From Marinobacter sp. CHS3-4 (lineage in GTDB: Bacteria > Pseudomonadota > Gammaproteobacteria > Pseudomonadales > Oleiphilaceae), in NCBI RefSeq assembly GCF_030053415.1, contig NZ_JASGBJ010000001.1:1240001-1304000 (forward strand): a stretch of 64,000 bases of DNA. Direction: 5' to 3'. Every line of letters begins with the position of its first letter. Position 1 is the first letter of the stretch. Positions 1 to 64,000 of the stretch are shown piece by piece. Under the pieces are notes generated by a model. The model did no database searches. It was not told the origin of the DNA and saw nothing but the letters and a program-made list of their open reading frames with translations. The position numbers were made by a program, and so were the translations under genes.

Positions 1-2082
1 AAGATCTTCGGCGAGAATCGCCGCAACTCGAAAGGTTGGGATCTCACCGATCCGGTGACCATCGAGGCGATCGAGAAGGGTCGTGGTGCCTACAAAGAGC
101 ACCACTGGAAAGGCGGTCCTTTAATCAAGGGGAAAGTGTCGGGCTCCGAAGTTCAGGTGGTGCGTAACCCGGCCAATCCGGACGACCTTGTAGGTCACGT
201 CACCCAGGCTGATAAAGCGGACATCGACACGGCCATTTCCGCCGCTGGGAAAGGCTTCAAATCCTGGTCCGCCAAACCGGTTGAAGAGCGCGCCGAGTGT
301 CTGCGCAAAGTGGCCGACCTCTATGAAGAGAACACCTATGAGCTGTTCGCGCTGACCGCCCGGGAAGCGGGCAAGTCGCTGTCGGACGCTGTTGCGGAAA
401 TCCGCGAAGCGGTGGACTTTGCCCATTTCTATGCCAACGAAGGCATTCGTTACAAAGACAGCGGGGAAGCTCGTGGGCCAGTGGTGTGCATTTCACCCTG
501 GAACTTCCCGCTGGCCATCTTTACCGGCCAGATCCTGGCGAATCTGGTCGCGGGCAATACGGTTCTGGCCAAGCCGGCCGAACAGACGTCGCTGCTTGCT
601 GCGCGAGCCGTTGAACTGATGCACGAGGCAGGCATTCCGAAGGACGCAATCCAGTTGCTGCCAGGCACCGGTGCAACCGTGGGTGCGGGCCTGACCTCGG
701 ATTCTCGTGTTGCCGGGGTCTGCTTCACCGGTTCCACCAATACGGCGAAGGTGATTGACAAGGCCATGGCGGAAAACATGGACCCGGACGCCGTAATGGT
801 GGCAGAGACCGGTGGCCTGAACGCCATGATTGTGGATTCCACGGCCCTGCCAGAGCAGGTCGTGCGCGATGTGATGGCGTCGTCGTTCCAGAGTGCGGGC
901 CAGCGTTGTTCGGCACTTCGGATGCTGTATGTCCAGGAGGATGTTGCCGACGGGCTGATGGACATGCTCTACGGTGCCATGGAAGAGCTGGGCATCGGTG
1001 ACCCCTGGCTGCTGTCCACGGACGTCGGTCCGGTGATTGATGACCCATCGGCCAAGAAAATTACCGATCACTGCAAGAAGTTCGAGAATACGGGTCAGCT
1101 TCTGAAGAAGCTGAGTGTGCCGCACACCGGCAACTTTGTGTCTCCGGCTGTAATCCGGGTAAACGGCATCGAGGATCTCGAGGAAGAAATCTTTGGCCCG
1201 GTGTTGCACGTGGCCACCTTCAAAGCCAAGGACCTCGATAAGGTTGTGGACGACATCAATGCGAAAGGCTATGGCCTGACCTTTGGTGTTCACAGCAGGG
1301 TGGATACCCGTGTCGATCGCATCACCCGCCGTATCAAGGTGGGTAACACCTACGTAAACCGCAATCAGATCGGCGCCATTGTTGGGTCTCAGCCATTTGG
1401 TGGTGAAGGCCTGTCGGGCACTGGCCCGAAAGCCGGTGGCCCCCAGTATGTGCGTCGGTTTATGAAAGGTGAGACGGTTCAGACCACCACGGAGTCCGGT
1501 GGTGACAAGGTGGATGCGAAAAAGCTGAAGAGCCTGATTGGCAAACTGGACAACATGGAAACCCAGGAGCCAAAAGCCCGGGTCGAGACCATGAAGCAGA
1601 TCTTCGATTCGGTGCCGGAGCCACTGGATGCCCACGTCGAGGAAATGCCCGGGCCGACTGGCGAATCCAACCTGTTGAGCAATCATGCTCGCGGCGTGGT
1701 GATCTGTCTGGGTCCTGACAAGGAGACGGCCATTGAGCAGATGGAGATGGCTCTGGCGCAAGGCAACAAAGCCGTGGTGATTGCGCTGGGGATCAGTCAT
1801 ACCCTGGATCGTGCTGCCAGGGCTGGCTTGCCTGTCGTGGGTGTGGAAGGCCGTCTGGAGCCAGATGCCGTTGAGAACGTCGATGGTTTCGATGCGCTCG
1901 TCAGCTGCGCCAAGCCGTCACTGCTGAAGCCATTCCGCCAGGCGCTGATGAAGCGCAGCGGCGCGCTGCTGCCACTGATCACCGAGCACAAGCTGGATCA
2001 GCGGTACGTGGTTGAACGTCACGTCTGTGTGGACACCACCGCCGCCGGTGGTAATGCCAGCCTGATCGCGGCTTCAGAATAG
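1..2082 (+). CDS. putA: Bifunctional proline dehydrogenase/P5C dehydrogenase PutA, C-terminal part (5' end outside window)
   Basis: The frame is open from base 1, so this is the 3' part of a longer gene; the first in-frame GTG at 55 is internal. The 693 residues seen are the aldehyde dehydrogenase half, which oxidises glutamate semialdehyde to glutamate with NAD+, plus the PutA C-terminal segment. Supporting motifs are the catalytic Cys codon at 907-909 in GQRCSA, the ETGG glutamate motif about 35 residues earlier, QPFGGEGLSGTGPKAGGP, and the conserved PutA tail TTAAGGNAS just before the stop. The proline dehydrogenase domain, and any DNA-binding domain, would lie upstream. A hairpin follows the stop and separates it from the convergent DsbA-like gene. 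Confidence 0.95.
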   Translation, partial: KIFGENRRNSKGWDLTDPVTIEAIEKGRGAYKEHHWKGGPLIKGKVSGSEVQVVRNPANPDDLVGHVTQADKADIDTAISAAGKGFKSWSAKPVEERAECLRKVADLYEENTYELFALTAREAGKSLSDAVAEIREAVDFAHFYANEGIRYKDSGEARGPVVCISPWNFPLAIFTGQILANLVAGNTVLAKPAEQTSLLAARAVELMHEAGIPKDAIQLLPGTGATVGAGLTSDSRVAGVCFTGSTNTAKVIDKAMAENMDPDAVMVAETGGLNAMIVDSTALPEQVVRDVMASSFQSAGQRCSALRMLYVQEDVADGLMDMLYGAMEELGIGDPWLLSTDVGPVIDDPSAKKITDHCKKFENTGQLLKKLSVPHTGNFVSPAVIRVNGIEDLEEEIFGPVLHVATFKAKDLDKVVDDINAKGYGLTFGVHSRVDTRVDRITRRIKVGNTYVNRNQIGAIVGSQPFGGEGLSGTGPKAGGPQYVRRFMKGETVQTTTESGGDKVDAKKLKSLIGKLDNMETQEPKARVETMKQIFDSVPEPLDAHVEEMPGPTGESNLLSNHARGVVICLGPDKETAIEQMEMALAQGNKAVVIALGISHTLDRAARAGLPVVGVEGRLEPDAVENVDGFDALVSCAKPSLLKPFRQALMKRSGALLPLITEHKLDQRYVVERHVCVDTTAAGGNASLIAASE

Positions 2083-2090
2083 GGCCTAAG

Positions 2091-2125
2091 GCCGAGGATG
2101 CCCCGGAAAACGGGGCATCCTCGGC
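2091..2125. terminator. Perfect 15-bp hairpin between convergent genes
   Basis: Bases 2091-2105 are perfectly complementary to 2111-2125 with a 5-base loop. It sits 8 bases after the putA stop and 6 bases before the stop of the opposite-strand gene, so it can act in both directions. There is no clear T-run on either side, so it may be a transcript-end stabiliser rather than a strong intrinsic terminator. Confidence 0.6.
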
Positions 2126-2131
2126 AGGTGC

Positions 2132-2776
2132 TCAGGCTTCCTGTGAAATTTCCCGGAATGCCTGAATCAGGGTTTCGGGTTCCTGAGCCCCTGAAATCAG
2201 GTACTTCTCGTTGACGATAAAAGCCGGCACGGCGGAAACGCCAGCCTGCTGATATTTTGCTTCGTCCTGGCGAACGGCTTCGGCGTATAGATCTGAAGAC
2301 AGAATGTCCCGGGCCTGATTTCCATCCAATCCTGCGTTTTCCGCACAATCGGCGAGGACCTCCGGGTCCGAGATGTTCGCTGCGTCCCCAAAGTAGGCAT
2401 CGAAACAAGCCAGTTTCATTGCCGTCTGCTTTCCCTGCTCTTCGGCCCATTTCACCAGGCGATGGGCGTCGAAGGTATTGCGGGTATAGCGTTGCTGCAT
2501 CTTTTCAAAGTTCAGCCCCAGATCCGTGGCAATCGCGATCATCTGTGACTGGGCTTCCTCCATTTCCTGTTCAGACCGACCGTACTTTTTGGCAAGGGCG
2601 GGCAGGATGGGTTCTGCTTCGGCAGCTGGATCCGGGTTCAACTCGAAGGCGTGCCACTGGATTTCGAAGTCCACTTCATTTTGCAATGCCTCCATGGCCT
2701 TCTGCAGTCTGGCGTAGCCAATGGCGCACCAGGGGCAGGCGATATCGGACACAATGTCTAACTTAAGTTCGGTCAT
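2132..2776 (-). CDS. DsbA-family oxidoreductase (FrnE-like 2-hydroxychromene isomerase/disulfide isomerase fold)
   Basis: A 214-residue thioredoxin-fold protein. The redox motif CPWC is at residues 14-17 (after VSDIA), as in cytoplasmic FrnE/DsbA-like proteins, with the cis-proline region VSAVPAF and the segment YLISGAQ near the C-terminus. No signal peptide is visible, so it is probably cytosolic. I chose ATG 2776 because the family begins MTELKLDIVSD, a GAGGAG ribosome site precedes it, and the ATG overlaps the TGA of the upstream symporter gene (ATGA); an in-frame start further upstream would add 30 unrelated residues. It is likely translationally coupled to the symporter. The substrate is unknown. 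Confidence 0.88.
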   Translation of the reverse strand: MTELKLDIVSDIACPWCAIGYARLQKAMEALQNEVDFEIQWHAFELNPDPAAEAEPILPALAKKYGRSEQEMEEAQSQMIAIATDLGLNFEKMQQRYTRNTFDAHRLVKWAEEQGKQTAMKLACFDAYFGDAANISDPEVLADCAENAGLDGNQARDILSSDLYAEAVRQDEAKYQQAGVSAVPAFIVNEKYLISGAQEPETLIQAFREISQEA

Positions 2777-4113
2777 GGTTCTCCTCGAATTGCTTGGTCT
2801 GGAGCCAGTCGTTCCATGATCCGGCAGGTAAGAAGATCTCCGGTGACGTTGATGGCGGTTCGGCACATGTCCAGAATGCGATCAACGCCCATGATCAGAG
2901 CGATCCCGGCAGGGGGAACCCCTACAGTCTGAAGAACCATGGCCAGAATTACGATACCCACGCCGGGTGTCGCGGGTGAACCAATGGATGCACCGACGGC
3001 CATGGCAACCACCAGTGCCATGCTGCCCATGCTCAGATCAATCCCATAAACCTGGGCCAGAAAAATCGTTGCCACTGCCTGGTACAGGGCGGTGCCATTC
3101 ATATTAATGGTGGCGCCCAGTGGAATGACGAACTGGGAAATCGATGGCCGTACCTTGAGCTTGTCTTCCGCGGTGCGAATCGAAAGAGGCATGACGGCGG
3201 CGGAGCTGGAGGTCGAAAACGCAAGCAGCAGGACGTCACGAGTGTTGCGCAGAAACGCGGACGGTGAATCTCCCACCAGAAAGCGAAGGATCAGCATATA
3301 AACGCCCATCAACAGAAGAAGCCCAATTAGTACTGTGGCAACGTAAGACGCCATGCCGAGCATCGCCTGGAACCCGATCGTGGTGGTCAGTTGCGCCATG
3401 AGGCCGAAAACCGCGTAGGGCGCCAGTTTCATGGCCCACTTTACGACGGTCATACAGACCTGTTGCAGGGAATCCAGCAGGTCCAGCATGGGGCGGGATT
3501 TTTCCTCAGGCATGCTGACAAGTGCGACTCCCACGATGATCGAGAAAATCACGACCTGAAGCATCTGGCCTTCGACCATGGCATCCAGCGGGTTGCCGGG
3601 CAGAAGGCCGAGTAACGCCTGGGGCAGTTCCATCACCGAAGGCACGGGTGCGGCTGCACCGGCGCCCGCCTCGCCGGCGGGTAGCGTCAGGCCTTCCATC
3701 ATGCTGCCAGGGTTGAGCACAGACCCGACCCAAAGGCCGATTGCGGCCGCCATGGCCGTGGTAACAACGAAGAAACTGGTCACTCGGAAGCCAAGCTTTC
3801 GCAGTTGCTCCAGGTTTTCACTGGCGGCCAGGCCGCGCACCACCGAGGCAATGACCAGGGGAATCACGATCATCTGGATGGTGGCAAGAAAGAGCTGGCC
3901 TGGAAAGGCCAGCCAGTTGCCAATCAGCAAGCCGCGTTCAGGTTCCACCAGGCCGACCGATGGGCCCAGAAGGGTTCCGACGACAAGGCCAAGAAACATT
4001 CCGACCAGAACTTTCAGCCACAGTCGGCCTTTAACCAGACCAACCAGATAGATGCTCAGATGCCTTAGCGGACGGGGAGGGTCTTGTAACGGGTTGCTTT
4101 GGGCGTCTGCCAT
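2773..4113 (-). CDS. Dicarboxylate/amino acid:cation symporter (DAACS family)
   Basis: A 446-residue inner-membrane carrier of the GltP/DctA type that takes up glutamate, aspartate or C4-dicarboxylates with H+ or Na+. Family signatures are visible: a serine-rich re-entrant loop (STSSSAAVMPLSI), the NMNGT motif (usually NMDGT) followed by ALYQAVATIF, and GSPATPGVGIV in the second hairpin loop. About eight hydrophobic segments are present. Its end overlaps the start of the DsbA-like gene by four bases. The substrate cannot be fixed from sequence. Confidence 0.92.
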   Translation of the reverse strand: MADAQSNPLQDPPRPLRHLSIYLVGLVKGRLWLKVLVGMFLGLVVGTLLGPSVGLVEPERGLLIGNWLAFPGQLFLATIQMIVIPLVIASVVRGLAASENLEQLRKLGFRVTSFFVVTTAMAAAIGLWVGSVLNPGSMMEGLTLPAGEAGAGAAAPVPSVMELPQALLGLLPGNPLDAMVEGQMLQVVIFSIIVGVALVSMPEEKSRPMLDLLDSLQQVCMTVVKWAMKLAPYAVFGLMAQLTTTIGFQAMLGMASYVATVLIGLLLLMGVYMLILRFLVGDSPSAFLRNTRDVLLLAFSTSSSAAVMPLSIRTAEDKLKVRPSISQFVIPLGATINMNGTALYQAVATIFLAQVYGIDLSMGSMALVVAMAVGASIGSPATPGVGIVILAMVLQTVGVPPAGIALIMGVDRILDMCRTAINVTGDLLTCRIMERLAPDQAIRGEP

Positions 4114-4164
4114 GAGGACAGCATTCCTTGGAATGTCATGGGGAATGACTGAAGCATAGCGCAG

Positions 4165-4866
4165 TCAGACCTGGTTGACGCTGTCGATCTCCTGTTGGGT
4201 CAAAGTACGATAGTCTCCGGGAGCCAGTGTGTGGTCCAGTTCAATGTCGCCAATTTGTTCCCGATGTAAAGCGACGACGCGATTGCCAACCGCATGGAAC
4301 ATGCGTTTTATCTGGTGGTAACGGCCTTCGTAGAGTGTCAGTTTTGCGACGCGGCCTGACAAAGGTTCCAGAGTTGCGGGCCGGGTCGTCAATTGCTCGT
4401 ATTCGAACCATATGCCTGCCGCAAACCGGTCCACCGTGTCGGGCGAGAACTCATACGCTGTGGTTACCCGATAGACCTTTGGCTTTTCAGAATCTGGCTC
4501 CGTCAGGGTTCGCGACCACTGGCCATCATTGGTAAGAAGCATGAGCCCGGTACTGGCACGATCCAACCTGCCGGCAATGTGTAATTCGGGGTAGTGGCTG
4601 GTATCAATGAGATCCATCACAGTGGAGTGAGTGGTATCTGTTGTGGCGCTCAAAATGCCAGCGGGCTTGTATAGCATCAGGTAATGGGCGACAGCCCCGG
4701 CCTGAACGATGTGCCCCTGACAGGTGACCGTCGAGAAACGGCTGACTTCCTGAGCAGGCTCACTACAGGGGGTGCCATCGACCTGAACAAGGCCGGCCGC
4801 AAGGAGACCATTGGCCTGTTTGCGACTAACCCCGTTCTGATTACTCAGAATCCGCGATAATTTCAT
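4165..4866 (-). CDS. rsuA: 16S rRNA pseudouridine synthase, RsuA type
   Basis: 233 residues, the usual RsuA length. An N-terminal S4 RNA-binding domain (about residues 1-60, with VSRKQANGLLAAG) precedes the RsuA/RluB/E/F catalytic domain. The catalytic Asp lies in GRLDRASTGLMLLTNDG, and the late motif EGRYHQIKRMFHAVGN closely matches E. coli RsuA, which makes pseudouridine 516 in 16S rRNA. The closing segment APGDYRTLTQQEIDSV also fits RsuA rather than RluB/RluE. The gene stands alone between the symporter and the phosphatase gene; its ribosome site is weak. Confidence 0.85.
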   Translation of the reverse strand: MKLSRILSNQNGVSRKQANGLLAAGLVQVDGTPCSEPAQEVSRFSTVTCQGHIVQAGAVAHYLMLYKPAGILSATTDTTHSTVMDLIDTSHYPELHIAGRLDRASTGLMLLTNDGQWSRTLTEPDSEKPKVYRVTTAYEFSPDTVDRFAAGIWFEYEQLTTRPATLEPLSGRVAKLTLYEGRYHQIKRMFHAVGNRVVALHREQIGDIELDHTLAPGDYRTLTQQEIDSVNQV

Positions 4867-4886
4867 GGCCGCATCTTAGCCTGTCA

Positions 4887-5981
4887 CTAACCCGAAAACT
4901 CAAATCCCAGCAGGGTTCTGTCGTCTTTGACCGGAGCACCATCACGAAAACGCTCAACGGATCGGAAAATCCGGTCCATGCTTTCAGCCAAGGATGAATC
5001 CTGAGTTTCCATAAACGCCTGATAGAGGCGTTCGATGGAGTACATCTCGCCCGTATCATTGAATTGCTCGAATAAACCGTCAGTGAATACCATGCCTCGT
5101 TTCCCGATTGCCCGAGTATCGAGAACCTGCTCGGGCCATGGCCCCGCATCGGACAGAACGCCGACCGGCATCCCACCCTCAAGCTTGACCGCGCCCATAT
5201 TCGTTGTCAGCAATCCCTGATGGCCGAATGTCGCAATACTGATCTTGTGAAGGTCCATGTCTATCAGACATAGAATCCCTGACACAAACATCCGGCCTTC
5301 ATCGTTCCGGTAGGCCTGGATGAAGCGGTCGTTGACCTTTTGGACAACCGATTGCGGCGAACCGCCCAAGTTTTCGGCGACAAGGGCCCTCACACACTGC
5401 ACAGCGCGGTTCGACCGCTCGTCATGCCCCATCGCGTCAGCGATTAGCCACCAGGCGCGTGTGTCAGTTTCATGGTGCGTCCAGACAGCGTCACCCCCGT
5501 TGCCGTGCAGCGGGAGACACTTACTTTGTATCGAAACGGCATGTTTCTCTACACCTGGCTCTGAAGTCGGCGTTTCTGGGCCGGGTACGTGTATCCCGGG
5601 AAGCCTCGCGGCTGGCTTTGAGGACAGCAGGCGTAATCGATGTTCGAGGTATGCAACCTCATTCGAGTCAGAAAAGCGTGGTTCAATGGTGAGTTCATAC
5701 TCTCGACGTAGTGTCGGGGAGGGGCACGACAGGCGTTCAGTGTGTCGCGCAATATCACCGCGCAACAATGCCTTATAGAGAGCTTCCCAGCGTGCTTTTT
5801 GCGATCCATCCATCGCTTCAAGAACATTGATCCGCGCACCCTCGCGCAGCAGTGTCTCACCGTTGTTGTCTGTGGCGAAGTCACGCCAGGCATCATTCGC
5901 CTCGACCAGATTGAGATTTGTATCGATTACATAGGTTGGGTCTTGCGTTGGATCATGCTCACTTACTTTGGTAGGGCTCAT
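4887..5981 (-). CDS. PAS domain-containing SpoIIE/PP2C-type serine phosphatase
   Basis: 364 residues. The N-terminus (about 15-125) looks like a PAS sensor (YVIDTNLNLVEANDAW). Residues about 155-360 form a SpoIIE-like PPM phosphatase with the metal motifs GGDAVW and IADAMGH, then VFTDGLFEQFN and a final KDDRTLLGFEF. Such enzymes usually dephosphorylate anti-sigma-factor antagonists in partner-switching systems. No STAS-domain or anti-sigma kinase gene is adjacent, so the target is unknown. I chose ATG 5981; a TTG at 6002 in the same frame would add seven residues and neither start has a strong ribosome site. Confidence 0.82.
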   Translation of the reverse strand: MSPTKVSEHDPTQDPTYVIDTNLNLVEANDAWRDFATDNNGETLLREGARINVLEAMDGSQKARWEALYKALLRGDIARHTERLSCPSPTLRREYELTIEPRFSDSNEVAYLEHRLRLLSSKPAARLPGIHVPGPETPTSEPGVEKHAVSIQSKCLPLHGNGGDAVWTHHETDTRAWWLIADAMGHDERSNRAVQCVRALVAENLGGSPQSVVQKVNDRFIQAYRNDEGRMFVSGILCLIDMDLHKISIATFGHQGLLTTNMGAVKLEGGMPVGVLSDAGPWPEQVLDTRAIGKRGMVFTDGLFEQFNDTGEMYSIERLYQAFMETQDSSLAESMDRIFRSVERFRDGAPVKDDRTLLGFEFSG

Positions 5982-6341
5982 ACGTAGGTTTACCTGGCCC
6001 AACAGAACAGTCTGCTGGGGTAACGGATCAGTCTTGCATGCCCGCTACCTTTTTACTAATTTCTCAGGCATTTACTTTCTTCGTGGATGTGTACCCCACA
6101 ACGCCTGACCTCCCATAGCCTCAAACGCAAGACAGTCTATTGGCATCGACCGCCTTACTCGAATGCTCGCTTTTCGACCACCCGGAACTGCGAGAGCTAC
6201 CTTAAGGACGGTGCCAACTCTTTGTATTTGATAGGTCTCGTGAAGATGAAACTGCGATTCTTACTGTGGGATTCAGCAGTTGCGTCCGTTCAGGCGCAAG
6301 CTTATCGTTAAGCACAGATGACTTGGACGGGAGTGTGCATC
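5982..6341. other. Intergenic region between divergent genes, no gene seen
   Basis: About 360 bases separate the phosphatase gene (minus) from the esterase gene (plus). The only sizeable open frame (6087-6311, plus) lacks a ribosome site and protein-like composition. No hairpin with a T-run and no convincing -35/-10 pair was found. It presumably carries both divergent promoters. Confidence 0.5.
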
Positions 6342-7016
6342 TTGAATGCCCAGCATGCCATCGCCGACGCGGCACAGCGATTGAGAATGCCGGTGTTACT
6401 GGCGCTGTTTCTCCTAATCACTGCCTGCAGTGATTCTTCGCCTCGCTATCAGCCTCTGGCGCAGGACTCAGTTGTGCTGGCATTCGGGAACAGCGTCACC
6501 CATGGAACTGGAGCCGGAAAGGGCGAAGACTTCCCTTCACTGCTGGCAAAGGACACCGGTTGGACGGTCGTCAATGCCGGTATACCCGGTGACACGGCGA
6601 GAGAAGCACGTGGACGCATCGGCGGACTGCTCCAGAAACACGAACCGGACCTGGTGATAGTGGAACTGGGCGGTAATGATTTTTTGCGTCGCCAGTCTGC
6701 TAATCAGGTGAAGGAGCATCTTCGGGAAATAATTACCGCCGTGCGCCGGTCCGGAGCCATACCTGCGCTTGTCGCGGTACCAGAGTTTTCCGTGTTTGGC
6801 GCCAGTGTGGGCAGCCTGTCAGACTCGCCCATCTATGCGGAGCTGGCCGAGGAAGAGCGCATTCTGCTGATCGACGGTATTTTCTCCGAAGTACTCTCTG
6901 ACGAAGGTCTGCGGGCAGACCGGATTCACCCCAATGCTAGCGGCTATCGCAAGATGGCTGACGGCATTGCCGCGGCGCTAACTGAAGCGGGCCTGAAACC
7001 TGAGATCAGCCCTTGA
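6342..7016 (+). CDS. Lipoprotein SGNH/GDSL-family esterase (arylesterase/TesA-like)
   Basis: 224 residues from a TTG at 6342, chosen because GGGAG lies 8 bases upstream; an ATG at 6318 has no ribosome site and an ATG at 6387 would leave a very short signal n-region. The signal sequence ends in a lipobox (LLITAC), so it is probably a periplasm-facing lipoprotein. The SGNH blocks are visible: nucleophile Ser in AFGNSVTHGTG, Gly in NAGIPGDT, Asn in ELGGNDF, and the Asp-His pair in ADRIHPN. Block I has GNS rather than the usual GDS. The family hydrolyses thioesters, aryl esters or lysophospholipids. The AT-rich gene that follows begins 11 bases later and looks foreign. Confidence 0.85.
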   Translation: MNAQHAIADAAQRLRMPVLLALFLLITACSDSSPRYQPLAQDSVVLAFGNSVTHGTGAGKGEDFPSLLAKDTGWTVVNAGIPGDTAREARGRIGGLLQKHEPDLVIVELGGNDFLRRQSANQVKEHLREIITAVRRSGAIPALVAVPEFSVFGASVGSLSDSPIYAELAEEERILLIDGIFSEVLSDEGLRADRIHPNASGYRKMADGIAAALTEAGLKPEISP

Positions 7017-7025
7017 AAGAGTGAG

Positions 7026-7847
7026 TTATGGAAAAACTAGCGCATGAAATATGGATATTTGATGGTGAACCTGTTCAGTTCTTTTGTTTGCCTTTTTCCA
7101 CTCGAATGACGGTTGTTAGGCTTTCTAGCGGAGAGCTATGGGTTCATAGTCCAATCAAATTATCCAAGTCAATTGCAGAGCAAATTGACAGTCTAGGTCG
7201 TGTTAAATATTTAATTGCCCCCAATCATTTACACCACTTATTCATATCTGAATGGATTGCGACCTATCCAAACGCAGAAGTCTATGGGACAAACGAGGTG
7301 ATTAAAAAGCGTAGTGATATCGCTTTTCATGCCTCTCTTGATAACCCGAAAAGCTATGCTTGGGAACCAGACATTGAACAAGAACTGTTTTCTGGTTCTC
7401 CGCTGATGGAAGAATGTGTTTTTTACCATAGGAGTTCAGGTGCGTTAATTGTTACTGACCTCGTTGAGAACTTTTCAGGTAAGGACTTTAACTACTGGCA
7501 ACGGGTTGTGGCGAAAGGTGCTGGTATACTCGCCCCTAATGGGAAAATGCCTTTGGATTGGCGTTTAAGCTTCACGTTTGGAAAAGCGGACGCGCGAAAA
7601 CACCTCAACAGGTTGTTGTCTTGGAATCCGAAAATATTGGTCATGGCGCATGGTGAAATCGTCACTGAAAATGCAGACAAGTTCTTACAACAGTCTTTCA
7701 AATGGTTAGTATGAAAAATCTTTGAGAAAATCACATAAATAAGCATTTAAGAGGGATTCTCAACACTTGGCGGTCTTGGTTCAAAGTTCAGCTTATGTGT
7801 TTATGGCACAGTGGTTTAGTTAGCGTTGTTCACTCCTGAATGTTGCG
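7026..7847 (+). mobile_element. Probable single integron gene cassette (DUF4336 gene plus attC-like site)
   Basis: The unit runs from a G/TTATGG junction just before the DUF4336 start codon to a G/CTATGC junction at the 3' end of the attC-like repeat. That is the expected arrangement of a cassette: one promoterless gene, start codon at the left boundary, recombination site at the right. Its base composition differs from the flanks: I counted 51 G+C in 120 bases at 7081-7200, against 36 in 60 at 6601-6660. No integrase gene is in the window, so this would be an isolated insertion at a secondary site or the relic of a larger array. Boundaries are inferred. Confidence 0.45.
7028..7714 (+). CDS. 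DUF4336 protein (metallo-beta-lactamase-like fold), cassette cargo
   Basis: 228 residues matching DUF4336 along its length: an N-terminal EIWIFDGEPV, FSTRMTVVRL, HSPIKLS, IAPNHLHHLF, then YHRSSGALIVTDLVENF and a late MAHGEIV. The fold resembles metallo-beta-lactamases, but the usual HxHxDH motif is reduced to NHLHHLF, so metal binding is uncertain and no substrate is known for the family. Codons are AT-rich, unlike the genes on either side. The ATG is placed immediately after a GTT triplet with only a weak ribosome site, as is common for integron cassette genes. An attC-like repeat starts 21 bases after the stop. Confidence 0.85.
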   Translation: MEKLAHEIWIFDGEPVQFFCLPFSTRMTVVRLSSGELWVHSPIKLSKSIAEQIDSLGRVKYLIAPNHLHHLFISEWIATYPNAEVYGTNEVIKKRSDIAFHASLDNPKSYAWEPDIEQELFSGSPLMEECVFYHRSSGALIVTDLVENFSGKDFNYWQRVVAKGAGILAPNGKMPLDWRLSFTFGKADARKHLNRLLSWNPKILVMAHGEIVTENADKFLQQSFKWLV

Positions 7848-7852
7848 CTATG
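7736..7852 (+). repeat. attC-like recombination site of the Vibrio superintegron (VCR/VPR) type
   Basis: This 117-base noncoding block resembles Vibrio attC repeats as I remember them: AAGAGGGATTC then CAAC and TGGC in the left half, and GTTG, TCAC, CCT and GCG at the right end. The fold supports it. The outer arms 7743-7755 and 7831-7843 pair with two mismatches and two G-T wobbles. The inner arms CAACAC (7761-7766) and GCGTTG (7823-7828) pair with one mismatch. The spacers between arms are unequal (5 and 2 bases), as in genuine attC sites. The end triplets appear decayed (TAAA for TAAC at the left, GCTATG for GTTATG at the right), so activity is doubtful. Confidence 0.62.
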
Positions 7853-7871
7853 CCGTCTAAGAGTCAGTTTC

Positions 7872-8444
7872 ATGCCTGAGATAAATCCAACGAAAGTCAT
7901 GACCTTCGCAACACCAAAAGATCTCGGTCAGTGGCTCAAGATTAACCACGCAACCGAGACCGAGTTGTGGGTGAAGATTTTTAAAAAAGGAACTGATATT
8001 CCCAGCGTGAATTGGGATGACGTTGTGATTGAGGCACTGTGTTGGGGTTGGATCGACGGTGTTAAGAAATCAATCGATGATCAATCCTATTTCCAGAGAA
8101 TCACCCCAAGAAAAGCTAGAAGCGCCTGGTCAAAGAGGAATAGAGAACATGCGGAGCGCTTGATAGGCGAGGGTATGATGACGGAGGCTGGTCTTGCTCA
8201 TGTTCGTGCTGCCAAAGCTGATGGCCGTTGGGAGAATGCCTATACGGCGAGTGAAATGGAAGTGCCTCCGGACTTTATAGCGGCACTGGATAGCAATCCG
8301 AAGGCGAAACAATTTTTTGAAACACTGACTAAATCCAGTCGCTATGTCGTCGCGCACGGATTGGGAAGTGCAAAAAGACCGGAAACCAGAAAAAGACGGT
8401 TTGAGAAATTCATGGAAATGCTTCTCCGAGAAGAAAAGCCTTAG
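7872..8444 (+). CDS. YdeI/OmpD-associated family protein (COG4430)
   Basis: 190 residues typical of the YdeI/OmpD-associated (bacteriocin-protection annotated) family: MTFATPKDLGQWL, TELWVKIFKKGT, WGWIDGVKKSIDD, RITPRKARSAWSKRN and the C-terminal Arg/Lys-rich tail AKRPETRKRRFEKFMEML. The molecular function of the family is not established; homologues are linked to resistance to antimicrobial peptides and acid stress. It lies just right of the attC-like site, is less G+C-rich than the core genes, and may be a second acquired gene. No attC-like repeat follows it. Confidence 0.85.
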   Translation: MPEINPTKVMTFATPKDLGQWLKINHATETELWVKIFKKGTDIPSVNWDDVVIEALCWGWIDGVKKSIDDQSYFQRITPRKARSAWSKRNREHAERLIGEGMMTEAGLAHVRAAKADGRWENAYTASEMEVPPDFIAALDSNPKAKQFFETLTKSSRYVVAHGLGSAKRPETRKRRFEKFMEMLLREEKP

Positions 8445-8447
8445 CTT

Positions 8448-8489
8448 GGTTCCGTGAGTACCTCTAAAAACGGAACCTGTGTTGTTTTT
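8448..8489 (+). terminator. Hairpin after the YdeI-like gene
   Basis: GGTTCCGT (8448-8455) is perfectly complementary to ACGGAACC (8470-8477) with a 14-base loop, and a TTTTT run follows at 8485-8489. The T-run is offset by seven bases, so termination may be weak. It starts four bases after the stop codon. Confidence 0.4.
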
Positions 8490-8589
8490 GGCGTTGGTGC
8501 TTCCGTGCAATGGTGGAGAGCCTAGCGACCTTATTTAGGGACTTCATACTAATTCCCTGAAAATACGAATAAATTAAGAGACATCTTCT

Positions 8590-9222
8590 GTGCTGACATT
8601 GAACTGGTCACTGTTATCGGCCTTTATCCCAACCTTTTTTGTGGTGTCGATTACCCCCGGCATGTGCATGACGCTGGCCTTGTCTATGGGTATTACCATC
8701 GGGGTTCGCCGGGCCTTGTGGATGATGGTGGGCGAGCTGCTTGGGGTTGCGGTTGTGGCAACCTCTGCTGCGGTGGGGGTGGCGGCATTTATGCTGCAGT
8801 ACCCCACGGCTTTTGCCGTGTTCAAATACGCAGGTGGCGCTTACCTGGCGTGGCTCGGGATTCAGATGTGGCGCTCTCGTGGGCGAATGGCCATGCCCGA
8901 GGAAGAAGATACCAGTAGCCGTCAGGCGTCTCGTTTACAGTTGGCCATTCAGGGGTTCGTAACGGCCATTGCCAACCCCAAGGGCTGGGCCTTCTTTGTG
9001 GCCTTGTTGCCACCGTTTCTGGACAGCGACATCCCCATGGCGCCCCAATTGACAGCGCTGATCCTGATTATTCTGCTGCTGGAGTTTATTTGTCTGCAGA
9101 TATACGCCCACGGTGGTAAAGGTCTGCGGCGGGCCTTGAATCGTGGTGGCGGTGTCAGGACGGTAAACCGTGTTGCAGGCAGCCTGATGCTGCTGGTCGG
9201 AGCCTGGCTGGCGTTCGGGTAG
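8590..9222 (+). CDS. LysE/RhtB-family amino-acid exporter
   Basis: 210 residues with about six hydrophobic segments and the LysE-family beginning FFVVSITPGMCMTLALSMG (the usual TPGP is TPGM here), followed by GVRRALWMM and a central AIANPKGWAFFVALLPPFL. The family exports homoserine, threonine or other amino acids, probably by proton antiport, across the inner membrane. The start is a GTG with AAGAGA upstream. It is followed on the opposite strand by the transglycosylase gene; the substrate is unknown. Confidence 0.9.
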   Translation: MLTLNWSLLSAFIPTFFVVSITPGMCMTLALSMGITIGVRRALWMMVGELLGVAVVATSAAVGVAAFMLQYPTAFAVFKYAGGAYLAWLGIQMWRSRGRMAMPEEEDTSSRQASRLQLAIQGFVTAIANPKGWAFFVALLPPFLDSDIPMAPQLTALILIILLLEFICLQIYAHGGKGLRRALNRGGGVRTVNRVAGSLMLLVGAWLAFG

Positions 9223-9226
9223 ACAA

Positions 9227-9943
9227 TCAGTTGCTTGCGTAGCGTTCGTGCAATATGCCGACCCGATTCACATAGGCCTTGGTTTCGGCATAGGGCGGTA
9301 CACCACCGTAGCGGCCAACTGCGCCGGGGCCGGCGTTGTAGGCGGCGGTTGCCAGGGTAATGTCGCCGCCAAACCGCTGGAGCATCTTGGCCAGGTAGTG
9401 AACACCGCCGCGAATGTTGTGGTTAGCCGACATCGCGTCTGTCACGCCCAGTTCCTGGGCGGTGGCTGGCATCAGTTGCATCAGGCCCTGAGCGCCGGCC
9501 GGGGAGATCGCGGACTCGTTGAAGGCCGATTCGGCATGAATCACCGCTCTGACCAGGGCGGGATCGACGCCGAACTCCTCAGCCGCGACTGCAATTTCGT
9601 CGGCATAGGGTTCGACAAACAGCGGGGTCTTGCGCCAGTCGACGCTGGAATCGGGGTCGCAGGCAAAGCAGTGGAAACGAATGACTTCAAAGCTGGCGCC
9701 TGCGGGCTGGACTTCGCTGAAGGCGACTACGCCCTGGTCATTCCGATAACGGTAGACCACTTCGTCTTTTGTGGATGCACGTTTGTTACTGGACTCGCCC
9801 ACGTTGGTGAATTCAATTGAGCCGTCGGGGTGAACAATTTTTTTAACGTCACCAGCCAGGGTGGCGGACGACAGCAGGCTGGCCAACAGGGTGCTGGCCA
9901 GACAAAAGACAAGTTGGCGGTTTAGATGGCGAGTCCAACCCAT
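9227..9943 (-). CDS. Lytic transglycosylase, SLT domain (exported)
   Basis: 238 residues. An N-terminal signal sequence (residues about 1-30, ending SSATLAGD) is followed by a short DUF4124-like region (HPDGSIEFTNVG, YRYRNDQGVVAFSE). The C-terminal half is an SLT domain: catalytic Glu in AVIHAESAFN, then SPAGAQGLMQLMPATA, HNIRGGVHYLAKML and AAYNAGPGAV. It cleaves the MurNAc-GlcNAc bond of peptidoglycan in the periplasm with formation of 1,6-anhydroMurNAc. It is a stand-alone gene convergent with the RhtB exporter. Confidence 0.92.
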   Translation of the reverse strand: MGWTRHLNRQLVFCLASTLLASLLSSATLAGDVKKIVHPDGSIEFTNVGESSNKRASTKDEVVYRYRNDQGVVAFSEVQPAGASFEVIRFHCFACDPDSSVDWRKTPLFVEPYADEIAVAAEEFGVDPALVRAVIHAESAFNESAISPAGAQGLMQLMPATAQELGVTDAMSANHNIRGGVHYLAKMLQRFGGDITLATAAYNAGPGAVGRYGGVPPYAETKAYVNRVGILHERYASN

Positions 9944-10075
9944 GGGTGTTCACGTCTCAGAATTCGATAAGTGCAAGAGTAAACGAATTTCAGGGGCTTA
10001 GAAAATGGCGCCTTTGTCTGAATGTGTTACGGGTTGTACTTTTAAAGCAGATTCCACTGCCTGAGGAGAGCAAAT

Positions 10076-10603
10076 TTGGGCCCGGTTAATGTAGTACTGA
10101 TTGGCATGCCAGGCAGCGGCAAGAGCACCGTGGGTGTTCTGCTGGCCAAACGGCTTGGCTTGGGGTTTACCGATACCGACCTGGTTATTCAGCAGGAAAC
10201 CGGGCAAACCTTGCAGACGATTGTGGATACTCAGGGGTATGCGGCACTTCGTGACGTCGAGGCCAGGGTGTTGCAGACCCTGGATGTTCAGGGGCATGTC
10301 ATCTCAACGGGAGGCAGCGCCGTTTATAGCGAAGCGGCGATGGCGCATTTGTCGGCCCGTGGCATCGTGGTGTTTCTGAACATTCCGCTCGATGAAGTAG
10401 AACGTCGAATCGGCGATTACAGTTTACGCGGTATTTCCCGCCACCCTGACCAGTCTCTGGACGATCTGTTTCAGGAACGATTTGCGTTATACAAGCGCTA
10501 CAGCCAGATCACGGTCGAGGCTGCCGGATATACACCTGAGCAGGTGTGCAGCGACGTTGCGGCGCAGCTGGCCAAACAGACCCACTTCTCGCCGGTTCAA
10601 TAA
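10076..10603 (+). CDS. Shikimate kinase family protein (AroK/AroL-like)
   Basis: 175 residues. The Walker A motif is GMPGSGKST at about residues 10-18, followed by FTDTDLVIQQ (the shikimate-binding DxD region), ALRDVEARVL and STGGSAVYSE, where the usual SGGG/TGGG motif has Ser in place of the third Gly. It should phosphorylate shikimate in the chorismate pathway. However, it is not next to aroB, where the principal aroK of gammaproteobacteria sits, so it may be a second or divergent isozyme. The TTG start is preceded by GAGGAGAG at suitable spacing. The stop is one base before the EamA transporter gene. Confidence 0.85.
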   Translation: MGPVNVVLIGMPGSGKSTVGVLLAKRLGLGFTDTDLVIQQETGQTLQTIVDTQGYAALRDVEARVLQTLDVQGHVISTGGSAVYSEAAMAHLSARGIVVFLNIPLDEVERRIGDYSLRGISRHPDQSLDDLFQERFALYKRYSQITVEAAGYTPEQVCSDVAAQLAKQTHFSPVQ

Positions 10604-10604
10604 C

Positions 10605-11516
10605 ATGTCAGCGAACCCCCGATCTTCGGCATTGTTCTCGATTGGTATTCCCGCCTTGTTCGTGTGGTTGTGGAGCACCGGGTTCATTGGCGCCAAATAC
10701 GGGCTGCCTTACGCGGAACCCTTTACGTTGCTGCTGATTCGAATGCTGTTTACCCTCGCTTTGCTCGGGGTATTGGCGTGGATTCTGAAACCCCGCTGGC
10801 CCGGTATCCGCGCGGCTGGGCACCTGGCGGTGACCGGTGTGCTGGTTCATGGGTGTTATCTGGGCGGCGTCTACTATGCCATTCAGGGCGGTATGCCCTC
10901 GGGGATTATTTCCCTGATCGTGGGATTGCAGCCGCTGGTGACGTCTGCGGTCGCCATAGCAGTGCTGAAGGAACGGGTTTCCGTTCGACAGTGGCTGGGG
11001 CTGATGTTGGGCCTGATCGGCGTGTCTCTGGTGTTGCTGGAAAAGTTCGTGGCCAGCGAGGCCGGCGGGAGTTTCCCAGCCTGGACGCTGATATGGGCAG
11101 CCCTGTCTCTGGGTGGTATCTCGCTGGGCACGGTTTACCAGAAACGTCGGGGTACCAAGGCGGATCTGGTATCAGGCACGTTCATCCAGTATTCCGCGGC
11201 GGCGACGTTATTTGCCATTGGCGCTTTCAGCTTCGAAACCCGGGAAGTGGAGTGGGCGCTGCCCCTGATCCTCTCCATGGCCTGGTTGGTTCTGGGCGTA
11301 TCCATTGGTGCCATTCTGCTTCTGATGTGGCTGATTCGTCGCGGTGCGGCCTCACAGGTGGCCAGCCTGTTCTATCTGGTTCCACCCGTAACGGCTCTGG
11401 AAGCCTTCCTGCTATTCGATGAGCGTTTGGGGTTGCTGGCCATGGCCGGGGGCACCTTGTCGATCATCGGCGTGGCAATGGTGGTCATTCGGCCGCCGGC
11501 GACGGAACCTTCGTGA
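10605..11516 (+). CDS. EamA-family (DMT superfamily) metabolite transporter
   Basis: 303 residues with about ten hydrophobic helices in two EamA repeats (first repeat TGFIGAKYGLPYAEPF; second starting near WTLIWAALSLGGI). Such inner-membrane carriers export amino acids or other metabolites. I chose ATG 10605, one base after the kinase stop, since sequence upstream in this frame overlaps the kinase gene and is not EamA-like. The pair is probably one transcript. It ends two bases before the stop of the convergent kinase/phosphatase gene. The substrate is unknown. Confidence 0.88.
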   Translation: MSANPRSSALFSIGIPALFVWLWSTGFIGAKYGLPYAEPFTLLLIRMLFTLALLGVLAWILKPRWPGIRAAGHLAVTGVLVHGCYLGGVYYAIQGGMPSGIISLIVGLQPLVTSAVAIAVLKERVSVRQWLGLMLGLIGVSLVLLEKFVASEAGGSFPAWTLIWAALSLGGISLGTVYQKRRGTKADLVSGTFIQYSAAATLFAIGAFSFETREVEWALPLILSMAWLVLGVSIGAILLLMWLIRRGAASQVASLFYLVPPVTALEAFLLFDERLGLLAMAGGTLSIIGVAMVVIRPPATEPS

Positions 11517-11518
11517 CG

Positions 11519-13237
11519 CTATCTCGCCAGAAGAAAGACGACGATCGCTGCCAGGATGGCAGAAACGCCCTGCCAGAAGGCAACCGGATTGCGCTCGAGT
11601 AGAGGCGGCCGCGTCTGACTGAGAAATTCCGGGTTGGGGTGTCGCAAGTCATGGATGAACTCGGACAGCTCCTGATAGCGCTTTTCCGGGTTGACCTGCA
11701 CCGCTTTTCGCAGCGTCTGGTCGATCCAGGAAGGGATTTCCCGGTCGTCGTCCAGAACCGACTGGTAGATAAGCCTTCGCTGAGCCGTCGCGGTACGGCA
11801 TTTTGCCATTCCTGTCCCGTAGGGAAAGTCACCGCTCAGCAGGTGATAGGCAAGCACTCCCAGTGAAAACAGATCCGAGCGGGTGGTGCCGGTCTCGCCC
11901 AGGAAATATTCCGGCGCCATAAAAAGGGCCGTGCCGGGGAATTCGGTAGGGCCGAGCTCGGATGCCTCGAGGATGCCAGCGACCTGGGCAGCGCCGAAAT
12001 CGATAATCTTTACGGTTCCCTGATTATCCAGCATCAGATTCTCCGGGCGAATGTCCTGGTGCAGGATTTCCATTCGATGCAGGGCATAGAGTCCTCGGGC
12101 AACCTGTTCAACGATGCCCCGTACCGTCTCCAGATCAGGTTCCGGGTTGTCATTCAGCCATTGTCTGAGGGTTTGCCCCTCAATGTATTCCATGGCGGTG
12201 TAAAGGTAATGGCGTGGCCGGTCTGGCAGACCTGCTTTCATCACGTGAGCGCTGTTTACACGCCTGGCAATCCATTCTTCCATCAACAGCCCTTCCAGAT
12301 ACTGCGGGTCGTCGCGCAGGTCGATGGATGGGGTTTTCAGGACAACCTGGGTGTCGGATGCATTATCAACGGCCAGATAGACGTGGCTCCGGCTATTACT
12401 GTGCAGCTCCCGAAGAATGGTGTGCCCGTCGAATTCATTCCGGGGCTCAAGCATGGGTGGAAAGGGCAGGTTCTCTATCTGGTGGTCAAGTGCTGGCCGG
12501 TCGCTTTCGGGAAGCGCATCCACCCGAACAATCTGGACAGTGAGGTTGTCATCGCTGCCCTGTTCGAGGGCCAGCTCAACCAGATGCTCTGCTGCTTGAT
12601 CCAGATCATCGGCGTATCGATCGACGGCTTCAATGATCTGTTTTGTTTTGCAATGCTCGTGAACGCCGTCGGTGCTGAGGAAGAATACGTCCCCTTGGCG
12701 AACCGTCTCAGCGCGGTGGTCGATTTCCAGCTGGTCATTCACACCCAGGGCACGGCTCAGGTAACTCTCGGTTTCAGAAGCCCAGAGACGGTGATCGTGA
12801 GTCAGCTGTTCCAATGCCTTATCTCTCAGGCGGTAAACCCGGCTATCGCCAACGTGAATCACGTGAGCGGTGCTGGCTTTGATGATCAGCCCGCTAAAGG
12901 TGCAGACGTACCCTCGGTTGGGGTCGTAGCGGGATGGGCCATTACGGGTTTGTGAATACAGCCAGGAATTGGTTGCCAAAAGTACTCTCTCGGCTGCCGT
13001 CCTGACGGACCAGGCCTCGGAGGTACAGACGTAGTCTTCCAGAAAGCTGGTAACGGCAGTTTCGCTGGCAATCTGGCTGACGTCGCTTGAGCTGATGCCA
13101 TCTGCTATGGCGAAGGCCGCGCCTTTCATGTCGAGCGTTGCGCCTTTCGGCACAACACAGGCGGAGAAATCCTGTTGGATCGGTTTTGTGCCTTTACTGG
13201 CATACCGACCGGTGGAGAGAGTAAGAGGTTGGGTCAT
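11519..13237 (-). CDS. Fused PP2C protein phosphatase / Ser-Thr protein kinase, membrane-anchored
   Basis: 572 residues. Residues about 1-240 are a PPM phosphatase (AFAIADGISSSD, HVGDSRVYRLRD, LSTDGVHE, GSDDNLTVQIVR). Residues about 265-535 are a Hanks-type kinase: lysine in VVLKTPS, catalytic loop LHQDIRPENLMLD, IIDFGAAQ for DFG, and MAPEYFLGE. A single C-terminal hydrophobic segment (VSAILAAIVVFLLA) anchors it in the inner membrane. In Pseudomonas-type genomes the same fusion accompanies nitrate/nitrite assimilation genes, which agrees with the formate/nitrite channel just upstream on the same strand. It probably belongs to that transcript; the phosphorylated target is unknown. Confidence 0.92.
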   Translation of the reverse strand: MTQPLTLSTGRYASKGTKPIQQDFSACVVPKGATLDMKGAAFAIADGISSSDVSQIASETAVTSFLEDYVCTSEAWSVRTAAERVLLATNSWLYSQTRNGPSRYDPNRGYVCTFSGLIIKASTAHVIHVGDSRVYRLRDKALEQLTHDHRLWASETESYLSRALGVNDQLEIDHRAETVRQGDVFFLSTDGVHEHCKTKQIIEAVDRYADDLDQAAEHLVELALEQGSDDNLTVQIVRVDALPESDRPALDHQIENLPFPPMLEPRNEFDGHTILRELHSNSRSHVYLAVDNASDTQVVLKTPSIDLRDDPQYLEGLLMEEWIARRVNSAHVMKAGLPDRPRHYLYTAMEYIEGQTLRQWLNDNPEPDLETVRGIVEQVARGLYALHRMEILHQDIRPENLMLDNQGTVKIIDFGAAQVAGILEASELGPTEFPGTALFMAPEYFLGETGTTRSDLFSLGVLAYHLLSGDFPYGTGMAKCRTATAQRRLIYQSVLDDDREIPSWIDQTLRKAVQVNPEKRYQELSEFIHDLRHPNPEFLSQTRPPLLERNPVAFWQGVSAILAAIVVFLLAR

Positions 13238-13254
13238 ATTGAGATAGGCAGTTT

Positions 13255-13290
13255 GCCCGGAGAAGCCTGTAGCTAAAGACTCCCCCGGGC
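13255..13290 (-). other. Intercistronic hairpin between the channel and kinase genes
   Basis: Bases 13255-13265 pair with 13280-13290 (11 pairs including two G-U wobbles on the minus strand) around a 14-base loop. No T-run follows. It lies in the 69 bases between the formate/nitrite channel stop and the kinase/phosphatase start. It could stabilise the upstream message or lower read-through, giving much less kinase than channel. Confidence 0.4.
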
Positions 13291-13306
13291 AATACCAGTG
13301 CCGTTA

Positions 13307-14155
13307 TTAAGCGGCTACGCGCTCTTTGCTTGATGCTTTAACGTCCTTGAACTGGCGCTTCGGCGCAGTGCGAACGTGAGTGGTGTACAGCACCAGGCCA
13401 ACCAGAGTCAGGCCGCCAACGAGGTTACCCAGAACGGTGGGGATCTCATTCCACATGATGTACTGATACAGGGTGAAATCAGCGCCCATCATCAGGCCAA
13501 TCGGGAACAGGAACATGTTAACGACTGAGTGCTCGAAACCAAGGAAGAAGAACACAATGATCGGCATCCACATGGCCATGATCTTACCGGAAACGTGGGT
13601 AGAGATGGTTGCACCAACAACGCCCATGGACACCATCCAGTTACAGAACATGCCGCGCAGGAACAGAACGATCCAGCCCGCAAGGCCAGCATCCTGATAA
13701 CCAACGGTTCTTGATTCACCAACGGCCATCATTTTCTCGCCGACAGCGTTAATGGCTTCGGAGCCGCCCATGGAAAAGTTCAGGTAGCCGAAAACAGCGA
13801 TGAACAGCGCACCGCCAAGGTTACCAAGACCGACCAGACCCCAGCATTTGAGCATGCGCGGGAAAGTCACCCCGGGGCGCTTGTCCAGAAGGGCAAGGGG
13901 TACCAGGGTGAATACGCCGGTCAGCAGGTCGTAACCCATCAGGTAAAGCATGCAGAAACCAACCGGGAAAAGCAGCGCACCCAAAAGGAAGGAGCCGGTC
14001 TGCACGGCAATGGTCACCGCGAAAATAACCGCGAGGGCCAGAGTTGCACCGGCCATGAACGCCCGGATGAGCGTGTCTCGTGTACTCATGTAGACCTTGG
14101 CTTCGCCAGCATCTACCAGTTTGGTAACGAATTCTGAAGGAGCTAGATAGGACAT
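13307..14155 (-). CDS. Formate/nitrite transporter family channel (FocA/NirC)
   Basis: 282 residues, the usual FNT length, with six hydrophobic segments. Family features include SMGVVGATISTHVSGKI, the segment PIIVFFFLGFEHSVVNMFLFPIGLM carrying the conserved pore His (HSVVN), and LGNLVGGLTLVGLVLY. It would move nitrite, formate or hydrosulfide across the inner membrane. ATG 14155 is chosen because the family begins there (MSYLAPSEF) and GAGG lies eight bases upstream; the open frame extends 11 codons further without a ribosome site. The neighbouring kinase/phosphatase fusion and the leader structure favour nitrite uptake for nitrogen assimilation. Confidence 0.92.
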   Translation of the reverse strand: MSYLAPSEFVTKLVDAGEAKVYMSTRDTLIRAFMAGATLALAVIFAVTIAVQTGSFLLGALLFPVGFCMLYLMGYDLLTGVFTLVPLALLDKRPGVTFPRMLKCWGLVGLGNLGGALFIAVFGYLNFSMGGSEAINAVGEKMMAVGESRTVGYQDAGLAGWIVLFLRGMFCNWMVSMGVVGATISTHVSGKIMAMWMPIIVFFFLGFEHSVVNMFLFPIGLMMGADFTLYQYIMWNEIPTVLGNLVGGLTLVGLVLYTTHVRTAPKRQFKDVKASSKERVAA

Positions 14156-14199
14156 CCTTTTTACCTCGTTTTGTACATTTAAAATCATTTTTCAGGCGC

Positions 14200-14258
14200 A
14201 AAAAAAAGACACCCACACATACCCCAGGCTTTGAGGGGTGTGCGGACGCCTTTGTCCG
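14200..14258 (-). promoter_or_regulatory. ANTAR-type antitermination leader: hexaloop hairpins plus intrinsic terminator
   Basis: On the minus strand, 45 bases before the channel start codon, the RNA has a 5-bp hairpin CGGAC-AAAGGC-GTCCG (14258-14243). Its six-base loop has A at position 1 and G at position 4, the known signature of ANTAR (NasR/NasT/AmiR) targets. Four bases later comes a second hairpin, CCCC (14238-14235) with GGGG (14225-14222), whose loop contains AAAGCC with the same A/G spacing. The 5' arm of this second hairpin overlaps the 5' arm of a terminator: ACACCC (14241-14236) pairs with GGGTGT (14214-14209), followed by C and eight U (14207-14200). The two folds exclude each other, as expected for an attenuator opened by an ANTAR protein. 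Confidence 0.65.
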
Positions 14259-14322
14259 ATAATTCGGTTTTCTGTGCCCTGGATGGCAATGAAGATCATC
14301 AACAGGATCTGCCTATTATTAG

Positions 14323-14336
14323 GCAATTGCCATGCC
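14323..14336 (-). promoter_or_regulatory. Candidate sigma-54 (-24/-12) promoter of the formate/nitrite channel gene
   Basis: The minus strand reads GGCATGGCAATTGC, that is GG, ten bases, GC, with GGCA and TTGC matching the -24 and -12 consensus elements. Transcription would begin near 14311, upstream of the attenuator and in the right direction. About 110 bases upstream (near 14447-14462) is a half-matching NtrC-like site, TGCACC then GGTCAG. Part of the promoter (14322-14331) is also a perfect palindrome, and TTAGGCAATT occurs again some 50 bases upstream, so an operator is an alternative reading. Confidence 0.42.
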
Positions 14337-14420
14337 TGTTATGTCGAAAGTTAAAAAAGAGTATTTAAATTAGGCAATTAAGGAGGAGGGTAAGAAGCTG
14401 ACGGATGCTTGGGTAGGTGG

Positions 14421-14444
14421 GGCATCAGGTATTGACCTGATGCC
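14421..14444. other. Perfect 10-bp inverted repeat after the amidohydrolase gene
   Basis: GGCATCAGGT (14421-14430) and ACCTGATGCC (14435-14444) form a perfect stem with a 4-base loop, 59 bases beyond the stop of the minus-strand amidohydrolase gene. No T-run follows in either direction, so it may be a transcript end or an operator for the channel promoter. Confidence 0.4.
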
Positions 14445-14503
14445 CTGACCTGTTTTGGTGCAGAAAACCTGCGACCGTTCGATAATGGGGAGTAAGCTAA
14501 TTT

Positions 14504-16390
14504 TTAAAAGGTCGTTTCCAGCACAGTGCCCATTTTCGTGGTGCCGAGGCTGGGCTCGAAGTCGTCTCCGTTCCAGGCGGCGTGCCCAGCGATCATGACC
14601 AGCGGTACTACGCCATCGGTACGGTTGACCAGCTGCTCGTGCTGGAATTCCTCCCGATACTGGCGTTTCACGGTGTTGTTGTGGTCCATTCGCCGCAGAG
14701 CGGATGGATCGATAAGAATCAGATCCGCCTGGTCTCCCACATTGATGGTGCCACCCTTAACGCCGAACACCTTTGCCGGGTCGCTGGTCAAACGGCGAAC
14801 CATATAGGCGACATCGGCATCGCCTCCGTCAGAGGCCAATTTCAATGCCCGCAGATTGCCATCGTAAAATGCCATGTTGGTAAGGTGCGCACCGCTGTCA
14901 TTGAATCCCGGCAGTAGTTGACGATCCATCAACAGTTTGCGGACCACGGTCTCGTTGCGGTTGGCAGAGACGGTGTACCAGCTCAGATCACGATCAAATG
15001 CCCGAAGCATGGCCAGCACAAAATCCGCTTCGTCCTGAACCTGCGTGAAGTAGTCTTTGATCAGCGAGTGTTCGCTATCGGTCAGTTGGCTCGTATTGCC
15101 GGCGTTGGCGGCACGAACACGATCGAACACCTCGGCGAACGTCAGACCTTCCCACTCTTTCAGTGGGCAAATGTCGATGGTCATGTCTGCCAGGGTGCGG
15201 TTGAACGCATAGTCCTCCAAACGCAGCAGGCGTTTGATCCTCGCCAGTCCGAAGCCCTGCTTGCCATGCATCCACATGGCTTTGAACTTCTCGATGTATT
15301 CCGGGTCGTTCAGGATCTTGCAGCGGGTTTCCCGGTCTTCCAATTCGGTTTCGTTGAGAATGCGCAGTTCTTCGATTTCCTCAGACAGTGGCGTCACTGC
15401 GCCATCTGACCAGGTTTTGAAGGGCGCAGCCAGAGCCTGGAGGTGGAAATCACCTTTCAGGAATCGGGAATTCAGGATGCGGGCCAGCAAACGTGCCAGT
15501 CGCACGATCTTGCGGTTGCTTTGGACGTCCAGCGCGGCGACCACCGTGGTCTTCAAAGGCTTGCCGTGCAGGCGTCCACAGCTCAGCAGGAAGGTTTTGA
15601 TGGTGCCAATGGTGCTGTCTTTCGGAGGAGTCGCCTGCCAGATACCACCTTTGCGCCGAACTACGTCCGTCAACCGCTTGATTTCATAGTACTTGGCGAA
15701 CTGGGTTGGAATGGTCTTCCGGGTGTTGGGCTGATTGGCCAGATAATGAAAGGGCAGTGCATCGGTGGAAAAACCCGCATAGCCGTTGTCCATGGCCTTA
15801 TCCAGCAATTCTTCCATGGCGACGAGTTCGTCTTCCGTCGGGTCACGGGAAATGCTGGCGTCAAAGCCCATGACTTCGATCCGCAGCATGGAGTGAGGCA
15901 CCATCGTCACCAGGTTGGGGCCCAGGTTCAGCTTGTTCAGGTGCTGCATGTATTCCTTCGGATTGTGCCAGTCCACTTTATCGGCAGTGGCTCTGAGGAC
16001 ATCCTTTGGAATATTCTCGACGCGGGCATAGCAGTCGACAATCGGGTCGGCGCCCTCTTTGCGCTGGGCACCGAAGGCCAGCCCCAGGCTGCAGTTGGCG
16101 ATGACAACGGTGGTGGTGCCATGTCGCACTGATTCCGGCAGGCCTGGAGCCACTTCCAGTTCCAGATCGTAGTGGGTATGGATGTCAAACAGGCCGGGCA
16201 TGGCCCAGCGATCGGTGCCGTCGATAACCTTGCTGGCTTTACTCGGGTCCAGTTCGGGGGCCCTCGCCGCAATTTTCCCGTCGGCGATGGCAATATCTTC
16301 CCGAGCCGGGAGCGCGCCGCTGCCGTCAAAGACTTTGGCGCCGCGAATCAGGTAATCCCACGATGTAGCTTGTGCTGCTGTGTCACTCAT
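14504..16390 (-). CDS. Amidohydrolase family 3 protein (N-acyl-D-amino-acid deacylase-like)
   Basis: 628 residues, long for D-aminoacylases (about 480-550). The N-terminal beta domain and metal motif are clear: LIRGAKVFDGSGALPAREDIAIADG, then PGLFDIHTHYDLE with the HxH zinc ligands. Near the C-terminus are DSGAHLTNMAF, RRLTSDPAKVFGVKGGTINVGDQADLILID and GVVPLVMIAG. It should hydrolyse an N-acyl or cyclic amide bond in the cytoplasm; the substrate is uncertain. ATG 16390 has GAGGCG upstream and follows the TetR stop by seven bases; the open frame further upstream lies within the TetR gene. It is probably co-transcribed with TetR. Confidence 0.87.
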   Translation of the reverse strand: MSDTAAQATSWDYLIRGAKVFDGSGALPAREDIAIADGKIAARAPELDPSKASKVIDGTDRWAMPGLFDIHTHYDLELEVAPGLPESVRHGTTTVVIANCSLGLAFGAQRKEGADPIVDCYARVENIPKDVLRATADKVDWHNPKEYMQHLNKLNLGPNLVTMVPHSMLRIEVMGFDASISRDPTEDELVAMEELLDKAMDNGYAGFSTDALPFHYLANQPNTRKTIPTQFAKYYEIKRLTDVVRRKGGIWQATPPKDSTIGTIKTFLLSCGRLHGKPLKTTVVAALDVQSNRKIVRLARLLARILNSRFLKGDFHLQALAAPFKTWSDGAVTPLSEEIEELRILNETELEDRETRCKILNDPEYIEKFKAMWMHGKQGFGLARIKRLLRLEDYAFNRTLADMTIDICPLKEWEGLTFAEVFDRVRAANAGNTSQLTDSEHSLIKDYFTQVQDEADFVLAMLRAFDRDLSWYTVSANRNETVVRKLLMDRQLLPGFNDSGAHLTNMAFYDGNLRALKLASDGGDADVAYMVRRLTSDPAKVFGVKGGTINVGDQADLILIDPSALRRMDHNNTVKRQYREEFQHEQLVNRTDGVVPLVMIAGHAAWNGDDFEPSLGTTKMGTVLETTF

Positions 16391-16397
16391 GATCGCC

Positions 16398-17027
16398 TCA
16401 ACACTGACGTTGTTGTTCGAAATAGGCCGATAACAGACGGGTTCCCGTGGCAATAACTTCGTCGCGGGAGACAGCGCTGTGGCCCTGAAATACGTGCCGA
16501 TGCACGATGCCTTCTGCCATGGAAAACAGACAAAAAGCGGTAGTCTCGACCTGATCACGCACGTAGCGGGCTACGAAGGCGCGAACACGCTCCATCAAAA
16601 TTGCTTCTCCACCGTCCATCAATTCGGCCAGAGCTGGATCCACGCGGCGCCGGTATTCCAGAACATCATGCAAGCCCGCTTCCTGTTGGTGGAAATCGTA
16701 TAGAAAGCTCAATGCCTGGCTGAAAACCTGTTGCAAGTCGGTGCCCCGATCTGATCCCTCCGCCACATTCAGGTCTGCCTCTGGGACCTGCAAATGCGCG
16801 TGTAGTGCTTCAAACCGCTGGCGTGTGACCTCCAGCAGTACGTCATCCTTATTGTGGAAATGCTGATAGAACGTACCTGTTGCCACGCCAGCGTGGTCGG
16901 CGATGGATTTTGCGGTTGTCGCTTCAAACCCTTTGGCTGAGAACTCGGCAGACGCTGACGCCAGCAGGGCATTGCGCTTGCGGATCGCGCGTTCCTGTTT
17001 AGGTGCAGCTTTTGGGGACGCTCTCAT
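16398..17027 (-). CDS. TetR-family transcriptional regulator
   Basis: 209 residues. Residues about 15-65 hold the TetR helix-turn-helix (ALLASASAEFSAKGFEATT, ADHAGVATGTFYQHFHNKDD); the rest is a ligand-binding domain with no recognisable ligand. I chose ATG 17027 (MRASPKAAPKQ), because the upstream extension is hydrophobic and unlike TetR proteins. The gene is divergent from the MEST-like hydrolase and lies seven bases before the amidohydrolase, so it probably controls both. Several A/T-rich segments at 17040-17110 could hold its operator. Confidence 0.9.
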   Translation of the reverse strand: MRASPKAAPKQERAIRKRNALLASASAEFSAKGFEATTAKSIADHAGVATGTFYQHFHNKDDVLLEVTRQRFEALHAHLQVPEADLNVAEGSDRGTDLQQVFSQALSFLYDFHQQEAGLHDVLEYRRRVDPALAELMDGGEAILMERVRAFVARYVRDQVETTAFCLFSMAEGIVHRHVFQGHSAVSRDEVIATGTRLLSAYFEQQRQC

Positions 17028-17134
17028 AGACGATAATCTCTGGTATTTGCGCAAATTGAACAATAACTGAAACTTGACGTCAAGTTCATGTTTTAGCATG
17101 ATTCTCAACCAGAACAACAAGAATAGGAGCACAC

Positions 17135-18010
17135 ATGCAGCCCGAAGACTGGAAAGCCCTCGGTGAATACCGGCAAATCAACGGTCGAAATCTGTTCCTG
17201 GTGGACGAAGGCGAGCCAAATCAGCCCACGATTTTACTGATTCATGGTTTTCCCACCTCGAGTTGGGACTGGCAACCTGTGTGGGCCAGTCTTCGCCGGA
17301 ATTATCGGTTGGTCGCCATGGATATGCTGGGGTTTGGTTTTTCCGACAAGCCCAAAGGGCATCGCTACTCGATCCACGAACAGGCGGATTTGGTGGAAGG
17401 CCTGGTCAGAGAGCTTGGTCTGAATCAGTTTCACGTGCTGGCGCATGACTACGGCGATACCGTGGCGCAGGAACTGCTGGCCCGTCAAAACTCGGGCGAC
17501 GGTGCGGGGCAGTGGTTATCGGTGTGTTTTCTTAATGGCGGCCTGTTCCCCGAAACTCATCGCGCGTTGCTTACCCAGAAATTGCTGCTGAGTCCTCTGG
17601 GGTGGTTGTTCAACAAGCTTTCGAACAAGCGCAAATTCGATGCTGCCTTCTCACGCGTGTTCGGACCTGACACCAAGCCTTCGGCGGAAGAGCTGGATCA
17701 GTTCTGGTCTCTGGTCACATACAACGATGGCAAGCACATCTTTCATAACCTGATTACCTACATGACTGACCGTAAAATCCATCGGGAACGATGGGTTGAA
17801 GCGATCAGAAGCGCCCGGATTCCGGTGGCTTTGATCAACGGTTCACTGGATCCGGTATCCGGTGCTCATATGGTTGAGCGATTCAAAGAGCTTGAGCTGC
17901 CATTGGCCTGGCTGGAGCAACTGGAGGATATAGGACACTACCCACAGGTGGAGGCACCCGACAGAGTGAGCGCGTCTTACATGAAATTCCTCGAGCAAAA
18001 CGTTTCCTAG
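17135..18010 (+). CDS. Alpha/beta hydrolase, MEST/haloalkane dehalogenase-like subgroup
   Basis: 291 residues. The oxyanion motif is LIHGFPTSSWDW. The nucleophile elbow is AHDYGDTVAQELLAR, with Asp rather than Ser, strikingly like eukaryotic MEST proteins and related to epoxide hydrolases and haloalkane dehalogenases. The acid is in LINGSLDPVSG and the His in IGHYPQVEAP. An Asp nucleophile predicts an alkyl-enzyme ester mechanism on an epoxide, halide or lactone; the substrate is not known. It diverges from the TetR gene, with an AATAGGAG ribosome site just upstream of the ATG. Confidence 0.88.
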   Translation: MQPEDWKALGEYRQINGRNLFLVDEGEPNQPTILLIHGFPTSSWDWQPVWASLRRNYRLVAMDMLGFGFSDKPKGHRYSIHEQADLVEGLVRELGLNQFHVLAHDYGDTVAQELLARQNSGDGAGQWLSVCFLNGGLFPETHRALLTQKLLLSPLGWLFNKLSNKRKFDAAFSRVFGPDTKPSAEELDQFWSLVTYNDGKHIFHNLITYMTDRKIHRERWVEAIRSARIPVALINGSLDPVSGAHMVERFKELELPLAWLEQLEDIGHYPQVEAPDRVSASYMKFLEQNVS

Positions 18011-18073
18011 GTTCCCGCTACCCTCATAACCTGCTAGTTTGTCAGGGGTTTCACGACGCCTGTAGGAGGGTTC

Positions 18074-19141
18074 ATGGTGACAACCGTTCAGGACGCATTT
18101 GCCGCCTGGCTGACGACTGTTGGCTACGCGCTCTTCGCTGTTTTTCTGGCCATCATGGCGTACAAGGTGCTGGTTTATCTGCTGGTGCGATTCTTCACGC
18201 CCGCATCGGCAACCCGCATGTTTTTCAACGCGGCCGCTCCTGCAATCTGGGTGTCGCTCTGCCTCTTCGCGGTCAACGGAGTGCTTCACTCTGCGCCGAG
18301 TGATCTGCCTCTGCTGCCGGGTATACAGCAATTGGTCACACTGCTATTGGTCGGCTCACTGACCTGGGCAGCGGTGTGCTGCACCTCGGCGATTGGCGAA
18401 GTGATTGTCAAACTCAACCCGGCGTTGGAAGGCCGGTGGAAAAAAGCGCGCAAGGTTGAGACTCAGACCCGCTTCCTGGTCCGTGGCCTGAACATCGTTA
18501 TTGTGCTGATTGGTACTGGCCTGGCGCTGATGACATTCGATTCTGTGCGCCAGATCGGCACCAGCCTGCTGGCGTCTGCCGGTGTGGGTGGCATCATTCT
18601 GGGCTTCGCTGCGCGACCGGTGCTCAGCAATTTGCTGGCCGGTATGCAGATTGCCCTCACGCAACCATTGCGCATTGATGATGTGGTATATGTTCAGAAT
18701 GAATGGTGCTGGGTAGAGGAGGTCACGGCGACTTATGTCGTTTTAAGAGTCTGGGACCTGCGTCGCCTGGTGGTGCCGCTGCAGTGGTTTATCGAAAATC
18801 CGTTTCAGAACTGGTCTCGTAATAGCTCCGATCTGATTGGCAGCGCACTGATCTGGGTAGATTACAGCATCCCCATCGACCCGTTGAGAGAAGAGTTTGC
18901 CCGTTTGCTGCGGGCGTCGGCTGATTGGGACGGGGTGACGGAAACGGTGCAGGTGGTCGACGCTGGCGATAAAGCCATGCAGATCCGCTTTTTGATGAGC
19001 GCGAAGGACTCCAGTGCATTGTGGAACTTACGTTGTGAGATGAGAGAAGGCCTTATTCGTTATATACAGCATCATTACCCGGAGCATCTTCCCCGCATAC
19101 GTGCGCAGATGCTCGAATCAGATATTCCCACTACAAATTAA
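18074..19141 (+). CDS. Mechanosensitive ion channel, MscS family
   Basis: 355 residues with four to five N-terminal hydrophobic helices, then the MscS pore and beta domains: ASAGVGGIILGFAARPVLSN (pore helix), LAGMQIALTQPLRIDDVVYV, and VPLQWFIENPFQNWSR. The protein lets solutes leave during hypo-osmotic shock. The GTAGGAGGG ribosome site ends 4 bases before the ATG. The DUF1499 gene follows 24 bases later and is probably on the same transcript. Confidence 0.92.
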   Translation: MVTTVQDAFAAWLTTVGYALFAVFLAIMAYKVLVYLLVRFFTPASATRMFFNAAAPAIWVSLCLFAVNGVLHSAPSDLPLLPGIQQLVTLLLVGSLTWAAVCCTSAIGEVIVKLNPALEGRWKKARKVETQTRFLVRGLNIVIVLIGTGLALMTFDSVRQIGTSLLASAGVGGIILGFAARPVLSNLLAGMQIALTQPLRIDDVVYVQNEWCWVEEVTATYVVLRVWDLRRLVVPLQWFIENPFQNWSRNSSDLIGSALIWVDYSIPIDPLREEFARLLRASADWDGVTETVQVVDAGDKAMQIRFLMSAKDSSALWNLRCEMREGLIRYIQHHYPEHLPRIRAQMLESDIPTTN

Positions 19142-19165
19142 TACGCAGCAAGAAAGGATCATTGT

Positions 19166-19558
19166 ATGTTGGCAGGAAAGCGACCGAAAAATCTGGGTGT
19201 AAAGGATGGCAAATTGGCGGCCTGCCCCGGCAAACCCAATTGTGTTTCCAGTCAGGCCAGTTCAGCCAGCCATCGCGTGCCGCCACTGCCTCTTTCTGGT
19301 GAGCCCGCCGCTGACATGAAGCGTCTGAAGGAAGTGGTCAACAAATTGCCCGGCGCCTCGCTGGTCGAGGAGGACAAGCATTATCTCTACTTCGAGTGCG
19401 CATCCAAACTGCTCGGTTTTGTCGATGACCTGGAGTTCTACTGCGATCCGGCTGAAGAGGTCATTCACGTGCGCTCCGCGTCGCGACTGGGGTACTCTGA
19501 TCTGGGCGTGAACCGCAAGCGCATTGAAGGTATCCGCCGGAAATTCGAACTGGCCTGA
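19166..19558 (+). CDS. DUF1499 domain protein
   Basis: 130 residues covering the DUF1499 domain: ACPGKPNCVSSQ near the N-terminus, MKRLKEVV, DKHYLYFECASKLLGFVDDLEFY, and the characteristic VRSASRLGYSDLGVNRKRIE. No signal peptide or membrane segment is visible. The function of the family is unknown; homologues are common in proteobacteria and plastids. It ends 22 bases from the stop of the convergent DUF3581 gene. Confidence 0.9.
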   Translation: MLAGKRPKNLGVKDGKLAACPGKPNCVSSQASSASHRVPPLPLSGEPAADMKRLKEVVNKLPGASLVEEDKHYLYFECASKLLGFVDDLEFYCDPAEEVIHVRSASRLGYSDLGVNRKRIEGIRRKFELA

Positions 19559-19580
19559 ACCGCCAGGCCAGGGTCCGGGG

Positions 19581-20288
19581 TCAGTCCCAGGCTCGGGCCT
19601 TCAGGCGGTAGAATTGCTCGACAACTTCGTCCATGGCGTCTGCGTCGTATTCGCGGAGGCCGCTTACCACCAGTTTTTTGGAGACGTGACCAGTAATCTG
19701 GCCATTTGAAACCAGCTGGTAATCCAGGGCCACGTTGCCTCTTTTTCCTTCTGCGGTCAGAGAGGCATTGCCCAATTCCAGTGCGGGGTTGGAGATGTCC
19801 AGGGTTTCCAGCTGCAGGCTCATGCTCTGGTACATGACCATTGGCCTGTCTGGATTGAACATCAGGCCATTTTTTTCCATCAGTGGTTTCAGGGTATGAG
19901 GGAAGTTCTTGCCAGAGGCGGCCACGTAGCACTTGGTCAGGGACTCAATCAGATCCTGATCCTTGGTTGACTCACCACTGCGTTCGACTTCTATGTAGAT
20001 CTTGCCGCTGTCGTCATAAACCCGGATCAGACCGTCTTCATCCTCTTTCAGGGTCAATGGCACGGAGTCCCCGAGCAGGCTGCGAAAGTGGAAAGTCATG
20101 TTTCGGTACAGGCCAAAGTGTGACAACAACAGCGCGAACAGCAGATCACCTGGCACACAGAAGCGCCGGGCGTCAGGGTTGTGAATGGGATTGAAGTCGC
20201 CAGCAACTTCCTTGGCAAAACGGCTGCCCTGATGGGCATCGATCACTACCTTGCCATTCTGTAGTGAGTGGTAACGGTCAAGAAACAT
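19581..20288 (-). CDS. DUF3581 family protein
   Basis: 235 residues resembling DUF3581: FLDRYHSLQNGKVVIDAHQG, FAKEVAGDFNPIHN, CVPGDLLFALLLSHFGLY, and the C-terminal LREYDADAMDEVVEQFYRLKA. The pattern GDFNPIHN with a later CVPGDLLF resembles the hot-dog/MaoC hydratase-like motif, so a thioester-binding fold is possible, but no activity is known. ATG 20288 has AAAGGAAAGG upstream; 24 further in-frame codons lack a ribosome site. It stands alone. Confidence 0.78.
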   Translation of the reverse strand: MFLDRYHSLQNGKVVIDAHQGSRFAKEVAGDFNPIHNPDARRFCVPGDLLFALLLSHFGLYRNMTFHFRSLLGDSVPLTLKEDEDGLIRVYDDSGKIYIEVERSGESTKDQDLIESLTKCYVAASGKNFPHTLKPLMEKNGLMFNPDRPMVMYQSMSLQLETLDISNPALELGNASLTAEGKRGNVALDYQLVSNGQITGHVSKKLVVSGLREYDADAMDEVVEQFYRLKARAWD

Positions 20289-20411
20289 GCCTTTCCTTTG
20301 GATTTTTTGCAGAGGCGTAGATAGTGGCCTGAAATGGCGAGCGTCACAAGTATCCCTCAACCAATGTCTAAGCCTTTGACACCCAATGTATCAGGTCATC
20401 GATAGATCCGG

Positions 20412-20696
20412 TTAATCTGCTGAAGACCTGTCGGTATGTCCCAGTGAACGATTAGGAGAGATCCGGTCGCGTACCAGTTGTTTGAGTTCCTTGATGTCCG
20501 GGAATCGTTGCGCTTCCTTGCGTGACCAGATGCGTTGGCCGTTCACGTGGACTTCAAAAATTCCGCTTGGCCCGGGGCGAAGAGACAGCTCGTCAAGCTC
20601 ATCTTCGAACGTGGAAAGCAGTTCCTGAGCCATCCAGGCCGAACGCAGCAGCCACTTGCAGCCCGGACAGTAAGTGATAACGACATGGTTTTCCAT
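20412..20696 (-). CDS. SelT/SelW/SelH (Rdx) family protein, cysteine form
   Basis: 94 residues with a thioredoxin-like Rdx fold. The motif CPGC at residues 10-13 (after VVITY) corresponds to the CxxU of selenoprotein W, with Cys in place of selenocysteine. Later features are WMAQELLSTF, RPGPSGIFEVHVNGQRIWSR and FPDIKELKQLVRDRI, all typical of bacterial SelW-like proteins. A role in thiol redox balance is inferred; the partner is unknown. The 3' neighbour on the same strand (DUF3581) begins 124 bases away. Confidence 0.9.
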   Translation of the reverse strand: MENHVVITYCPGCKWLLRSAWMAQELLSTFEDELDELSLRPGPSGIFEVHVNGQRIWSRKEAQRFPDIKELKQLVRDRISPNRSLGHTDRSSAD

Positions 20697-20864
20697 AATT
20701 GAATCAAGCTCCTGGAGAAAACGGCCGAGCCGGGATACGAAATTTCACTGAAATCATTCACCAGACCCTACATGATGGTCGTATTGCAAAAAATACCAGA
20801 GGCGCTAGCTTTTTCGTCCAGGTTCGGAAAATTCATCGAATGGGTCAGCCAAGAGGTCAATGTC

Positions 20865-21659
20865 ATGTCGGAACAACCAGAGAACCGAAGCACCCTTTTG
20901 GGTAGGATTCTGAGTAAAACTCTGCCATGGCTTCTGCTGATGTGTGCGGGGCCTCTGACAGCCGCCGAGGGTGAGCGGTTCTATATATTCACCGAAAACT
21001 ACCCGCCCTACAACGCACCCACGAACGGCAAGAGCTTTGCTCACGATTCCGAGGATATCTCTGGCATCTGCACGGACATGGTGAAGGCCATGATGTCCCG
21101 GCTGGATTATGACTTTGTCATGAAAATGCGTGACTGGAGCCTGGCCTATGACTGGGTGAAAGGACGGGAAAATCATGGTCTGTTCTGCACCGCACGCACC
21201 GAAGAGCGTGAAAACGAGTTTCAGTGGGTGGGGCCTTTGGCGTCCATCCGGTGGACCCTGTTTGCAGCGCCAGACTCGGATATCAGTATCGACTCGCTCG
21301 AGGAAGCGCGTCAGTACACCATCGCCGGTTATAAAGGGGATGTGATGTCTGACTACCTCATCAGCGAAGGCTTTGAAGTGATTGCCAGCGTCAGCGGTGA
21401 ACAAAACCCCAGGCGACTGACACTGGGGCAAGCGGATCTGTGGGTGACAGACGGTGCCGTAGGCCCTCTGGTAGCCGAGGAACAGCACGGTATCACGGGG
21501 CTTAAGCCGGTACTGGTATTCCGGGAAACGCCCATGTATCTGGCTGTAAGCAACGAGACCGACCAGTCCGTGGTTGATGACTTGCAGGCGGCTCTTGATC
21601 AGGCCCGTGACGCCGGGGAAATTGACGAGGTGCTTGCCAGCTACGGCCTTTCACAGTAG
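20865..21659 (+). CDS. Periplasmic solute-binding protein, family 3
   Basis: 264 residues. A signal peptide (about 12-37, TLPWLLLMCAGPLTAAEG) precedes a bacterial family 3 solute-binding domain: FYIFTENYPPYNA, CTDMVKAMMSRL, NHGLFCTARTEERE, WVGPLASIRWTLFA. No permease or ATPase gene is adjacent, so this may be an orphan receptor or sensor rather than part of an ABC importer. ATG 20865 is chosen for the AAGAGG ribosome site and the signal peptide position; the frame is open 31 codons further upstream. The MotA-like gene begins about 70 bases after the stop. Confidence 0.85.
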   Translation: MSEQPENRSTLLGRILSKTLPWLLLMCAGPLTAAEGERFYIFTENYPPYNAPTNGKSFAHDSEDISGICTDMVKAMMSRLDYDFVMKMRDWSLAYDWVKGRENHGLFCTARTEERENEFQWVGPLASIRWTLFAAPDSDISIDSLEEARQYTIAGYKGDVMSDYLISEGFEVIASVSGEQNPRRLTLGQADLWVTDGAVGPLVAEEQHGITGLKPVLVFRETPMYLAVSNETDQSVVDDLQAALDQARDAGEIDEVLASYGLSQ

Positions 21660-21732
21660 AAGGCATTCAGACATCGGTCAGGTTTGTGTGCTAGCTTTTA
21701 CACAGTACATCCGAACCTGACCGGTGTTGTTC

Positions 21733-22530
21733 ATGAGTAATCCCAAGCATACCCTGTTCTGGATGACGGCGTTTCTGGCGGTCGTGCTGGTCGTCTGCGC
21801 CCTCATCTATCAACCCCTCCAAACGGCTTTTCTTGCCAACTGGGTGTTTAACCTGCTGATTTTATGCGTGCTGGTGGTCGGTATTGTGATCACTTATCGA
21901 CAGGTCATTGTGCTTTTTCCGGAACTGCGCTGGATCGCCCAGTTCAGAACCGGGAACGCCGGATTATCGGTGTTACAGGAACCCAGACTACTCAAGCCCT
22001 TGGCACGCCAGCTCAACGAGGATTCCAAGCGGGATCGGTTTAGCCTGTCTACCTTGTCGCTGCGCACGGTACTGGATGGCATACACAGCCGGATGGACGA
22101 GCAGCGGGAGATTACGCGTTACTTCATCAGCCTGCTGATATTCCTGGGCCTTCTGGGTACGTTCTGGGGGCTTCTGGGCACGATCAATGCGGTGGGGACG
22201 GTTATTGTTAACCTCGATATGGGCCAGGGCAATTTTGGTCAGGTGTTCGAGCGCCTTCAGTCAGGGCTGCTGCAGCCGCTTGAAGGCATGGGAACGGCGT
22301 TCAGTTCTTCGCTGCTTGGGCTGGGCGGATCGCTGATTCTTGGCTTTCTGGATATTCAGGCAAGCCACGCTCAGAACCGCTTTTACGACGGTCTGGAAGA
22401 ATGGTTGACCAGCGTCACCAACCTCGTCGGCCGCGCCGGCGAGGGCGACGACGGATCTGAACTGGACGAACTTTCCCGTCTTGAAGAGGAAAACCGGCAG
22501 CTGCGGGATCGGCTAGCGGACAGATCATGA
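21733..22530 (+). CDS. MotA/TolQ/ExbB-like proton channel protein
   Basis: 265 residues with four hydrophobic helices: two near the N-terminus (about 10-60), then ISLLIFLGLLGTFWGLLGTI at about 130 and GMGTAFSSSLLGLGGSLILG at about 190. The last two are the MotA/TolQ/ExbB signature (GxxGTxxGL, and SxxGL). It ends with a short charged tail. It overlaps the MotB-like gene by four bases (ATGA), so the two form a stator-like pair energised by an ion gradient. Start at ATG 21733; a GTG three codons upstream is possible. The work the motor does is unknown. Confidence 0.85.
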   Translation: MSNPKHTLFWMTAFLAVVLVVCALIYQPLQTAFLANWVFNLLILCVLVVGIVITYRQVIVLFPELRWIAQFRTGNAGLSVLQEPRLLKPLARQLNEDSKRDRFSLSTLSLRTVLDGIHSRMDEQREITRYFISLLIFLGLLGTFWGLLGTINAVGTVIVNLDMGQGNFGQVFERLQSGLLQPLEGMGTAFSSSLLGLGGSLILGFLDIQASHAQNRFYDGLEEWLTSVTNLVGRAGEGDDGSELDELSRLEEENRQLRDRLADRS

Positions 22531-23594
22531 TTGGATCGAAGCGTCGAACCCGAAGCACAATTAATGTCTGGCCTGGTTATGTGGATGCACTGTCGGCATT
22601 GCTGATGCTGATCATCTTCATGCTGATGATTTATGTCGTCAGTCAGCTCTACCTGTCGCAGACGCTTTCAGACAAGGACTCGGAACTCGCGAGGTTGAAC
22701 ACCCGCCTTGAGGAAATCTCTCGACTGCTGGGTCTTGAGGAAGAACAGAACCAGGCGATGGAAGAAGCCATGGCGGAATTGCAGGCTGCTTATGGCGAGA
22801 CCCTGGCCATCAACGATGAGCTTTCGCAGGCATTAGAGGAAGAGCGAAAAGGGCGCTTGGCGCAAAAGTTCAACGCCGAGGCTCAATCTCAAAGGGTTGA
22901 GCAGCTCGAGCAGACCCTCGAAGAGCGCCAGGCAGACCTGGAACAGCAGCGGGACCTCTCCGCGTCCCAGAGGGCGATCATTGCCCAGTTGTCGCGTCAG
23001 ATTAATGCATTGCAGGATCAGCTCAGCCGGATCAGTGCGGCACTTAAACTTCAGGAAAACCTGACCGCGAAAAAAGAAGCTGAACTGAAAGAAGTCGGCA
23101 AGCGCTTGAACACCCTTTTGGCAGAGCGGGTGAATGAACTGGAGCAATATCAGTCGGAATTCTTCGCGCGCCTGAGGGATATTCTTCAGGACAATGAAAA
23201 TATCAGGGTTGTCGGAGACAGGTTCCTGCTGCCTTCAGAGTTGTTGTTTGCCTCAGGTTCAGCCAGTCTTGGCCCCAGCGGCAAGGCAGAGCTGGACAAG
23301 CTCGCTGGTGTGCTGCTGGATGTGGTCGCCGAAATTCCCGAAGACATTGACTGGATTCTCCGCATCGACGGACACACGGATCGAATACCTATCAACACGG
23401 CGGAGTTCCCCTCTAACTGGGAGCTGTCGACGGCCAGGGCAGTGTCGGTGGTGCGGTATCTGGCGTCAAAAGGCGTACCGGAGCGTCGAATGGCGGCGGC
23501 CGGGTTTGGCGAATTTTTCCCGGTGGCTACTGGAAACACCCCCGAAGCGTTACAGCGCAACCGCCGTATCGAAGTGAAACTTACCGACCGCTAG
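22527..23594 (+). CDS. MotB-like protein with long coiled coil and OmpA peptidoglycan-binding domain
   Basis: 355 residues. One transmembrane helix (about 18-45) begins with Asp20 in GYVDALSALLMLI, placed like the ion-binding Asp of MotB. Residues about 50-215 are a highly charged coiled coil rich in Glu and Gln. Residues about 235-350 are an OmpA/MotB domain: FASGSASLGPSGKAEL, IDGHTDRIPI, NWELSTARAVSVVRYL, QRNRRIEVKL. It would anchor to the cell wall and carry the proton path with the upstream MotA-like protein, to which it is translationally coupled. It is unlike flagellar MotB in its long coiled coil. No flagellar genes are nearby. Confidence 0.88.
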   Translation: MIGSKRRTRSTINVWPGYVDALSALLMLIIFMLMIYVVSQLYLSQTLSDKDSELARLNTRLEEISRLLGLEEEQNQAMEEAMAELQAAYGETLAINDELSQALEEERKGRLAQKFNAEAQSQRVEQLEQTLEERQADLEQQRDLSASQRAIIAQLSRQINALQDQLSRISAALKLQENLTAKKEAELKEVGKRLNTLLAERVNELEQYQSEFFARLRDILQDNENIRVVGDRFLLPSELLFASGSASLGPSGKAELDKLAGVLLDVVAEIPEDIDWILRIDGHTDRIPINTAEFPSNWELSTARAVSVVRYLASKGVPERRMAAAGFGEFFPVATGNTPEALQRNRRIEVKLTDR

Positions 23595-23635
23595 TCTTTT
23601 GTGTCTGAAACTCAACAGCCCGGCTCGCTTAACCT

Positions 23636-24424
23636 ATGTCTGAATTGGCGTTGTACCAATACGTTCTGATTGGTCTGATCTTTATCTGGAGCGGTTTTGT
23701 TCGCTCCGGTCTTGGTTTTGGTGGCGCCGTACTGTCTCTGCCTTTTTTGCTGCTTGTTGTTGATGACCCGCTGATTTTCCTGCCACTGATTGCCGTCCAC
23801 CTGCTGGTGTTCTCGTCTTTGACCATCTGGCTAAACAACCGTAAGAGCGTGTCGAATGTTGATGATGGCCAGGGCGCGGTTGCGACCGTCGATTGGCCTT
23901 ACCTATGGCGCATTCTGGGCATCATGATCGTTCCGAAGCTGATCGGGGTTTTCGGCCTGATTACACTGCCATCCGACATCATGAGCCTGATCATTTTCGT
24001 GATTGTGGCTGTGTACTCGGTTTCCTACATCCTGAATCGGCCATTTCGCAGCGGCAGCCGTTGGGTGGACGTGGCGTTTCTGATGCTCGGCGGTTATGTC
24101 AGCGGGACCTCTCTTATTGGAGCGCCGCTGATCATTGCCGTGGTGGCTCAGCATCTGCCCAAGGAAAAACTGCGGGACACGCTGTTTGCCCTGTGGTTCA
24201 TTCTGGTTGTTATCAAGATGGCGGCGTTTGTATGGGTGGGCGTGGATTTGCAACTGATTCACCACCTCTGGTTACTACCTTGTGCCGCAATCGGACATGT
24301 CATTGGCCTGAAGGCCCACGATCGCATATTGAGGGCCGAAACGCCGGTGTTTTTCCGGGTTCTGGGTTCGGTTCTCCTGATCGTGAGTGGCATTGGCGTT
24401 TATCAGGTTGTGGCCGCGGGCTAG
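23636..24424 (+). CDS. TauE/SafE-family sulfite/anion exporter
   Basis: 262 residues with eight or so hydrophobic helices. The N-terminus IFIWSGFVRSGLGFGGAVLSLPFLLL and the second repeat YVSGTSLIGAPLIIAV match the TauE/SafE (DUF81) duplication. Members export sulfite, sulfoacetate or other small anions. The start lies 41 bases after the MotB-like stop with only a weak ribosome site, so co-transcription is possible but functional linkage is not evident. It converges on the ZIP transporter gene. Confidence 0.9.
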   Translation: MSELALYQYVLIGLIFIWSGFVRSGLGFGGAVLSLPFLLLVVDDPLIFLPLIAVHLLVFSSLTIWLNNRKSVSNVDDGQGAVATVDWPYLWRILGIMIVPKLIGVFGLITLPSDIMSLIIFVIVAVYSVSYILNRPFRSGSRWVDVAFLMLGGYVSGTSLIGAPLIIAVVAQHLPKEKLRDTLFALWFILVVIKMAAFVWVGVDLQLIHHLWLLPCAAIGHVIGLKAHDRILRAETPVFFRVLGSVLLIVSGIGVYQVVAAG

Positions 24425-24431
24425 CCCGGTA

Positions 24432-25217
24432 TTAGCCCAACGTTGCGTCCAGAAACATCATCACCACGAAGCCGCCCAGCAGGGAAAAAGTGGCCAATGT
24501 CTTGAATTCGCCACGATGGGTTTCGGGAATGATTTCGTCGCTGATAATGAAGAGCATGGCGCCGGCTGCGAAGCCAAGCGTCCAGGGCATCAGTGGTTCG
24601 GCCAGCCAAACCATGGTGCTGCCAAACACGCCGCCGATGGGCTCCAGAAGCCCTGTCAGCAGGGCAATGGTGAAGGCTTTCAGGCGGGAATGCTCAATGG
24701 CCAGCAGCGACACCGCCACGGCAAGGCCTTCCGGTATGTTCTGGAGGCCTATACCGATGGCCAGCGCGACACCGTTACCGATATCGCCGCCACCGAAGCC
24801 GACGCCTACCGCCATACCCTCGGGAAAATTGTGCAGGGCAATGGCAATGATAAACAGCCAGATTCGCCGAATGCGGGCGCTGTCGGGCCCTTCGCGACCC
24901 AATTGGAAGTGTTCGTGGGGCAATCGCTGGTGAATCAGATAGAGCAGGGTGGCGCCCATCAGCAGGCCGACAATAACGATGCTGGCGGCGATCCAGGTGG
25001 CGCCTGTCAGTTCCTCGCCGTACTCGATACCGGGCAATAACAGGGAGAAAAACGACGCGGCCAGCATTACGCCAGCGGCGGCGCTGAGCATGCCGTCCTG
25101 CAGCTGGGGGGTCAGCTTTCTGACGCCGAAAACCCCCAGTGCACCGACTCCGGTTCCAAGTCCTGCCAGAAGGCTGGCCAGTGAACCCAACCAGACGACA
25201 CCTATATCCCCCAACAT
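24432..25217 (-). CDS. ZIP-family metal transporter
   Basis: 261 residues with eight predicted helices. The metal-binding motifs of ZIP proteins are clear: ALHNFPEGMAVGVGFG in helix IV and GIGLQNIPEGLAVAVSLL in helix V, followed by EPIGGVFGS. The His-rich loop of many ZIPs is weak here (HQRLPHEHFQ). It imports Zn2+ or another divalent metal across the inner membrane. It is a stand-alone gene; no Zur-like operator was recognised upstream. Confidence 0.92.
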   Translation of the reverse strand: MLGDIGVVWLGSLASLLAGLGTGVGALGVFGVRKLTPQLQDGMLSAAAGVMLAASFFSLLLPGIEYGEELTGATWIAASIVIVGLLMGATLLYLIHQRLPHEHFQLGREGPDSARIRRIWLFIIAIALHNFPEGMAVGVGFGGGDIGNGVALAIGIGLQNIPEGLAVAVSLLAIEHSRLKAFTIALLTGLLEPIGGVFGSTMVWLAEPLMPWTLGFAAGAMLFIISDEIIPETHRGEFKTLATFSLLGGFVVMMFLDATLG

Positions 25218-25287
25218 TAAAAACCCTTATCTCACAATGCGTTTCGTGCTGGTTGGTCTACGAAACGTTTGCAGGATTGTCTTTCTA

Positions 25288-26094
25288 TCAGGCTTTGCTG
25301 TCTGTGCTTTCGAAGATTTTATCCGCGGAAGCGGCAACAAAGCCGCTGTATAGCTGACCATCTGCTTTCGGATAACGCAACGCGAACTCATAAAAGCAGC
25401 TGGGAATGCTGGCGGTGCGATCGGTGAACTGGACTTCTGCCCGATCGGCCATCGTGGACGACTGTTCCAGCAGCTCTTCCGGCGATCCTTTGATCTCTCC
25501 ACCGGAGGTGTTCAACCGGAACCCTTCGTCTTTCAGACGCTGATTCACCTCTGCCAGGGTCGTAAATTGGCTCAGCTGATTCACACTGACCGTAAAGTGA
25601 TTGGCGCGATAGCCCCATGCTGCCAGCCAGGCGGCGTATTCACTTTCCTCCAGCAATGTCTGGTAGGTGCCGTAGTCGAGATCCCAATGCCGACCGGAGT
25701 ATAAAAAGTTGTCCTCAGCTACCACGGCCGGATCAACCGCTTCAACCAGGTCATGAACCACGGACTGAAGGCTTTCGGAGCAACGCTCGACCAGCAGTTC
25801 AGAAATAAACACTTTGGGAGCGGTAGGGTCCGGGTGCTCGTAATGCCGGGCGTACAGCTTCTTGGCTTCGAAGTCGTATTCACCGCCCTGCTGATAGCCA
25901 AGCGCCAGAAAGTGAGCCGCCAGTTTGTCCAGATTGAGCTTGTCCAGGTTAAAGGTACGCAGGGCAATGTGGTCATTGACGATGGCCTGGCCCTGACTGT
26001 TGTCGAGCAGCTTATGAATGCGCTGCGCAGAGGGCGTCACCTGGCAATAGTTATCCCATAAGTTGGCAAAGAGGGTGTCTCTGTCAGTGTGCAC
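25288..26094 (-). CDS. DUF1338 protein (2-oxoadipate dioxygenase/decarboxylase-like fold)
   Basis: 268 residues from GTG 26094, which has GGAGG seven bases upstream inside the end of astA; the frame stays open 14 codons further. The possible metal ligands of the HglS-like fold are present: His42 in VNDHIALRTF, His in ANHFTVSVN and Glu in CFYEFALRYP. HglS of Pseudomonas putida is about 460 residues and acts on 2-oxoadipate in lysine catabolism; this shorter member may differ. The 11-base overlap with astA suggests coupled translation and a shared role in arginine or related amino-acid breakdown, which is inference. Confidence 0.85.
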   Translation of the reverse strand: MHTDRDTLFANLWDNYCQVTPSAQRIHKLLDNSQGQAIVNDHIALRTFNLDKLNLDKLAAHFLALGYQQGGEYDFEAKKLYARHYEHPDPTAPKVFISELLVERCSESLQSVVHDLVEAVDPAVVAEDNFLYSGRHWDLDYGTYQTLLEESEYAAWLAAWGYRANHFTVSVNQLSQFTTLAEVNQRLKDEGFRLNTSGGEIKGSPEELLEQSSTMADRAEVQFTDRTASIPSCFYEFALRYPKADGQLYSGFVAASADKIFESTDSKA

Positions 26095-27223
26095 GATTCG
26101 CCTCCAGGAGCGGGGTGGTTGTTTGAGCGTCTGCAAAGAACGGGTTGCTGTTGCGTTGTTTTTCCAGATCAGAGAACCAGACTTCCGCGCCGCTACTCAG
26201 GCCAAGATGTTGAGCGACAGAGGCCGGGACCTCAAGCATCTGATGCGCAGGCAAATAGCGAGCAGCCTGGGTCACGGTCGCGCGAAACCCGTCGGTTTTG
26301 GTGTTGGCAACCATCAGTGTCTTACCCTGACCGCCTTTTGTCCATGCGCTGTTGGTGGAGCCTGTGTCCTCGATAGAGTCCGGGCGGATATGAACCTGAC
26401 AGCGATTGGACTGGTTCACCGAACGGATGTCCGACAGACGGGCTTCCACAGTTGGGCCGCCGTCGAAAGGATCAATGTAACCGTTAAACCGGAACCCTTC
26501 AGATTTGAGCATGTGCAGTGCCGGCCGGGTTTGCGGGTGAACTTCACCAATCACTGCCTGGGCATCCTTGTCCATCAGGTGGGTATACAGCGGATGTTCC
26601 GGCATCAGGTCGGCGATAAACCCGTTGTCACCGGTACCGACCATCTGGCTGACGGTGGCGAAATCCAGATCAATAAAGTGGGCCTGAAGCCAGCGCCAGA
26701 AGGGCGACTGACCCGCGTCATCACAGACACCGCGCATTTCTGCAATCACCGTGTCCGCGAAGCGTTCCGGGTGTTGCGCCATGAATAGAAAACGCACCCG
26801 GGACAGCAGTTTTCCGGCCCAGGCCCGGCGGTAGTCCGGGCGCAGGAACAGAGTGCAGATCTCGCTGCAGCCGGCGTAGTGGGTGCCGAGGGTCAGCGTC
26901 TGCTGGCGCCGGGTAAGGCCAAGCTGGCGAGACTGTTTTACGGCGTCGCCTACGCGGTAGTGGTAAAGCGGGCGCCGTGTGCCAACCGATGCCTCAATGC
27001 CGGTGGTGCCCATGATGTGGCCTTCGACCGGGTCTACCAGTACAAACAGGTAGCTCTGGTCTCCGGCGTGCCGTACGTCATTGGCAAAACTGGCGATAGA
27101 GCGTTCAATTTTCTGCACAAGAAAATCATGGTCGTTAGCCAACGACGTAAAGCCGGGGCCGGACTCGATGGCAATGGCCTTCAGGTCGGGCAAATCCTTC
27201 ATGGCGACGGGGCGAATGATCAT
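26084..27223 (-). CDS. astA: Arginine N-succinyltransferase AstA
   Basis: 379 residues, about 35 longer than E. coli AstA (344) because of a C-terminal extension (FADAQTTTPLLEANRAH at the end). Signatures include MIIRPVAMKDLPDLKAIA, GPGFTSLANDHDF, GTTGIEASVG, LFLRPDYRRAWAGKLLSRVR and LSDIRSVNQSNRC. It transfers succinyl from succinyl-CoA to arginine, the first step of the AST pathway. The remaining ast genes are not in the window. ATG 27223 follows a GAGGA site. It overlaps the DUF1338 gene at its end and diverges from an Lrp-type regulator. Confidence 0.93.
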   Translation of the reverse strand: MIIRPVAMKDLPDLKAIAIESGPGFTSLANDHDFLVQKIERSIASFANDVRHAGDQSYLFVLVDPVEGHIMGTTGIEASVGTRRPLYHYRVGDAVKQSRQLGLTRRQQTLTLGTHYAGCSEICTLFLRPDYRRAWAGKLLSRVRFLFMAQHPERFADTVIAEMRGVCDDAGQSPFWRWLQAHFIDLDFATVSQMVGTGDNGFIADLMPEHPLYTHLMDKDAQAVIGEVHPQTRPALHMLKSEGFRFNGYIDPFDGGPTVEARLSDIRSVNQSNRCQVHIRPDSIEDTGSTNSAWTKGGQGKTLMVANTKTDGFRATVTQAARYLPAHQMLEVPASVAQHLGLSSGAEVWFSDLEKQRNSNPFFADAQTTTPLLEANRAH

Positions 27224-27279
27224 GGCGCAGTCCTCAAGTCGTTTTCGCCAGTATGAACACACCGAGTGACAGAATGTAG

Positions 27280-27317
27280 TGGCAAAAATGTTAGATTGAC
27301 GCTAAATTATGGCAAAA
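27280..27317. promoter_or_regulatory. Repeated TGGCAAAA boxes between astA and the Lrp gene
   Basis: TGGCAAAA occurs at 27280-27287 and again at 27310-27317, exactly 30 bases (about three helical turns) apart, within the 114-base divergent intergenic region. The spacing suits cooperative binding of an Lrp-type octamer. Whether these are the operator is inferred from position alone. Confidence 0.3.
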
Positions 27318-27337
27318 TAACCAAGCCTACGGTCAAT

Positions 27338-27766
27338 ATGCTGAGTATTCAGGATCAAAAGCTGTTGCTGCACCTGCGCCAGAACGCCCGTATCAGCGTA
27401 TCTGATCTGGCACGCCAGATGGATCTGTCTCGGTCCACGGTGCAGAATCGGCTTGCCCGCCTGGAAGAATCTGGCGTTATCAGAGGCTATTCGGTGGAAT
27501 TGGGCACTGATTACGCCGCCAGTCAGGTTGAAGCTCATGTGTCCATCAAGGTATTCCAGAAACTGACGGCACGAACCAACCGCGCTCTGGAGGGCATTAG
27601 CCAGGTCTCCCAGCTTTATTCCGTGAGCGGCGAGTACGATCTGATCGCTATCGTTCAGGCCCAGTCTCTCGAGCAGCTTAGTGCGGTGCTGGACGAGATT
27701 GGCAATCTGGAAGGGGTTGAACGAACCAATTCCGCCGTGGTGCTTGAAACCCGTTTCAGGCGCTAG
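27338..27766 (+). CDS. Lrp/AsnC-family transcriptional regulator
   Basis: 142 residues. The N-terminal helix-turn-helix (ISVSDLARQMDLSRSTVQNRLARLEESGVI) is followed by the RAM ligand-binding domain (VSIKVFQKLTARTNRALEGI, SGEYDLIAIVQA). It is shorter than global Lrp (164) and probably a local amino-acid-responsive regulator. It diverges from astA-DUF1338, which it may control. ATG 27338 is chosen because the HTH begins shortly after; the upstream in-frame extension is not Lrp-like. Confidence 0.92.
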   Translation: MLSIQDQKLLLHLRQNARISVSDLARQMDLSRSTVQNRLARLEESGVIRGYSVELGTDYAASQVEAHVSIKVFQKLTARTNRALEGISQVSQLYSVSGEYDLIAIVQAQSLEQLSAVLDEIGNLEGVERTNSAVVLETRFRR

Positions 27767-27850
27767 CGGCTTCGTCTTAATACCCAAATGTTCTTAATGG
27801 TGCCGGGGCCTCGGCCGATAACCTGTGTATCAGGTTACGAGGTTCAGGCC

Positions 27851-29098
27851 ATGGTTTCTCCCGTTATCATTTCCGGCAACGCCCAGAGCGGTCGCTCTCC
27901 TGTTGTTGCCGACTCGCTTTCCGGATCTGTGCCGAATGCCATCGGTCCTGCGGGGCAGGGCACACCAGAGAATAACAAGGTGTCCGAGGCAGCCCGTGCC
28001 CCCATCCGAACCGCCGAAGATGCAATCAATGTTCTGAAAGCCAGGTTGGCCCAGCGTCTTGAGCAGCAGCTGGGAAAGGCGCCCGCTCAGGGAGCGTCGC
28101 GATTTACTCCGTCGACGTTCGAGGCGCCTTCGGCGGAGCAGGTTGCGCAACGAGTGCTGGGATTCGTGCAGCAGCGGCTGCAGGCCGAGGCGAGTTCCGG
28201 AGCCGACACAGAGCGACTGGCGGGCTTGCTTTCAGACGCCAGAGCAGGAGTGACGCAGGGGTTTGCCGAGGCAAGAGAACAGATCGAAGCGATCGGCATG
28301 ATGGATGAGCAGCTCAACGCCGATATTGATGACAGCTTTAACCGCATTCAGGCAGGCCTGGATGATCTGGAGAGCCAGTTCGTGCAGCCCGCTGAAAACC
28401 AATCGTCTGTTGAGTCGGTTGGTGCCTCCGGGTATCGCCTGGAAAGAGCGTCCGAATCCCTGTTTTCCTTTGAAGTGACCACCGAGGAGGGCGACCGAGT
28501 GACGGTGCAAATGGCCGAGCAGCGATACGCCGGTTCCACTGTTGAAAGTCGTCAGAACGAACTGGGGCAGTCGTTAAGCATGTCCTTTGAAAGCGGTTTC
28601 TCCGGGCGCTATTCCTTCAGCGTGGAAGGCGACCTGAATGCCGGGGAGCGGAAGGCGCTGGCGGATCTGTTCAGCCGGGTAGAGAAGGTTTCGAACCGGT
28701 TTTTTGACGGCGATATTCAGGGGGCCTTTCGCAAGGCGAAGAGCCTTGGTCTTGGCGGTGAGGAGCTGGCGAGCTTCAGCCTCAGCCTCACTTCAACCCG
28801 CATTGTGTCGGCGGCCGCTTATGAATCCATTTCGCAACAGCCGTCGGCGAATGCGGAACTCAGGCCCCTGGGCAATCTGGCTCGTGATCTTCGGGGCGTG
28901 GCCCAGTCAGCCTTCGAACGAGGCGCCTCGGAGCCTGCTTTTAAGGGGTTGATGAACGCACTGCTTGAGGATATCCGGCAATGGCAGGTAGAGCGTGCAG
29001 ACATCGCTGAACGTGGTGATGAAACGCTCATGAACGATTTCATGAGCGCTGTTATTCGTTCACTAAACCCTAAGCAGGATTCACAGCTTCAAGTGTAA
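27851..29098 (+). CDS. DUF5610 domain-containing protein
   Basis: 415 residues, mostly helical and rich in Ala, Ser, Glu and Gln, with no signal peptide or membrane segment. A DUF5610-like region lies near residues 100-210 (AQRVLGFVQQRLQ, GFAEAREQIEAIGMMDEQLNADIDDSFNRIQAGLDDLE). The C-terminal half (SLFSFEVTTEEGDRVTVQ, SGFSGRYSFSVEGDLNAGER) looks like a second conserved domain of proteins found in Marinobacter and Pseudomonas. The N-terminus is low-complexity. The function is unknown. ATG 27851 follows GAGG; the frame opens 21 codons earlier. Its last 29 bases overlap the end of the convergent GST gene. Confidence 0.75.
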   Translation: MVSPVIISGNAQSGRSPVVADSLSGSVPNAIGPAGQGTPENNKVSEAARAPIRTAEDAINVLKARLAQRLEQQLGKAPAQGASRFTPSTFEAPSAEQVAQRVLGFVQQRLQAEASSGADTERLAGLLSDARAGVTQGFAEAREQIEAIGMMDEQLNADIDDSFNRIQAGLDDLESQFVQPAENQSSVESVGASGYRLERASESLFSFEVTTEEGDRVTVQMAEQRYAGSTVESRQNELGQSLSMSFESGFSGRYSFSVEGDLNAGERKALADLFSRVEKVSNRFFDGDIQGAFRKAKSLGLGGEELASFSLSLTSTRIVSAAAYESISQQPSANAELRPLGNLARDLRGVAQSAFERGASEPAFKGLMNALLEDIRQWQVERADIAERGDETLMNDFMSAVIRSLNPKQDSQLQV

Positions 29099-29993
29099 AA
29101 CCCTGACGTGGGAAATGGACGTGTACCTCGCCAACCCGCTTGTGGGTCCGCGAGATAATGATCCGCTGATCGTCTGCAAACACCAGGGTGCCGGTGACGG
29201 GGTCGCGGGCATAATCGTCAGGAGCGACGGTCACCTGATGGCCGGTGAGCCCGTCGGTGCTTTCTGATGGGGTTGGTCGTGGGCTGGCTGCCTTTGCTTC
29301 GTCCAGACCCTGTTTGTCTTTGATGGTTTTAGGATCGCCGTGACCGAACGTTTTCATTCGCGCAAGCCAGGCTTTGACCTTCGGGTATTCCTCCACCCAT
29401 TTCTTCTCGCCCAGATCGCTGACAAACCATAGACCGTGATAGGCAGAAAAGTCCGCGATGCAGGGCTTGTCGCCAAACAGGAAATCCTGCGTCAGCATTT
29501 GCTCCATATTGGCCATGTGTTCCAGCACCATGGCTTTGGCCTTGGGCCGCCGCGCTGTTCTGACCCGTGAGGATTTGCCCATCGCGATACGATCCCGGAG
29601 AAACAGGAACGTATTCCACAGAGAAGTCTCTTTGACCAGTTTCTTGAGCATGCTTTTATCACTGGCGGATAGCACGCAGGCAAAGAATATCTCCAGATCC
29701 GTTTTCTTAACGAAATCGTGCACGTCCTGCGGTTGATTGGCCAGGCTCAGTTCCGGCTTGTTGCCGATACGTGCCAGCTCATCCGAAATGGTGCGGGTGT
29801 CGCAGAATATGTCAGCGCCGATCTGGGCAACCGGCACTTTGCGGTAGCCACCCGCCAGAATGGATAGCACTTTGCGCGGCGGCATTTCTCGCACCGTGAT
29901 TGACTGCCAGGGCACCCCGGAATAGCCCAGCATGGCGCGAATCTTTTCGGAGAAAGGCGACATGGAATAGTGGTAAAGAATCAGATCCTGCAT
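29070..29993 (-). CDS. Glutathione S-transferase family protein
   Basis: 307 residues, longer than typical GSTs (about 200-230). Residues 1-80 form the thioredoxin-like domain (YHYSMSPFSEKIRAMLGYSGVPW, with the cis-Pro in YRKVPVAQIG and FCDTRTISDELA). The helical domain follows (DFLFGDKPCIADFSAYHGLWFV). A C-terminal extension of about 75 residues (from about 230) looks like a small beta domain (VTVAPDDYARDPVTGTLVFADDQRIIISR). The extension is found in GST-like proteins of related bacteria; the substrate is unknown. It overlaps the DUF5610 gene tail to tail by 29 bases. Confidence 0.85.
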   Translation of the reverse strand: MQDLILYHYSMSPFSEKIRAMLGYSGVPWQSITVREMPPRKVLSILAGGYRKVPVAQIGADIFCDTRTISDELARIGNKPELSLANQPQDVHDFVKKTDLEIFFACVLSASDKSMLKKLVKETSLWNTFLFLRDRIAMGKSSRVRTARRPKAKAMVLEHMANMEQMLTQDFLFGDKPCIADFSAYHGLWFVSDLGEKKWVEEYPKVKAWLARMKTFGHGDPKTIKDKQGLDEAKAASPRPTPSESTDGLTGHQVTVAPDDYARDPVTGTLVFADDQRIIISRTHKRVGEVHVHFPRQGFTLEAVNPA

Positions 29994-30106
29994 GGGGTAC
30001 CCCTGTCATGATGCAACGAAAACAGTCGCTGCAAAGCGTTCGTGAGCAGGGAGGGTACCCCGAGAGCTTGAATCTAGGAAGTCCTGAGATTGTCCGGCTG
30101 GGCCAC

Positions 30107-30214
30107 TTAGACGGTAAGCAAACCAGCAGACGCGCAATACAGGAAGGCAACAGCGCCTGAACAGATCAAGAGCCAGGCGGGGAAAATCAGTGACGAGCGA
30201 GTTGTTGTTTTCAT
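30107..30214 (-). CDS. Possible 35-residue single-helix membrane peptide
   Basis: ATG 30214 starts a short frame encoding MKTTTRSSLI followed by an almost continuous hydrophobic stretch (FPAWLLICSGAVAFLYCAS) and ending AGLLTV. A Lys/Arg-bearing start followed by one helix is typical of small inner-membrane proteins. The upstream GAGA element is modest. It could equally be chance; conservation in related genomes would decide. Confidence 0.33.
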   Translation of the reverse strand: MKTTTRSSLIFPAWLLICSGAVAFLYCASAGLLTV

Positions 30215-30282
30215 TGGTGTCTCTGTCATGGAGTCGATGTTGATGGCTGTTCTTAACCCAGCCAAAAAAACACTCTAGACGA

Positions 30283-30303
30283 TTAAGTGGCATTGTCACT
30301 TAA
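30283..30303. promoter_or_regulatory. 21-base palindrome, candidate operator upstream of the acyl-CoA synthetase
   Basis: TTAAGTG (30283-30289) and CACTTAA (30297-30303) form perfect 7-base arms around a 7-base centre, 126 bases before the synthetase ATG and upstream of the micro-ORF on the other strand. The symmetry suits a dimeric regulator. It does not match the PsrA or FadR sites I know. Confidence 0.35.
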
Positions 30304-30428
30304 AAAGTGTGCTGTAAGTCGCAGTGTACTATTTTAGCGATGTCCCACCCGGTCTTTGCGAAGAGTAAATTGATGGGTATAGAATCCGGACCGGACGAAA
30401 ATAATCACAAAACAAAAAGGAGCGTTCG

Positions 30429-32111
30429 ATGGCCGATGAAAGCCAGAAACAGACCTCGCTGCATTGCCTATTTTACTGGGCGAAAACCACGCCAGACAAA
30501 GTCTACCTGACCCAGCCATTCCAGGACGGCTCGACCGAGGACATCACCTGGAAGCAGGCATCGGATCAGGTTTTGCGAATGGCAGCCTATCTAAAGGCCC
30601 AGCAATATCCCGAGCGCAGTAACATCGCGATTCTGGGCAAGAACAGTGCTCACTGGATTCTGAGCGATCTGGCCATCTGGGCAGCAGGCCACGTATCCGT
30701 TCCTCTATATCCCACTCTCAATGGCGACACTGCCGGGTATGTGCTTGAGCACAGTGAAGCCAAGTTATTGTTCCTGGGTAAACTGGATGGCAAGGCAGAC
30801 GGCTGGAACGACATCAAAGGGCACCTTCCGGACGATCTTCCCATCGTGTCTTTGCCCATGTCGCCCAGGGACGACACCCCAAAGTGGGTGGAATTGATAG
30901 AACATTATGAGCCGATTGATCCCCAGTTGCCGGAACCCGACGATCTGGCAACGATCGTATACACCTCTGGTAGCACCGGACGCCCCAAAGGCGTGATGCA
31001 CAGTTTCCGAACCATGATTGCGGCGGCCGATGGTCTGCAGAAAATCTTCCCGGTAACCAACGAAGAGCGCATGCTGTCCTATCTGCCACTGGCACACGTG
31101 GCCGAGCGGGCCGCTGTGGAAACCCAGTCGCTGTATTACGGTTTTCATCTGTATTTCGCCAATTCCCTCGATACCTTTCAGGAAGACCTCCAGCGCGCTC
31201 GCCCCACGCTGTTCTTCTCGGTCCCGCGTCTGTGGATGAAGTTCTATTTGGCCATCAACAGCAAGCTGCCGCCCAAAAAACAGAAAGTACTGTTCAATAT
31301 TCCGCTGTTGAACAGACTGGTGAAGAAGAAAGTCCTGAAGCAGTTGGGCCTGGAACACTGCCGGGCCGCATTGACCGGGGCAGCGCCGTTGTCTTCAGAC
31401 ATCATCGGTTGGTATCGCAACCTGGGTTTGGAGTTGCTGGAGGTCTACGGCATGTCGGAAAACTTCGGCTATTCCCACGCCAATCGGCCGGGGCAGGCCA
31501 AGGTGGGCACCGTGGGCGTGACCAACCCGGGAGTCGAACATCGGCTGGCCGAGGGCGAGGAAGTGCAGGTGCGCAGCCCCAGCCAGATGCTGGGCTATTT
31601 CAAGAACGAGGAGAAAACCCGCGAGGACATTACAGAAGACGGCTTCCTGAAAACCGGTGATATGGGTGAAATCGACGCTGACGGATACCTGCGCATCACC
31701 GGTCGGGTGAAAGACCTGTTTAAGACATCAAAAGGCAAGTACGTGGTGCCGGTACCGATCGAAAACCGCTTTAACCATCCCAAGGCCGAGGTGGTCTGCG
31801 TGGCGGGTGCCAATCAGCCGCAGCCCTGCCTGATGATCCTGCTTTCGGAAGAGGCAAGGGAAGAGCTGGAATCGGGTGGTAGCCGTGAGGAGCTCGAACA
31901 GGAGCTGGCCGCAGAGCTGGACGAGGTAAACGCAGCGTGTGAGGCCCACGAGAAGCTCGCATTTGCCGTGGTAGTCAAGGAACCCTGGACCATGGAAAAC
32001 GGCATGCTGACGCCAACCATGAAGATCAAGCGGAACGTGCTTGAGAATTACTACAACAGCAAAATGGATGACTGGTTTTCTCAGAAGAAAAAGATCGTCT
32101 GGGAATTCTAA
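30429..32111 (+). CDS. AMP-dependent long-chain acyl-CoA synthetase
   Basis: 560 residues of the ANL superfamily. The P-loop is YTSGSTGRPKGVMHS. Later motifs are LTGAAPLSSD, EVYGMSENFGYSH, the A8 hinge DGYLRITGRVKDLFKTSKGKYVVPVPIENRF, and a C-terminal Lys (LTPTMKIKRN) for adenylation. It resembles the long-chain/FadD15-like (AMP-forming) group, which activates fatty acids to acyl-CoA via acyl-AMP. A perfect AAAGGAG ribosome site precedes the ATG. It is followed by a strong bidirectional terminator. Confidence 0.9.
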   Translation: MADESQKQTSLHCLFYWAKTTPDKVYLTQPFQDGSTEDITWKQASDQVLRMAAYLKAQQYPERSNIAILGKNSAHWILSDLAIWAAGHVSVPLYPTLNGDTAGYVLEHSEAKLLFLGKLDGKADGWNDIKGHLPDDLPIVSLPMSPRDDTPKWVELIEHYEPIDPQLPEPDDLATIVYTSGSTGRPKGVMHSFRTMIAAADGLQKIFPVTNEERMLSYLPLAHVAERAAVETQSLYYGFHLYFANSLDTFQEDLQRARPTLFFSVPRLWMKFYLAINSKLPPKKQKVLFNIPLLNRLVKKKVLKQLGLEHCRAALTGAAPLSSDIIGWYRNLGLELLEVYGMSENFGYSHANRPGQAKVGTVGVTNPGVEHRLAEGEEVQVRSPSQMLGYFKNEEKTREDITEDGFLKTGDMGEIDADGYLRITGRVKDLFKTSKGKYVVPVPIENRFNHPKAEVVCVAGANQPQPCLMILLSEEAREELESGGSREELEQELAAELDEVNAACEAHEKLAFAVVVKEPWTMENGMLTPTMKIKRNVLENYYNSKMDDWFSQKKKIVWEF

Positions 32112-32141
32112 TGCGATTCCGGCCTTGTTCAGGCCACACAA

Positions 32142-32186
32142 CAAAAAACGCCGGCATCCCTGTGGACAGGGGCCGGCGTTTTCGTG
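32142..32186. terminator. Bidirectional intrinsic terminator
   Basis: AACGCCGGC (32147-32155) pairs with GCCGGCGTT (32172-32180), and the inner CCCTG (32158-32162) pairs with CAGGG (32167-32171). There is an A-run before the stem and Ts after it, so it works on both strands. It serves the acyl-CoA synthetase gene and the convergent 61-residue gene. Confidence 0.85.
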
Positions 32187-32216
32187 TTCGATCCAGCGTG
32201 CTTCTGAAAACCAGCC

Positions 32217-32402
32217 TCAGATGCCTGGCTGGTAATCCGGGGTAACGCTTGGTGCACGCTTTCTCCAGACAGCGATTTTACGACTGATTACCTGGAATGC
32301 CTGCTGTGCCGCTGCACGGGTGTACTGGCGCCTGACATCGTTTCCATTATGGAGGATGCTGGATGGCAGCGGATGATGAGATACGTTATGGATTTGGGTC
32401 AT
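32217..32402 (-). CDS. Small basic protein of unknown function (61 residues)
   Basis: A strong ribosome site (AGGAGGAGG, four bases before the ATG) and a terminator 37 bases past the stop support a real gene. The protein is His-rich at the start (MTQIHNVSHHPL) and carries a basic helix (YTRAAAQQAFQVISRKIAVWRKRAP). The shape recalls small DUF1127-type proteins, but I do not see the DUF1127 signature, so no family is assigned. It diverges from the LysR gene, which may regulate it. Confidence 0.65.
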   Translation of the reverse strand: MTQIHNVSHHPLPSSILHNGNDVRRQYTRAAAQQAFQVISRKIAVWRKRAPSVTPDYQPGI

Positions 32403-32550
32403 AGCGCCTCCTCCTTAATTCCGGTGTATTGATTGCTAAGATGACTAACAAGATATTGGTTAGCTGACTATGTGTTGAAGTATACGGATTCGTTTTTGCA
32501 GCGTGAATACGTTAAAATCCGTACAAGCCTTGCAAATATGCAGTTATTTT

Positions 32551-33444
32551 ATGGATTGGGATTACCTTCGCTACATCCACGCCCTCGCCACCGGCGGCAC
32601 ACTTGCCAAAGCGGGTGAGATTCTGGGGGTCCATCAGACCACCGTTCTCCGTCGTCTGGACCAGATGGAAGAGCAAATGGGCGTTCAGTTCTTCGAGCGT
32701 GACCGTGAAGGCCTTCACCTGACGCCGGTTGGTGAAACGGCCTTTCGGGAAGCCGATCGCCTGGCCACGGACATGGAAAATCTGGAGCGTCAGTTAATTG
32801 GTCAGGATTCGGCCCCGGTAGGGAAAGTCAGGCTGGCCGCCACTGATACCATGGTGAATGCGCTGATCGGCCCGATGGTGTCAGAGTTGTTGCAGGCCTA
32901 TCCTGACATTGAGCTGGAAGTGCTGACAGACAATGACGTGCTCAATTTGAGCCACCGTGAGGCGGACCTCACCCTTCGGCCCGTCAATCGGCCGCAAGCA
33001 ACCCTGGAAGGCGAACGCATTGGTACCATTGAGTCGGCCGTGTATGGCTCAAAGGACTATTGTGACCGCAATCCGGATATGGATCTGGGCCACACCCCGG
33101 AGCTGTGCAGCTGGATTCTACCCGACGAAAGCTTCAGTCACCTGGCAACCGGACGCTGGTACCGGAAGATGCTGAAAAATGCGCGGTCAGTGGTGCGCTG
33201 TAACAGTCTTCAGGCGATGTTCTCCCTGGCCCGCGCTGGCAGTGGCCTGGCGGTGTTGCCCTGCTATCTGGGCGACGTTACACAGGATCTGCGGCGTTTG
33301 ACCCCGCCTCTGGAAGGAGAAGGCGTGGATTTGTGGCTGATGGTTAATCAGGACACCCGGCAGATGGCCCGGGTTCGGCTGGTGATGGAGTTTCTCAAGC
33401 AACAATTGATGGCCCTGACCAATCGTATCGAGGCGCGTCAGTAG
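32551..33444 (+). CDS. LysR-family transcriptional regulator
   Basis: 297 residues. The winged helix at about 1-60 (MDWDYLRYIHALATGG, LAKAGEILGVHQTTVLRRLDQMEEQMGVQFFER) precedes a LysR substrate-binding domain (VRLAATDTMVNALIGP, LTLRPVNRP, SLARAGSGLAVLPCYLGD). I chose ATG 32551, where LysR proteins of this type begin (MDWD); a GTG at 32503 would add 16 unrelated residues. No ribosome site is strong. It diverges from the 61-residue gene, its likeliest target; the ligand is unknown. Confidence 0.88.
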   Translation: MDWDYLRYIHALATGGTLAKAGEILGVHQTTVLRRLDQMEEQMGVQFFERDREGLHLTPVGETAFREADRLATDMENLERQLIGQDSAPVGKVRLAATDTMVNALIGPMVSELLQAYPDIELEVLTDNDVLNLSHREADLTLRPVNRPQATLEGERIGTIESAVYGSKDYCDRNPDMDLGHTPELCSWILPDESFSHLATGRWYRKMLKNARSVVRCNSLQAMFSLARAGSGLAVLPCYLGDVTQDLRRLTPPLEGEGVDLWLMVNQDTRQMARVRLVMEFLKQQLMALTNRIEARQ

Positions 33445-33460
33445 CCTTCTGCATATAGGT

Positions 33461-34159
33461 TTACCAGTCTCCGCAAAAGGGCCAGAACTGATAGAAACGC
33501 CAACACTGAAATTCCTGTTCGCAGGTTTTGAGCTGATTGTCGTAGCGGAACGCCCGGTTCTGCACTCGATCTGCCAGTTTTACGATGTCTGGTTTCCGGC
33601 TGTAGTTTTTTCTCTGATAGCCAGTTCGTCCTTCATGGTACGCCAGGTAGAGATTTCGGGGCTGATTCAAAGGCACGCCAACCTCACGACGGGTCAGATG
33701 GTTGTACCAGCCAACAAAGTCCAGAGCGTATTTCATATTGGTTCTAACCACTGCCAGGCCGTCGCCGTTTGCTTCCAGATATTCTCCCCAGGCGGGGTCA
33801 AGCGCCTGAGCGTAGCCGAAGGCTGACGTAGGGCGGAGCCACGGAATGAATCCGAGCAGCAATTTCCGGGGTGGCCGGGCATGACTGCGAAACGACGACT
33901 CGTAGTAGACAAAGGCAAGTTGGGTAGCAATCGGGGTGCCCCATTTTTGCTGGGCGTCTTTTGCGTAGTCATACCACACGGGGTGCTCACGAAAGACGCT
34001 GCAGATATTGTCTGGATCCGCCGGTGAATCAGGCTCGAGCAGGCTGAACCGTATGGTTATCAGAATGGTAATAATCACGCCTGTGGCAGGCAGAACGACC
34101 CATGTCAGGCGTGAGGACCAGGTTGCGGACAGCCAGTGCCGCTTTCTTTGTTTGACCAT
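33461..34159 (-). CDS. Membrane-anchored SLT-type murein hydrolase
   Basis: 232 residues. An N-terminal membrane anchor (about 18-38, LTWVVLPATGVIITILITI) precedes a domain resembling lytic transglycosylases: YDYAKDAQQKWGTPIATQLAFVYYESSFRSHA, with the likely catalytic Glu in YYESSF, then SAFGYAQALDPAWGEY and YLAYHEGRTGY. It probably acts on peptidoglycan from the periplasmic face of the inner membrane. It is distinct from the signal-peptide-bearing transglycosylase at 9.2 kb. It lies between LysR and DUF2059 genes, divergent from the latter. Confidence 0.8.
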   Translation of the reverse strand: MVKQRKRHWLSATWSSRLTWVVLPATGVIITILITIRFSLLEPDSPADPDNICSVFREHPVWYDYAKDAQQKWGTPIATQLAFVYYESSFRSHARPPRKLLLGFIPWLRPTSAFGYAQALDPAWGEYLEANGDGLAVVRTNMKYALDFVGWYNHLTRREVGVPLNQPRNLYLAYHEGRTGYQRKNYSRKPDIVKLADRVQNRAFRYDNQLKTCEQEFQCWRFYQFWPFCGDW

Positions 34160-34221
34160 ATCTTGCGTCGGTTACTCGGCCCATGGCATAACGGAGTTTT
34201 CCTACTGAGGATACTAGGTTG

Positions 34222-35040
34222 ATGCCGTCTCTTTCCCAAGTTAAACCGGTTTTATGTTTGCTTCTGTTCCTTTCCGGATCGGTGCAGGCCAGCACGCTGG
34301 CAAAATCCGTGCTGGAAGCCTCACCGGTGGACGATATTGTGGCGACGTATCCGGATATGATGAGTGAGGGCGTTCGTCAGGGGTTGAGCCAGAGCGGTCG
34401 GTTAGACCCAATGATGGTCTCGACCATTGTCACGGTTGTGCGCGGTGCATTCCAGTCTGCCAATATCGAGAACAAACTGGTCGCAGACCTGTCGGCCTCA
34501 TTGAGTGAAGAGCAACTGAACTCGGTAGGGCAATGGTACCGCACGCCATTGGCAGAACGTATCTCCAGGGCCGAGATCAAAGCGTCCAGTACCGATGCGT
34601 GGCTCAGCATTCAACAAGGCGCACCAGAGCTGCAGGCTGAGTATCGGGGCAGCGAGCGAGCACAACTCTTCACCCGCTATGATAAAGCGGCCCGTGCTAC
34701 CGAAAGTGCCGTCGATACCACCGTAGCCGTACAATTGGGCCTGGCGACGGCGATGGCTGCGTTTCAGGGTGGCAAAGGCCCCGGTTTCGATCAGATGGAA
34801 CAGATGATCGAAAGCCAACGGGACCAGGTTCGGGCGATGGTGGCGCAACAGGTCTATGATATCTACCTTTATACCTATCAGGACCTTTCCAATGACGAGC
34901 TGAACGAGTACATCCGTTTTCTGGAAAGTGATGCTGGCACCCGTTTTACCAGAGTCGTCACGGCGGGTATCCAGGACGCAATTACCCGCCCCGTAAAATC
35001 GGTCGGGCGTCAGTTGGCAAGGTTTCTGAATCCATCCTGA
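34222..35040 (+). CDS. DUF2059 domain-containing exported protein
   Basis: 272 residues with a signal peptide (about 8-25, VLCLLLFLSGSVQAS). The body is helical; the segment FQSANIENKLVADLSASLSEEQLNSVGQWYRTPLAERIS has the DUF2059 pattern of a C-terminal-type helical repeat, and a second copy appears near the end (YTYQDLSNDELNEYIRFLESDAGTRFTRVV). The function is unknown. ATG 34222 and the TTG three bases before it share the GAGGATACTAGG leader. The M24 gene follows 49 bases later. Confidence 0.75.
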   Translation: MPSLSQVKPVLCLLLFLSGSVQASTLAKSVLEASPVDDIVATYPDMMSEGVRQGLSQSGRLDPMMVSTIVTVVRGAFQSANIENKLVADLSASLSEEQLNSVGQWYRTPLAERISRAEIKASSTDAWLSIQQGAPELQAEYRGSERAQLFTRYDKAARATESAVDTTVAVQLGLATAMAAFQGGKGPGFDQMEQMIESQRDQVRAMVAQQVYDIYLYTYQDLSNDELNEYIRFLESDAGTRFTRVVTAGIQDAITRPVKSVGRQLARFLNPS

Positions 35041-35089
35041 TCAATCAGGCCAACCATGGTTCGGCAAGAACCTTCATGTGAGGTGCGCT

Positions 35090-36268
35090 ATGGACTTTCA
35101 CGCCTATCAGGCTGCACTGGCCGAAGAATTTCGTGGGCAGGAATGCCCGTTTACGGTAGAAGAATTTGATCGCCGACTGCAGGCCACTCGCGCCAGAATG
35201 GCGTCCAATGGCCTCGGAGCACTGTTGTTGACCGATCCGTCCGATGTGTTCTACCTGACGGGTTACAGCACCTTTGAGGTATCAGTACACATTGCCCTGG
35301 TTGTAACCGCGGATTCGCTCGTGCTTCAGGTGCCTTCCATTGAGACGGGCCCCGCCACCATCACGACGCGGCTGGCAAAGGTGATCGGATACCGATGGGA
35401 GAGTATTGAAGCGGTACTGGACCCCCTTGCGGATGAAGTGAAAGGTCATGGGGATCGTCTGGGCATTGACTCCTGGCATGGTTCATTGCGCACCGGGGTT
35501 GTTGAGGGGCTTCGCGCCCGGTTGCCCGGCATTCAGCTGGTGGATGCCTCCGGTTTGCTGAAGCCCATTCGTATTGTGAAATCAGCGGCCGAGATAGAAT
35601 GCTTGAGGCGCAGCGCCCAGATGACTGGCCAGGGCATGGAGGCAGCAGCGTCGGCGGTGAGCCCGGGGAAGACAGACAATGACATTGCCGCTATCGGCGC
35701 CCAGACGCTGCTTGCCTGTGGCAGCGAATTTATGAGCATGCAGCCGATCGTAACCACCGGCAAACGAAGCAGTGTGATTCATACCAATCACAAGCGAGTA
35801 ACCATCAACGAAGGCGAGCCGGTGTTTCTGGAATTCGGGGCAGTTTTCCAGCGCTACACGGCGCCCATGATGCGGACGGTCATCGCCGGCACACCGACAG
35901 CCGAAATGCGCGAAGTATTTGATGGATGCCGTCGAATTGTGGATGCCCTGCAGCGAACCATGATACCCGGCCAGACCTTTGATTCCGCTGCAAAGGCGGC
36001 GGAAACAGCGTTGGCGCCGCTGGCAGGAAAGGTGTTTTTCTCTGGTGTGTTCGGGTATACCGTCGGTGCCCAGTTTCCTCCGTCCTGGGTGGAAGGCTCG
36101 GGGTTTATCGCGCGGGGAGAAACCGCCGTGTTCGAAACCGGCATGGTATTTCATCTTCCGATATGCCTGAGGATTCCGGGGCAGTGGGGTATGGGCTTCA
36201 GCGATACCGTTGTGGTCGCGGAAAACGGTGCGGAAGCGTTGACTTCGAATCCCTGGGTCCTGGACTGA
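35090..36268 (+). CDS. M24-fold (creatinase/prolidase-like) protein lacking the metal ligands
   Basis: 392 residues. An N-terminal creatinase domain (about 1-155: DRRLQATRARMASNGLGALLLTDPSDVFYLTGYSTFE) precedes a pita-bread domain (IVKSAAEIECLRRSAQMTGQGM). The five ligands of metallo-aminopeptidases are mostly gone: FLEFGA and YTAPMMRT replace the two Asp motifs, GYTVGAQFPPSW the His motif, FETGMVFHLPI and GFSDTVVV the Glu motifs. This fits metal-independent creatinase-like hydrolases such as the ectoine hydrolase DoeA. ATG 35090 is chosen for GAGG at six bases. The substrate is inferred to be a small amidine or amide, not a peptide. Confidence 0.82.
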   Translation: MDFHAYQAALAEEFRGQECPFTVEEFDRRLQATRARMASNGLGALLLTDPSDVFYLTGYSTFEVSVHIALVVTADSLVLQVPSIETGPATITTRLAKVIGYRWESIEAVLDPLADEVKGHGDRLGIDSWHGSLRTGVVEGLRARLPGIQLVDASGLLKPIRIVKSAAEIECLRRSAQMTGQGMEAAASAVSPGKTDNDIAAIGAQTLLACGSEFMSMQPIVTTGKRSSVIHTNHKRVTINEGEPVFLEFGAVFQRYTAPMMRTVIAGTPTAEMREVFDGCRRIVDALQRTMIPGQTFDSAAKAAETALAPLAGKVFFSGVFGYTVGAQFPPSWVEGSGFIARGETAVFETGMVFHLPICLRIPGQWGMGFSDTVVVAENGAEALTSNPWVLD

Positions 36269-36278
36269 AAGAAGCGTG

Positions 36279-37160
36279 CTAAAGGGCTGACGCAGAGCCT
36301 TTTTCGAGGGATGCCTGCGGTCGGATGTCGAAGTAGCGTGTGTATTGGCCACTTTCACGGAATTTCTTTAAACCTTCATTGAAGGCGCTCAGAAGTTCTT
36401 TTGTGTCCGGGTCATTGCGAGGGAACAGCAAAAAGCTTTCGTTTTCCGATATGGATTTGGGATGGTGAGTGATCGCATTGGTGTCCGGTTTGTCAGTTTC
36501 ACGCCGCAATATGTAGTAACCGACGTTGATCTCTTCGGGGAAGGCGTCAATCCGGTCATATAGCAGTTTTTTGAAATTCAGTTCCGTAGACGACGCCCGC
36601 TCCACGGAAATAACGCCCTGTTCCAGCGCTTCGTCAAACTCCGGGCCGTAACTGTAACCAATGCTGGCGCCCAGTTTTAGCCCGGACAGGTCTTTCATGG
36701 TGTCCCACGTCAGCGGCTTATCCTTGCGATGGAAAAGTACAAATCGTTCTTTCATCACCGCGTCGCTGTAAATGAAGTCTTTTTCGCGCTCTTCCTTGTG
36801 CATCCATATTGCCGTGGCGCTGTGTTTACCGATGGCGGCTTCGCGATAGGCTCGCTTCCAGGGGAGAAAATCAAAGGTGACATCATAGCCCTGGTCGGCA
36901 AAAACGTCGCGAACCAGTCTGGCAACGCTGCCCTGGCCGGGCTCGTTTTCGACGAAAAACGGAGGCCAGTCACCAACACTGATGGTCAGTGGTTTCATCT
37001 CATCTGCCCAGAGCGCGCTTGCCCAGACAAACAAAACCATCCCCAGGCCGCGTAATAAGCCTTTGGCCACGCGGCGGTTGGGGCAGGTGGGGCGAACTGC
37101 GCCCCGGCAGACATCGTTTCGCATAGTCGACAGTTTAGTCCAAACCTTCGGTGGCGTCAT
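36279..37160 (-). CDS. Periplasmic solute-binding protein, family 3
   Basis: 293 residues. A long basic leader precedes the signal helix (about 35-52, LLRGLGMVLFVWASALWADE). The mature part is a family 3 binding domain (TISVGDWPPFFVE, VARLVRDVFADQGYDV, LPWKRAYREAAIG, SATAIWMHKEERE, LKLGASIGYSYGPEF). The first ATG (37160) overlaps the VanZ gene by 26 bases with AAAGG close by; ATG 37124 is an alternative. No transporter partner is adjacent. It follows the parvulin and VanZ genes in one probable operon. Confidence 0.8.
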   Translation of the reverse strand: MTPPKVWTKLSTMRNDVCRGAVRPTCPNRRVAKGLLRGLGMVLFVWASALWADEMKPLTISVGDWPPFFVENEPGQGSVARLVRDVFADQGYDVTFDFLPWKRAYREAAIGKHSATAIWMHKEEREKDFIYSDAVMKERFVLFHRKDKPLTWDTMKDLSGLKLGASIGYSYGPEFDEALEQGVISVERASSTELNFKKLLYDRIDAFPEEINVGYYILRRETDKPDTNAITHHPKSISENESFLLFPRNDPDTKELLSAFNEGLKKFRESGQYTRYFDIRPQASLEKGSASAL

Positions 37161-38127
37161 GAACCTTTGTGAGCTTGAGAGCTACCAGGCAGAGGCGGGC
37201 GGGTTTTTCCAGATTTGACGTAAATAACATTAGCCGTCGGATGTTGTCCATGTTCATGGTTCTTTCCACTGGCGCATTCGCCACCATGCTGAGGTCCTGA
37301 TCCACTCGATTGACACCGGGTTGTATCTGAAAAGTATGGTTAAAACGATCCTGAAAATGGATGCCCCTATCCTCATGCTCCCGGTCATTAATGCGCAGAG
37401 TTAGCGCAATATCCTGATGTTGAGGGTTCCAGATAACCATTCTGAGCGAATCATATGCGTGCCAGTCGGCAGGCGGGTTGCGCAGGGATGCCCCTGAGTA
37501 ACGGTGAGTCTTCAGGCCAATAGACAGTCCATGGTCAGTGAGCTCGCCGCATTCTTTGCTGCCTGCGATGCGGACGTCCCCTTTCCAGAAGGTTTCCGGG
37601 CTCTGTTGGTTAAAATTGTAAAGGTCGGGCAGCCATTGGCTGACCTGGTACTGCTGGTAAGCAATCTTGCAGACCGCCGTAACGTCTGCGGCAAGCAACG
37701 CGAAAACACTCAGTCGCACTAGCCAGCGTACAAAGGGTCGTAAAGACAGGAATCCGGCGCAAGGGAGTAGCGCAAGCACCAGCCAGAGCCCCGTCAGGTT
37801 TCGTAATAAATCAACTGAATCGATGTTGCGTTGGTGGTTGAAAGACTGGGCGTACTCTATGCCAATGCCTATCAGCAGGACCACAATACTGCTCGCCAGC
37901 CAGAGTGCCAATCCGGTCAGATAGCGCCAGGGCTGAACCACGAGCGCCAGCAGTGCAAAGAAAAGCGGATGCCCAAGATTCCACGCCGACTTGATGAGAG
38001 GGCCGTCGCTCCAGCCCGGACCACCGACGAAAAACAGCGGAAGAAGGCAGAGCAGGCCCGCCAGGGCCATCCAGAAGAGGATACGGCCTCGGCGGGTTGA
38101 GTTAGCCAATAGAGAGTCGAAGCCCAT
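37135..38127 (-). CDS. VanZ-like membrane protein with C-terminal beta domain
   Basis: 330 residues. The first half (about 15-165) has five hydrophobic helices and the VanZ pattern NLGHPLFFALLAL, IGIGIEYAQSFNHQRNIDSVDLLRNLTG. The second half (about 175-320) is a soluble, beta-rich domain resembling CIA30/carbohydrate-binding modules (ADWHAYDSLRMVIWNPQHQ, LRINDREHEDRGIHF). VanZ proteins have been tied to glycopeptide resistance and cell-envelope functions; this fused form is of unknown role. Its ATG shares a base with the parvulin stop (TGATG), implying coupling. Confidence 0.8.
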   Translation of the reverse strand: MGFDSLLANSTRRGRILFWMALAGLLCLLPLFFVGGPGWSDGPLIKSAWNLGHPLFFALLALVVQPWRYLTGLALWLASSIVVLLIGIGIEYAQSFNHQRNIDSVDLLRNLTGLWLVLALLPCAGFLSLRPFVRWLVRLSVFALLAADVTAVCKIAYQQYQVSQWLPDLYNFNQQSPETFWKGDVRIAGSKECGELTDHGLSIGLKTHRYSGASLRNPPADWHAYDSLRMVIWNPQHQDIALTLRINDREHEDRGIHFQDRFNHTFQIQPGVNRVDQDLSMVANAPVERTMNMDNIRRLMLFTSNLEKPARLCLVALKLTKVHDATEGLD

Positions 38128-38405
38128 CAACTCCGGCTGGTGACTTCCAGGAGGTGATAGCCGAACTGGGTTTGTACCGGGCCAAGTACTTTGTTGACTT
38201 CGCCACTGAAGACCACTTTGTCGAATTCAGGAACCATCTGGCCGGGGCCGAATGAGCCCAGGTCGCCGCCGTTGCGGCCGGAAGGGCAGGAAGAATGCTG
38301 CTTGGCGACCTCGGCGAAGTCCTGGCCGCCTTCAATGGCTGCTTTGAGTTCGTTGCACTTCGCTTCGCTGTCTACAAGGATATGACGGGCTGTTGCCTGT
38401 GCCAT
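38127..38405 (-). CDS. Parvulin-type peptidyl-prolyl cis-trans isomerase (PpiC)
   Basis: 92 residues, a single parvulin domain as in E. coli PpiC (93). Motifs: ATARHILVDSEAKCNELKA, GGQDFAEVAKQHSSCPSGRNGGDLGSFGPGQMVPEFDKVVF, and PVQTQFGYHLLEV. It lacks a signal peptide and so is cytoplasmic. It catalyses proline isomerisation during folding. ATG 38405 is supported by AAGGA upstream and by the family start MAQATARHIL. It heads the run with the VanZ and binding-protein genes. Confidence 0.93.
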   Translation of the reverse strand: MAQATARHILVDSEAKCNELKAAIEGGQDFAEVAKQHSSCPSGRNGGDLGSFGPGQMVPEFDKVVFSGEVNKVLGPVQTQFGYHLLEVTSRS

Positions 38406-38606
38406 GTTAGAAGTTTCCTTTTGAAGGTTTGGAGGAAAAGCCAAAGGCTTTGTCTGAGCCTGAAATGCTGCCCGCCAGAGCGCTCTCAGGCAAGCGGTTT
38501 TTATCCGTGTTTTTGCGGTCTCACGGTTTGTGCCTGAAATCTGTACAATGCGCGCTTTTCGCGCCGGTGTTATTACCGGGCATTCACCAAGATACGGATT
38601 CCTCCT

Positions 38607-40193
38607 TTGATTTCCACCGCGAACATCACCATGCAGTTTGGTGCCCGGCCCCTGTTTGAAAATGTGTCGGTCAAATTTGGCAACGGCAACCGTTATGGTC
38701 TGATTGGCGCCAACGGTTGCGGCAAGTCCACCTTTATGAAAATCCTGGGCGGTGACCTTGAACCCTCAGCCGGCCAGGTGATGGTGGACCACAACCAGCG
38801 GCTGGGTAAGCTGCGCCAGGATCAGTACGCCTATGAAGACTGCACGGTACTGGATACCGTCATCATGGGCCATGAACAGTTGTGGCAGGTGAAGGCGGAA
38901 AGAGATCGCATCTATTCGCTGGCGGAAATGAGCGAGGAAGACGGCATGGCGGTTGCCGATCTGGAAGTGCAGTTTGCCGAACTGGACGGCTATACCGCCG
39001 AGGCAAGAGCCGGAGAGCTGCTGCTGGGCCTGGATATTCCGGAGCATCAGCACAACGGCCTGATGAGCGAAGTGGCACCGGGTTGGAAATTGCGTGTGCT
39101 GCTGGCCCAGGCATTGTTTTCCGACCCGGACATTCTGTTGCTGGACGAGCCAACCAACCATCTGGACATCAACACCATCCGTTGGCTGGAAAATATTCTG
39201 GTGGCCCGCAACAGCACCATGATTATTATCTCCCACGACCGCCATTTTCTGAACAGTGTTTGCACCCACATGGCGGACCTGGATTACGGTGAGCTACGCC
39301 TGTTCCCCGGCAATTACGACGAGTATATGACCGCAGCCACCCAGGCGCGGGAACGCTTGCTGGCAGACAACGCCAAGAAGAAAAAGGAGATCGCCGAACT
39401 GCAGCAGTTTGTCAGCCGTTTCTCGGCCAATGCCTCCAAAGCCAAGCAGGCAACCTCAAGGGCCCGGCAGATCGACAAGATTCAGCTGGAAGAGGTAAAG
39501 CCGTCCAGTCGGGTCAGCCCCTTTATTCGCTTCGAGCAGACCAAAAAACTGCATCGTCAGGCTGTTACTCTGAATGGCTTGACCAAGGGTTTTGACGGAA
39601 AGCCATTGTTTGAAAATCTGGATCTGAAAGTGGAGGCGGGTGAGCGAGTCGCGATCATTGGTCCCAACGGTATCGGTAAAACCACTTTGATGCAGTGTCT
39701 GGCAGGAAATTATGAGCCTGATAGCGGCGAGGTCAAATGGACCGACAGCGCACAGGTGGGCTATTACGCCCAGGATCATTCTCATGAGTTTGCAGAGGAC
39801 ATGAATCTGACCGACTGGATGGCCCAGTGGACCCAGGAAGGTGAGCAGATGGTTCGTGGCACGCTCGGGCGGATGCTGTTTTCAGGGGATGAAATCAGTA
39901 AGTCTGTCAAAGTGATTTCGGGTGGTGAAGAAGGGCGGATGCTGTTCGGCAAACTCATCCTGCAAAAGCCGAACGTGTTGTTGATGGATGAACCTACCAA
40001 CCACCTGGATATGGAGTCCATCGAGGCGCTGAACCTGGCGCTTGAGAACTACCCGGGCACGCTGATTTTTGTCAGTCATGACCGGGAGTTTGTATCGTCA
40101 CTGGCCACGCGCATTCTGGATCTTTCAGCCGATGGCGTGACTGATTTCAGTGGCAACTACGACGAGTATTTGCGCAGCCAGGGTTATTACTGA
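38607..40193 (+). CDS. ybiT: ABC-F family ATPase, YbiT type
   Basis: 528 residues, two ABC domains and no membrane segment. Domain 1 has Walker [10 protein letters not shown] and the degenerate signature [18 protein letters not shown], and domain 2 has GPNGIGKTT and [14 protein letters not shown], with Walker B/D-loops [11 protein letters not shown] and [11 protein letters not shown]. The start [24 protein letters not shown] matches E. coli YbiT almost exactly. ABC-F proteins bind the ribosome E-site and act on stalled translation. The TTG start at 38607 has GGA nine bases upstream. A hairpin follows the stop. Confidence 0.94.
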
Positions 40194-40196
40194 AAA

Positions 40197-40242
40197 CCAC
40201 CGGGGTCTGTTGGCAACGGTTCAGTTGCAACCTGTCCGGTGG
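40197..40242. terminator. Hairpin between convergent ybiT and haloalkane dehalogenase genes
   Basis: CCACCGG (40197-40203) is complementary to CCGGTGG (40236-40242), with a further inner pairing of CAAC and GTTG. Only a short CTTTG follows on the plus strand, so it is a weak candidate terminator that could serve both genes. Confidence 0.4.
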
Positions 40243-40251
40243 CTTTGTCAG

Positions 40252-41157
40252 TCATTCGTGTTTAGCGCCATCCATTCGCGCAATCAGTTGGTTTACCGCA
40301 TTCGCAAACTGCACCGGCGAGTCTTCCTGTAGAAAGTGGCCGCCGGTCAGGGTGACGTGAGGCTGGTCTTTGGCGCCGGGAACGCGTTCCTGGACATATT
40401 TGTCGCCGCCACGTGTGACCGGGTCGCCGTTGCTAAAGGTGGTCAGGAAAGGTTTTTCCCATTTCTCGAATACTTTCCAGGCCGCTCGGTTGGCTTCGGT
40501 GGCCGGGTCATTTGGCGTAGCGGGCACGAGCTTTGGAAAAGCCCGGGCTCCGGCTTTGTACTTCTTGCTGGGGAAAGGTGCATCGTAGGCGCGCTTCTCA
40601 TCGGGCCCCAGCTTTCGGAAACTGCCTGTGTCGATGATGCGGGCAATGGGAAACCAGGGGCTGTGTACGGCAAAGTTCTTCCATATTTTGAAGGCTTTGG
40701 GCAACGCCTGGTCGCCCGTGGGAAGCATGCCGTTTCCCAGCACGATGGCACGGAAGCGGTCCGGGTTTTCGGCAGCCAGGCGCAGGCCGAGCAGCGAGCC
40801 CCAGTCCTGGCAAACGAGGGTAATATCGGTCAGGCCGGTCTGGTCCAGAAAGCTCTGCATCCAGTCCATGTGCTGCTGGTAGCTGTAATCGTCTATGTTT
40901 GTCGGTTTGTCGGATTTTCCGAATCCGATCAGATCCGGCGCAATCACCCGGTGGCCCGCAGCCGCACAAATGGGAATCATGTGTCGATAAAGGTAAGACC
41001 AGGACGGCTCGCCGTGCATCATAAGCACCGGTTTGGCATCAGTGGGGCCCTCGTCCACGTAGTGCATTCGCAGGCCCTCCACATCGATGTAGTTAGGCTC
41101 AAAGGGGTAGTCCAGCAGGCGGTTGAATCGTTCGTCGGGGGTGCGTAGGGCGTCCAT
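40252..41157 (-). CDS. Haloalkane dehalogenase (class I, DhlA-like)
   Basis: 301 residues, typical of the family (about 300). Motifs: MMHGEPSWSYLYRHMIP with the oxyanion HGEP, DLIGFGKSDKP, and the nucleophile Asp followed by a halide-stabilising Trp in LVCQDWGSLLGLRLA. The final His is in LTGGHFLQEDSP. These place it in the HLD-I subfamily, which hydrolyses terminal haloalkanes to alcohol and halide. The natural substrate is unknown. It diverges from the DUF1415 gene; no regulator is adjacent. Confidence 0.92.
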   Translation of the reverse strand: MDALRTPDERFNRLLDYPFEPNYIDVEGLRMHYVDEGPTDAKPVLMMHGEPSWSYLYRHMIPICAAAGHRVIAPDLIGFGKSDKPTNIDDYSYQQHMDWMQSFLDQTGLTDITLVCQDWGSLLGLRLAAENPDRFRAIVLGNGMLPTGDQALPKAFKIWKNFAVHSPWFPIARIIDTGSFRKLGPDEKRAYDAPFPSKKYKAGARAFPKLVPATPNDPATEANRAAWKVFEKWEKPFLTTFSNGDPVTRGGDKYVQERVPGAKDQPHVTLTGGHFLQEDSPVQFANAVNQLIARMDGAKHE

Positions 41158-41261
41158 GTTGGAATCTCCTGTGGCGCTTTTGGATTATTATAAGCATGCT
41201 CAACATACCATGACTTCGACCGGCATGTAGGGCCAGATTTAAACTTTGGAAAGGAGCAAAC

Positions 41262-41813
41262 TTGAATACGTCGGGAGTTGAAAAGGCTACGCGCCAATGG
41301 TTGGAAGAAGTGGTTATCGGGCTGAATCTCTGTCCGTTTGCGCGCAAAGAGCTGATGAAAGGCCGGATTCGGTTCGAGGTGTCACCGGCGGATTCAGAAG
41401 ATGCTTTGCTGATGGCGCTGCAGGGAGAGCTACGGTTTCTACACGAAAATCCGGCGGTCGAAACCACGCTTCTGATTCATCCCGGTGTGCTGGCCGATTT
41501 TGATCTGTACAACGAGTTTCTCGATGCTGCGGATGGGTTGCTCGACTATCTGGAGCTGACGGGGATTTACCAGATTGCCAGCTTTCATCCCGACTACCGC
41601 TTTGCCGGAACCCAACCGGAGGATGCCGAGAATTATACCAATCGCTCGCCCTACCCAATGCTGCATCTGTTGAGAGAGTCCAGCGTTGAAAAGGCATTGG
41701 AGAGCTATCCAGATCCCGATGCTATCCCTGAACGCAACATCGCCCTGATGAAAGAACTGGGCGCGGATGAAATGCGTCAGAGACTCTCCCGAATCCACTC
41801 CCCGAAGGTTTGA
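41262..41813 (+). CDS. DUF1415 family protein
   Basis: 183 residues matching DUF1415: VEKATRQWLEEVVIGLNLCPFARKEL at the N-terminus, TTLLIHPGVLADFDLYNEFLDAAD, IYQIASFHPDYRFAGT and NYTNRSPYPMLHLLRE. The function is unknown. A TTG start is used, with AAAGGAG six bases upstream. The 3' end overlaps the convergent MocR gene by 37 bases, so the two messages are antisense at their ends. Confidence 0.92.
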   Translation: MNTSGVEKATRQWLEEVVIGLNLCPFARKELMKGRIRFEVSPADSEDALLMALQGELRFLHENPAVETTLLIHPGVLADFDLYNEFLDAADGLLDYLELTGIYQIASFHPDYRFAGTQPEDAENYTNRSPYPMLHLLRESSVEKALESYPDPDAIPERNIALMKELGADEMRQRLSRIHSPKV

Positions 41814-43195
41814 ACGGCCCGCACGCGTTCCTGGCTCCAGCCCTGGGCGAAATTGATCCGGAAACAGCATTTGTACTGACCGGACGCGGAAAAAATCTCG
41901 CCAGGGGCAATGGTGAGATTCTGGCTGCGGCCACGGTGATAGAGTTCGGTTGTGTTCACGCTGTCAGGTAGCTCTATCCAGGCCACCAGGCCGCCTTTGG
42001 GTCGTGAAAGCCGGGTCTGTTCGGGAAAATGCTGGCTGACCAGATTCACCAGCTGCTGGCTCCTCATGCGGTAGGTTTCCCGCGCCTGGCGCAGGTGCCT
42101 GTCATAGGCGCCCTGGGCCATGATTTCTGCGGTGACCATCTGCGGCAGGGTGGAGCCAGACACCTGCTGAATGAACTTCTGATGGGTTACCTGTTCCAGA
42201 TAACGGCCGGGCATGATCCAGCCGACCCGCAGCTGCGGGTCGATGGTTTTAGACACCGATGAGCACAGCAATACCCGACCGTCACGATCAAAGGCTTTGA
42301 CGGACTTGGGACGCCGGTCACCGAAGTACAGATCGCCGTAGATGTCGTCTTCGATCATCGGCACATCGTATTTTTCCAGCAGTTCCATCAGTTCCTGCTT
42401 CCGCTCATCAGGGATGATCGAACCCAGCGGGTTGGAAAACGTCGCTACGGATACCAGCGCTTTGATGGGCCATTTCTCCAGCGCCAGTTTTAAGGCTTCG
42501 ATGCCAATACCCGTATCGTGATGGGCGGGTATCTCGATGACTTGAAGGCCGAACGCTTCGGCCATCTGAATCAGGCCGTAATAACACGGCGACTCCACCG
42601 CAATGATATCGCCGGGTTTGGTCAACACTCGTAGTCCAAGAGCCATGGCATTCTGGCAGCCTGCCGTACTGACTATTTCGTCCGGGGATACATGCACGCC
42701 CGCGTCGACTGCACGGCGTGCAATCTGCTGGCGGAATTCCGGCAAGCCCTCCGGAGCATCGTATCCCACGCCAAGAAACTTTCGGGTTCTGGAAAGTCGG
42801 GTAAACGCGCGCTGGACGTTTGAAAGAATGGGGAAGTCCAGCGCCGGAATGGCTGCTGACATGCTCACGCCTTTCTGTCGAGCGGAATCCCGCTGTACCT
42901 CCATGACCAATTCCGATGTGGTTGCGGCCCTGGGCCTCGGCTTCATCTTCACCTGGCGCGGAATCGCGAGCTTGTCGTCCTGGCGATGGGAGACAAAATA
43001 ACCGGACTTAGGGCGGGCCTCTACCCAGCCCCACTGTTCAAGCAAACTGTAGGCGGTAGTGACCGTTGAGATACTCACCTCTTCACGTTTGGCCAGGCGC
43101 CGAACCGAGGGCATCTTATCCCCGGTTTTAAACAGTCCTTCCTGAATCTGCTGGCTGAGTGAGTCCGCCAGTTGTGCATACAGATTGGTTTCCAT
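41777..43195 (-). CDS. MocR-type regulator (GntR HTH fused to aminotransferase fold)
   Basis: 472 residues. A GntR-type winged helix (residues 1-70: QLADSLSQQIQEGLFKTGDKMPSVRRLAKREEVSISTVTTAYSLLEQ) is linked to a class I aminotransferase domain that binds PLP; the Lys is in LLCSSVSKTIDPQLRVGWI. MocR proteins bind direct or inverted repeats and respond to PLP-amino-acid adducts. It diverges from the DUF1127-LysE pair across four ATCTGT-type repeats, indicating it controls those genes and itself. It overlaps DUF1415 by 37 bases. Confidence 0.93.
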   Translation of the reverse strand: METNLYAQLADSLSQQIQEGLFKTGDKMPSVRRLAKREEVSISTVTTAYSLLEQWGWVEARPKSGYFVSHRQDDKLAIPRQVKMKPRPRAATTSELVMEVQRDSARQKGVSMSAAIPALDFPILSNVQRAFTRLSRTRKFLGVGYDAPEGLPEFRQQIARRAVDAGVHVSPDEIVSTAGCQNAMALGLRVLTKPGDIIAVESPCYYGLIQMAEAFGLQVIEIPAHHDTGIGIEALKLALEKWPIKALVSVATFSNPLGSIIPDERKQELMELLEKYDVPMIEDDIYGDLYFGDRRPKSVKAFDRDGRVLLCSSVSKTIDPQLRVGWIMPGRYLEQVTHQKFIQQVSGSTLPQMVTAEIMAQGAYDRHLRQARETYRMRSQQLVNLVSQHFPEQTRLSRPKGGLVAWIELPDSVNTTELYHRGRSQNLTIAPGEIFSASGQYKCCFRINFAQGWSQERVRAVQTFGEWIRESL

Positions 43196-43205
43196 GAATC
43201 CTCGA

Positions 43206-43290
43206 CCAGTACAGATGAAAGAATTAAGACCATCACAGATGGGGGTTATATGAATCTGTGCTGGTCAAAATACCAAAAAACTGAATCTGT
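43206..43290. promoter_or_regulatory. MocR operator cluster: four ATCTGT/ACAGAT half-sites
   Basis: ACAGAT occurs at 43211-43216 and 43235-43240, and its complement ATCTGT at 43254-43259 and 43285-43290. The outer pair extends further: bases 43206-43216 match the reverse complement of 43254-43264 at 10 of 11 positions. The two ATCTGT copies share TGAATCTGT in direct orientation 31 bases apart. The cluster fills the 157-base gap between divergent mocR and DUF1127 genes, typical of MocR control regions. Confidence 0.6.
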
Positions 43291-43352
43291 AACCATTGCA
43301 AAAAGCCTTTTAGGATGAACAGGCTCATAAACGGAAAGCAAGGAGAAGGCTC

Positions 43353-43631
43353 ATGACAACTGTACGCATTCATTCGTTGACTCACGGCGGCACCACCGGT
43401 GCGGTGAAAGCGGTCATCGTTACCACAGCAATTCAGCTGGCAAAGGTGCGTCGCGTCATTATGTTGCCTTCTATTGTGAGATGGCTGATGAAGCTGCACC
43501 GCAATCATCGCAGCCGCCAACAGCTTGCGCGCCTGGACTCACGCCTGCTGGAAGATATCGGTATCAGTGAGGCCCAGCGACAGGCCTGTCTGCGCAAACC
43601 GCTTTGGAAACTGCAGGGGCCGGGAAGATGA
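43353..43631 (+). CDS. DUF1127 protein
   Basis: 92 residues. A variable N-terminal part (residues 1-50) precedes the DUF1127 motif SRQQLARLDSRLLEDIGISEAQRQACLRKPLWK. In other proteobacteria short DUF1127 proteins affect RNA turnover, phosphate/carbon balance or amino-acid metabolism, but this member is unassigned. The strong AAGGAGAAGG site precedes the ATG. Its TGA overlaps the ATG of the LysE gene (ATGA), so the two are coupled under MocR. Confidence 0.88.
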   Translation: MTTVRIHSLTHGGTTGAVKAVIVTTAIQLAKVRRVIMLPSIVRWLMKLHRNHRSRQQLARLDSRLLEDIGISEAQRQACLRKPLWKLQGPGR

Positions 43632-44245
43632 CCATGGAGATACTATTGAGTGTGTTGCTGTTCGCGCTGGTGTCTACGGCCACTCCCGGCCCGAATAACA
43701 TCATGGTAATGACGTCGGGTATGAATTTTGGGGTTTGGCGAACGTTGCCGCATTACTTGGGGATCTGTATCGGATTCCCTGCGATGGTGTTGGGAGTAAG
43801 CCTTGGCCTGGGGACACTGTTCGAAGCGGTACCGGTAATGCATCAGTTGATCAAGGTTCTGGGAATCAGCTATCTGATGTACCTGGCCTGGCGAATCGCG
43901 ACCACTGCAACGGAAGTAACGCAGGACGATACCAGTCGTCCACTGTCGTTCTGGCAGGCCGCCGCTTTTCAGTGGGTAAACCCGAAAGCCTGGGTTATGG
44001 CGGTGGGGGCACTGGCCACATTCACCACAGTGAGTGGTGAGGTGGTGTACCAAGCCTTCTGGATTGCGGCGGCATTCATGGTGGTGGCCATCCCCAGCGT
44101 CGGCAGCTGGATGCTGGGCGGAGCAGGCCTTCGCAGGTTGTTGCAGAAGCCCGCATACAGGCGCTGGTTCAACTGGATAATGGGATTACTGCTGGCGCTG
44201 TCGGTGATTCCCATGGTGTCAGTGGAACTTGCCGAAGTGCTATGA
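43628..44245 (+). CDS. LysE-family amino-acid exporter
   Basis: 205 residues with six hydrophobic segments and family motifs: FALVSTATPGPNNIMVMTSGMNFG, LGISYLMYLAWRIA and FQWVNPKAWVMAVGAL. It would export an amino acid by antiport. The ATG 43628 overlaps the DUF1127 stop by four bases; an alternative ATG lies two codons later. The divergent MocR regulator, which senses PLP-amino-acid adducts, makes an amino acid or amine the likely cargo. A strong terminator follows. Confidence 0.92.
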   Translation: MTMEILLSVLLFALVSTATPGPNNIMVMTSGMNFGVWRTLPHYLGICIGFPAMVLGVSLGLGTLFEAVPVMHQLIKVLGISYLMYLAWRIATTATEVTQDDTSRPLSFWQAAAFQWVNPKAWVMAVGALATFTTVSGEVVYQAFWIAAAFMVVAIPSVGSWMLGGAGLRRLLQKPAYRRWFNWIMGLLLALSVIPMVSVELAEVL

Positions 44246-44253
44246 AACTGAAT

Positions 44254-44287
44254 AAAAAAAGGCAGCGGTTGAACCGCTGCCTTTTTT
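44254..44287. terminator. Bidirectional intrinsic terminator between lysE and ohr
   Basis: GGCAGCGG (44261-44268) and CCGCTGCC (44274-44281) form the stem, flanked by seven As before and six Ts after. It ends the DUF1127-lysE message and, on the other strand, the ohr message. Confidence 0.9.
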
Positions 44288-44305
44288 GTTGACTGATACT
44301 GCCGC

Positions 44306-44734
44306 TTACTCGACGCGCGTCAGTTTGACATCGATGTTGCCACGGGTGGCATTGGAGTAGGGGCACACTTTGTGCGCTTCCTCAATAAGCTTATCGGCCT
44401 GGGCATCGTCCATGCCTGGCAGCGAGATTTTCAGTTCAACCTCGATGCCGAAACCCTGCGGGATTTTGCCAATGCCCACAACGCCCTCGATCGACGCATC
44501 TTCCGGCATCGGAAGCTTGGCCTCGCCGGCGACGAATTTCATGGCGCCAATGAAACATGCCGAGTATCCCGCGGCAAACAATTGTTCCGGGTTAGTGCCC
44601 TTGCCGCCTGCGCCACCAAGCGCTTGGGGCGTTTTCAGTTCTACGTCCAGAATGCCATCTGATGAAATGGCACGCCCGTCGCGGCCGCCTGTGGCTTCTG
44701 CGGATGCGCGATAGAGAACTTCTTCGATAGCCAT
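44306..44734 (-). CDS. ohr: Organic hydroperoxide reductase Ohr
   Basis: 142 residues of the OsmC/Ohr family. The catalytic cysteines are Cys60 in [14 protein letters not shown] and Cys124 in [16 protein letters not shown]. It reduces organic (fatty-acid) hydroperoxides to alcohols using lipoylated proteins as electron source in the cytoplasm. It lies downstream of ohrR on the same strand, with a palindrome in the 102-base gap that is likely the OhrR operator. Confidence 0.95.
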
Positions 44735-44764
44735 GGAATTACTCCTTGATCTTGAGTGTGGCGA

Positions 44765-44800
44765 TTAACTTAGCGCACAAAAGGTTGGCGCGCAAGTTAA
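44765..44800 (-). promoter_or_regulatory. OhrR operator upstream of ohr
   Basis: TTAACTTAGCGC at 44765-44776 is mirrored by GCGCAAGTTAA ending at 44800, an interrupted palindrome with only small differences. It is 31 bases upstream of the ohr ATG, where OhrR/MarR dimers usually bind. A related CGCGCAAAC occurs near 45313-45325 upstream of ohrR. Confidence 0.5.
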
Positions 44801-44836
44801 ATTCCAAAATCACACGTTGTGACGAGTCGACAAGCC

Positions 44837-45286
44837 TTACAGGTTTGGCTTCAGGTGACTCCGGAGTTTAATGAGCTGGCGTTTCAGTTCCATCAGGTCG
44901 GGCAGGGACTGCCCGCTGGCTTCCACAATGCACCCGGGAATACCACGTGCTTTGTCTTGAAGGGCTTTGCCTTTGTCAGTCAGGAAAAGCTCGACGACCC
45001 GCTCGTCATCCGTCCGACGCTTTCGGCTCAACAGCCCGTCGGCTTCCAGGCGTTTGAGCAGAGGCGTCACGGAACCTGGGTCCGTCAGTAGCCGCTTGCT
45101 GATGTGGCTGACGGTAATGCCGTCTTCTTCCCATAGCACCAGCATGGCCAGATATTGCGGGTAGGTCAGATCCAGCGCTTTCAGTATGGGTTTATAGGTT
45201 TTGGTCATCATTAGCGACGTGGAATAGAGCGCAAAGCAAAGTTGATTATCCAGCAATAGCTCTGAGCAGGAAGAGTCGTCGGCCAT
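44837..45286 (-). CDS. ohrR: MarR-family peroxide-sensing repressor OhrR
   Basis: 149 residues. The reactive cysteine of OhrR is Cys17 in LDNQLCFALYSTSLMM, the context seen in OhrR of Bacillus and Xanthomonas. The winged helix follows (VSHISKRLLTDPGSVTPLLKRLEADGLLSRKRR, then DERVVELFLTDKG). Oxidation of the Cys by organic peroxide releases DNA and turns on ohr. The gene lies directly upstream of ohr on the same strand and diverges from the sirtuin gene. Confidence 0.93.
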   Translation of the reverse strand: MADDSSCSELLLDNQLCFALYSTSLMMTKTYKPILKALDLTYPQYLAMLVLWEEDGITVSHISKRLLTDPGSVTPLLKRLEADGLLSRKRRTDDERVVELFLTDKGKALQDKARGIPGCIVEASGQSLPDLMELKRQLIKLRSHLKPNL

Positions 45287-45437
45287 GAAATACTCCGTTC
45301 TGACGGCAATAAAAACCGTCGCGCAAACATTTAGTGCTCAATTTTAAGACCACAACCGGGTAAATGGCCAGAATCAACATTGGCACAGCCGATCACTGAC
45401 CCTAAAGTAGAGGGGTCATTCATAAGAAGTGCGATTC

Positions 45438-46328
45438 ATGTCAGCGATTCGAAATCCTACCAAAGGCGTTGTCATGCCTGGCTGCGAGCGTCCGCTGGAA
45501 GCTCATGACCCACAGGAGGCTGGCGAGCGACTGGCAGACTTCATCCACCGTAATCCACGCCTGATGATTCTGACCGGGGCGGGCGTCAGTACCGGATCGG
45601 GCATTCCGGATTATCGTGACGGCGAAGGCAGTTGGAAGCGGAAACCGCCGGTTCAGCATGACGAGTTCATGTCCAGCCTGCACGCGCGGCGGCGGTACTG
45701 GGGACGAAGCCTGATTGGTTGGCCGGTGATACGCAACGCCACGCCAAACCCGTCTCACGGTTACATTGCGGAGCTTGAGAAGCGCGGTCACAGCCGCTTG
45801 CTGGTCACCCAGAACGTGGATCGACTTCACCAGAAAGCGGGCAGTTCGCTGGCAATGGATCTGCATGGTAGGGCAGACGAGGTGATCTGCATGAGCTGCG
45901 GTGAGCGGTCCAGAAGGGATCAAGTGCACGATCGCTGCGCGCAACTGAATCCCGGGTTTGGCGATTACTCCGTGGCCGTTGCCCCTGACGGTGATGCCGA
46001 TCTTGAACTGGATTTTGATCGTTTCGAGGTAGCCGATTGTGAACATTGTGGCGGCATCCTGAAGCCAGACGTGGTGTTTTTCGGAGATTATGTCCCGAAG
46101 CAGAGAGTCTACTCGGCCCTGGACGCGCTGAAAGACAGTGACGGCCTGCTGGTCATCGGGTCATCGCTGATGGTTTATTCCGGCTTCCGTTTCTGCCGTT
46201 ACGCCACCGAATGGTCGCGGCCCATGGTAACGTTGAATCTGGGCCGCACACGGGCGGATTCGCTGGTGGACCTGAAACTCAATGCCTCGATCGACGCTAC
46301 TCTGGAGCGCGCTCTTAGCCTGCTTTGA
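45438..46328 (+). CDS. NAD-dependent protein deacylase, sirtuin class II (SIRT4-like)
   Basis: 296 residues. The NAD site is MILTGAGVSTGSGIPDYRDGEGSW; the catalytic His is in MDLHGRADEV; the structural zinc is held by CMSC and CEHC pairs; VTQNVDRLHQKAG and GILKPDVVFFGDYVP complete the fold. The spacing and the RYWGRS..GWP segment resemble SIRT4-type class II sirtuins, which may remove acyl groups other than acetyl. ATG 45438 is taken; a GTG three codons upstream is possible and neither has a strong ribosome site. It diverges from ohrR. Confidence 0.92.
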   Translation: MSAIRNPTKGVVMPGCERPLEAHDPQEAGERLADFIHRNPRLMILTGAGVSTGSGIPDYRDGEGSWKRKPPVQHDEFMSSLHARRRYWGRSLIGWPVIRNATPNPSHGYIAELEKRGHSRLLVTQNVDRLHQKAGSSLAMDLHGRADEVICMSCGERSRRDQVHDRCAQLNPGFGDYSVAVAPDGDADLELDFDRFEVADCEHCGGILKPDVVFFGDYVPKQRVYSALDALKDSDGLLVIGSSLMVYSGFRFCRYATEWSRPMVTLNLGRTRADSLVDLKLNASIDATLERALSLL

Positions 46329-46396
46329 TACTACGTTGGTCGGGTCTTCGGCATCTACCTATGGGGTTGAGTGCTGATTTTCATTAGCTTGCTAAA

Positions 46397-47137
46397 ATGA
46401 CGAACGCCACTTACCCCTATCAGTTGAGCGCCCGAAAGGTGCGCGCCGAGTTCATTCGGCTTTTGCCCATCTCGCTTTTCGTGGTGGCGTTTGGTGCTGC
46501 CTTTGGCCTGGCAGCCGTCCAGAAAGGATTGGAGCCTCTTCAGGCTATCCTGATGAGCACCACGGTGTTTGCAGGTGCCTCCCAGTTTGCGGCCGTTGAT
46601 ATGTGGGGCAGCGAAGTCTCCCTGATTCCACTGATCGCTGTGGTCTTCGCCATCAATTCACGCCATTTGCTGATGGGTGCGTCCCTGTATCCCATGTTGA
46701 GGGATCTGTCGCCCGGTCGTCGCTACAGTCTGTTGCTTCTACTCACGGATGCCAACTGGGCGGTGTCTGCTCAGGAATATCAGAGCGGTAAACGAAATCT
46801 GGAAGTCATCCTTGGTGGTGGCCTGGTTCTCTGGGTGGCCTGGATATTCGGTACCTGGCTGGGGGTTTATTTTGGCGGCCTGCTGCAGAATCCCAAGACT
46901 CTGGGGCTGGATATGGTGCTCGGTTGCTTCCTGCTGGCCATGGCGCTGGGGGGCAAGAAATCCCCTAGAATCCTGGTAGCCTGTTCCATCGCTGCGCTGT
47001 CTTCATTGGCCGCCTGGAAGTGGCTGCCACCCAATACTCACGTGGTCGTCGGCGCCCTCGCTGGTGGCGCTATTGGTTTTTTCTGGCTGGATAAGAAATC
47101 TGAACGCGCCAGCCCGGATGAGGAGGGGGCGGCATGA
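46397..47137 (+). CDS. azlC: Branched-chain amino-acid exporter subunit AzlC
   Basis: 246 residues, several hydrophobic helices, with AzlC motifs: PISLFVVAFGAAFGLAAVQKG, TVFAGASQFAAVDMW, AINSRHLLMGASLYPML and LLLTDANWAVSAQEY. With AzlD it exports valine or other branched-chain amino acids, or analogues, through the inner membrane. The final four bases overlap the azlD start (ATGA), so the pair is coupled. Confidence 0.92.
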   Translation: MTNATYPYQLSARKVRAEFIRLLPISLFVVAFGAAFGLAAVQKGLEPLQAILMSTTVFAGASQFAAVDMWGSEVSLIPLIAVVFAINSRHLLMGASLYPMLRDLSPGRRYSLLLLLTDANWAVSAQEYQSGKRNLEVILGGGLVLWVAWIFGTWLGVYFGGLLQNPKTLGLDMVLGCFLLAMALGGKKSPRILVACSIAALSSLAAWKWLPPNTHVVVGALAGGAIGFFWLDKKSERASPDEEGAA

Positions 47138-47442
47138 GCGTTGAAACGACGACTCTGGGCATTCTTGCACTGATCGCGGTGATTACCCTGGTGACTGTGG
47201 TAACGCGGTTCGGTGGCGTCTTCCTGATGTCTTTCGTGACCATAAATCCCCGCATCGAAAGCTTTATCAACACCATGGCCAGTTCGGTGTTGATCGCCAT
47301 CATTGTACCCATGGCTTTCAGTGGCGATGCCGGGTCAGTGGCGGCTTTGTCAGTCACGGCTGTCATCATGCTCGCAACACGAAAGCCCCTGCCCGCTATT
47401 GCCGCCGGTATCGCAGCTGCTGGGTTAGTGCGCTACTTGTGA
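47134..47442 (+). CDS. azlD: Branched-chain amino-acid exporter subunit AzlD
   Basis: 102 residues, three or four hydrophobic helices, with the AzlD pattern GILALIAVITLVTVVTRFGGVFLM, PRIESFINTMASSVLIAIIVPMAF and MLATRKPLPAIAAGIAAAGLVRYL. It is the small partner of AzlC. The last ten bases overlap the end of the convergent DUF3750 gene. Confidence 0.92.
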   Translation: MSVETTTLGILALIAVITLVTVVTRFGGVFLMSFVTINPRIESFINTMASSVLIAIIVPMAFSGDAGSVAALSVTAVIMLATRKPLPAIAAGIAAAGLVRYL

Positions 47443-48206
47443 CTGACATCCGGCATCGGATTAGCATTTCTCAGTGCCAGTTCTCCTACGCCCGGTAATT
47501 TGATGCCCAGAGCGGCTGGATTCACGCCCAGAGACAGACCCAGAATGTTGAGTTCAACGCCTTCTCTGACGCCTGCCAGAAGTCCCAGGTAACCGCCCAG
47601 AGAAAGCTGATAGCCAGCGCCACCGGGAACTTCTGCAACAAAATCGTCACCCAGGTAATCCTTGCCGATTGCGTGATTGGGCAGGGCCACATCCATTTCC
47701 GGTATTTGTCGAATCACCCAGGCAATAAAGGTGTTGCTGTTAGGCCCGGGCCAAGCTTTGTAGGTGGTCGGATAAGGATAGCGCGAAATGACGTCATCCA
47801 GTTGTTCGATGATCTTTTCGGCCCGTTCTCCACGAAAATCAGCGATCAGGTCTGGTTTCGATCCGTACCAGGCACGGTCGGGCTCGCCGGGCCGGGATTG
47901 AACAACGTAGTGTCGCCACCCGGTTACCTGATGGACGTAATATTGGTTCGCACCGGCTTCCTTGGTGCTGATCCATGTATGAACGGCGAAGTACCCTCGC
48001 CAACTGTAGGCTCGTGCGCCGTATACCTGCACAACGGCGCCGGTTTCCTGGGCTGGTTTGGGCGCTATGCCGGCGCTGGATCGGTCTGCAGTACGCCAGC
48101 TGGATGAATCCTGAAAGCCTGCACAGGCGGCCAGGAAAAGAGGGCCGGACAGCAGCAGAACGAGCATCATGGCGAAACCGGCGAAACACCGTTTGAGCTT
48201 CTTCAT
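47433..48206 (-). CDS. DUF3750 lipoprotein
   Basis: 257 residues. The signal sequence ends in a lipobox (GPLFLAACAGF). The body matches DUF3750: VVQVYGARAYSWRGYFAVHTWIST, VTGWRHYVVQSRPGEPD, YPYPTTYKAWPGPNSNTFIAWVIRQIPEMDV, and HAIGKDYLGDDFVAEVPGGAGYQLSLGG. The function is unknown; the WPGPNSNTF motif with a conserved His earlier suggests a possible papain-like or amidase-like core, but that is a guess. It is convergent with azlCD. Confidence 0.88.
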   Translation of the reverse strand: MKKLKRCFAGFAMMLVLLLSGPLFLAACAGFQDSSSWRTADRSSAGIAPKPAQETGAVVQVYGARAYSWRGYFAVHTWISTKEAGANQYYVHQVTGWRHYVVQSRPGEPDRAWYGSKPDLIADFRGERAEKIIEQLDDVISRYPYPTTYKAWPGPNSNTFIAWVIRQIPEMDVALPNHAIGKDYLGDDFVAEVPGGAGYQLSLGGYLGLLAGVREGVELNILGLSLGVNPAALGIKLPGVGELALRNANPMPDVSHK

Positions 48207-48378
48207 AGTGGGAATACGTTCGAAAGGTTTGGAAAGAAATACGACACCGGAAACCTCAGAGTTCAGGGGTTGGGGAAAGTTCCCTGGCTGTTTGATGGAT
48301 CTCGGTTACTAGGTTACGTTGAAATGATCGGTAACCGGACGGTATCCGGTTCAACGCGGCCCTGGTAACGGAGGTGTT

Positions 48379-48594
48379 ATGTCTGATCATCATGTTTATA
48401 AGAAAGTAGAAGTGGTTGGCTCCTCGAAAACGAGCATTGAGGACGCCATCGAAAACGCGATCTCCGAATGCAGCAAAAACCTGCGCAACATCGAATGGTT
48501 CGAAGTGCAGGAAACCCGGGGCCACGTCGTCGACGGCAAAGTCGGGCATTACCAGGTCGTGCTCAAGATTGGCTTCAGAATCGAAGGAAGCTGA
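48379..48594 (+). CDS. Dodecin (flavin-binding storage protein)
   Basis: 71 residues, the dodecin length. The sequence DHHVYKKVEVVGSSKTSIED, IEWFEVQETRGHV and YQVVLKIGFRIEG matches dodecins; Trp40 stacks on the flavin isoalloxazine in this family. Twelve subunits form a hollow shell that binds FMN or FAD dimers, buffering flavin. A GGAGGTG site precedes the ATG. It is isolated between DUF3750 and the hypothetical membrane protein. Confidence 0.94.
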   Translation: MSDHHVYKKVEVVGSSKTSIEDAIENAISECSKNLRNIEWFEVQETRGHVVDGKVGHYQVVLKIGFRIEGS

Positions 48595-48646
48595 TATCCG
48601 GGGATCTGCAGCATTATGGCATTCATAATCTGATCCTCGCCTGTGT

Positions 48647-49306
48647 TCAGCGCGAGGTCAGCATCCGCTCCCGGATTACTACAACTAGTTGGTCCAGCAT
48701 ATCCTTCGCATCTGTTTCATAGAGGGCGTGGCACTTGTCGTGGTGGATTCTTCGATCGTGGTCCGATGGCGGAGCCTCTTTCATCAAATCCAGGTATTGG
48801 CACGCGGATAAGTGAGCTTTGATTTCAGTGTCGATCAGTTGAGTCACAAGTTTATCCACCGCTTCAAAACAGAAAGGTCGGTAACGGTTGAGCAGGGAGC
48901 GGGCTTCGAGCGCTGCGTTCCTTGCGTCTCGCCGATGCTCACCAACGGCTTCCCCGGATTCGATAGCCCGCAGAAAGACGCCCAGCCGATCATGAAGAAG
49001 CCAGACCTGGGGCCAGAGTTGCTGGTATGCTTCTTTTTCCAACAAATAGCTCGCTGTTTCAGCTTTTGACGATTTGGCGGTAGAGCCTGGCTGATTCGGT
49101 TCGTTGAACTGCCTAATGCGAAAGTCGTCCATTTCGCGACCCAGAATACCGACCCGTTGTCGCAGAGATTCTGCTTCCTGTTTTGCGCGCTGTTTGATGC
49201 CATTGGAAAGCGCCAGCGCAATCAGCGCGACAAGCAAGGCCAGTCCGGAAAGCCAGACAGGAAGATTGAGCGTGAATAGCCAGTCCAGGAGTGAATCCGC
49301 ATCCAT
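48647..49306 (-). CDS. Hypothetical membrane-anchored helical protein
   Basis: 219 residues of no recognised family. One N-terminal helix (about 14-35, NLPVWLSGLALLVALIALALS) anchors it, followed by a coiled coil (GIKQRAKQEAESLRQRVGILGREMDD) and a helical body (LLEKEAYQQLWPQVWLLHDRL, RNAALEARSLLNRYRPFCFEAVDKLVTQLIDTEIK). Predominantly cytoplasmic by charge. GAGGAG lies nine bases before the ATG. It sits 49 bases downstream of the FemAB-like gene on the same strand and may share its transcript. Confidence 0.7.
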   Translation of the reverse strand: MDADSLLDWLFTLNLPVWLSGLALLVALIALALSNGIKQRAKQEAESLRQRVGILGREMDDFRIRQFNEPNQPGSTAKSSKAETASYLLEKEAYQQLWPQVWLLHDRLGVFLRAIESGEAVGEHRRDARNAALEARSLLNRYRPFCFEAVDKLVTQLIDTEIKAHLSACQYLDLMKEAPPSDHDRRIHHDKCHALYETDAKDMLDQLVVVIRERMLTSR

Positions 49307-49354
49307 AGCATATGCTCCTCAGTGAAAGTCCGTTCTCGATTTTCAGTATAGAGG

Positions 49355-50539
49355 CTAACCGTCCGTCGCTTGCTTGAATGGCAAGACAGAATAGGCCTCG
49401 TCAAAATAGTTCTGGACCTGCTTTGCTTCGTCCTGCGTAAAGGCTTCGATGGCCTCCCGAAAACCGGGGTGGGCAATGCCATGCCATGAATGGGTAATCG
49501 CCGGTTCAAAACCACGAATGAGTTTGTGTTCGCCCTGAGCACCCGCATCAAAGCGTGACAGTCCTCGTTCTATCGCCAATTCGATGCCCTGGTAATAGCA
49601 GGTTTCGAAATGCAGAAAGTTGTACTCATCCAGACATCCCCAATAGCGCCCATACAGCGTATTTTCCCCGCTCATGAACAGTGCCCCGGCAATCATTCGT
49701 CCGTCTTGAACCGCCATTATCAGGCTCAGATGTTCCGGCAGTCGCTCCCGTAGCTGTTCGAAGAATGCCTTGTTGAGATAGGGCCGTTGGCCCCGCTTGA
49801 GATAGGTGGCCTGGTAAAAAATATAGAAGGTCGACAACACCGAGTCGGATATATCCCGGCCGTGGTATCTGACAAAGGTGATTCCCTGTTCCACCACCTG
49901 TTTTCGCTCCTTGCGAATGGCTTTGCGCTTGCGGGACGTCAATTCCCCCAGAAAGTCATCGAAGTTCTGGTAGTCACGATTTTGCCAGTGAAACTGACAG
50001 CCAATTCGGTGCAGTTCAGAGTCCTGGCTCAGCAAGGCCTGATCAGCTTCGTCTGGAAACAGCAGGTGCCACGACTGAACGTTCAGCTCCTCGATTAGAT
50101 CGTTGAGCAAATCGGGAATGTCACCGGGCGCTAGCTTGTTCCTCACTTCAGGAGTGATCAGCAGTCTGGGCCCACGAGACGGCGTGAACGGCACCGCAAT
50201 CAGCAGTTTTGGATAGTAATGAATGCCATAGCGCTGAAAAGCTTCGGCCCAGGCAAAATCGAACACGTACTCGCCCATGGAGTGTGACTTCAGATAGCCG
50301 GGCGCAACGCCCACAATGCTGTCGCCGGACTTTATGACCAGATGCTGCGGTTGCCACCCTGTTTCCGGCGTGGTGCAGCCGGTGTCCTCCAGAGCTTCAA
50401 AAAACTCGAAGCGAAGAAAGGGGTTGCCCCTGCCCGCCAGTGCTTCCCATTGTTCCTGCCCGATGTCTGTTATGGACTCGCAGGTCGAGATGGTGAGGGA
50501 GGGGGCGTCAGAAAGTTCTGGATGGTCCGTGTCCGGCAT
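49355..50539 (-). CDS. GNAT-superfamily acyltransferase, FemAB-like (pfam04339 type)
   Basis: 394 residues matching the peptidoglycan-biosynthesis-like GNAT family: WEALAGRGNPFLRFEFFEALEDTG, GYLKSHSMGEYVFDFAWAEAFQRYGIHYYPKLLIAVPFTP, SRKRKAIRKERKQV, YLKRGQRPYLNKAFF, and RYWGCLDEYNFLHFETCYYQGIELAIERGL near the C-terminus. Such proteins resemble Fem transferases, but the acceptor is unknown. ATG 50539 has AGGA seven bases upstream; an extra 32 in-frame codons upstream are not family-like. It diverges from the two-component system. Confidence 0.9.
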   Translation of the reverse strand: MPDTDHPELSDAPSLTISTCESITDIGQEQWEALAGRGNPFLRFEFFEALEDTGCTTPETGWQPQHLVIKSGDSIVGVAPGYLKSHSMGEYVFDFAWAEAFQRYGIHYYPKLLIAVPFTPSRGPRLLITPEVRNKLAPGDIPDLLNDLIEELNVQSWHLLFPDEADQALLSQDSELHRIGCQFHWQNRDYQNFDDFLGELTSRKRKAIRKERKQVVEQGITFVRYHGRDISDSVLSTFYIFYQATYLKRGQRPYLNKAFFEQLRERLPEHLSLIMAVQDGRMIAGALFMSGENTLYGRYWGCLDEYNFLHFETCYYQGIELAIERGLSRFDAGAQGEHKLIRGFEPAITHSWHGIAHPGFREAIEAFTQDEAKQVQNYFDEAYSVLPFKQATDG

Positions 50540-50704
50540 TGTTTTTCCTGTTCCAGTTGATCCTTCATACCATACGCCAGAAACCGTGGGCTGATCACTG
50601 ACTTCCGCCGTTACCATCGTGTAAAGGTTTTGCAAAAGCGCGGCGGGTCAGGCGGTGGTGTTTTCCGGCATGGTAGACTTCTGGCAGATTTCAGGAGAGT
50701 TTCT

Positions 50705-51391
50705 ATGCAAAACCGCGTGTTGCTGGTTGAAGATGATGACGAACTTCGCTCCTTGCTGTCGCGCTACCTGACCAATCAGGGTTTTACAGTTCGGGAAGCC
50801 GCTAACGGCAACGATGGCCTGTCGCTGGCGATGGGCCAGGATTGTGACATTGTTGTGCTGGATATTATGCTGCCCGACATCAGCGGCCTGGACGTGCTTC
50901 GCCAGCTTCGGGCAAAAACACACCTGCCAGTGGTATTGCTGACGGCCAGAGGCGATGAGACCGATCGCATCGTGGGCTTTGAAGTGGGGGCCGACGATTA
51001 CATCCCCAAACCATGCAACCCCAGAGAGCTCATCGCGCGACTGCAGGCTCTGCTTCGTCGAATCGCCTGGGATCAGGAGGTCGGCGTGGACGAGTCCAGA
51101 CACTACGGCGACCTTCGTGTCGAACCGGTGCAGCGTCGCATCTACCAGAACAATGAAGCCCTGGATCTGACCGCGACGGAATACGAAGTGCTACAGGTTT
51201 TGCTGGCACACGCTGGCAGTGTTGTGCGCAAGACCGACTTGATGCAATGGGCACTTGGTCGTCGGCTTGAGGCCTATGACCGCACTCTGGACATGCACAT
51301 CAGTAACCTTCGTAAAAAGTTGGGCAACGACGATCCGCCCCGGATAGAAACCATCAGAGGGCTGGGATACAGCTATCGGGTGCCTGCATGA
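50705..51391 (+). CDS. OmpR-family response regulator (CpxR-like)
   Basis: 228 residues. The receiver domain (1-120) has the acidic pocket VEDDDE and the phosphoacceptor Asp in VVLDIMLPDISGLDV, with Lys in ADDYIPKPCNPRELI. The C-terminal winged helix (about 130-228: LTATEYEVLQVLLAHAGSVVRK, TLDMHISNLRKKLG, ETIRGLGYSYRV) is the OmpR/PhoB type. ATG 50705 is chosen for AGGAGAG at six bases; the frame is open 25 codons upstream. The last four bases overlap the kinase start. The signal sensed is unknown; similarity is nearest to CpxR. Confidence 0.93.
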   Translation: MQNRVLLVEDDDELRSLLSRYLTNQGFTVREAANGNDGLSLAMGQDCDIVVLDIMLPDISGLDVLRQLRAKTHLPVVLLTARGDETDRIVGFEVGADDYIPKPCNPRELIARLQALLRRIAWDQEVGVDESRHYGDLRVEPVQRRIYQNNEALDLTATEYEVLQVLLAHAGSVVRKTDLMQWALGRRLEAYDRTLDMHISNLRKKLGNDDPPRIETIRGLGYSYRVPA

Positions 51392-52710
51392 AAACCGGAT
51401 TCAGGATCACGCTGTTCTGGCGAGTGTTTATCTCTATCTGGGTGGCGATGGTGATTACCGCGTTAGCCGGTAATGTAGTGACTCACACTCTGCAGGATCG
51501 TGAACGGGCTGCTATTGAACGACAGGCCGGACTTCGGGACGTCGCGCGACAGGCACTGGCTTACCGTCGAGACGATGACGGCGGCAGTATGTGGCGTTAT
51601 CTGCGTTCGGAGGGGCAGCGGCTGGACCTGCATCTTCGCCTGATTGAGACCGACCGTGACGACAAAGGCTTGCCACAGAACATTCGAGAGCGGCTGGAAA
51701 CAAGCGGCTGGTACAACCTGAAACCGGCAGTGATTCCCGTCGAAGACGACTATCAGCTCGTCGCCTGGCCCCGCAAGGGCGCTGAGGGCTGGCTGGATGC
51801 CCGAATATATCGCTGGCTTGAGTTGGCCGTGGCTTTCGTCATCATCACTCTGGCGTGCTGGTGGGTCGCAAGGCTGGTTTCCCGGCCACTGAAACACATG
51901 GAATCTGCAGCCCGCGACATCGCGGCCGGTCAAACCGACCTGCGGGTTAGTGGCCGTATTGCTTCCAGGCAAGACGAAATCGGCGCCCTGGCGACCGCGT
52001 TCAATGAGATGACCGAACGGCTGTGTTATCTGCTGGATCGGCAGAAGCACCTGATGAGGGATATCTCCCACGATCTTCGAACGCCACTGACACGGCAGCG
52101 TGTGGCCATTGAGCTGGCCAGTGAAGGCGGCATCGATGACGATCTGATGGCCAGCATTCTTCGCCAGAATGAACGGCTTGAAGCAATGACCGGGCAGATA
52201 CTGACCCTTTACCGGGTCACGGAAGCTGGCGCCGATATTGAGCGCGAGCCAGTTGAGCCGGTGACTATTGTGAATCGGGTGCTGCGGGACGCAGCCGATT
52301 ATGCCGAGCATCAGCGAGTCGACTGCAAACTGGTCGTCTCGCCTGACAGTCGTCACATCAAGGTGGCTGGCAACGAGGGACTGTTGCAAAGAGCCATTGA
52401 TAATATTCTCCAGAATGCGCTGGATCATACGCCGCCGGGTAAGGCAGTGCATCTTGCGGTATCCAATGCTGGGGGCTGGATTAGTCTGGCGATTGAAGAC
52501 GAAGGTACGGGTGTGCCGGAAGAAAACCTTGGACAGTTGTTCGAGCCGTTTTTCCGGGCTGATAAATCCCGCAGCGGCGCAGGCTGGGGCTTGGGCCTGG
52601 CCATAGCCCGGGATATCGTAACCGCTCACGACGGTCAGATTGAGGCCGCCACGGCCGAATCCGGGGGCCTAAGAGTGACGCTTCGTCTTCCGTTGTTTGT
52701 CAGCGGGTGA
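51388..52710 (+). CDS. Membrane sensor histidine kinase (CpxA-like)
   Basis: 440 residues. Two helices (about 10-32 and 145-168) bracket a periplasmic sensor of about 110 residues. A HAMP linker (SRPLKHMESAARDIAAG) leads to the H-box RDISHDLRTPLTRQRV with the phosphorylated His, then N-box IDNILQNALDHTPPG, and G-boxes IEDEGTGVPEE and GWGLGLAIARDIV. It phosphorylates the upstream response regulator, to which it is coupled by an ATGA overlap. The last 42 bases overlap a small opposite-strand frame. Confidence 0.93.
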   Translation: MKTGFRITLFWRVFISIWVAMVITALAGNVVTHTLQDRERAAIERQAGLRDVARQALAYRRDDDGGSMWRYLRSEGQRLDLHLRLIETDRDDKGLPQNIRERLETSGWYNLKPAVIPVEDDYQLVAWPRKGAEGWLDARIYRWLELAVAFVIITLACWWVARLVSRPLKHMESAARDIAAGQTDLRVSGRIASRQDEIGALATAFNEMTERLCYLLDRQKHLMRDISHDLRTPLTRQRVAIELASEGGIDDDLMASILRQNERLEAMTGQILTLYRVTEAGADIEREPVEPVTIVNRVLRDAADYAEHQRVDCKLVVSPDSRHIKVAGNEGLLQRAIDNILQNALDHTPPGKAVHLAVSNAGGWISLAIEDEGTGVPEENLGQLFEPFFRADKSRSGAGWGLGLAIARDIVTAHDGQIEAATAESGGLRVTLRLPLFVSG

Positions 52711-52872
52711 GGGTGACGATGCCTTTGACTGTTTGGTCAGCAGCCGTGCTGCGCCAGAAAAGTCGATGCCTTCCTGCAGTTCGTCCTCCTGGAACCGAAT
52801 CCCGCAGGCGGCTTTTTGTGTCTTGGCGGGTTTTGCCGTTCCAGGGCTGTTGTATTCATCATCAGTGGCCAT
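52669..52872 (-). CDS. Possible small basic protein (67 residues) opposite the kinase 3' end
   Basis: An open frame from ATG 52872, beginning MATDDEYNSPGTAKPAKT and ending in a Lys/Arg-rich tail (ADKQRKTKRHS). It occupies most of the 174-base gap between the kinase and YigZ genes, where no other gene is placed. Codon choice has the G/C-rich third positions usual here. There is no good ribosome site, and 42 bases are antisense to the kinase gene. Unknown function; existence uncertain. Confidence 0.42.
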   Translation of the reverse strand: MATDDEYNSPGTAKPAKTQKAACGIRFQEDELQEGIDFSGAARLLTKQSKASSPSPADKQRKTKRHS

Positions 52873-52884
52873 AGGTCAGTGTCC

Positions 52885-53496
52885 ATGCAAAAACATTACC
52901 CGGTACCCGCAGGATACCTCGAGCGGGAAACCGAAGTGAAGAAAAGCCGTTTCATCGCCCGGGTAGCGCCCGTCGGCTCGCGCGATGAGGTGAAAGCCTG
53001 GCTCGCGTCGGCGCATCAGGATCATCCCGACGCAAGGCACATCTGCTGGGCCTATCAGATCGGTCAACCAGGCGCTGCGGCAGAAGCCGGAATGAATGAT
53101 GATGGCGAGCCGTCCGGAACGGCCGGTAAGCCGATACTCGGTGTCATTCAGCACAAAGATATGGGCGATGTGCTGGTGATGGTGATCCGGTACTTTGGCG
53201 GCGTCAAGCTGGGGGCCGGAGGGCTGGTCCGGGCTTATGCCGGTGCGGCAGAAAGCGTGTTGTCTGATGTGGGCCGGGTTGTGCAGAAGCCACTGGAAAC
53301 CGTGTCAGTCACGTTGGATTTTTCAGACGAGCAACCTTTGCGGCATTGGTGTGAAGGACACGATGCCGTGATAACGCGGGTTGATTACGGCACTGAAGTG
53401 ACCGTATTCCTTGAGCTGGCCGAGGAAATGCGGGGAGAGCTAAAAGCCTTCTGCGACGCGCGAGGGCTTAAGGTTGAGTCGCCGCATCGGGCTTGA
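52885..53496 (+). CDS. YigZ/IMPACT family protein
   Basis: 203 residues. The N-terminal IMPACT domain has KKSRFIARVAPVGSRDEV, HPDARHICWAYQIG, NDDGEPSGTAGKPIL and VIRYFGGVKLGAGGLVRAYAGAAE, nearly invariant in YigZ proteins. A ferredoxin-like C-terminal DUF1949 domain follows. E. coli YigZ is a translation-associated protein of uncertain role. ATG 52885 is chosen because the family starts here; the upstream extension is out of context. It precedes the DUF4136 gene. Confidence 0.93.
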   Translation: MQKHYPVPAGYLERETEVKKSRFIARVAPVGSRDEVKAWLASAHQDHPDARHICWAYQIGQPGAAAEAGMNDDGEPSGTAGKPILGVIQHKDMGDVLVMVIRYFGGVKLGAGGLVRAYAGAAESVLSDVGRVVQKPLETVSVTLDFSDEQPLRHWCEGHDAVITRVDYGTEVTVFLELAEEMRGELKAFCDARGLKVESPHRA

Positions 53497-53574
53497 AACC
53501 TATTCGGCCTGACAGGCGTAATATCTGTCAGAATGGTATTGCAGCAATGCTGAATGAACAGAGAGGTGAGTAGC

Positions 53575-54111
53575 TTGATCAGATTACTACTGATATCCGT
53601 GTTCGCGCTGGCGATGACAGGTTGCGCCAGCAACGTCATCACCGATTACGATTCGGCGGCTGTGTTCGGGAACTACAGTTCGTGGAATTTTGCGCCAAGA
53701 CCGAATGGCAACGATGGTTTCCTATCACTGGACGGCAAGCGCATTAACAGTGCCATCGAGCGGGAAATGAAGCTTGAAGCCATGCGTAAGGTAGACGTCA
53801 GTGAAGCCGACCTTTTCGTTACCTGGCAGATCGTGACCGAGGAGCGTCTGGAAAGAGGGGGCTCAGGTTTCGGTTTCGGTCTCGGATTTGGCAGAGGTAA
53901 CTTCGGCTGGGGCATATCCACCGCACCACCGGTAGAAAAGGTGGAGGAAGGCAAGCTGGTGATTGAGCTGGTAGATACGGACACCAAGCAGGTAGTGTGG
54001 CGCGCCGCAAGCCGTCGATACCTTAACGACGAGCAGTCCTCTGAATACCGCCGTGAGCTGATCGATGAAATCGTGGCCGACATGTTCGATGAATACCCAC
54101 CAGGAGTTTGA
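53575..54111 (+). CDS. DUF4136 lipoprotein
   Basis: 178 residues from a TTG at 53575, supported by GAGAGGTGAG at 5-9 bases; an ATG at 53554 has no ribosome site. The signal IRLLLISVFALAMTGCAS has a clear lipobox. DUF4136 features: ITDYDSAAVFGNYSSWNF, GKRINSAIEREMKLEAM, ADLFVTWQIV and VIELVDTDTKQVVWRAAS. A Gly/Phe-rich loop (GSGFGFGLGFGRGNFGWG) is an uncommon insertion. Probably an outer-membrane lipoprotein of unknown role. The SUI1 gene follows by two bases. Confidence 0.9.
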   Translation: MIRLLLISVFALAMTGCASNVITDYDSAAVFGNYSSWNFAPRPNGNDGFLSLDGKRINSAIEREMKLEAMRKVDVSEADLFVTWQIVTEERLERGGSGFGFGLGFGRGNFGWGISTAPPVEKVEEGKLVIELVDTDTKQVVWRAASRRYLNDEQSSEYRRELIDEIVADMFDEYPPGV

Positions 54112-54113
54112 TA

Positions 54114-54470
54114 ATGAAAAAGCGCTCAGGCGGCGGACTGGTCTTTTCCACAGAACAGGGCCGTATGTGCCCGGAATGCCGCCATCCTGTTGATGAATGC
54201 GTGTGCAGTCAGGAGCAAGCGCCCGCCGGTGACGGCGTGGTGCGGGTCAGCCGGGAAACCAAGGGCCGGAAAGGCAAGGGCGTTACCCTGATTACAGGCA
54301 TCCCAATGGCCGGTTCTGACCTGAAAGCTTACGCCAAAACCCTGAAAGCGAAGTGTGGCACTGGCGGCACCGTAAAAGATGGGGTGGTAGAGATTCAGGG
54401 GGATCAGCGGGACATCCTTATCCCGCTATTGAAAGAAAAGGGCTGGACGGTCAAGAAAGCCGGCGGCTAG
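54114..54470 (+). CDS. yciH: SUI1/YciH-type translation initiation factor
   Basis: 118 residues. The N-terminus carries a four-cysteine cluster (MCPECRHPVDECVC), then the SUI1 core: VSRETKGRKGKGVTLITGI, DLKAYAKTLKAKCGTGGTVKDGVVEIQGDQRD. This matches bacterial YciH (eIF1-like), which can check initiation fidelity. ATG 54114 is preceded by CAGGAG. Its final four bases overlap the stop of the convergent AlkK-like gene. Confidence 0.92.
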   Translation: MKKRSGGGLVFSTEQGRMCPECRHPVDECVCSQEQAPAGDGVVRVSRETKGRKGKGVTLITGIPMAGSDLKAYAKTLKAKCGTGGTVKDGVVEIQGDQRDILIPLLKEKGWTVKKAGG

Positions 54471-56113
54471 CCTCCCAGCTGGTCACGAATCAGCTTCTTG
54501 TTGATCTTGCCAACGCTGGTCTTGGGAATGTCCTCCACGAAATCAATCTTGCTGGGAATCGCCCATTTGTTGATTTCACCGGATTCCACGAACTGCTTCA
54601 GGTGCTCCTGAAGGTCTTCCAGCGTTGCCTGTTCGCCTGGTTTGAGGACGACCAGTGCGTGAGGCCGTTCGCCCCATTTCTCATCTGGAACGCCTACTAC
54701 CGCTGCACCTGCAACTGCCGAATGCTGGCTGATCAGGTTTTCCAGCTCCAGTGATGACAGCCATTCACCGCCAGTCTTGATCACGTCCTTGATGCGATCC
54801 TTGATGACCAGGGTGCTGTTGGGCTCCATGGAGGCCACATCGCCCGTGTGCAGCCAGCCGCCCTGCCACAGCTCCTCACCTTTTTCAGGCTCTTTGAAGT
54901 AGCTCTGGGTCAGCCAGGGCGAGCGGGCCACCACTTCGCCTTTGGCTTCACCATCGTGGGGCACCGGATTGCCATCTGGATCAACCACCTCAAGTTGCAC
55001 CATTGGCACGGCGACGCCGGTTTTGATGCGCTTGGACGTCTGCTGGTCAAGCGGCAGCTCCAGATCTTCCGGTTTCAGATAGGTGGTGGACAGCAGCGGG
55101 CAAGTCTCAGACATCCCGTAGCCGGTGTACATCTTGATGCCAAGGCCGGCGGCTGCGTCACACAGGCCACGGGTCAAGGCACTGCCGCCAATCAAAACGT
55201 GCCAGTTGCTGAGGTCTGCCGTCTTGATCGACTTGGTGGCCATCATCATCTGCATCACGGTCGGTACGCAGTGAGAGAAGGTCACTTTGTGCTCCTTCAG
55301 CAGGTCTACTAGCAGTTCCGGTTCATACCGGCCCGGGTAAACCTGCTTGATGCCAAGCAAGGTCGCGGCATAGGGCACGCCCCAGGCATGCACGTGGAAC
55401 ATCGGCGTCACCGGCATGTACACCGAGGATGAGCGTAGCATGGGCATCTCATCGAAGGCCGATAGAGAGCCGGTCATGGCCAGTGTGTGCAGCACCAGTT
55501 GGCGGTGGCTGAAGAAAACGCCTTTCGGGTTGCCGGTGGTGCCGGTGGTGTAGAAGGTGGTCGCGATGCTGTTTTCGTCAAAATCCGGGAAATCGAATTC
55601 GGTACCGGACTTTTTCAGCAAGGCTTCGTATTCCCCAGTCGTGGGCAGATTCGTCGATTTGGCCTCTGCTTCGTCGGTCAGCTGGACATACTGCTTTACG
55701 GTTTTGATGTCGTCTTTCACGCCTTCGAGCAGGGGCAGGAAGTCGTCATGGATCAGCACCATGTCGTCCTCAGCGTGGTTCATGGTGTAAACGATCTGCT
55801 CGGGTGACAGGCGCACGTTGATGGTATGGAGCACCGCACCAATCATGGGGATCGCAAAAAAGCATTCCAGGTAGCGAGGCGTATCCCAATCCATCACCGC
55901 CACAGTGTCGCCCGGTTTGATACCCGCGTCCGTCAGGGCATGGGCCAGGCGGTGGATGCGCTCCACCAGATCGGTATAGGTGTACTTGCTTTTGTCAGCG
56001 TAGACAATTTCCTGATCTGGCGCGTAGCGCGGTGCAGACAGCAGCAGTTGTTTAATCAGCAGGGGGTATTGGTAGGCGTTGTCTGCCGGCGGCAGAATAC
56101 GGGTGTTGGCCAT
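54467..56113 (-). CDS. Medium/long-chain acyl-CoA synthetase, AlkK-like
   Basis: 548 residues of the ANL superfamily, close to AlkK of Pseudomonas putida in length and motifs. P-loop: TTGTTGNPKGVFFSHRQ. Core: CPLLSTTYLKPEDLELP preceded by YTGYGMSE; A8: DRIKDVIKTGGEWLSSLELENLI; catalytic Lys near the end in PKTSVGKINKKLIRDQL. It activates medium-chain fatty acids, as formed from alkanes, to acyl-CoA. It lies 67 bases downstream of ppnP on the same strand. Confidence 0.92.
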   Translation of the reverse strand: MANTRILPPADNAYQYPLLIKQLLLSAPRYAPDQEIVYADKSKYTYTDLVERIHRLAHALTDAGIKPGDTVAVMDWDTPRYLECFFAIPMIGAVLHTINVRLSPEQIVYTMNHAEDDMVLIHDDFLPLLEGVKDDIKTVKQYVQLTDEAEAKSTNLPTTGEYEALLKKSGTEFDFPDFDENSIATTFYTTGTTGNPKGVFFSHRQLVLHTLAMTGSLSAFDEMPMLRSSSVYMPVTPMFHVHAWGVPYAATLLGIKQVYPGRYEPELLVDLLKEHKVTFSHCVPTVMQMMMATKSIKTADLSNWHVLIGGSALTRGLCDAAAGLGIKMYTGYGMSETCPLLSTTYLKPEDLELPLDQQTSKRIKTGVAVPMVQLEVVDPDGNPVPHDGEAKGEVVARSPWLTQSYFKEPEKGEELWQGGWLHTGDVASMEPNSTLVIKDRIKDVIKTGGEWLSSLELENLISQHSAVAGAAVVGVPDEKWGERPHALVVLKPGEQATLEDLQEHLKQFVESGEINKWAIPSKIDFVEDIPKTSVGKINKKLIRDQLGG

Positions 56114-56180
56114 GCTTGTCCCTCGTTCTCGCTTATTGGTTTTGTTGGAGAAGAGGGACTAATCTGCCACAGATTCTGGC

Positions 56181-56462
56181 TTACTGATAGGTGCAGAGAT
56201 ACGCCACGTCAACGTCGGCCTTGGCTTTAAAGCTTGCTTGCCCGGCTACTTCGAAATATTCGCCCGCACCATAGGTCATCCAGTCTTTCATGCCTGGAAG
56301 CAGAACGGTCAGAGCGCCGCTGAGCACGGTCATGGTTTCACGCTTGGTAGTACCGAATTCGTATTCGCCCGGGCTGATTACGCCAACGGTAGCGGGCAGG
56401 GTGTCCGCCTGAAAGCCAATAGACTTTGCTTTGCCATCGAAGTATTCGTTCACTTTTAGCAT
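56181..56462 (-). CDS. ppnP: Pyrimidine/purine nucleoside phosphorylase PpnP
   Basis: 93 residues of the PpnP (YaiE, DUF1255) family, a single cupin. Features: MLKVNEYFDGKAKSIGF, PATVGVISPGEYEFGTTKRETMTVLSGALTVLLPG, and GEYFEVAGQASFKAKADVDVAYLCTY. It cleaves several nucleosides with phosphate to base and ribose 1-phosphate. It follows the Mrp genes on the same strand after a 65-base gap. Confidence 0.94.
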   Translation of the reverse strand: MLKVNEYFDGKAKSIGFQADTLPATVGVISPGEYEFGTTKRETMTVLSGALTVLLPGMKDWMTYGAGEYFEVAGQASFKAKADVDVAYLCTYQ

Positions 56463-56527
56463 GGGTGGGCTCCTCGAAAATTTGGGTGGCCTACTATACG
56501 GGAATTTTATGCACTTCCAATGACAAA

Positions 56528-56860
56528 TTACTGATCCCAGGTTCGGCCACGGGTTCCTTCCGTCGGTTCAATCTGCATGTGCATGGCTGCTTTGGCGATC
56601 ATGTTGGCACTAATAGGCGCCGTGATGAACAGGAAAACCATGATCAACATCTCGGCAATAGCAATGCCTTCGCCGCGAGTACTGAAATACACCACCGATG
56701 CTAGAACGATTGCGCCAATGCCGACGGTCGTGGCCTTGGTTGGGCCGTGAAGCCGGGTGTAGAAATCCGGAAGTCGTGCCAGGCCAATGGCTCCGACCAG
56801 AGTGAAAAAGCCGCCGGTCAGCAACAGGAAGACCACGGCGTATTCTGCAATCTGACTCAT
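56528..56860 (-). CDS. mrpG: Mrp antiporter subunit G
   Basis: 110 residues with three hydrophobic helices and the MnhG signature LLTGGFFTLVGAIGLARLPDFYTRLHGPTKATTVGIGAIVLASVVYF. It is the small accessory subunit of the Mrp Na+/H+ antiporter and last gene of the operon. The gap to mrpF is 31 bases; a terminator was not recognised after it. Confidence 0.92.
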   Translation of the reverse strand: MSQIAEYAVVFLLLTGGFFTLVGAIGLARLPDFYTRLHGPTKATTVGIGAIVLASVVYFSTRGEGIAIAEMLIMVFLFITAPISANMIAKAAMHMQIEPTEGTRGRTWDQ

Positions 56861-56891
56861 GATGTCTCTCCGTCCGGGCTATTCATGGCGG

Positions 56892-57161
56892 TTACTCGAT
56901 GACGCTGCCGCGTTTGAGATATTTTGCCAGGGCCACCGTACCAATGAAGCCCATGACCGCAATTAGCAGTGCCGCCTCCAGGTACATTCGGGTTCCGAGG
57001 GATATACCCAATAGAATGATCAGGCCAATGGCGTTGATGTACAGGGTATCCAGTGCCAACACGCGATCAGGCGCATCGGGGCCCTTGATCAGTCGATAGA
57101 CGTTCAGCAAAGCCGCCACCACGACCATGGCGATAGTGATTTGAAGCGCAATGGTAATCAT
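56892..57161 (-). CDS. mrpF: Mrp antiporter subunit F
   Basis: 89 residues, three helices, with the MnhF/MrpF motif NVYRLIKGPDAPDRVLALDTLYINAIGLIILLGI. Part of the Mrp cation/proton antiporter. Its ATG overlaps the mrpE stop by four bases, indicating coupled translation. Confidence 0.93.
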   Translation of the reverse strand: MITIALQITIAMVVVAALLNVYRLIKGPDAPDRVLALDTLYINAIGLIILLGISLGTRMYLEAALLIAVMGFIGTVALAKYLKRGSVIE

Positions 57162-57646
57162 TTGAACATCTCCAGCAGGCGGCGCTCGTAGCGTTCGTGA
57201 ATGTCTTTTATGACCTCATCATCGCTTTCCGCGTCTAATGCATGGATGAGCAGTAGTTTCTGATCGTCGCTGACATCAGCGCTGACTGTGCCCGGGGTCA
57301 GGGAAATGGTGCTGGCCAGAATGGTAATGGCCAGTGGGTGATCCAGAGTCAGTGGATAGGACACGAAAGCAGGCTTAGGGTTTCGTCCGCTCAAGATCAG
57401 TTTGGCCACGCTAACGCTGGCCAGCACGATGTCCATCAGTACGATGCCCATATACCCTGGAAGCTTCCAGGCACGGATGAAGGCAGGTCGCTCAGGCCAG
57501 AAACCGTGGGTGATCAGGGGGATGGTCCACGCCAGAACCAAGCCCATGACTACGCTCGCACCGGAAACGCCATCACTGAGGAACTGCCACACCACGAATA
57601 GCAGCAGGCTGAGATAGGGCTGAGGGAACGTCAGTTTGTCCAGCAT
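57158..57646 (-). CDS. mrpE: Mrp antiporter subunit E
   Basis: 162 residues with two to three helices. MrpE features: LLLFVVWQFLSDGVSGASVVMGLVLAW, LMDIVLASVSVAKLIL and FVSYPLTLDHPLAITILASTISLTPGTVSADV, LLIHALDAES. A subunit of the antiporter complex. It shares its first base with the mrpD stop codon. Confidence 0.93.
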   Translation of the reverse strand: MLDKLTFPQPYLSLLLFVVWQFLSDGVSGASVVMGLVLAWTIPLITHGFWPERPAFIRAWKLPGYMGIVLMDIVLASVSVAKLILSGRNPKPAFVSYPLTLDHPLAITILASTISLTPGTVSADVSDDQKLLLIHALDAESDDEVIKDIHERYERRLLEMFK

Positions 57647-59163
57647 TATTCTTCCTCCCCGATCATAGGAGTTTTCAGAACCTCAGTATACGCAGAGGGG
57701 TTGTGAAGCTGGGCGGCCGTGTCGTCCACATAGCGACTTATGGGTTCGGCCAGAATGACAATCACCACGCTCATTGCAATCAGGGCACTGGCAGACACAG
57801 TGACTGTACCGGTGAGTTTGCGGGTTTCCGCCAAATGGCCTTCCACGTTGCGCCAGAAGACAATGCTTCCTGCTCGGCTGTAGGCAATCAGCGTGAAAAA
57901 GCTGCCGATCAGTAGCACGAACCAGAGCCAGGTGCGGTCCGCGCCCGGTGACGCCGATTCCAGAATCATCAGCTTGGCAAAGAAGCCGCTCAGAGGTGGA
58001 AGGCCTGCGGCTGCCACCGCACCGATCATGAACAGGGTGCTTAAAAAGGTGCGGTTGCGCATGCGGGGAGCGGTAACGATCTGATCCTGAACACTGCCAC
58101 GCTGGCCCGCGATCAGGTCCGCCAACAGGAACAAGCCACCAACCACCCATGTGGTGTTTAACAGGTAAAACAGGGCGGCCGAGGTGCCTTTCTCGGTGCT
58201 GAATGAAATCGCGGCCAGCAGCGTACCGACGGAAATGATGACCTGCCAGGCAAATAACTTGCGCAGGTTCGCCGCTCCCAACGCGCCGATGACGCCCATT
58301 GCCAGAGTGATCAGAGCCAGCGGGAACAACCAGTCCATGCCCAGCCCTGCCAGGTCGCCAGCCTCAGATCCGAAAATCAGGTTATACACCCGCAGAATGG
58401 CGTAGATGCCCACTTTGGTCATGATCGCAAACAACGCCGCCACGGGCGCGGTGGCGTTGGCGTAGGCTTTCGGCAGCCAGAAGCACAGGGGCAGTATGGC
58501 GGCTTTCAAGCCGAATACCACCAGCAGCATCATGCCGCCAGCCTTTACAATCGGTTGGTTTTCGGCAGCAACCTGAGGAATCTTCAGCGCCAGATCCGCC
58601 ATGTTCAGGGTGCCGGTGACGCTGTAGATCATGCCGACGCTGATCAGAAAGATGGCGGAGCCCGCGAGGTTCAACACGACGTAGTGCAGACCGGGCGTCG
58701 TCCGATTCGTCCCCTCGCCATGCATTAACAGGCCGTAAGAGGCGATCAGCAGCACTTCAAAGGCCACGAAAAGGTTAAACAGGTCGCCGGTCAGGAAGGC
58801 AATGTTCAGGCCTAGTAGCTGGAACAGGAACAGGCCGTGGAACTGACGGTGATTCTCATCCGAACCGCCAAGCGAATAGATATGACAAAACAGGGCAAGT
58901 ATCCCTGTTAGCACCAGCATCAGAGCGGCCAGCCGGTCCAGCACCAACACGATGCCAAACGGGGGTTCCCAGTTGCCGAACGCATACAGACGATAGGCGC
59001 CGTCGTCTGCAAGCGCCAGCAGCGTAATTGCTGACGCCAGGGTCAGGGCTGTCGTGGCAATGCCCAGCGTTCGTCGAAGGGCTACCGGGGCATAGCCCAT
59101 GAAGGCTTGCAGGATGCCACCAAGCAGAGGAACAAGAATGGGCGCGGTAAGCCAATGATTCAT
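57646..59163 (-). CDS. mrpD: Mrp antiporter subunit D
   Basis: 505 residues, about 14 helices, homologous to NuoM/NuoN of complex I. Features: LFNLFVAFEVLLIASYGLLMHG, AAILPLCFWLPKAYANATAPVAALFAIMTKVGIYAILRV and RKLFAWQVIISVGTLLAAIS. The conserved Glu in FEVLL and Lys in MTKVG are proton-path residues of this family. It forms one of the two large proton-conducting modules. Confidence 0.95.
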   Translation of the reverse strand: MNHWLTAPILVPLLGGILQAFMGYAPVALRRTLGIATTALTLASAITLLALADDGAYRLYAFGNWEPPFGIVLVLDRLAALMLVLTGILALFCHIYSLGGSDENHRQFHGLFLFQLLGLNIAFLTGDLFNLFVAFEVLLIASYGLLMHGEGTNRTTPGLHYVVLNLAGSAIFLISVGMIYSVTGTLNMADLALKIPQVAAENQPIVKAGGMMLLVVFGLKAAILPLCFWLPKAYANATAPVAALFAIMTKVGIYAILRVYNLIFGSEAGDLAGLGMDWLFPLALITLAMGVIGALGAANLRKLFAWQVIISVGTLLAAISFSTEKGTSAALFYLLNTTWVVGGLFLLADLIAGQRGSVQDQIVTAPRMRNRTFLSTLFMIGAVAAAGLPPLSGFFAKLMILESASPGADRTWLWFVLLIGSFFTLIAYSRAGSIVFWRNVEGHLAETRKLTGTVTVSASALIAMSVVIVILAEPISRYVDDTAAQLHNPSAYTEVLKTPMIGEEE

Positions 59164-59525
59164 GATTTGGCGTCCTCCTGCCCGTTCTCTTTGTCCGAGG
59201 AAGCTGATACTTGCCCGTCCACATGGTCGTCACTGTGGTCGGCCAGACTCCGGAGCGACAACACCACCACGAAGGCGGTCATGGCAAAGCCGATAACGAT
59301 CGCCGTAAGTACCAAAGCCTGCGGCAGTGGGTCGGAATAAGTGTCTGCGGTACCAATGATGGGCTGCCCGCCGGTGGCGAGTCGTCCACTGGAAAACAGG
59401 AAGAGGTTGACGCCGTAGGAAAGCAGAGTCAGTCCAACCACCACGGGAAAGGTTCTTGCCCTGAGGATGAGGTAGACACCTGATGCGGTCAGGGCGCCGA
59501 TAACGAGTGCGAATGCCAACTCCAT
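59160..59525 (-). CDS. mrpC: Mrp antiporter subunit C
   Basis: 121 residues, three helices, a NuoK homologue: ALVIGALTASGVYLILRARTFPVVVGLTLLSYGVNLFLFSSGRL and DPLPQALVLTAIVIGFAMTAFVVVL. It overlaps mrpD by four bases (ATGA) and shares one base with the mrpA stop. A charged C-terminal tail follows the last helix. Confidence 0.94.
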   Translation of the reverse strand: MELAFALVIGALTASGVYLILRARTFPVVVGLTLLSYGVNLFLFSSGRLATGGQPIIGTADTYSDPLPQALVLTAIVIGFAMTAFVVVLSLRSLADHSDDHVDGQVSASSDKENGQEDAKS

Positions 59526-62371
59526 TACTGGCCCTCCTCTTTGTTGTTGGCTGCTGACGGCTCCGTCTCCAGCGGTGCATCTGATCGTGACTTGATTGCA
59601 GAATGGGGCGACAGGCGGCCGATGCTGACAAGTGCCAGCAAAGTGGCACCAATAACAGCCAGATAGACGCCAAGATCGAACACCAGCGCCGAAGCCACTT
59701 CAAACTTGCCGACAACCGGCCATTTGATGTAATCGAACGTTGAAGTAAGGAACGGATAGCTGAAGGCAAAACTGGCTGCACCGGCGATCACGGCAAACAG
59801 CAGGCCGAGGCCGATCACATTGTGGTATTTCACGGAAATCCGGTCCTGAGTCCAGGACATACCGTGGGAAACGTACTGCAGTATCAGCGCAATCGCAGTG
59901 ATCAGGCCCGCAATGAAACCACCACCCGGCAGGTTGTGGCCGCGAAGGAAAATGTAGACAGACACCATCAGAGCCAGGGGCAGCATGGGCCGTGCGATCT
60001 GCTGAAGCATCAGTGGGTGGGCGTCCCGAGACCAGCGATTGCCCAGGCCGTCGCTGGGTGGCGGCGTCAGAACAGTGTTTCTCAGCATGGCGTAGATGCC
60101 CAGTGCGGCGATGCCGAGCACGGTGATCTCGCCCAGGGTATCGAAACCACGGAAGTCCACCAGAATCACGTTGACCACGTTGGTGCCACCGCCGCCGGGC
60201 TTACTGTTCTGCAGGAAGAATTCGGAAATCGAACTGAAAGGCTGGGTCAGCATGGCCAGGGTGACCAGTGTCATGCCGATACCGGCCAACCCGGCCAGCA
60301 CGATGTCGCGGAATCGACGTCCCGCAGACGATTCGACGGGTGTCCACGAAGGCATGTAATACAGCGCCAACATCAGCAGGACAATGGTCACGACTTCAAC
60401 GGATAATTGGGTCATGGCCAGATCTGGCGCTGAGAAACGGGCGAACCCTAGAGACACCATAAGGCCAACCACGCTGAGCAGAATCAACGCGTAAAAACGG
60501 TTTCTGTGCATGGCTGCGGTAGCGAATGCGCAGACGATCAACACGCCAATGCCGATTAGCGTTGGCCAGTCGATAGGCGACAGCCCGTTCTCACCAATGG
60601 AAATGCCCAGAGAGGCCATCGGCACGATCGCGACAGCGATAACACTGACTACCAGCAACATGGCGTAGCGCTGCAAAGAACCGTTTTCAATGGCGCCGGT
60701 CATGCGGTTGGCGATGTCGGATGTCCGGCTGACAAACGCCTCGAAAATGGCCTTCTCATCGATTTCTTTGAACCGTTCGTGAAAGGCGAAGAATTTCTTA
60801 CGTTGGGTGTACATGAACAGGCCACCGGCGAAGGCAACAAAGCTCATCAGCAGGGGCAAATTGAAACCATGGGCTACGGCGAGGGTGTAATCGGGAACGT
60901 TGCCGCCCAGAGTAGCTGACGCTGCAGCATACAACAGCGGACCAACGGAAAATGCTGGGAACATACCCACCGCCAGACAGGCGAATACCAGAATCTCCAC
61001 CGGAATTTTCATGTACCGGGGAGGTTCATGAGGCGGGAAGATCGGTAGATTCTTGGGTCTGCCGTTAAAGAAAACGTCGTGGATAAAACGTGCCGAATAG
61101 GCCACCGCAAATATGCCGGCCAGGGTCGCCACCAGCGGTGGAAGGTACGCCCAGATGCCAGGCAAGTTGAGTTCGAGGGCCTCGGCAAAGAACATTTCCT
61201 TACTCAGGAAGCCATTCAGTAGTGGCACACCAGCCATCGAGCCAGCGGCCACCATGGCAAGCGTGGCCGTATGGGGCATGTAACGCCAAAGGCCGTTGAT
61301 CCGTCGCATGTCCCGGGTGCCGGTTTCGTGATCAATGATACCGGCCGCCATAAACAAAGATGCCTTAAACGTGGCGTGGTTAATCACGTGGAAGACGGCC
61401 GCCACCGCCGCCAATTCGGTACCCATACCAAAAAGCAGAGTGATCAGGCCGAGGTGACTGACGGTGGAATGGGCCAGCAGGCCTTTCAGGTCGTGTTTGA
61501 ACATGGCCACGTAGGCGCCGATCAACAGGGTGGCCATGCCGGTGAAGCTGACCATGTAGAACCATTGCTCGGTGCCGGCCAGCGCCGGGTAAAGACGCGC
61601 CATCAGAAAAATACCGGCTTTCACCATGGTGGCAGAGTGCAGGTAAGCCGAGACGGGTGTCGGTGCCTGCATGGCGTGGGGGAGCCAGAAGTGGAACGGG
61701 AACTGGGCGGATTTGGTGAATGCGCCCAGTAGAATCAGCGTGAGAGCGACAGGGTACATGCTGTGGTTTTTGATCAGCTCGCCCGACGCGAGCACATCGG
61801 CCAGTTCAAAGCTGCCGACAATGTCCCCGATCAGCAGTATGCCAGCCAGCAGGGCCAAGCCACCGCCTCCGGTGACGGCCAGGGCCATACGCGCACCGCG
61901 TCTGGCATCCTGTTTATGGTTCCAGAAACTGATCAGCAGGAACGAAGTCAGGCTGGTCAATTCCCAGAAAATCAGCATAAGCAGCAGGTTGCTGGACAAT
62001 ACGATCCCCAGCATTGAGCCTTTAAAACACAGCAGCATCGCGTAGAACTTGCCTATGTTTTCATGGGGCTTCAGGTAATAGCGCGCATACACGATGATCA
62101 GTATGCCGATGATCAGGATCAGCAATGCGAACAGCAGCGACAGGCCATCAAGCCTGAAACTGAAGGAAAGCCCCAGAGAGGGCATCCAGGCGAAACTGTT
62201 CTCAACGATGCCGCCGCTGGCCAGGGTCTTCCAATGAGGGAACAGTGCTGCCAGGCCGATGATGGCTGGCGTGGACGATGCTATGGCAATCGCCGTGCGG
62301 CCACCTTGCGCAAACAATGGTGCTGCCAGAGCACCCAGAAAAGGCAGTAAAACAACCAGCGGTAGCGACAT
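59525..62371 (-). CDS. mrpA: Mrp antiporter subunit A/B fusion
   Basis: 948 residues. The first part (to about 600) is a NuoL-like proton antiporter domain (GSMLGIVLSSNLLLMLIFWELTSLTSFLLISFW; AQFPFHFWLPHAMQAPTPVSAYLHSATMVKAGIFL; GLLAHSTVSHLGLI). A DUF4040-type segment follows, then at about 790-930 an MnhB domain (RPMLPLALMVSVYIFLRGHNLPGGGFIAGLITAIALIL). Fusion of A and B, with C-D-E-F-G following, gives the six-gene group 2 Mrp arrangement. The complex exchanges Na+ or K+ for H+ and gives salt and alkali tolerance. A -35/-10 promoter lies 55-82 bases upstream. Confidence 0.94.
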   Translation of the reverse strand: MSLPLVVLLPFLGALAAPLFAQGGRTAIAIASSTPAIIGLAALFPHWKTLASGGIVENSFAWMPSLGLSFSFRLDGLSLLFALLILIIGILIIVYARYYLKPHENIGKFYAMLLCFKGSMLGIVLSSNLLLMLIFWELTSLTSFLLISFWNHKQDARRGARMALAVTGGGGLALLAGILLIGDIVGSFELADVLASGELIKNHSMYPVALTLILLGAFTKSAQFPFHFWLPHAMQAPTPVSAYLHSATMVKAGIFLMARLYPALAGTEQWFYMVSFTGMATLLIGAYVAMFKHDLKGLLAHSTVSHLGLITLLFGMGTELAAVAAVFHVINHATFKASLFMAAGIIDHETGTRDMRRINGLWRYMPHTATLAMVAAGSMAGVPLLNGFLSKEMFFAEALELNLPGIWAYLPPLVATLAGIFAVAYSARFIHDVFFNGRPKNLPIFPPHEPPRYMKIPVEILVFACLAVGMFPAFSVGPLLYAAASATLGGNVPDYTLAVAHGFNLPLLMSFVAFAGGLFMYTQRKKFFAFHERFKEIDEKAIFEAFVSRTSDIANRMTGAIENGSLQRYAMLLVVSVIAVAIVPMASLGISIGENGLSPIDWPTLIGIGVLIVCAFATAAMHRNRFYALILLSVVGLMVSLGFARFSAPDLAMTQLSVEVVTIVLLMLALYYMPSWTPVESSAGRRFRDIVLAGLAGIGMTLVTLAMLTQPFSSISEFFLQNSKPGGGGTNVVNVILVDFRGFDTLGEITVLGIAALGIYAMLRNTVLTPPPSDGLGNRWSRDAHPLMLQQIARPMLPLALMVSVYIFLRGHNLPGGGFIAGLITAIALILQYVSHGMSWTQDRISVKYHNVIGLGLLFAVIAGAASFAFSYPFLTSTFDYIKWPVVGKFEVASALVFDLGVYLAVIGATLLALVSIGRLSPHSAIKSRSDAPLETEPSAANNKEEGQ

Positions 62372-62425
62372 CGCAACCTCTTTATTCGTTTTTCTTTCAT
62401 GGATGGAGAGGCGATCAACGATCTG

Positions 62426-62453
62426 ATCATACGTGGCCGGCGGAACAGGTCAA
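62426..62453 (-). promoter_or_regulatory. Sigma-70 promoter of the mrp operon
   Basis: On the minus strand TTGACC (62453-62448) and TATGAT (62431-62426) are separated by 16 bases, a close match to -35 and -10 boxes, 55-82 bases upstream of the mrpA start codon. Transcription would begin near 62419. Confidence 0.6.
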
Positions 62454-62499
62454 GACTGCCATGTAGCCAGCTGCAAGCCGTCGTGAGCTTGCGGGCAGA

Positions 62500-63336
62500 T
62501 CAAAGACTTCTGCGATCCTGATAGGGCTTCTCTGGCTCGCCGGAATTGCGGGCGATGGCGATGCGTTGATTGGCGCGGCCGATCACTTTTTTCTGGAGTC
62601 GGGTTTCCCAGTCCAGGGCGACCTTGTCGGTGGCTGTCCAGGTTCGGTTGAACAACAGTTTGCTAGCTGCCACCGCATCGGGGGAGCGATTGGCCAGTTC
62701 TTCGGCAAAGGCTTTGGCTTCGGCCATGGGATCATCACAAACTCGGCTGACCAGCCCCATCTCACGGGCTTCGGCGCCGGTAAATCTTCGGGCCGTCATC
62801 GTCAGCTCCTTGGCCAGATCGATGGGGATCAGTTCCCGCAGGGTAACGCCCAGGCTCATGTCCGGGATCAGCCCCCATTTGCTTTCCATAATCGAAAACT
62901 CGCAGCTTGCGGTAGAGAATCGGAAATCCGCGCCCAGAGCAATCTGAAAACCGCCGCCGAAACAATAGCCGTGGGTAACAGCGATCACCGGGGCGGGAAC
63001 GTCGCGCCACAGATAGCCCACGTCCTGGGCCAGGTTGCTGATCTTTCGGCCTGGCTTGAACAGAAGCTTCAGGAAGTTGGTGGGGTTCTTGGATACGGTT
63101 TTTACATCCAGGCCTGAGCAGAAGGCTTCGCCAGCGCCGCTGAGAATAATGGCCCGCACACTGCGATCTTTCTTAAGGGTTTTGGCGGCGTCGGCAATGG
63201 CCCTGAACATGGGCATGTCCAGACCGTTGTACTTTTCCGGGCGATTGAGCGTAACCATGGCAATGCCATTTTCAATACTGATCTTTACCCGGTCGGAGTT
63301 GGAGCTGCTCATAAGTATCGTTTCCGCGTCATACAT
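62500..63336 (-). CDS. Enoyl-CoA hydratase/isomerase (crotonase) family protein
   Basis: 278 residues. The crotonase oxyanion-hole segments are visible: VRAIILSGAGEAFCSGLDV and GYCFGGGFQIALGADFRFS. Asp/Glu catalytic candidates lie in IMESKWGLIPDMS. The segment GVTLRELIPIDLAKELTMTARRFTGAEAREMGLVSRVCDDP is typical. The reaction is double-bond hydration or isomerisation on an acyl-CoA. An ATG at 63312 (MSSSNSDRVK) is an alternative start; neither has a clear ribosome site. It diverges from fadH, suggesting unsaturated fatty-acid oxidation. Confidence 0.88.
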   Translation of the reverse strand: MYDAETILMSSSNSDRVKISIENGIAMVTLNRPEKYNGLDMPMFRAIADAAKTLKKDRSVRAIILSGAGEAFCSGLDVKTVSKNPTNFLKLLFKPGRKISNLAQDVGYLWRDVPAPVIAVTHGYCFGGGFQIALGADFRFSTASCEFSIMESKWGLIPDMSLGVTLRELIPIDLAKELTMTARRFTGAEAREMGLVSRVCDDPMAEAKAFAEELANRSPDAVAASKLLFNRTWTATDKVALDWETRLQKKVIGRANQRIAIARNSGEPEKPYQDRRSL

Positions 63337-63394
63337 TGGTCTAAGCCCGCTATGCTACCATGTTGAACCCTGATGAGAACGCCCGCTCCACTGA

Positions 63395-64000
<606 letters not shown>

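Follow-up and report, generated by a model that had tools for sequence, protein, structure and literature searches.

The window analysed here is a 64,000-nucleotide stretch (G000:C1:1240001-1304000) of the Marinobacter sp. CHS3-4 genome, which comprises 3.72 Mb in 7 contigs. It contains a GDSL-type lipase/esterase gene followed, in one direction, by a DUF4336 gene and by a gene of the OmdA/YdeI family, with a LysE-type transporter gene on the right flank (Table 1). The DUF4336 start codon lies 11 bases past the GDSL stop codon, and the OmdA start codon 157 bases past the DUF4336 stop codon. The DUF4336 segment has the layout of an integron cassette, with one promoterless ORF followed by an attC site in the same orientation. 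It is also the AT-rich insert that an earlier note on this DNA had described. The GC content of 7026-7847 is 0.411 vs 0.556 for the window, and a GC content this low is found in only 0.08% of 822-bp windows taken at 50-base steps.

Table 1. Features at the locus (window coordinates).
Feature	Position	Strand	Basis
GDSL-type lipase/esterase gene, left flank	6318-7016	+	PF13472, 93 bits
Left junction: native AAAGAGTGAG, then cassette TTATG; core G = 7025	7017-7028	+	comparison with G118 and G147
Cassette 1: DUF4336 gene and VCR-type attC, 822 bp	7026-7847	+	BLAST, homolog loci, R1
DUF4336 ORF, 228 aa, intact	7028-7714	+	PF14234, 63 bits
Decayed VCR-type attC (R'' 7733-7739, R' 7847-7853)	7733-7853	+	R1, 89.9 bits; alignments
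Cassette 2 remnant: 5' end CTATGCC..., OmdA gene, without its own attC	7848-8440	+	homology to L099 at 7846-8440
OmdA/YdeI-family ORF, 190 aa, intact	7872-8444	+	PF13376, 82.5 bits
Right breakpoint, cassette 2 meets region upstream of LysE	8437-8467	.	G037 and G047 alignments
LysE-type transporter gene, right flank, conserved in relatives	8590-9222	+	38 of 100 genus genomes, own included, at E <= 1e-70

The attC site was identified by homology. The earlier note had pointed to an attC-like block at 7736-7852 and proposed an attC covariance-model search. The analysis confirmed the block: R1, a covariance model of 24 attC sites from Vibrio that excluded the window, placed it at 7733-7853 on the + strand with 89.9 bits (E 2.3e-22), the only match in the 64-kb window at E <= 10. 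This match extends over the full model, including the R''/L'' and L'/R' boxes and the modelled fold of an attC site. The 24 sites were picked by hand, mostly by length, from at least 125 listed BLAST matches, and the R1 score is not independent of the BLAST result because the sites were found by similarity to the window. Among the BLAST matches listed for the query 7715-7871, the best is a Vibrio plasmid cassette (E 7e-24, 79.0% identity), in an alignment that spans 138 columns. The same query matches 74 plasmid records at E <= 10, 54 of them from Vibrio. Alignment with the 24 Vibrio sites revealed a VCR-type layout in which the variable part is shortened. A scan of 6500-8500 with Rfam returned five matches, all far below the gathering scores, which we took as chance.

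The site is mutated at both cores. As aligned, its core triplets read AAA for AAC and GCT for GTT, and all 24 Vibrio sites read AAC and GTT; the core mutations had been noticed earlier. The site retains 15 of the 19 pairs in the model, two of them as G-T; the core pairs account for two of the four that are lost. The two stem sections proposed earlier are present where they had been placed, 7743-7755 pairing with 7831-7843 through 9 Watson-Crick and 2 G-T pairs of 13, and 7761-7766 pairing with 7823-7828 at 5 of 6 positions. The bottom strand folds at -8.3 kcal/mol, weaker than every one of the 24 Vibrio sites (-9.9 to -18.6). Folded alone, 7729-7860 gains nothing over its dinucleotide shuffles, with z of -0.51 and -0.37 for the two strands, and the case therefore rests on homology, not on stability. 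The suspicion that the site is a fossil is thus supported: it is mutated and probably dead, and would no longer recombine. With cores of AAA and GCT, cassette 1 is a former cassette and probably not a working one.

Comparison with homologous loci identifies the DUF4336 gene as an integron cassette gene, as the earlier note had proposed. We compared 18 loci whose proteins are 68-90% identical to it, including those of Alteromonas KUL42 (90%), Vibrio hepatarius (87%), and Halomonas faecis and Marinobacterium iners (both 86%). DNA homology to the window stops at 7734-7738, in the R'' box, in 6 of these 18 loci, with other sequence beyond. It ends earlier, at 7687-7718, in 10, and later, at 7743 and 7760, in the other 2. 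A leader with a GTT core stands before the gene in 5 of the 18 loci; read by eye, it is GTTATGTGATTGGAG in L080 and a near variant of it in L081, L084, L088 and L092. Immediately 3' of the gene, L088 (Vibrio chagasii) has an R1 match of 38 bits. A Vibrio campbellii record carries the DUF4336 gene with a related attC, 74.6% identical over query positions 3-793 of 822. Within the genus the gene is rare. Any DUF4336 copy was found in 4 of the 61 same-genus genomes searched, own included, and the closest protein elsewhere in the genus is 54% identical, vs 90% in Alteromonas. The DNA of 7028-8444 has two short partial matches, and no more, in the other 123 genomes of the genus. A sequence search of the DUF4336 protein against PDB gave a best E of 0.75.

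The window differs from these relatives at the 5' end of the cassette. The leader between the two ATGs is missing, 16 nt by comparison with L080, so that GTT abuts the DUF4336 start codon. The missing leader held GGAG, the would-be ribosome-binding site of the cassette. AAAGAG at 7017-7022 may serve as the ribosome-binding site for the next ATG.

The cassette had been described as a lone one, which was not borne out: the OmdA gene that follows is, judged from its homologs, a second integron cassette gene. Of 369 genomes searched in the class, 12 have a relative of it at E <= 1e-40, the present genome among them. GTTATG and a short leader stand just before the OmdA ATG in 6 of the 12 homolog loci, as GTTATGCC in 5 and GTTATGTT in 1. 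The window reads GCTATGCC, with the core mutated. The closest locus, L099 (80% protein identity), shares homology with the window between 7846, in the attC core, and 8440. The GTTATG starts elsewhere and the L099 homology beginning at the attC core indicate that OmdA is a cassette gene, joined directly to cassette 1. Some relatives also have a CATAAC-type attC starting at or near the OmdA stop codon, as read by eye, and R1 matches lie immediately 3' of the gene in L104 (44.5 bits) and L100 (22.3 bits). After OmdA in the window, neither R1 nor R2, a model of the resident attC type described below, finds a second attC. Chromosomal sequence resumes at the OmdA stop codon, and cassette 2 has therefore lost its attC.

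This arrangement changes how the two junctions are read. GTTATGG (7025-7031) and GCTATGC (7847-7853) had been taken as the two ends of one insert, matching at six of seven positions. The actual count is 5 of 7, and the likeness does not mark the ends of a single insert because both cassette families can begin with GTTATG.

Both ORFs are intact. Pairwise dN/dS is 0.14-0.23 for DUF4336 (5 homologs) and 0.08-0.12 for OmdA (4 homologs, synonymous sites near saturation); these are pairwise values and no proof of selection after insertion. Neither protein gave anything in PADLOC or NCBIfam at the limits used. DNA of the OmdA region (7853-8600) has no plasmid match at E <= 0.001. OmdA residues 109-167 match TAL effector chains in PDB (best E 1.2e-5), possibly through a helical motif in common or by chance.

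The left side of the insertion can be read in two congeners. Homologs of the GDSL gene are present in 4 of 100 genomes of the genus at E <= 1e-40, own included. On the GDSL side, G118 and G147 match the window's DNA up to 7028 and have no cassette beyond. The uninterrupted left site is GAATGAGTTACAGACC in G118 and GAGTGACTTACAGATC in G147. Marking the break with a slash, the site is GAG/TTACAG in G118, with a GTT core, and GAC/TTACAG in G147, which has CTT and is therefore without the core G. Agreement with the GNT target core is thus found in G118 and not in G147. A third congener with the GDSL gene, G047, has different sequence downstream of it. The empty site predicted by the earlier note, with 7025 joined to 7848, was not found, as the two congeners read instead GAG/TTACAG and GAC/TTACAG. 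The right half of the target, TTACAGACC..., does not stand beside cassette 2; it is missing, and the full empty site was therefore not recovered.

The right side is of another kind. The region upstream of LysE in G037 and G047 matches the window from 8467 by BLAST and, by eye, back to about 8437. On these alignments the right end near 8440 is a non-integron breakpoint, and illegitimate recombination surely made this junction. GDSL, DUF4336 and OmdA are absent from the LysE loci of 29 relatives, within 1.5 kb on each side where the contig allows. Twelve LysE regions of 13-14 kb contain LysE in all 12, RsuA in 4, and PP2C, GDSL, DUF4336 or OmdA in none. G037 and G047 have a PQQ-repeat-like lipoprotein gene, read from the sequence, between RsuA and LysE. 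It follows from the LysE-region comparison that about 4879-8440 differs from these relatives. The 4879-8440 stretch is the product of more than one event. A PP2C/SpoIIE-like gene, named by reading, lies at about 4879-6240 and is absent from the 12 LysE regions. GDSL homology starts at 6242 in G118 and at 6253 in G147, which together with the absence of PP2C points to a second rearrangement.

The genome has integrons of its own, and they are of a different type. A search for intI and further attC sites, which the earlier note had suggested, gave intI in broken form only and attC sites of a resident type. No intI in the genome exceeds the family cut-off of 265 bits. At C5:153 kb, a broken intI scores 220 bits to TIGR02249 over positions 1-198, and a separate 82-bit intI piece contains stops. 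At C1:272 kb, a second scores 157 bits over 3-133. Both remnants adjoin arrays of small ORFs, and a third intI-like fragment lies at C1:413 kb (53 bits). The two arrays carry a shorter, GC-rich attC type unlike that of the window. R2, the model of this type, was built from 15 of 16 sites picked by hand from 21 motif places, one near-copy being dropped. With 150 of 1857 candidates scored, it detects at least 40 genomic sites at E <= 0.01, a count that includes the 15 training sites. Nothing in the window is significant with R2, the best being 15.2 bits (E 0.086) at 24716. Across the whole genome R1 has one further match at E <= 10, a weak one of 26.9 bits at C1:692070, which is a resident-type site (73 bits with R2). 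By comparison of the two models, the window attC is foreign to the genome's own attC type.

Foreign-type cassettes do reach the genus, since VCR-type attC sites are present in 7 of 124 genomes, own included, at E <= 1e-6. This fits a report that attC sites cluster by environment and not by host phylogeny (the part of Ghaly et al., PMC8352920, that concerns clustering). In addition, intI scores above the cut-off in 84 of the 124 genomes. The locus does lie in a non-Vibrio chromosome, as had been stated, and given these numbers this is less surprising than was implied.

We consider it fairly likely that 7026-8440 is a two-cassette remnant outside an integron, formed when an integrase joined cassette DNA at an attG-type site and altered by decay since then. 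An integron integrase, from a resident or a passing integron, would have used the GTT that closely follows the GDSL stop codon as a secondary (attG-type) site and inserted the cassette DNA there. In our reconstruction, both attC cores would later have mutated, about 16 nt of cassette leader would have been lost so that the DUF4336 ATG came to abut GTT, and the second attC, together with the right half of the target, would have disappeared through a deletion or rearrangement. We infer insertion by integrase because the left break falls at G/TT, the site is without insert in two congeners, and what is published on the integrase at secondary GNT sites agrees (PMC10127599).

The main rival, which we judge somewhat unlikely, is that the cassettes entered by ordinary recombination, illegitimate or homologous, of an array fragment, with no integrase acting at the locus. 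The right end speaks for it, as this is plainly no integrase junction, and so does the extent of the difference from relatives, which covers the whole stretch of about 4879-8440 beyond the cassettes, with RsuA in 4 of the 12 LysE regions and PP2C or GDSL in 0 of 12. The 5' cassette leader is absent, G147 has CTT instead of GTT at the site, and illegitimate joining of GAGTTA to TGGAAAAA gives the same left-junction letters, all of which would suit ordinary recombination. Against this, the homology break with G118 is at G/TT, shortly past the GDSL stop codon, which is the place expected of an integrase.

Two further explanations were rejected. The locus might once have held an integron complete with intI and attI, reduced since then to two cassettes. 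Integrons are common in the genus, as the 84 of 124 genomes with intI indicate, but the three intI-like fragments of this genome are far from the window (C5:153 kb, C1:272 kb and C1:413 kb vs C1:1240-1304 kb), no significant resident-type attC was found in the window, and the GDSL flank stands without cassettes in G118 and G147. With no intI match and one attC at the locus, it is not a Vibrio-type chromosomal integron either, and we regard a local remnant as very improbable. Vertical inheritance of DUF4336 and OmdA, with a chance resemblance to attC, would agree with two intact ORFs and with a block that alone folds no better than shuffles. It is contradicted by the R1 E of 2e-22, by the near-absence of 7028-8444 from the other 123 genomes of the genus, and by protein identities that are far higher in Alteromonas than in the genus; its probability is negligible.

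In the favoured reading, integrase insertion followed by decay, the two genes would now be expressed by read-through, with translation coupled to GDSL. Because they are intact and lie in one direction behind GDSL, expression by read-through and coupled translation is probable, as a prediction from gene order. A simple consensus scan of 6000-8700 gave no match to a sigma-70-like promoter (2.5 expected by chance), and a scan of the same segment gave no terminator-like site after 6407.

The stranded cassettes are a natural example of a known process, not a new system. Insertion of a Vibrio cassette gene outside the integron was inferred in Shewanella oneidensis, and insertion at a secondary site appears to leave a non-functional 59-be (attC) (passages on these points in Boucher et al. 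2006, PMC1382264). Like the window, that case as described there is a vibrio cassette gene outside an integron in another genus. It was inferred from a protein tree, whereas the window shows an attC remnant, a second cassette gene and an uninterrupted left site. Integrases also insert cassettes at genomic positions other than attI and attC, which is termed attG insertion (Loot et al. 2024, as cited in PMC12901181 and PMC12444791). Set beside the process summarised in those citing papers, the window would be a natural, decayed example in which integrase action is deduced. The aadB cassette was precisely inserted at a secondary site of RSF1010 (Recchia and Hall 1995, via PMC1382264 and PMC10127599), and the minimal motif of secondary sites is given as GNT (PMC10127599). 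From what these secondary sources say, that case differs in being a plasmid and a resistance cassette, whereas the window is chromosomal and decayed.

The locus also resembles elements defined by their attC sites. A SALIN is a single attC without integrase (definition in PMC12690207; CALIN and SALIN are also treated in a section of PMC9024848), and the window attC is likewise single, with no neighbouring integrase. It is not a CALIN, which has at least two attC sites without integrase; one was found. By those definitions, the window differs in having two cassette genes and one attC; cassette 2 is now without one of its own. In class 1 integrons, loss of an attC can leave fused cassettes locked together as an operon-like pair, for which coupled translation from the upstream ORF has been discussed (PMC4670013, in the passages on fusion). 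In the fusions described there, it is the first cassette that is without its attC, and the pair lies within an integron; in the window the second cassette has lost it, outside one. Our literature search found no paper joining DUF4336 with an integron, and none joining OmpD-associated with gene cassette and integron. At this locus, cassettes that ended up behind a chromosomal gene and outside any integron can be read in a natural setting, together with a decayed attC and a left site that is still uninterrupted in relatives. The case suggests how genes from integrons can turn into ordinary members of operons in a non-donor host.

The DUF4336 family also revealed changes of sequence at R''. This comparison used the window and 10 of the 18 relatives; L086 and L087 dropped out for want of a recognisable core, and the cores of L083 and L085 were set with a purpose-written pattern. 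The tail from the DUF4336 stop codon to the R'' core is 60-88% conserved between the window and 8 relatives. In the 60 bases past R'', identity to the window is below the shuffled mean for L080, L082, L083, L084 and L092 and about the shuffled mean for L081; only L085 and L088 are clearly related to it. The identities past the core come from free-end-gap alignment and are comparable only with the shuffled means of the same analysis. L082 and L084 have one common type past R''. The types are Vibrio-like in the window and L088, another in Alteromonas, and another common to two Halomonas. Three kinds of feature were assigned by visual inspection: leaders, the attC-like bodies of L080, L082 and L084, and the starts of attC behind OmdA homologs. 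In L080-L092 the R'' core lies about 25 nt after the DUF4336 stop codon, with unrelated attC-like sequences beyond.

One tentative and, in our view, quite unlikely reading is that whole attC sites are exchangeable modules, such that recombination at R'' gives a gene a new attC in a new host's integron. Independent cassette formation, or ordinary recombination, would also account for unrelated attC types past R''. If exchange were true, it would be a route for cassettes between integron systems and would bear on the origin of cassettes. One gene family with several unrelated attC-like types touches the question of how cassettes form.

Several further observations concern the resident arrays. 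Those at L073 (G000:C5:143000-162900) and L074 (G000:C1:263000-282900) have one common attC type beside broken intI, and they contain a near-identical cassette with a 142-aa ORF (532 bp at 98.3%). Away from the arrays, resident-type attC sites are found at C1:482845, C1:659955-665201, C1:692070-693773, C3:6210 and C3:307247. They range from weak (24.9 bits) to strong (82.9 bits) and are possibly further dispersed cassettes or small groups. Repeats of attC also lie at or near contig ends, at C1:617-4392, C2:74-178, C3:74-1131 and C5:165738-165824. With attC near the ends of four contigs, the assembly may break at arrays, and the array sizes are therefore lower bounds. Among congeners, VCR-type attC sites follow a peptide-deformylase-like ORF in L114 (G123:C17) and an SDR-like ORF in L117 (G100:C3), both ORFs named by reading.
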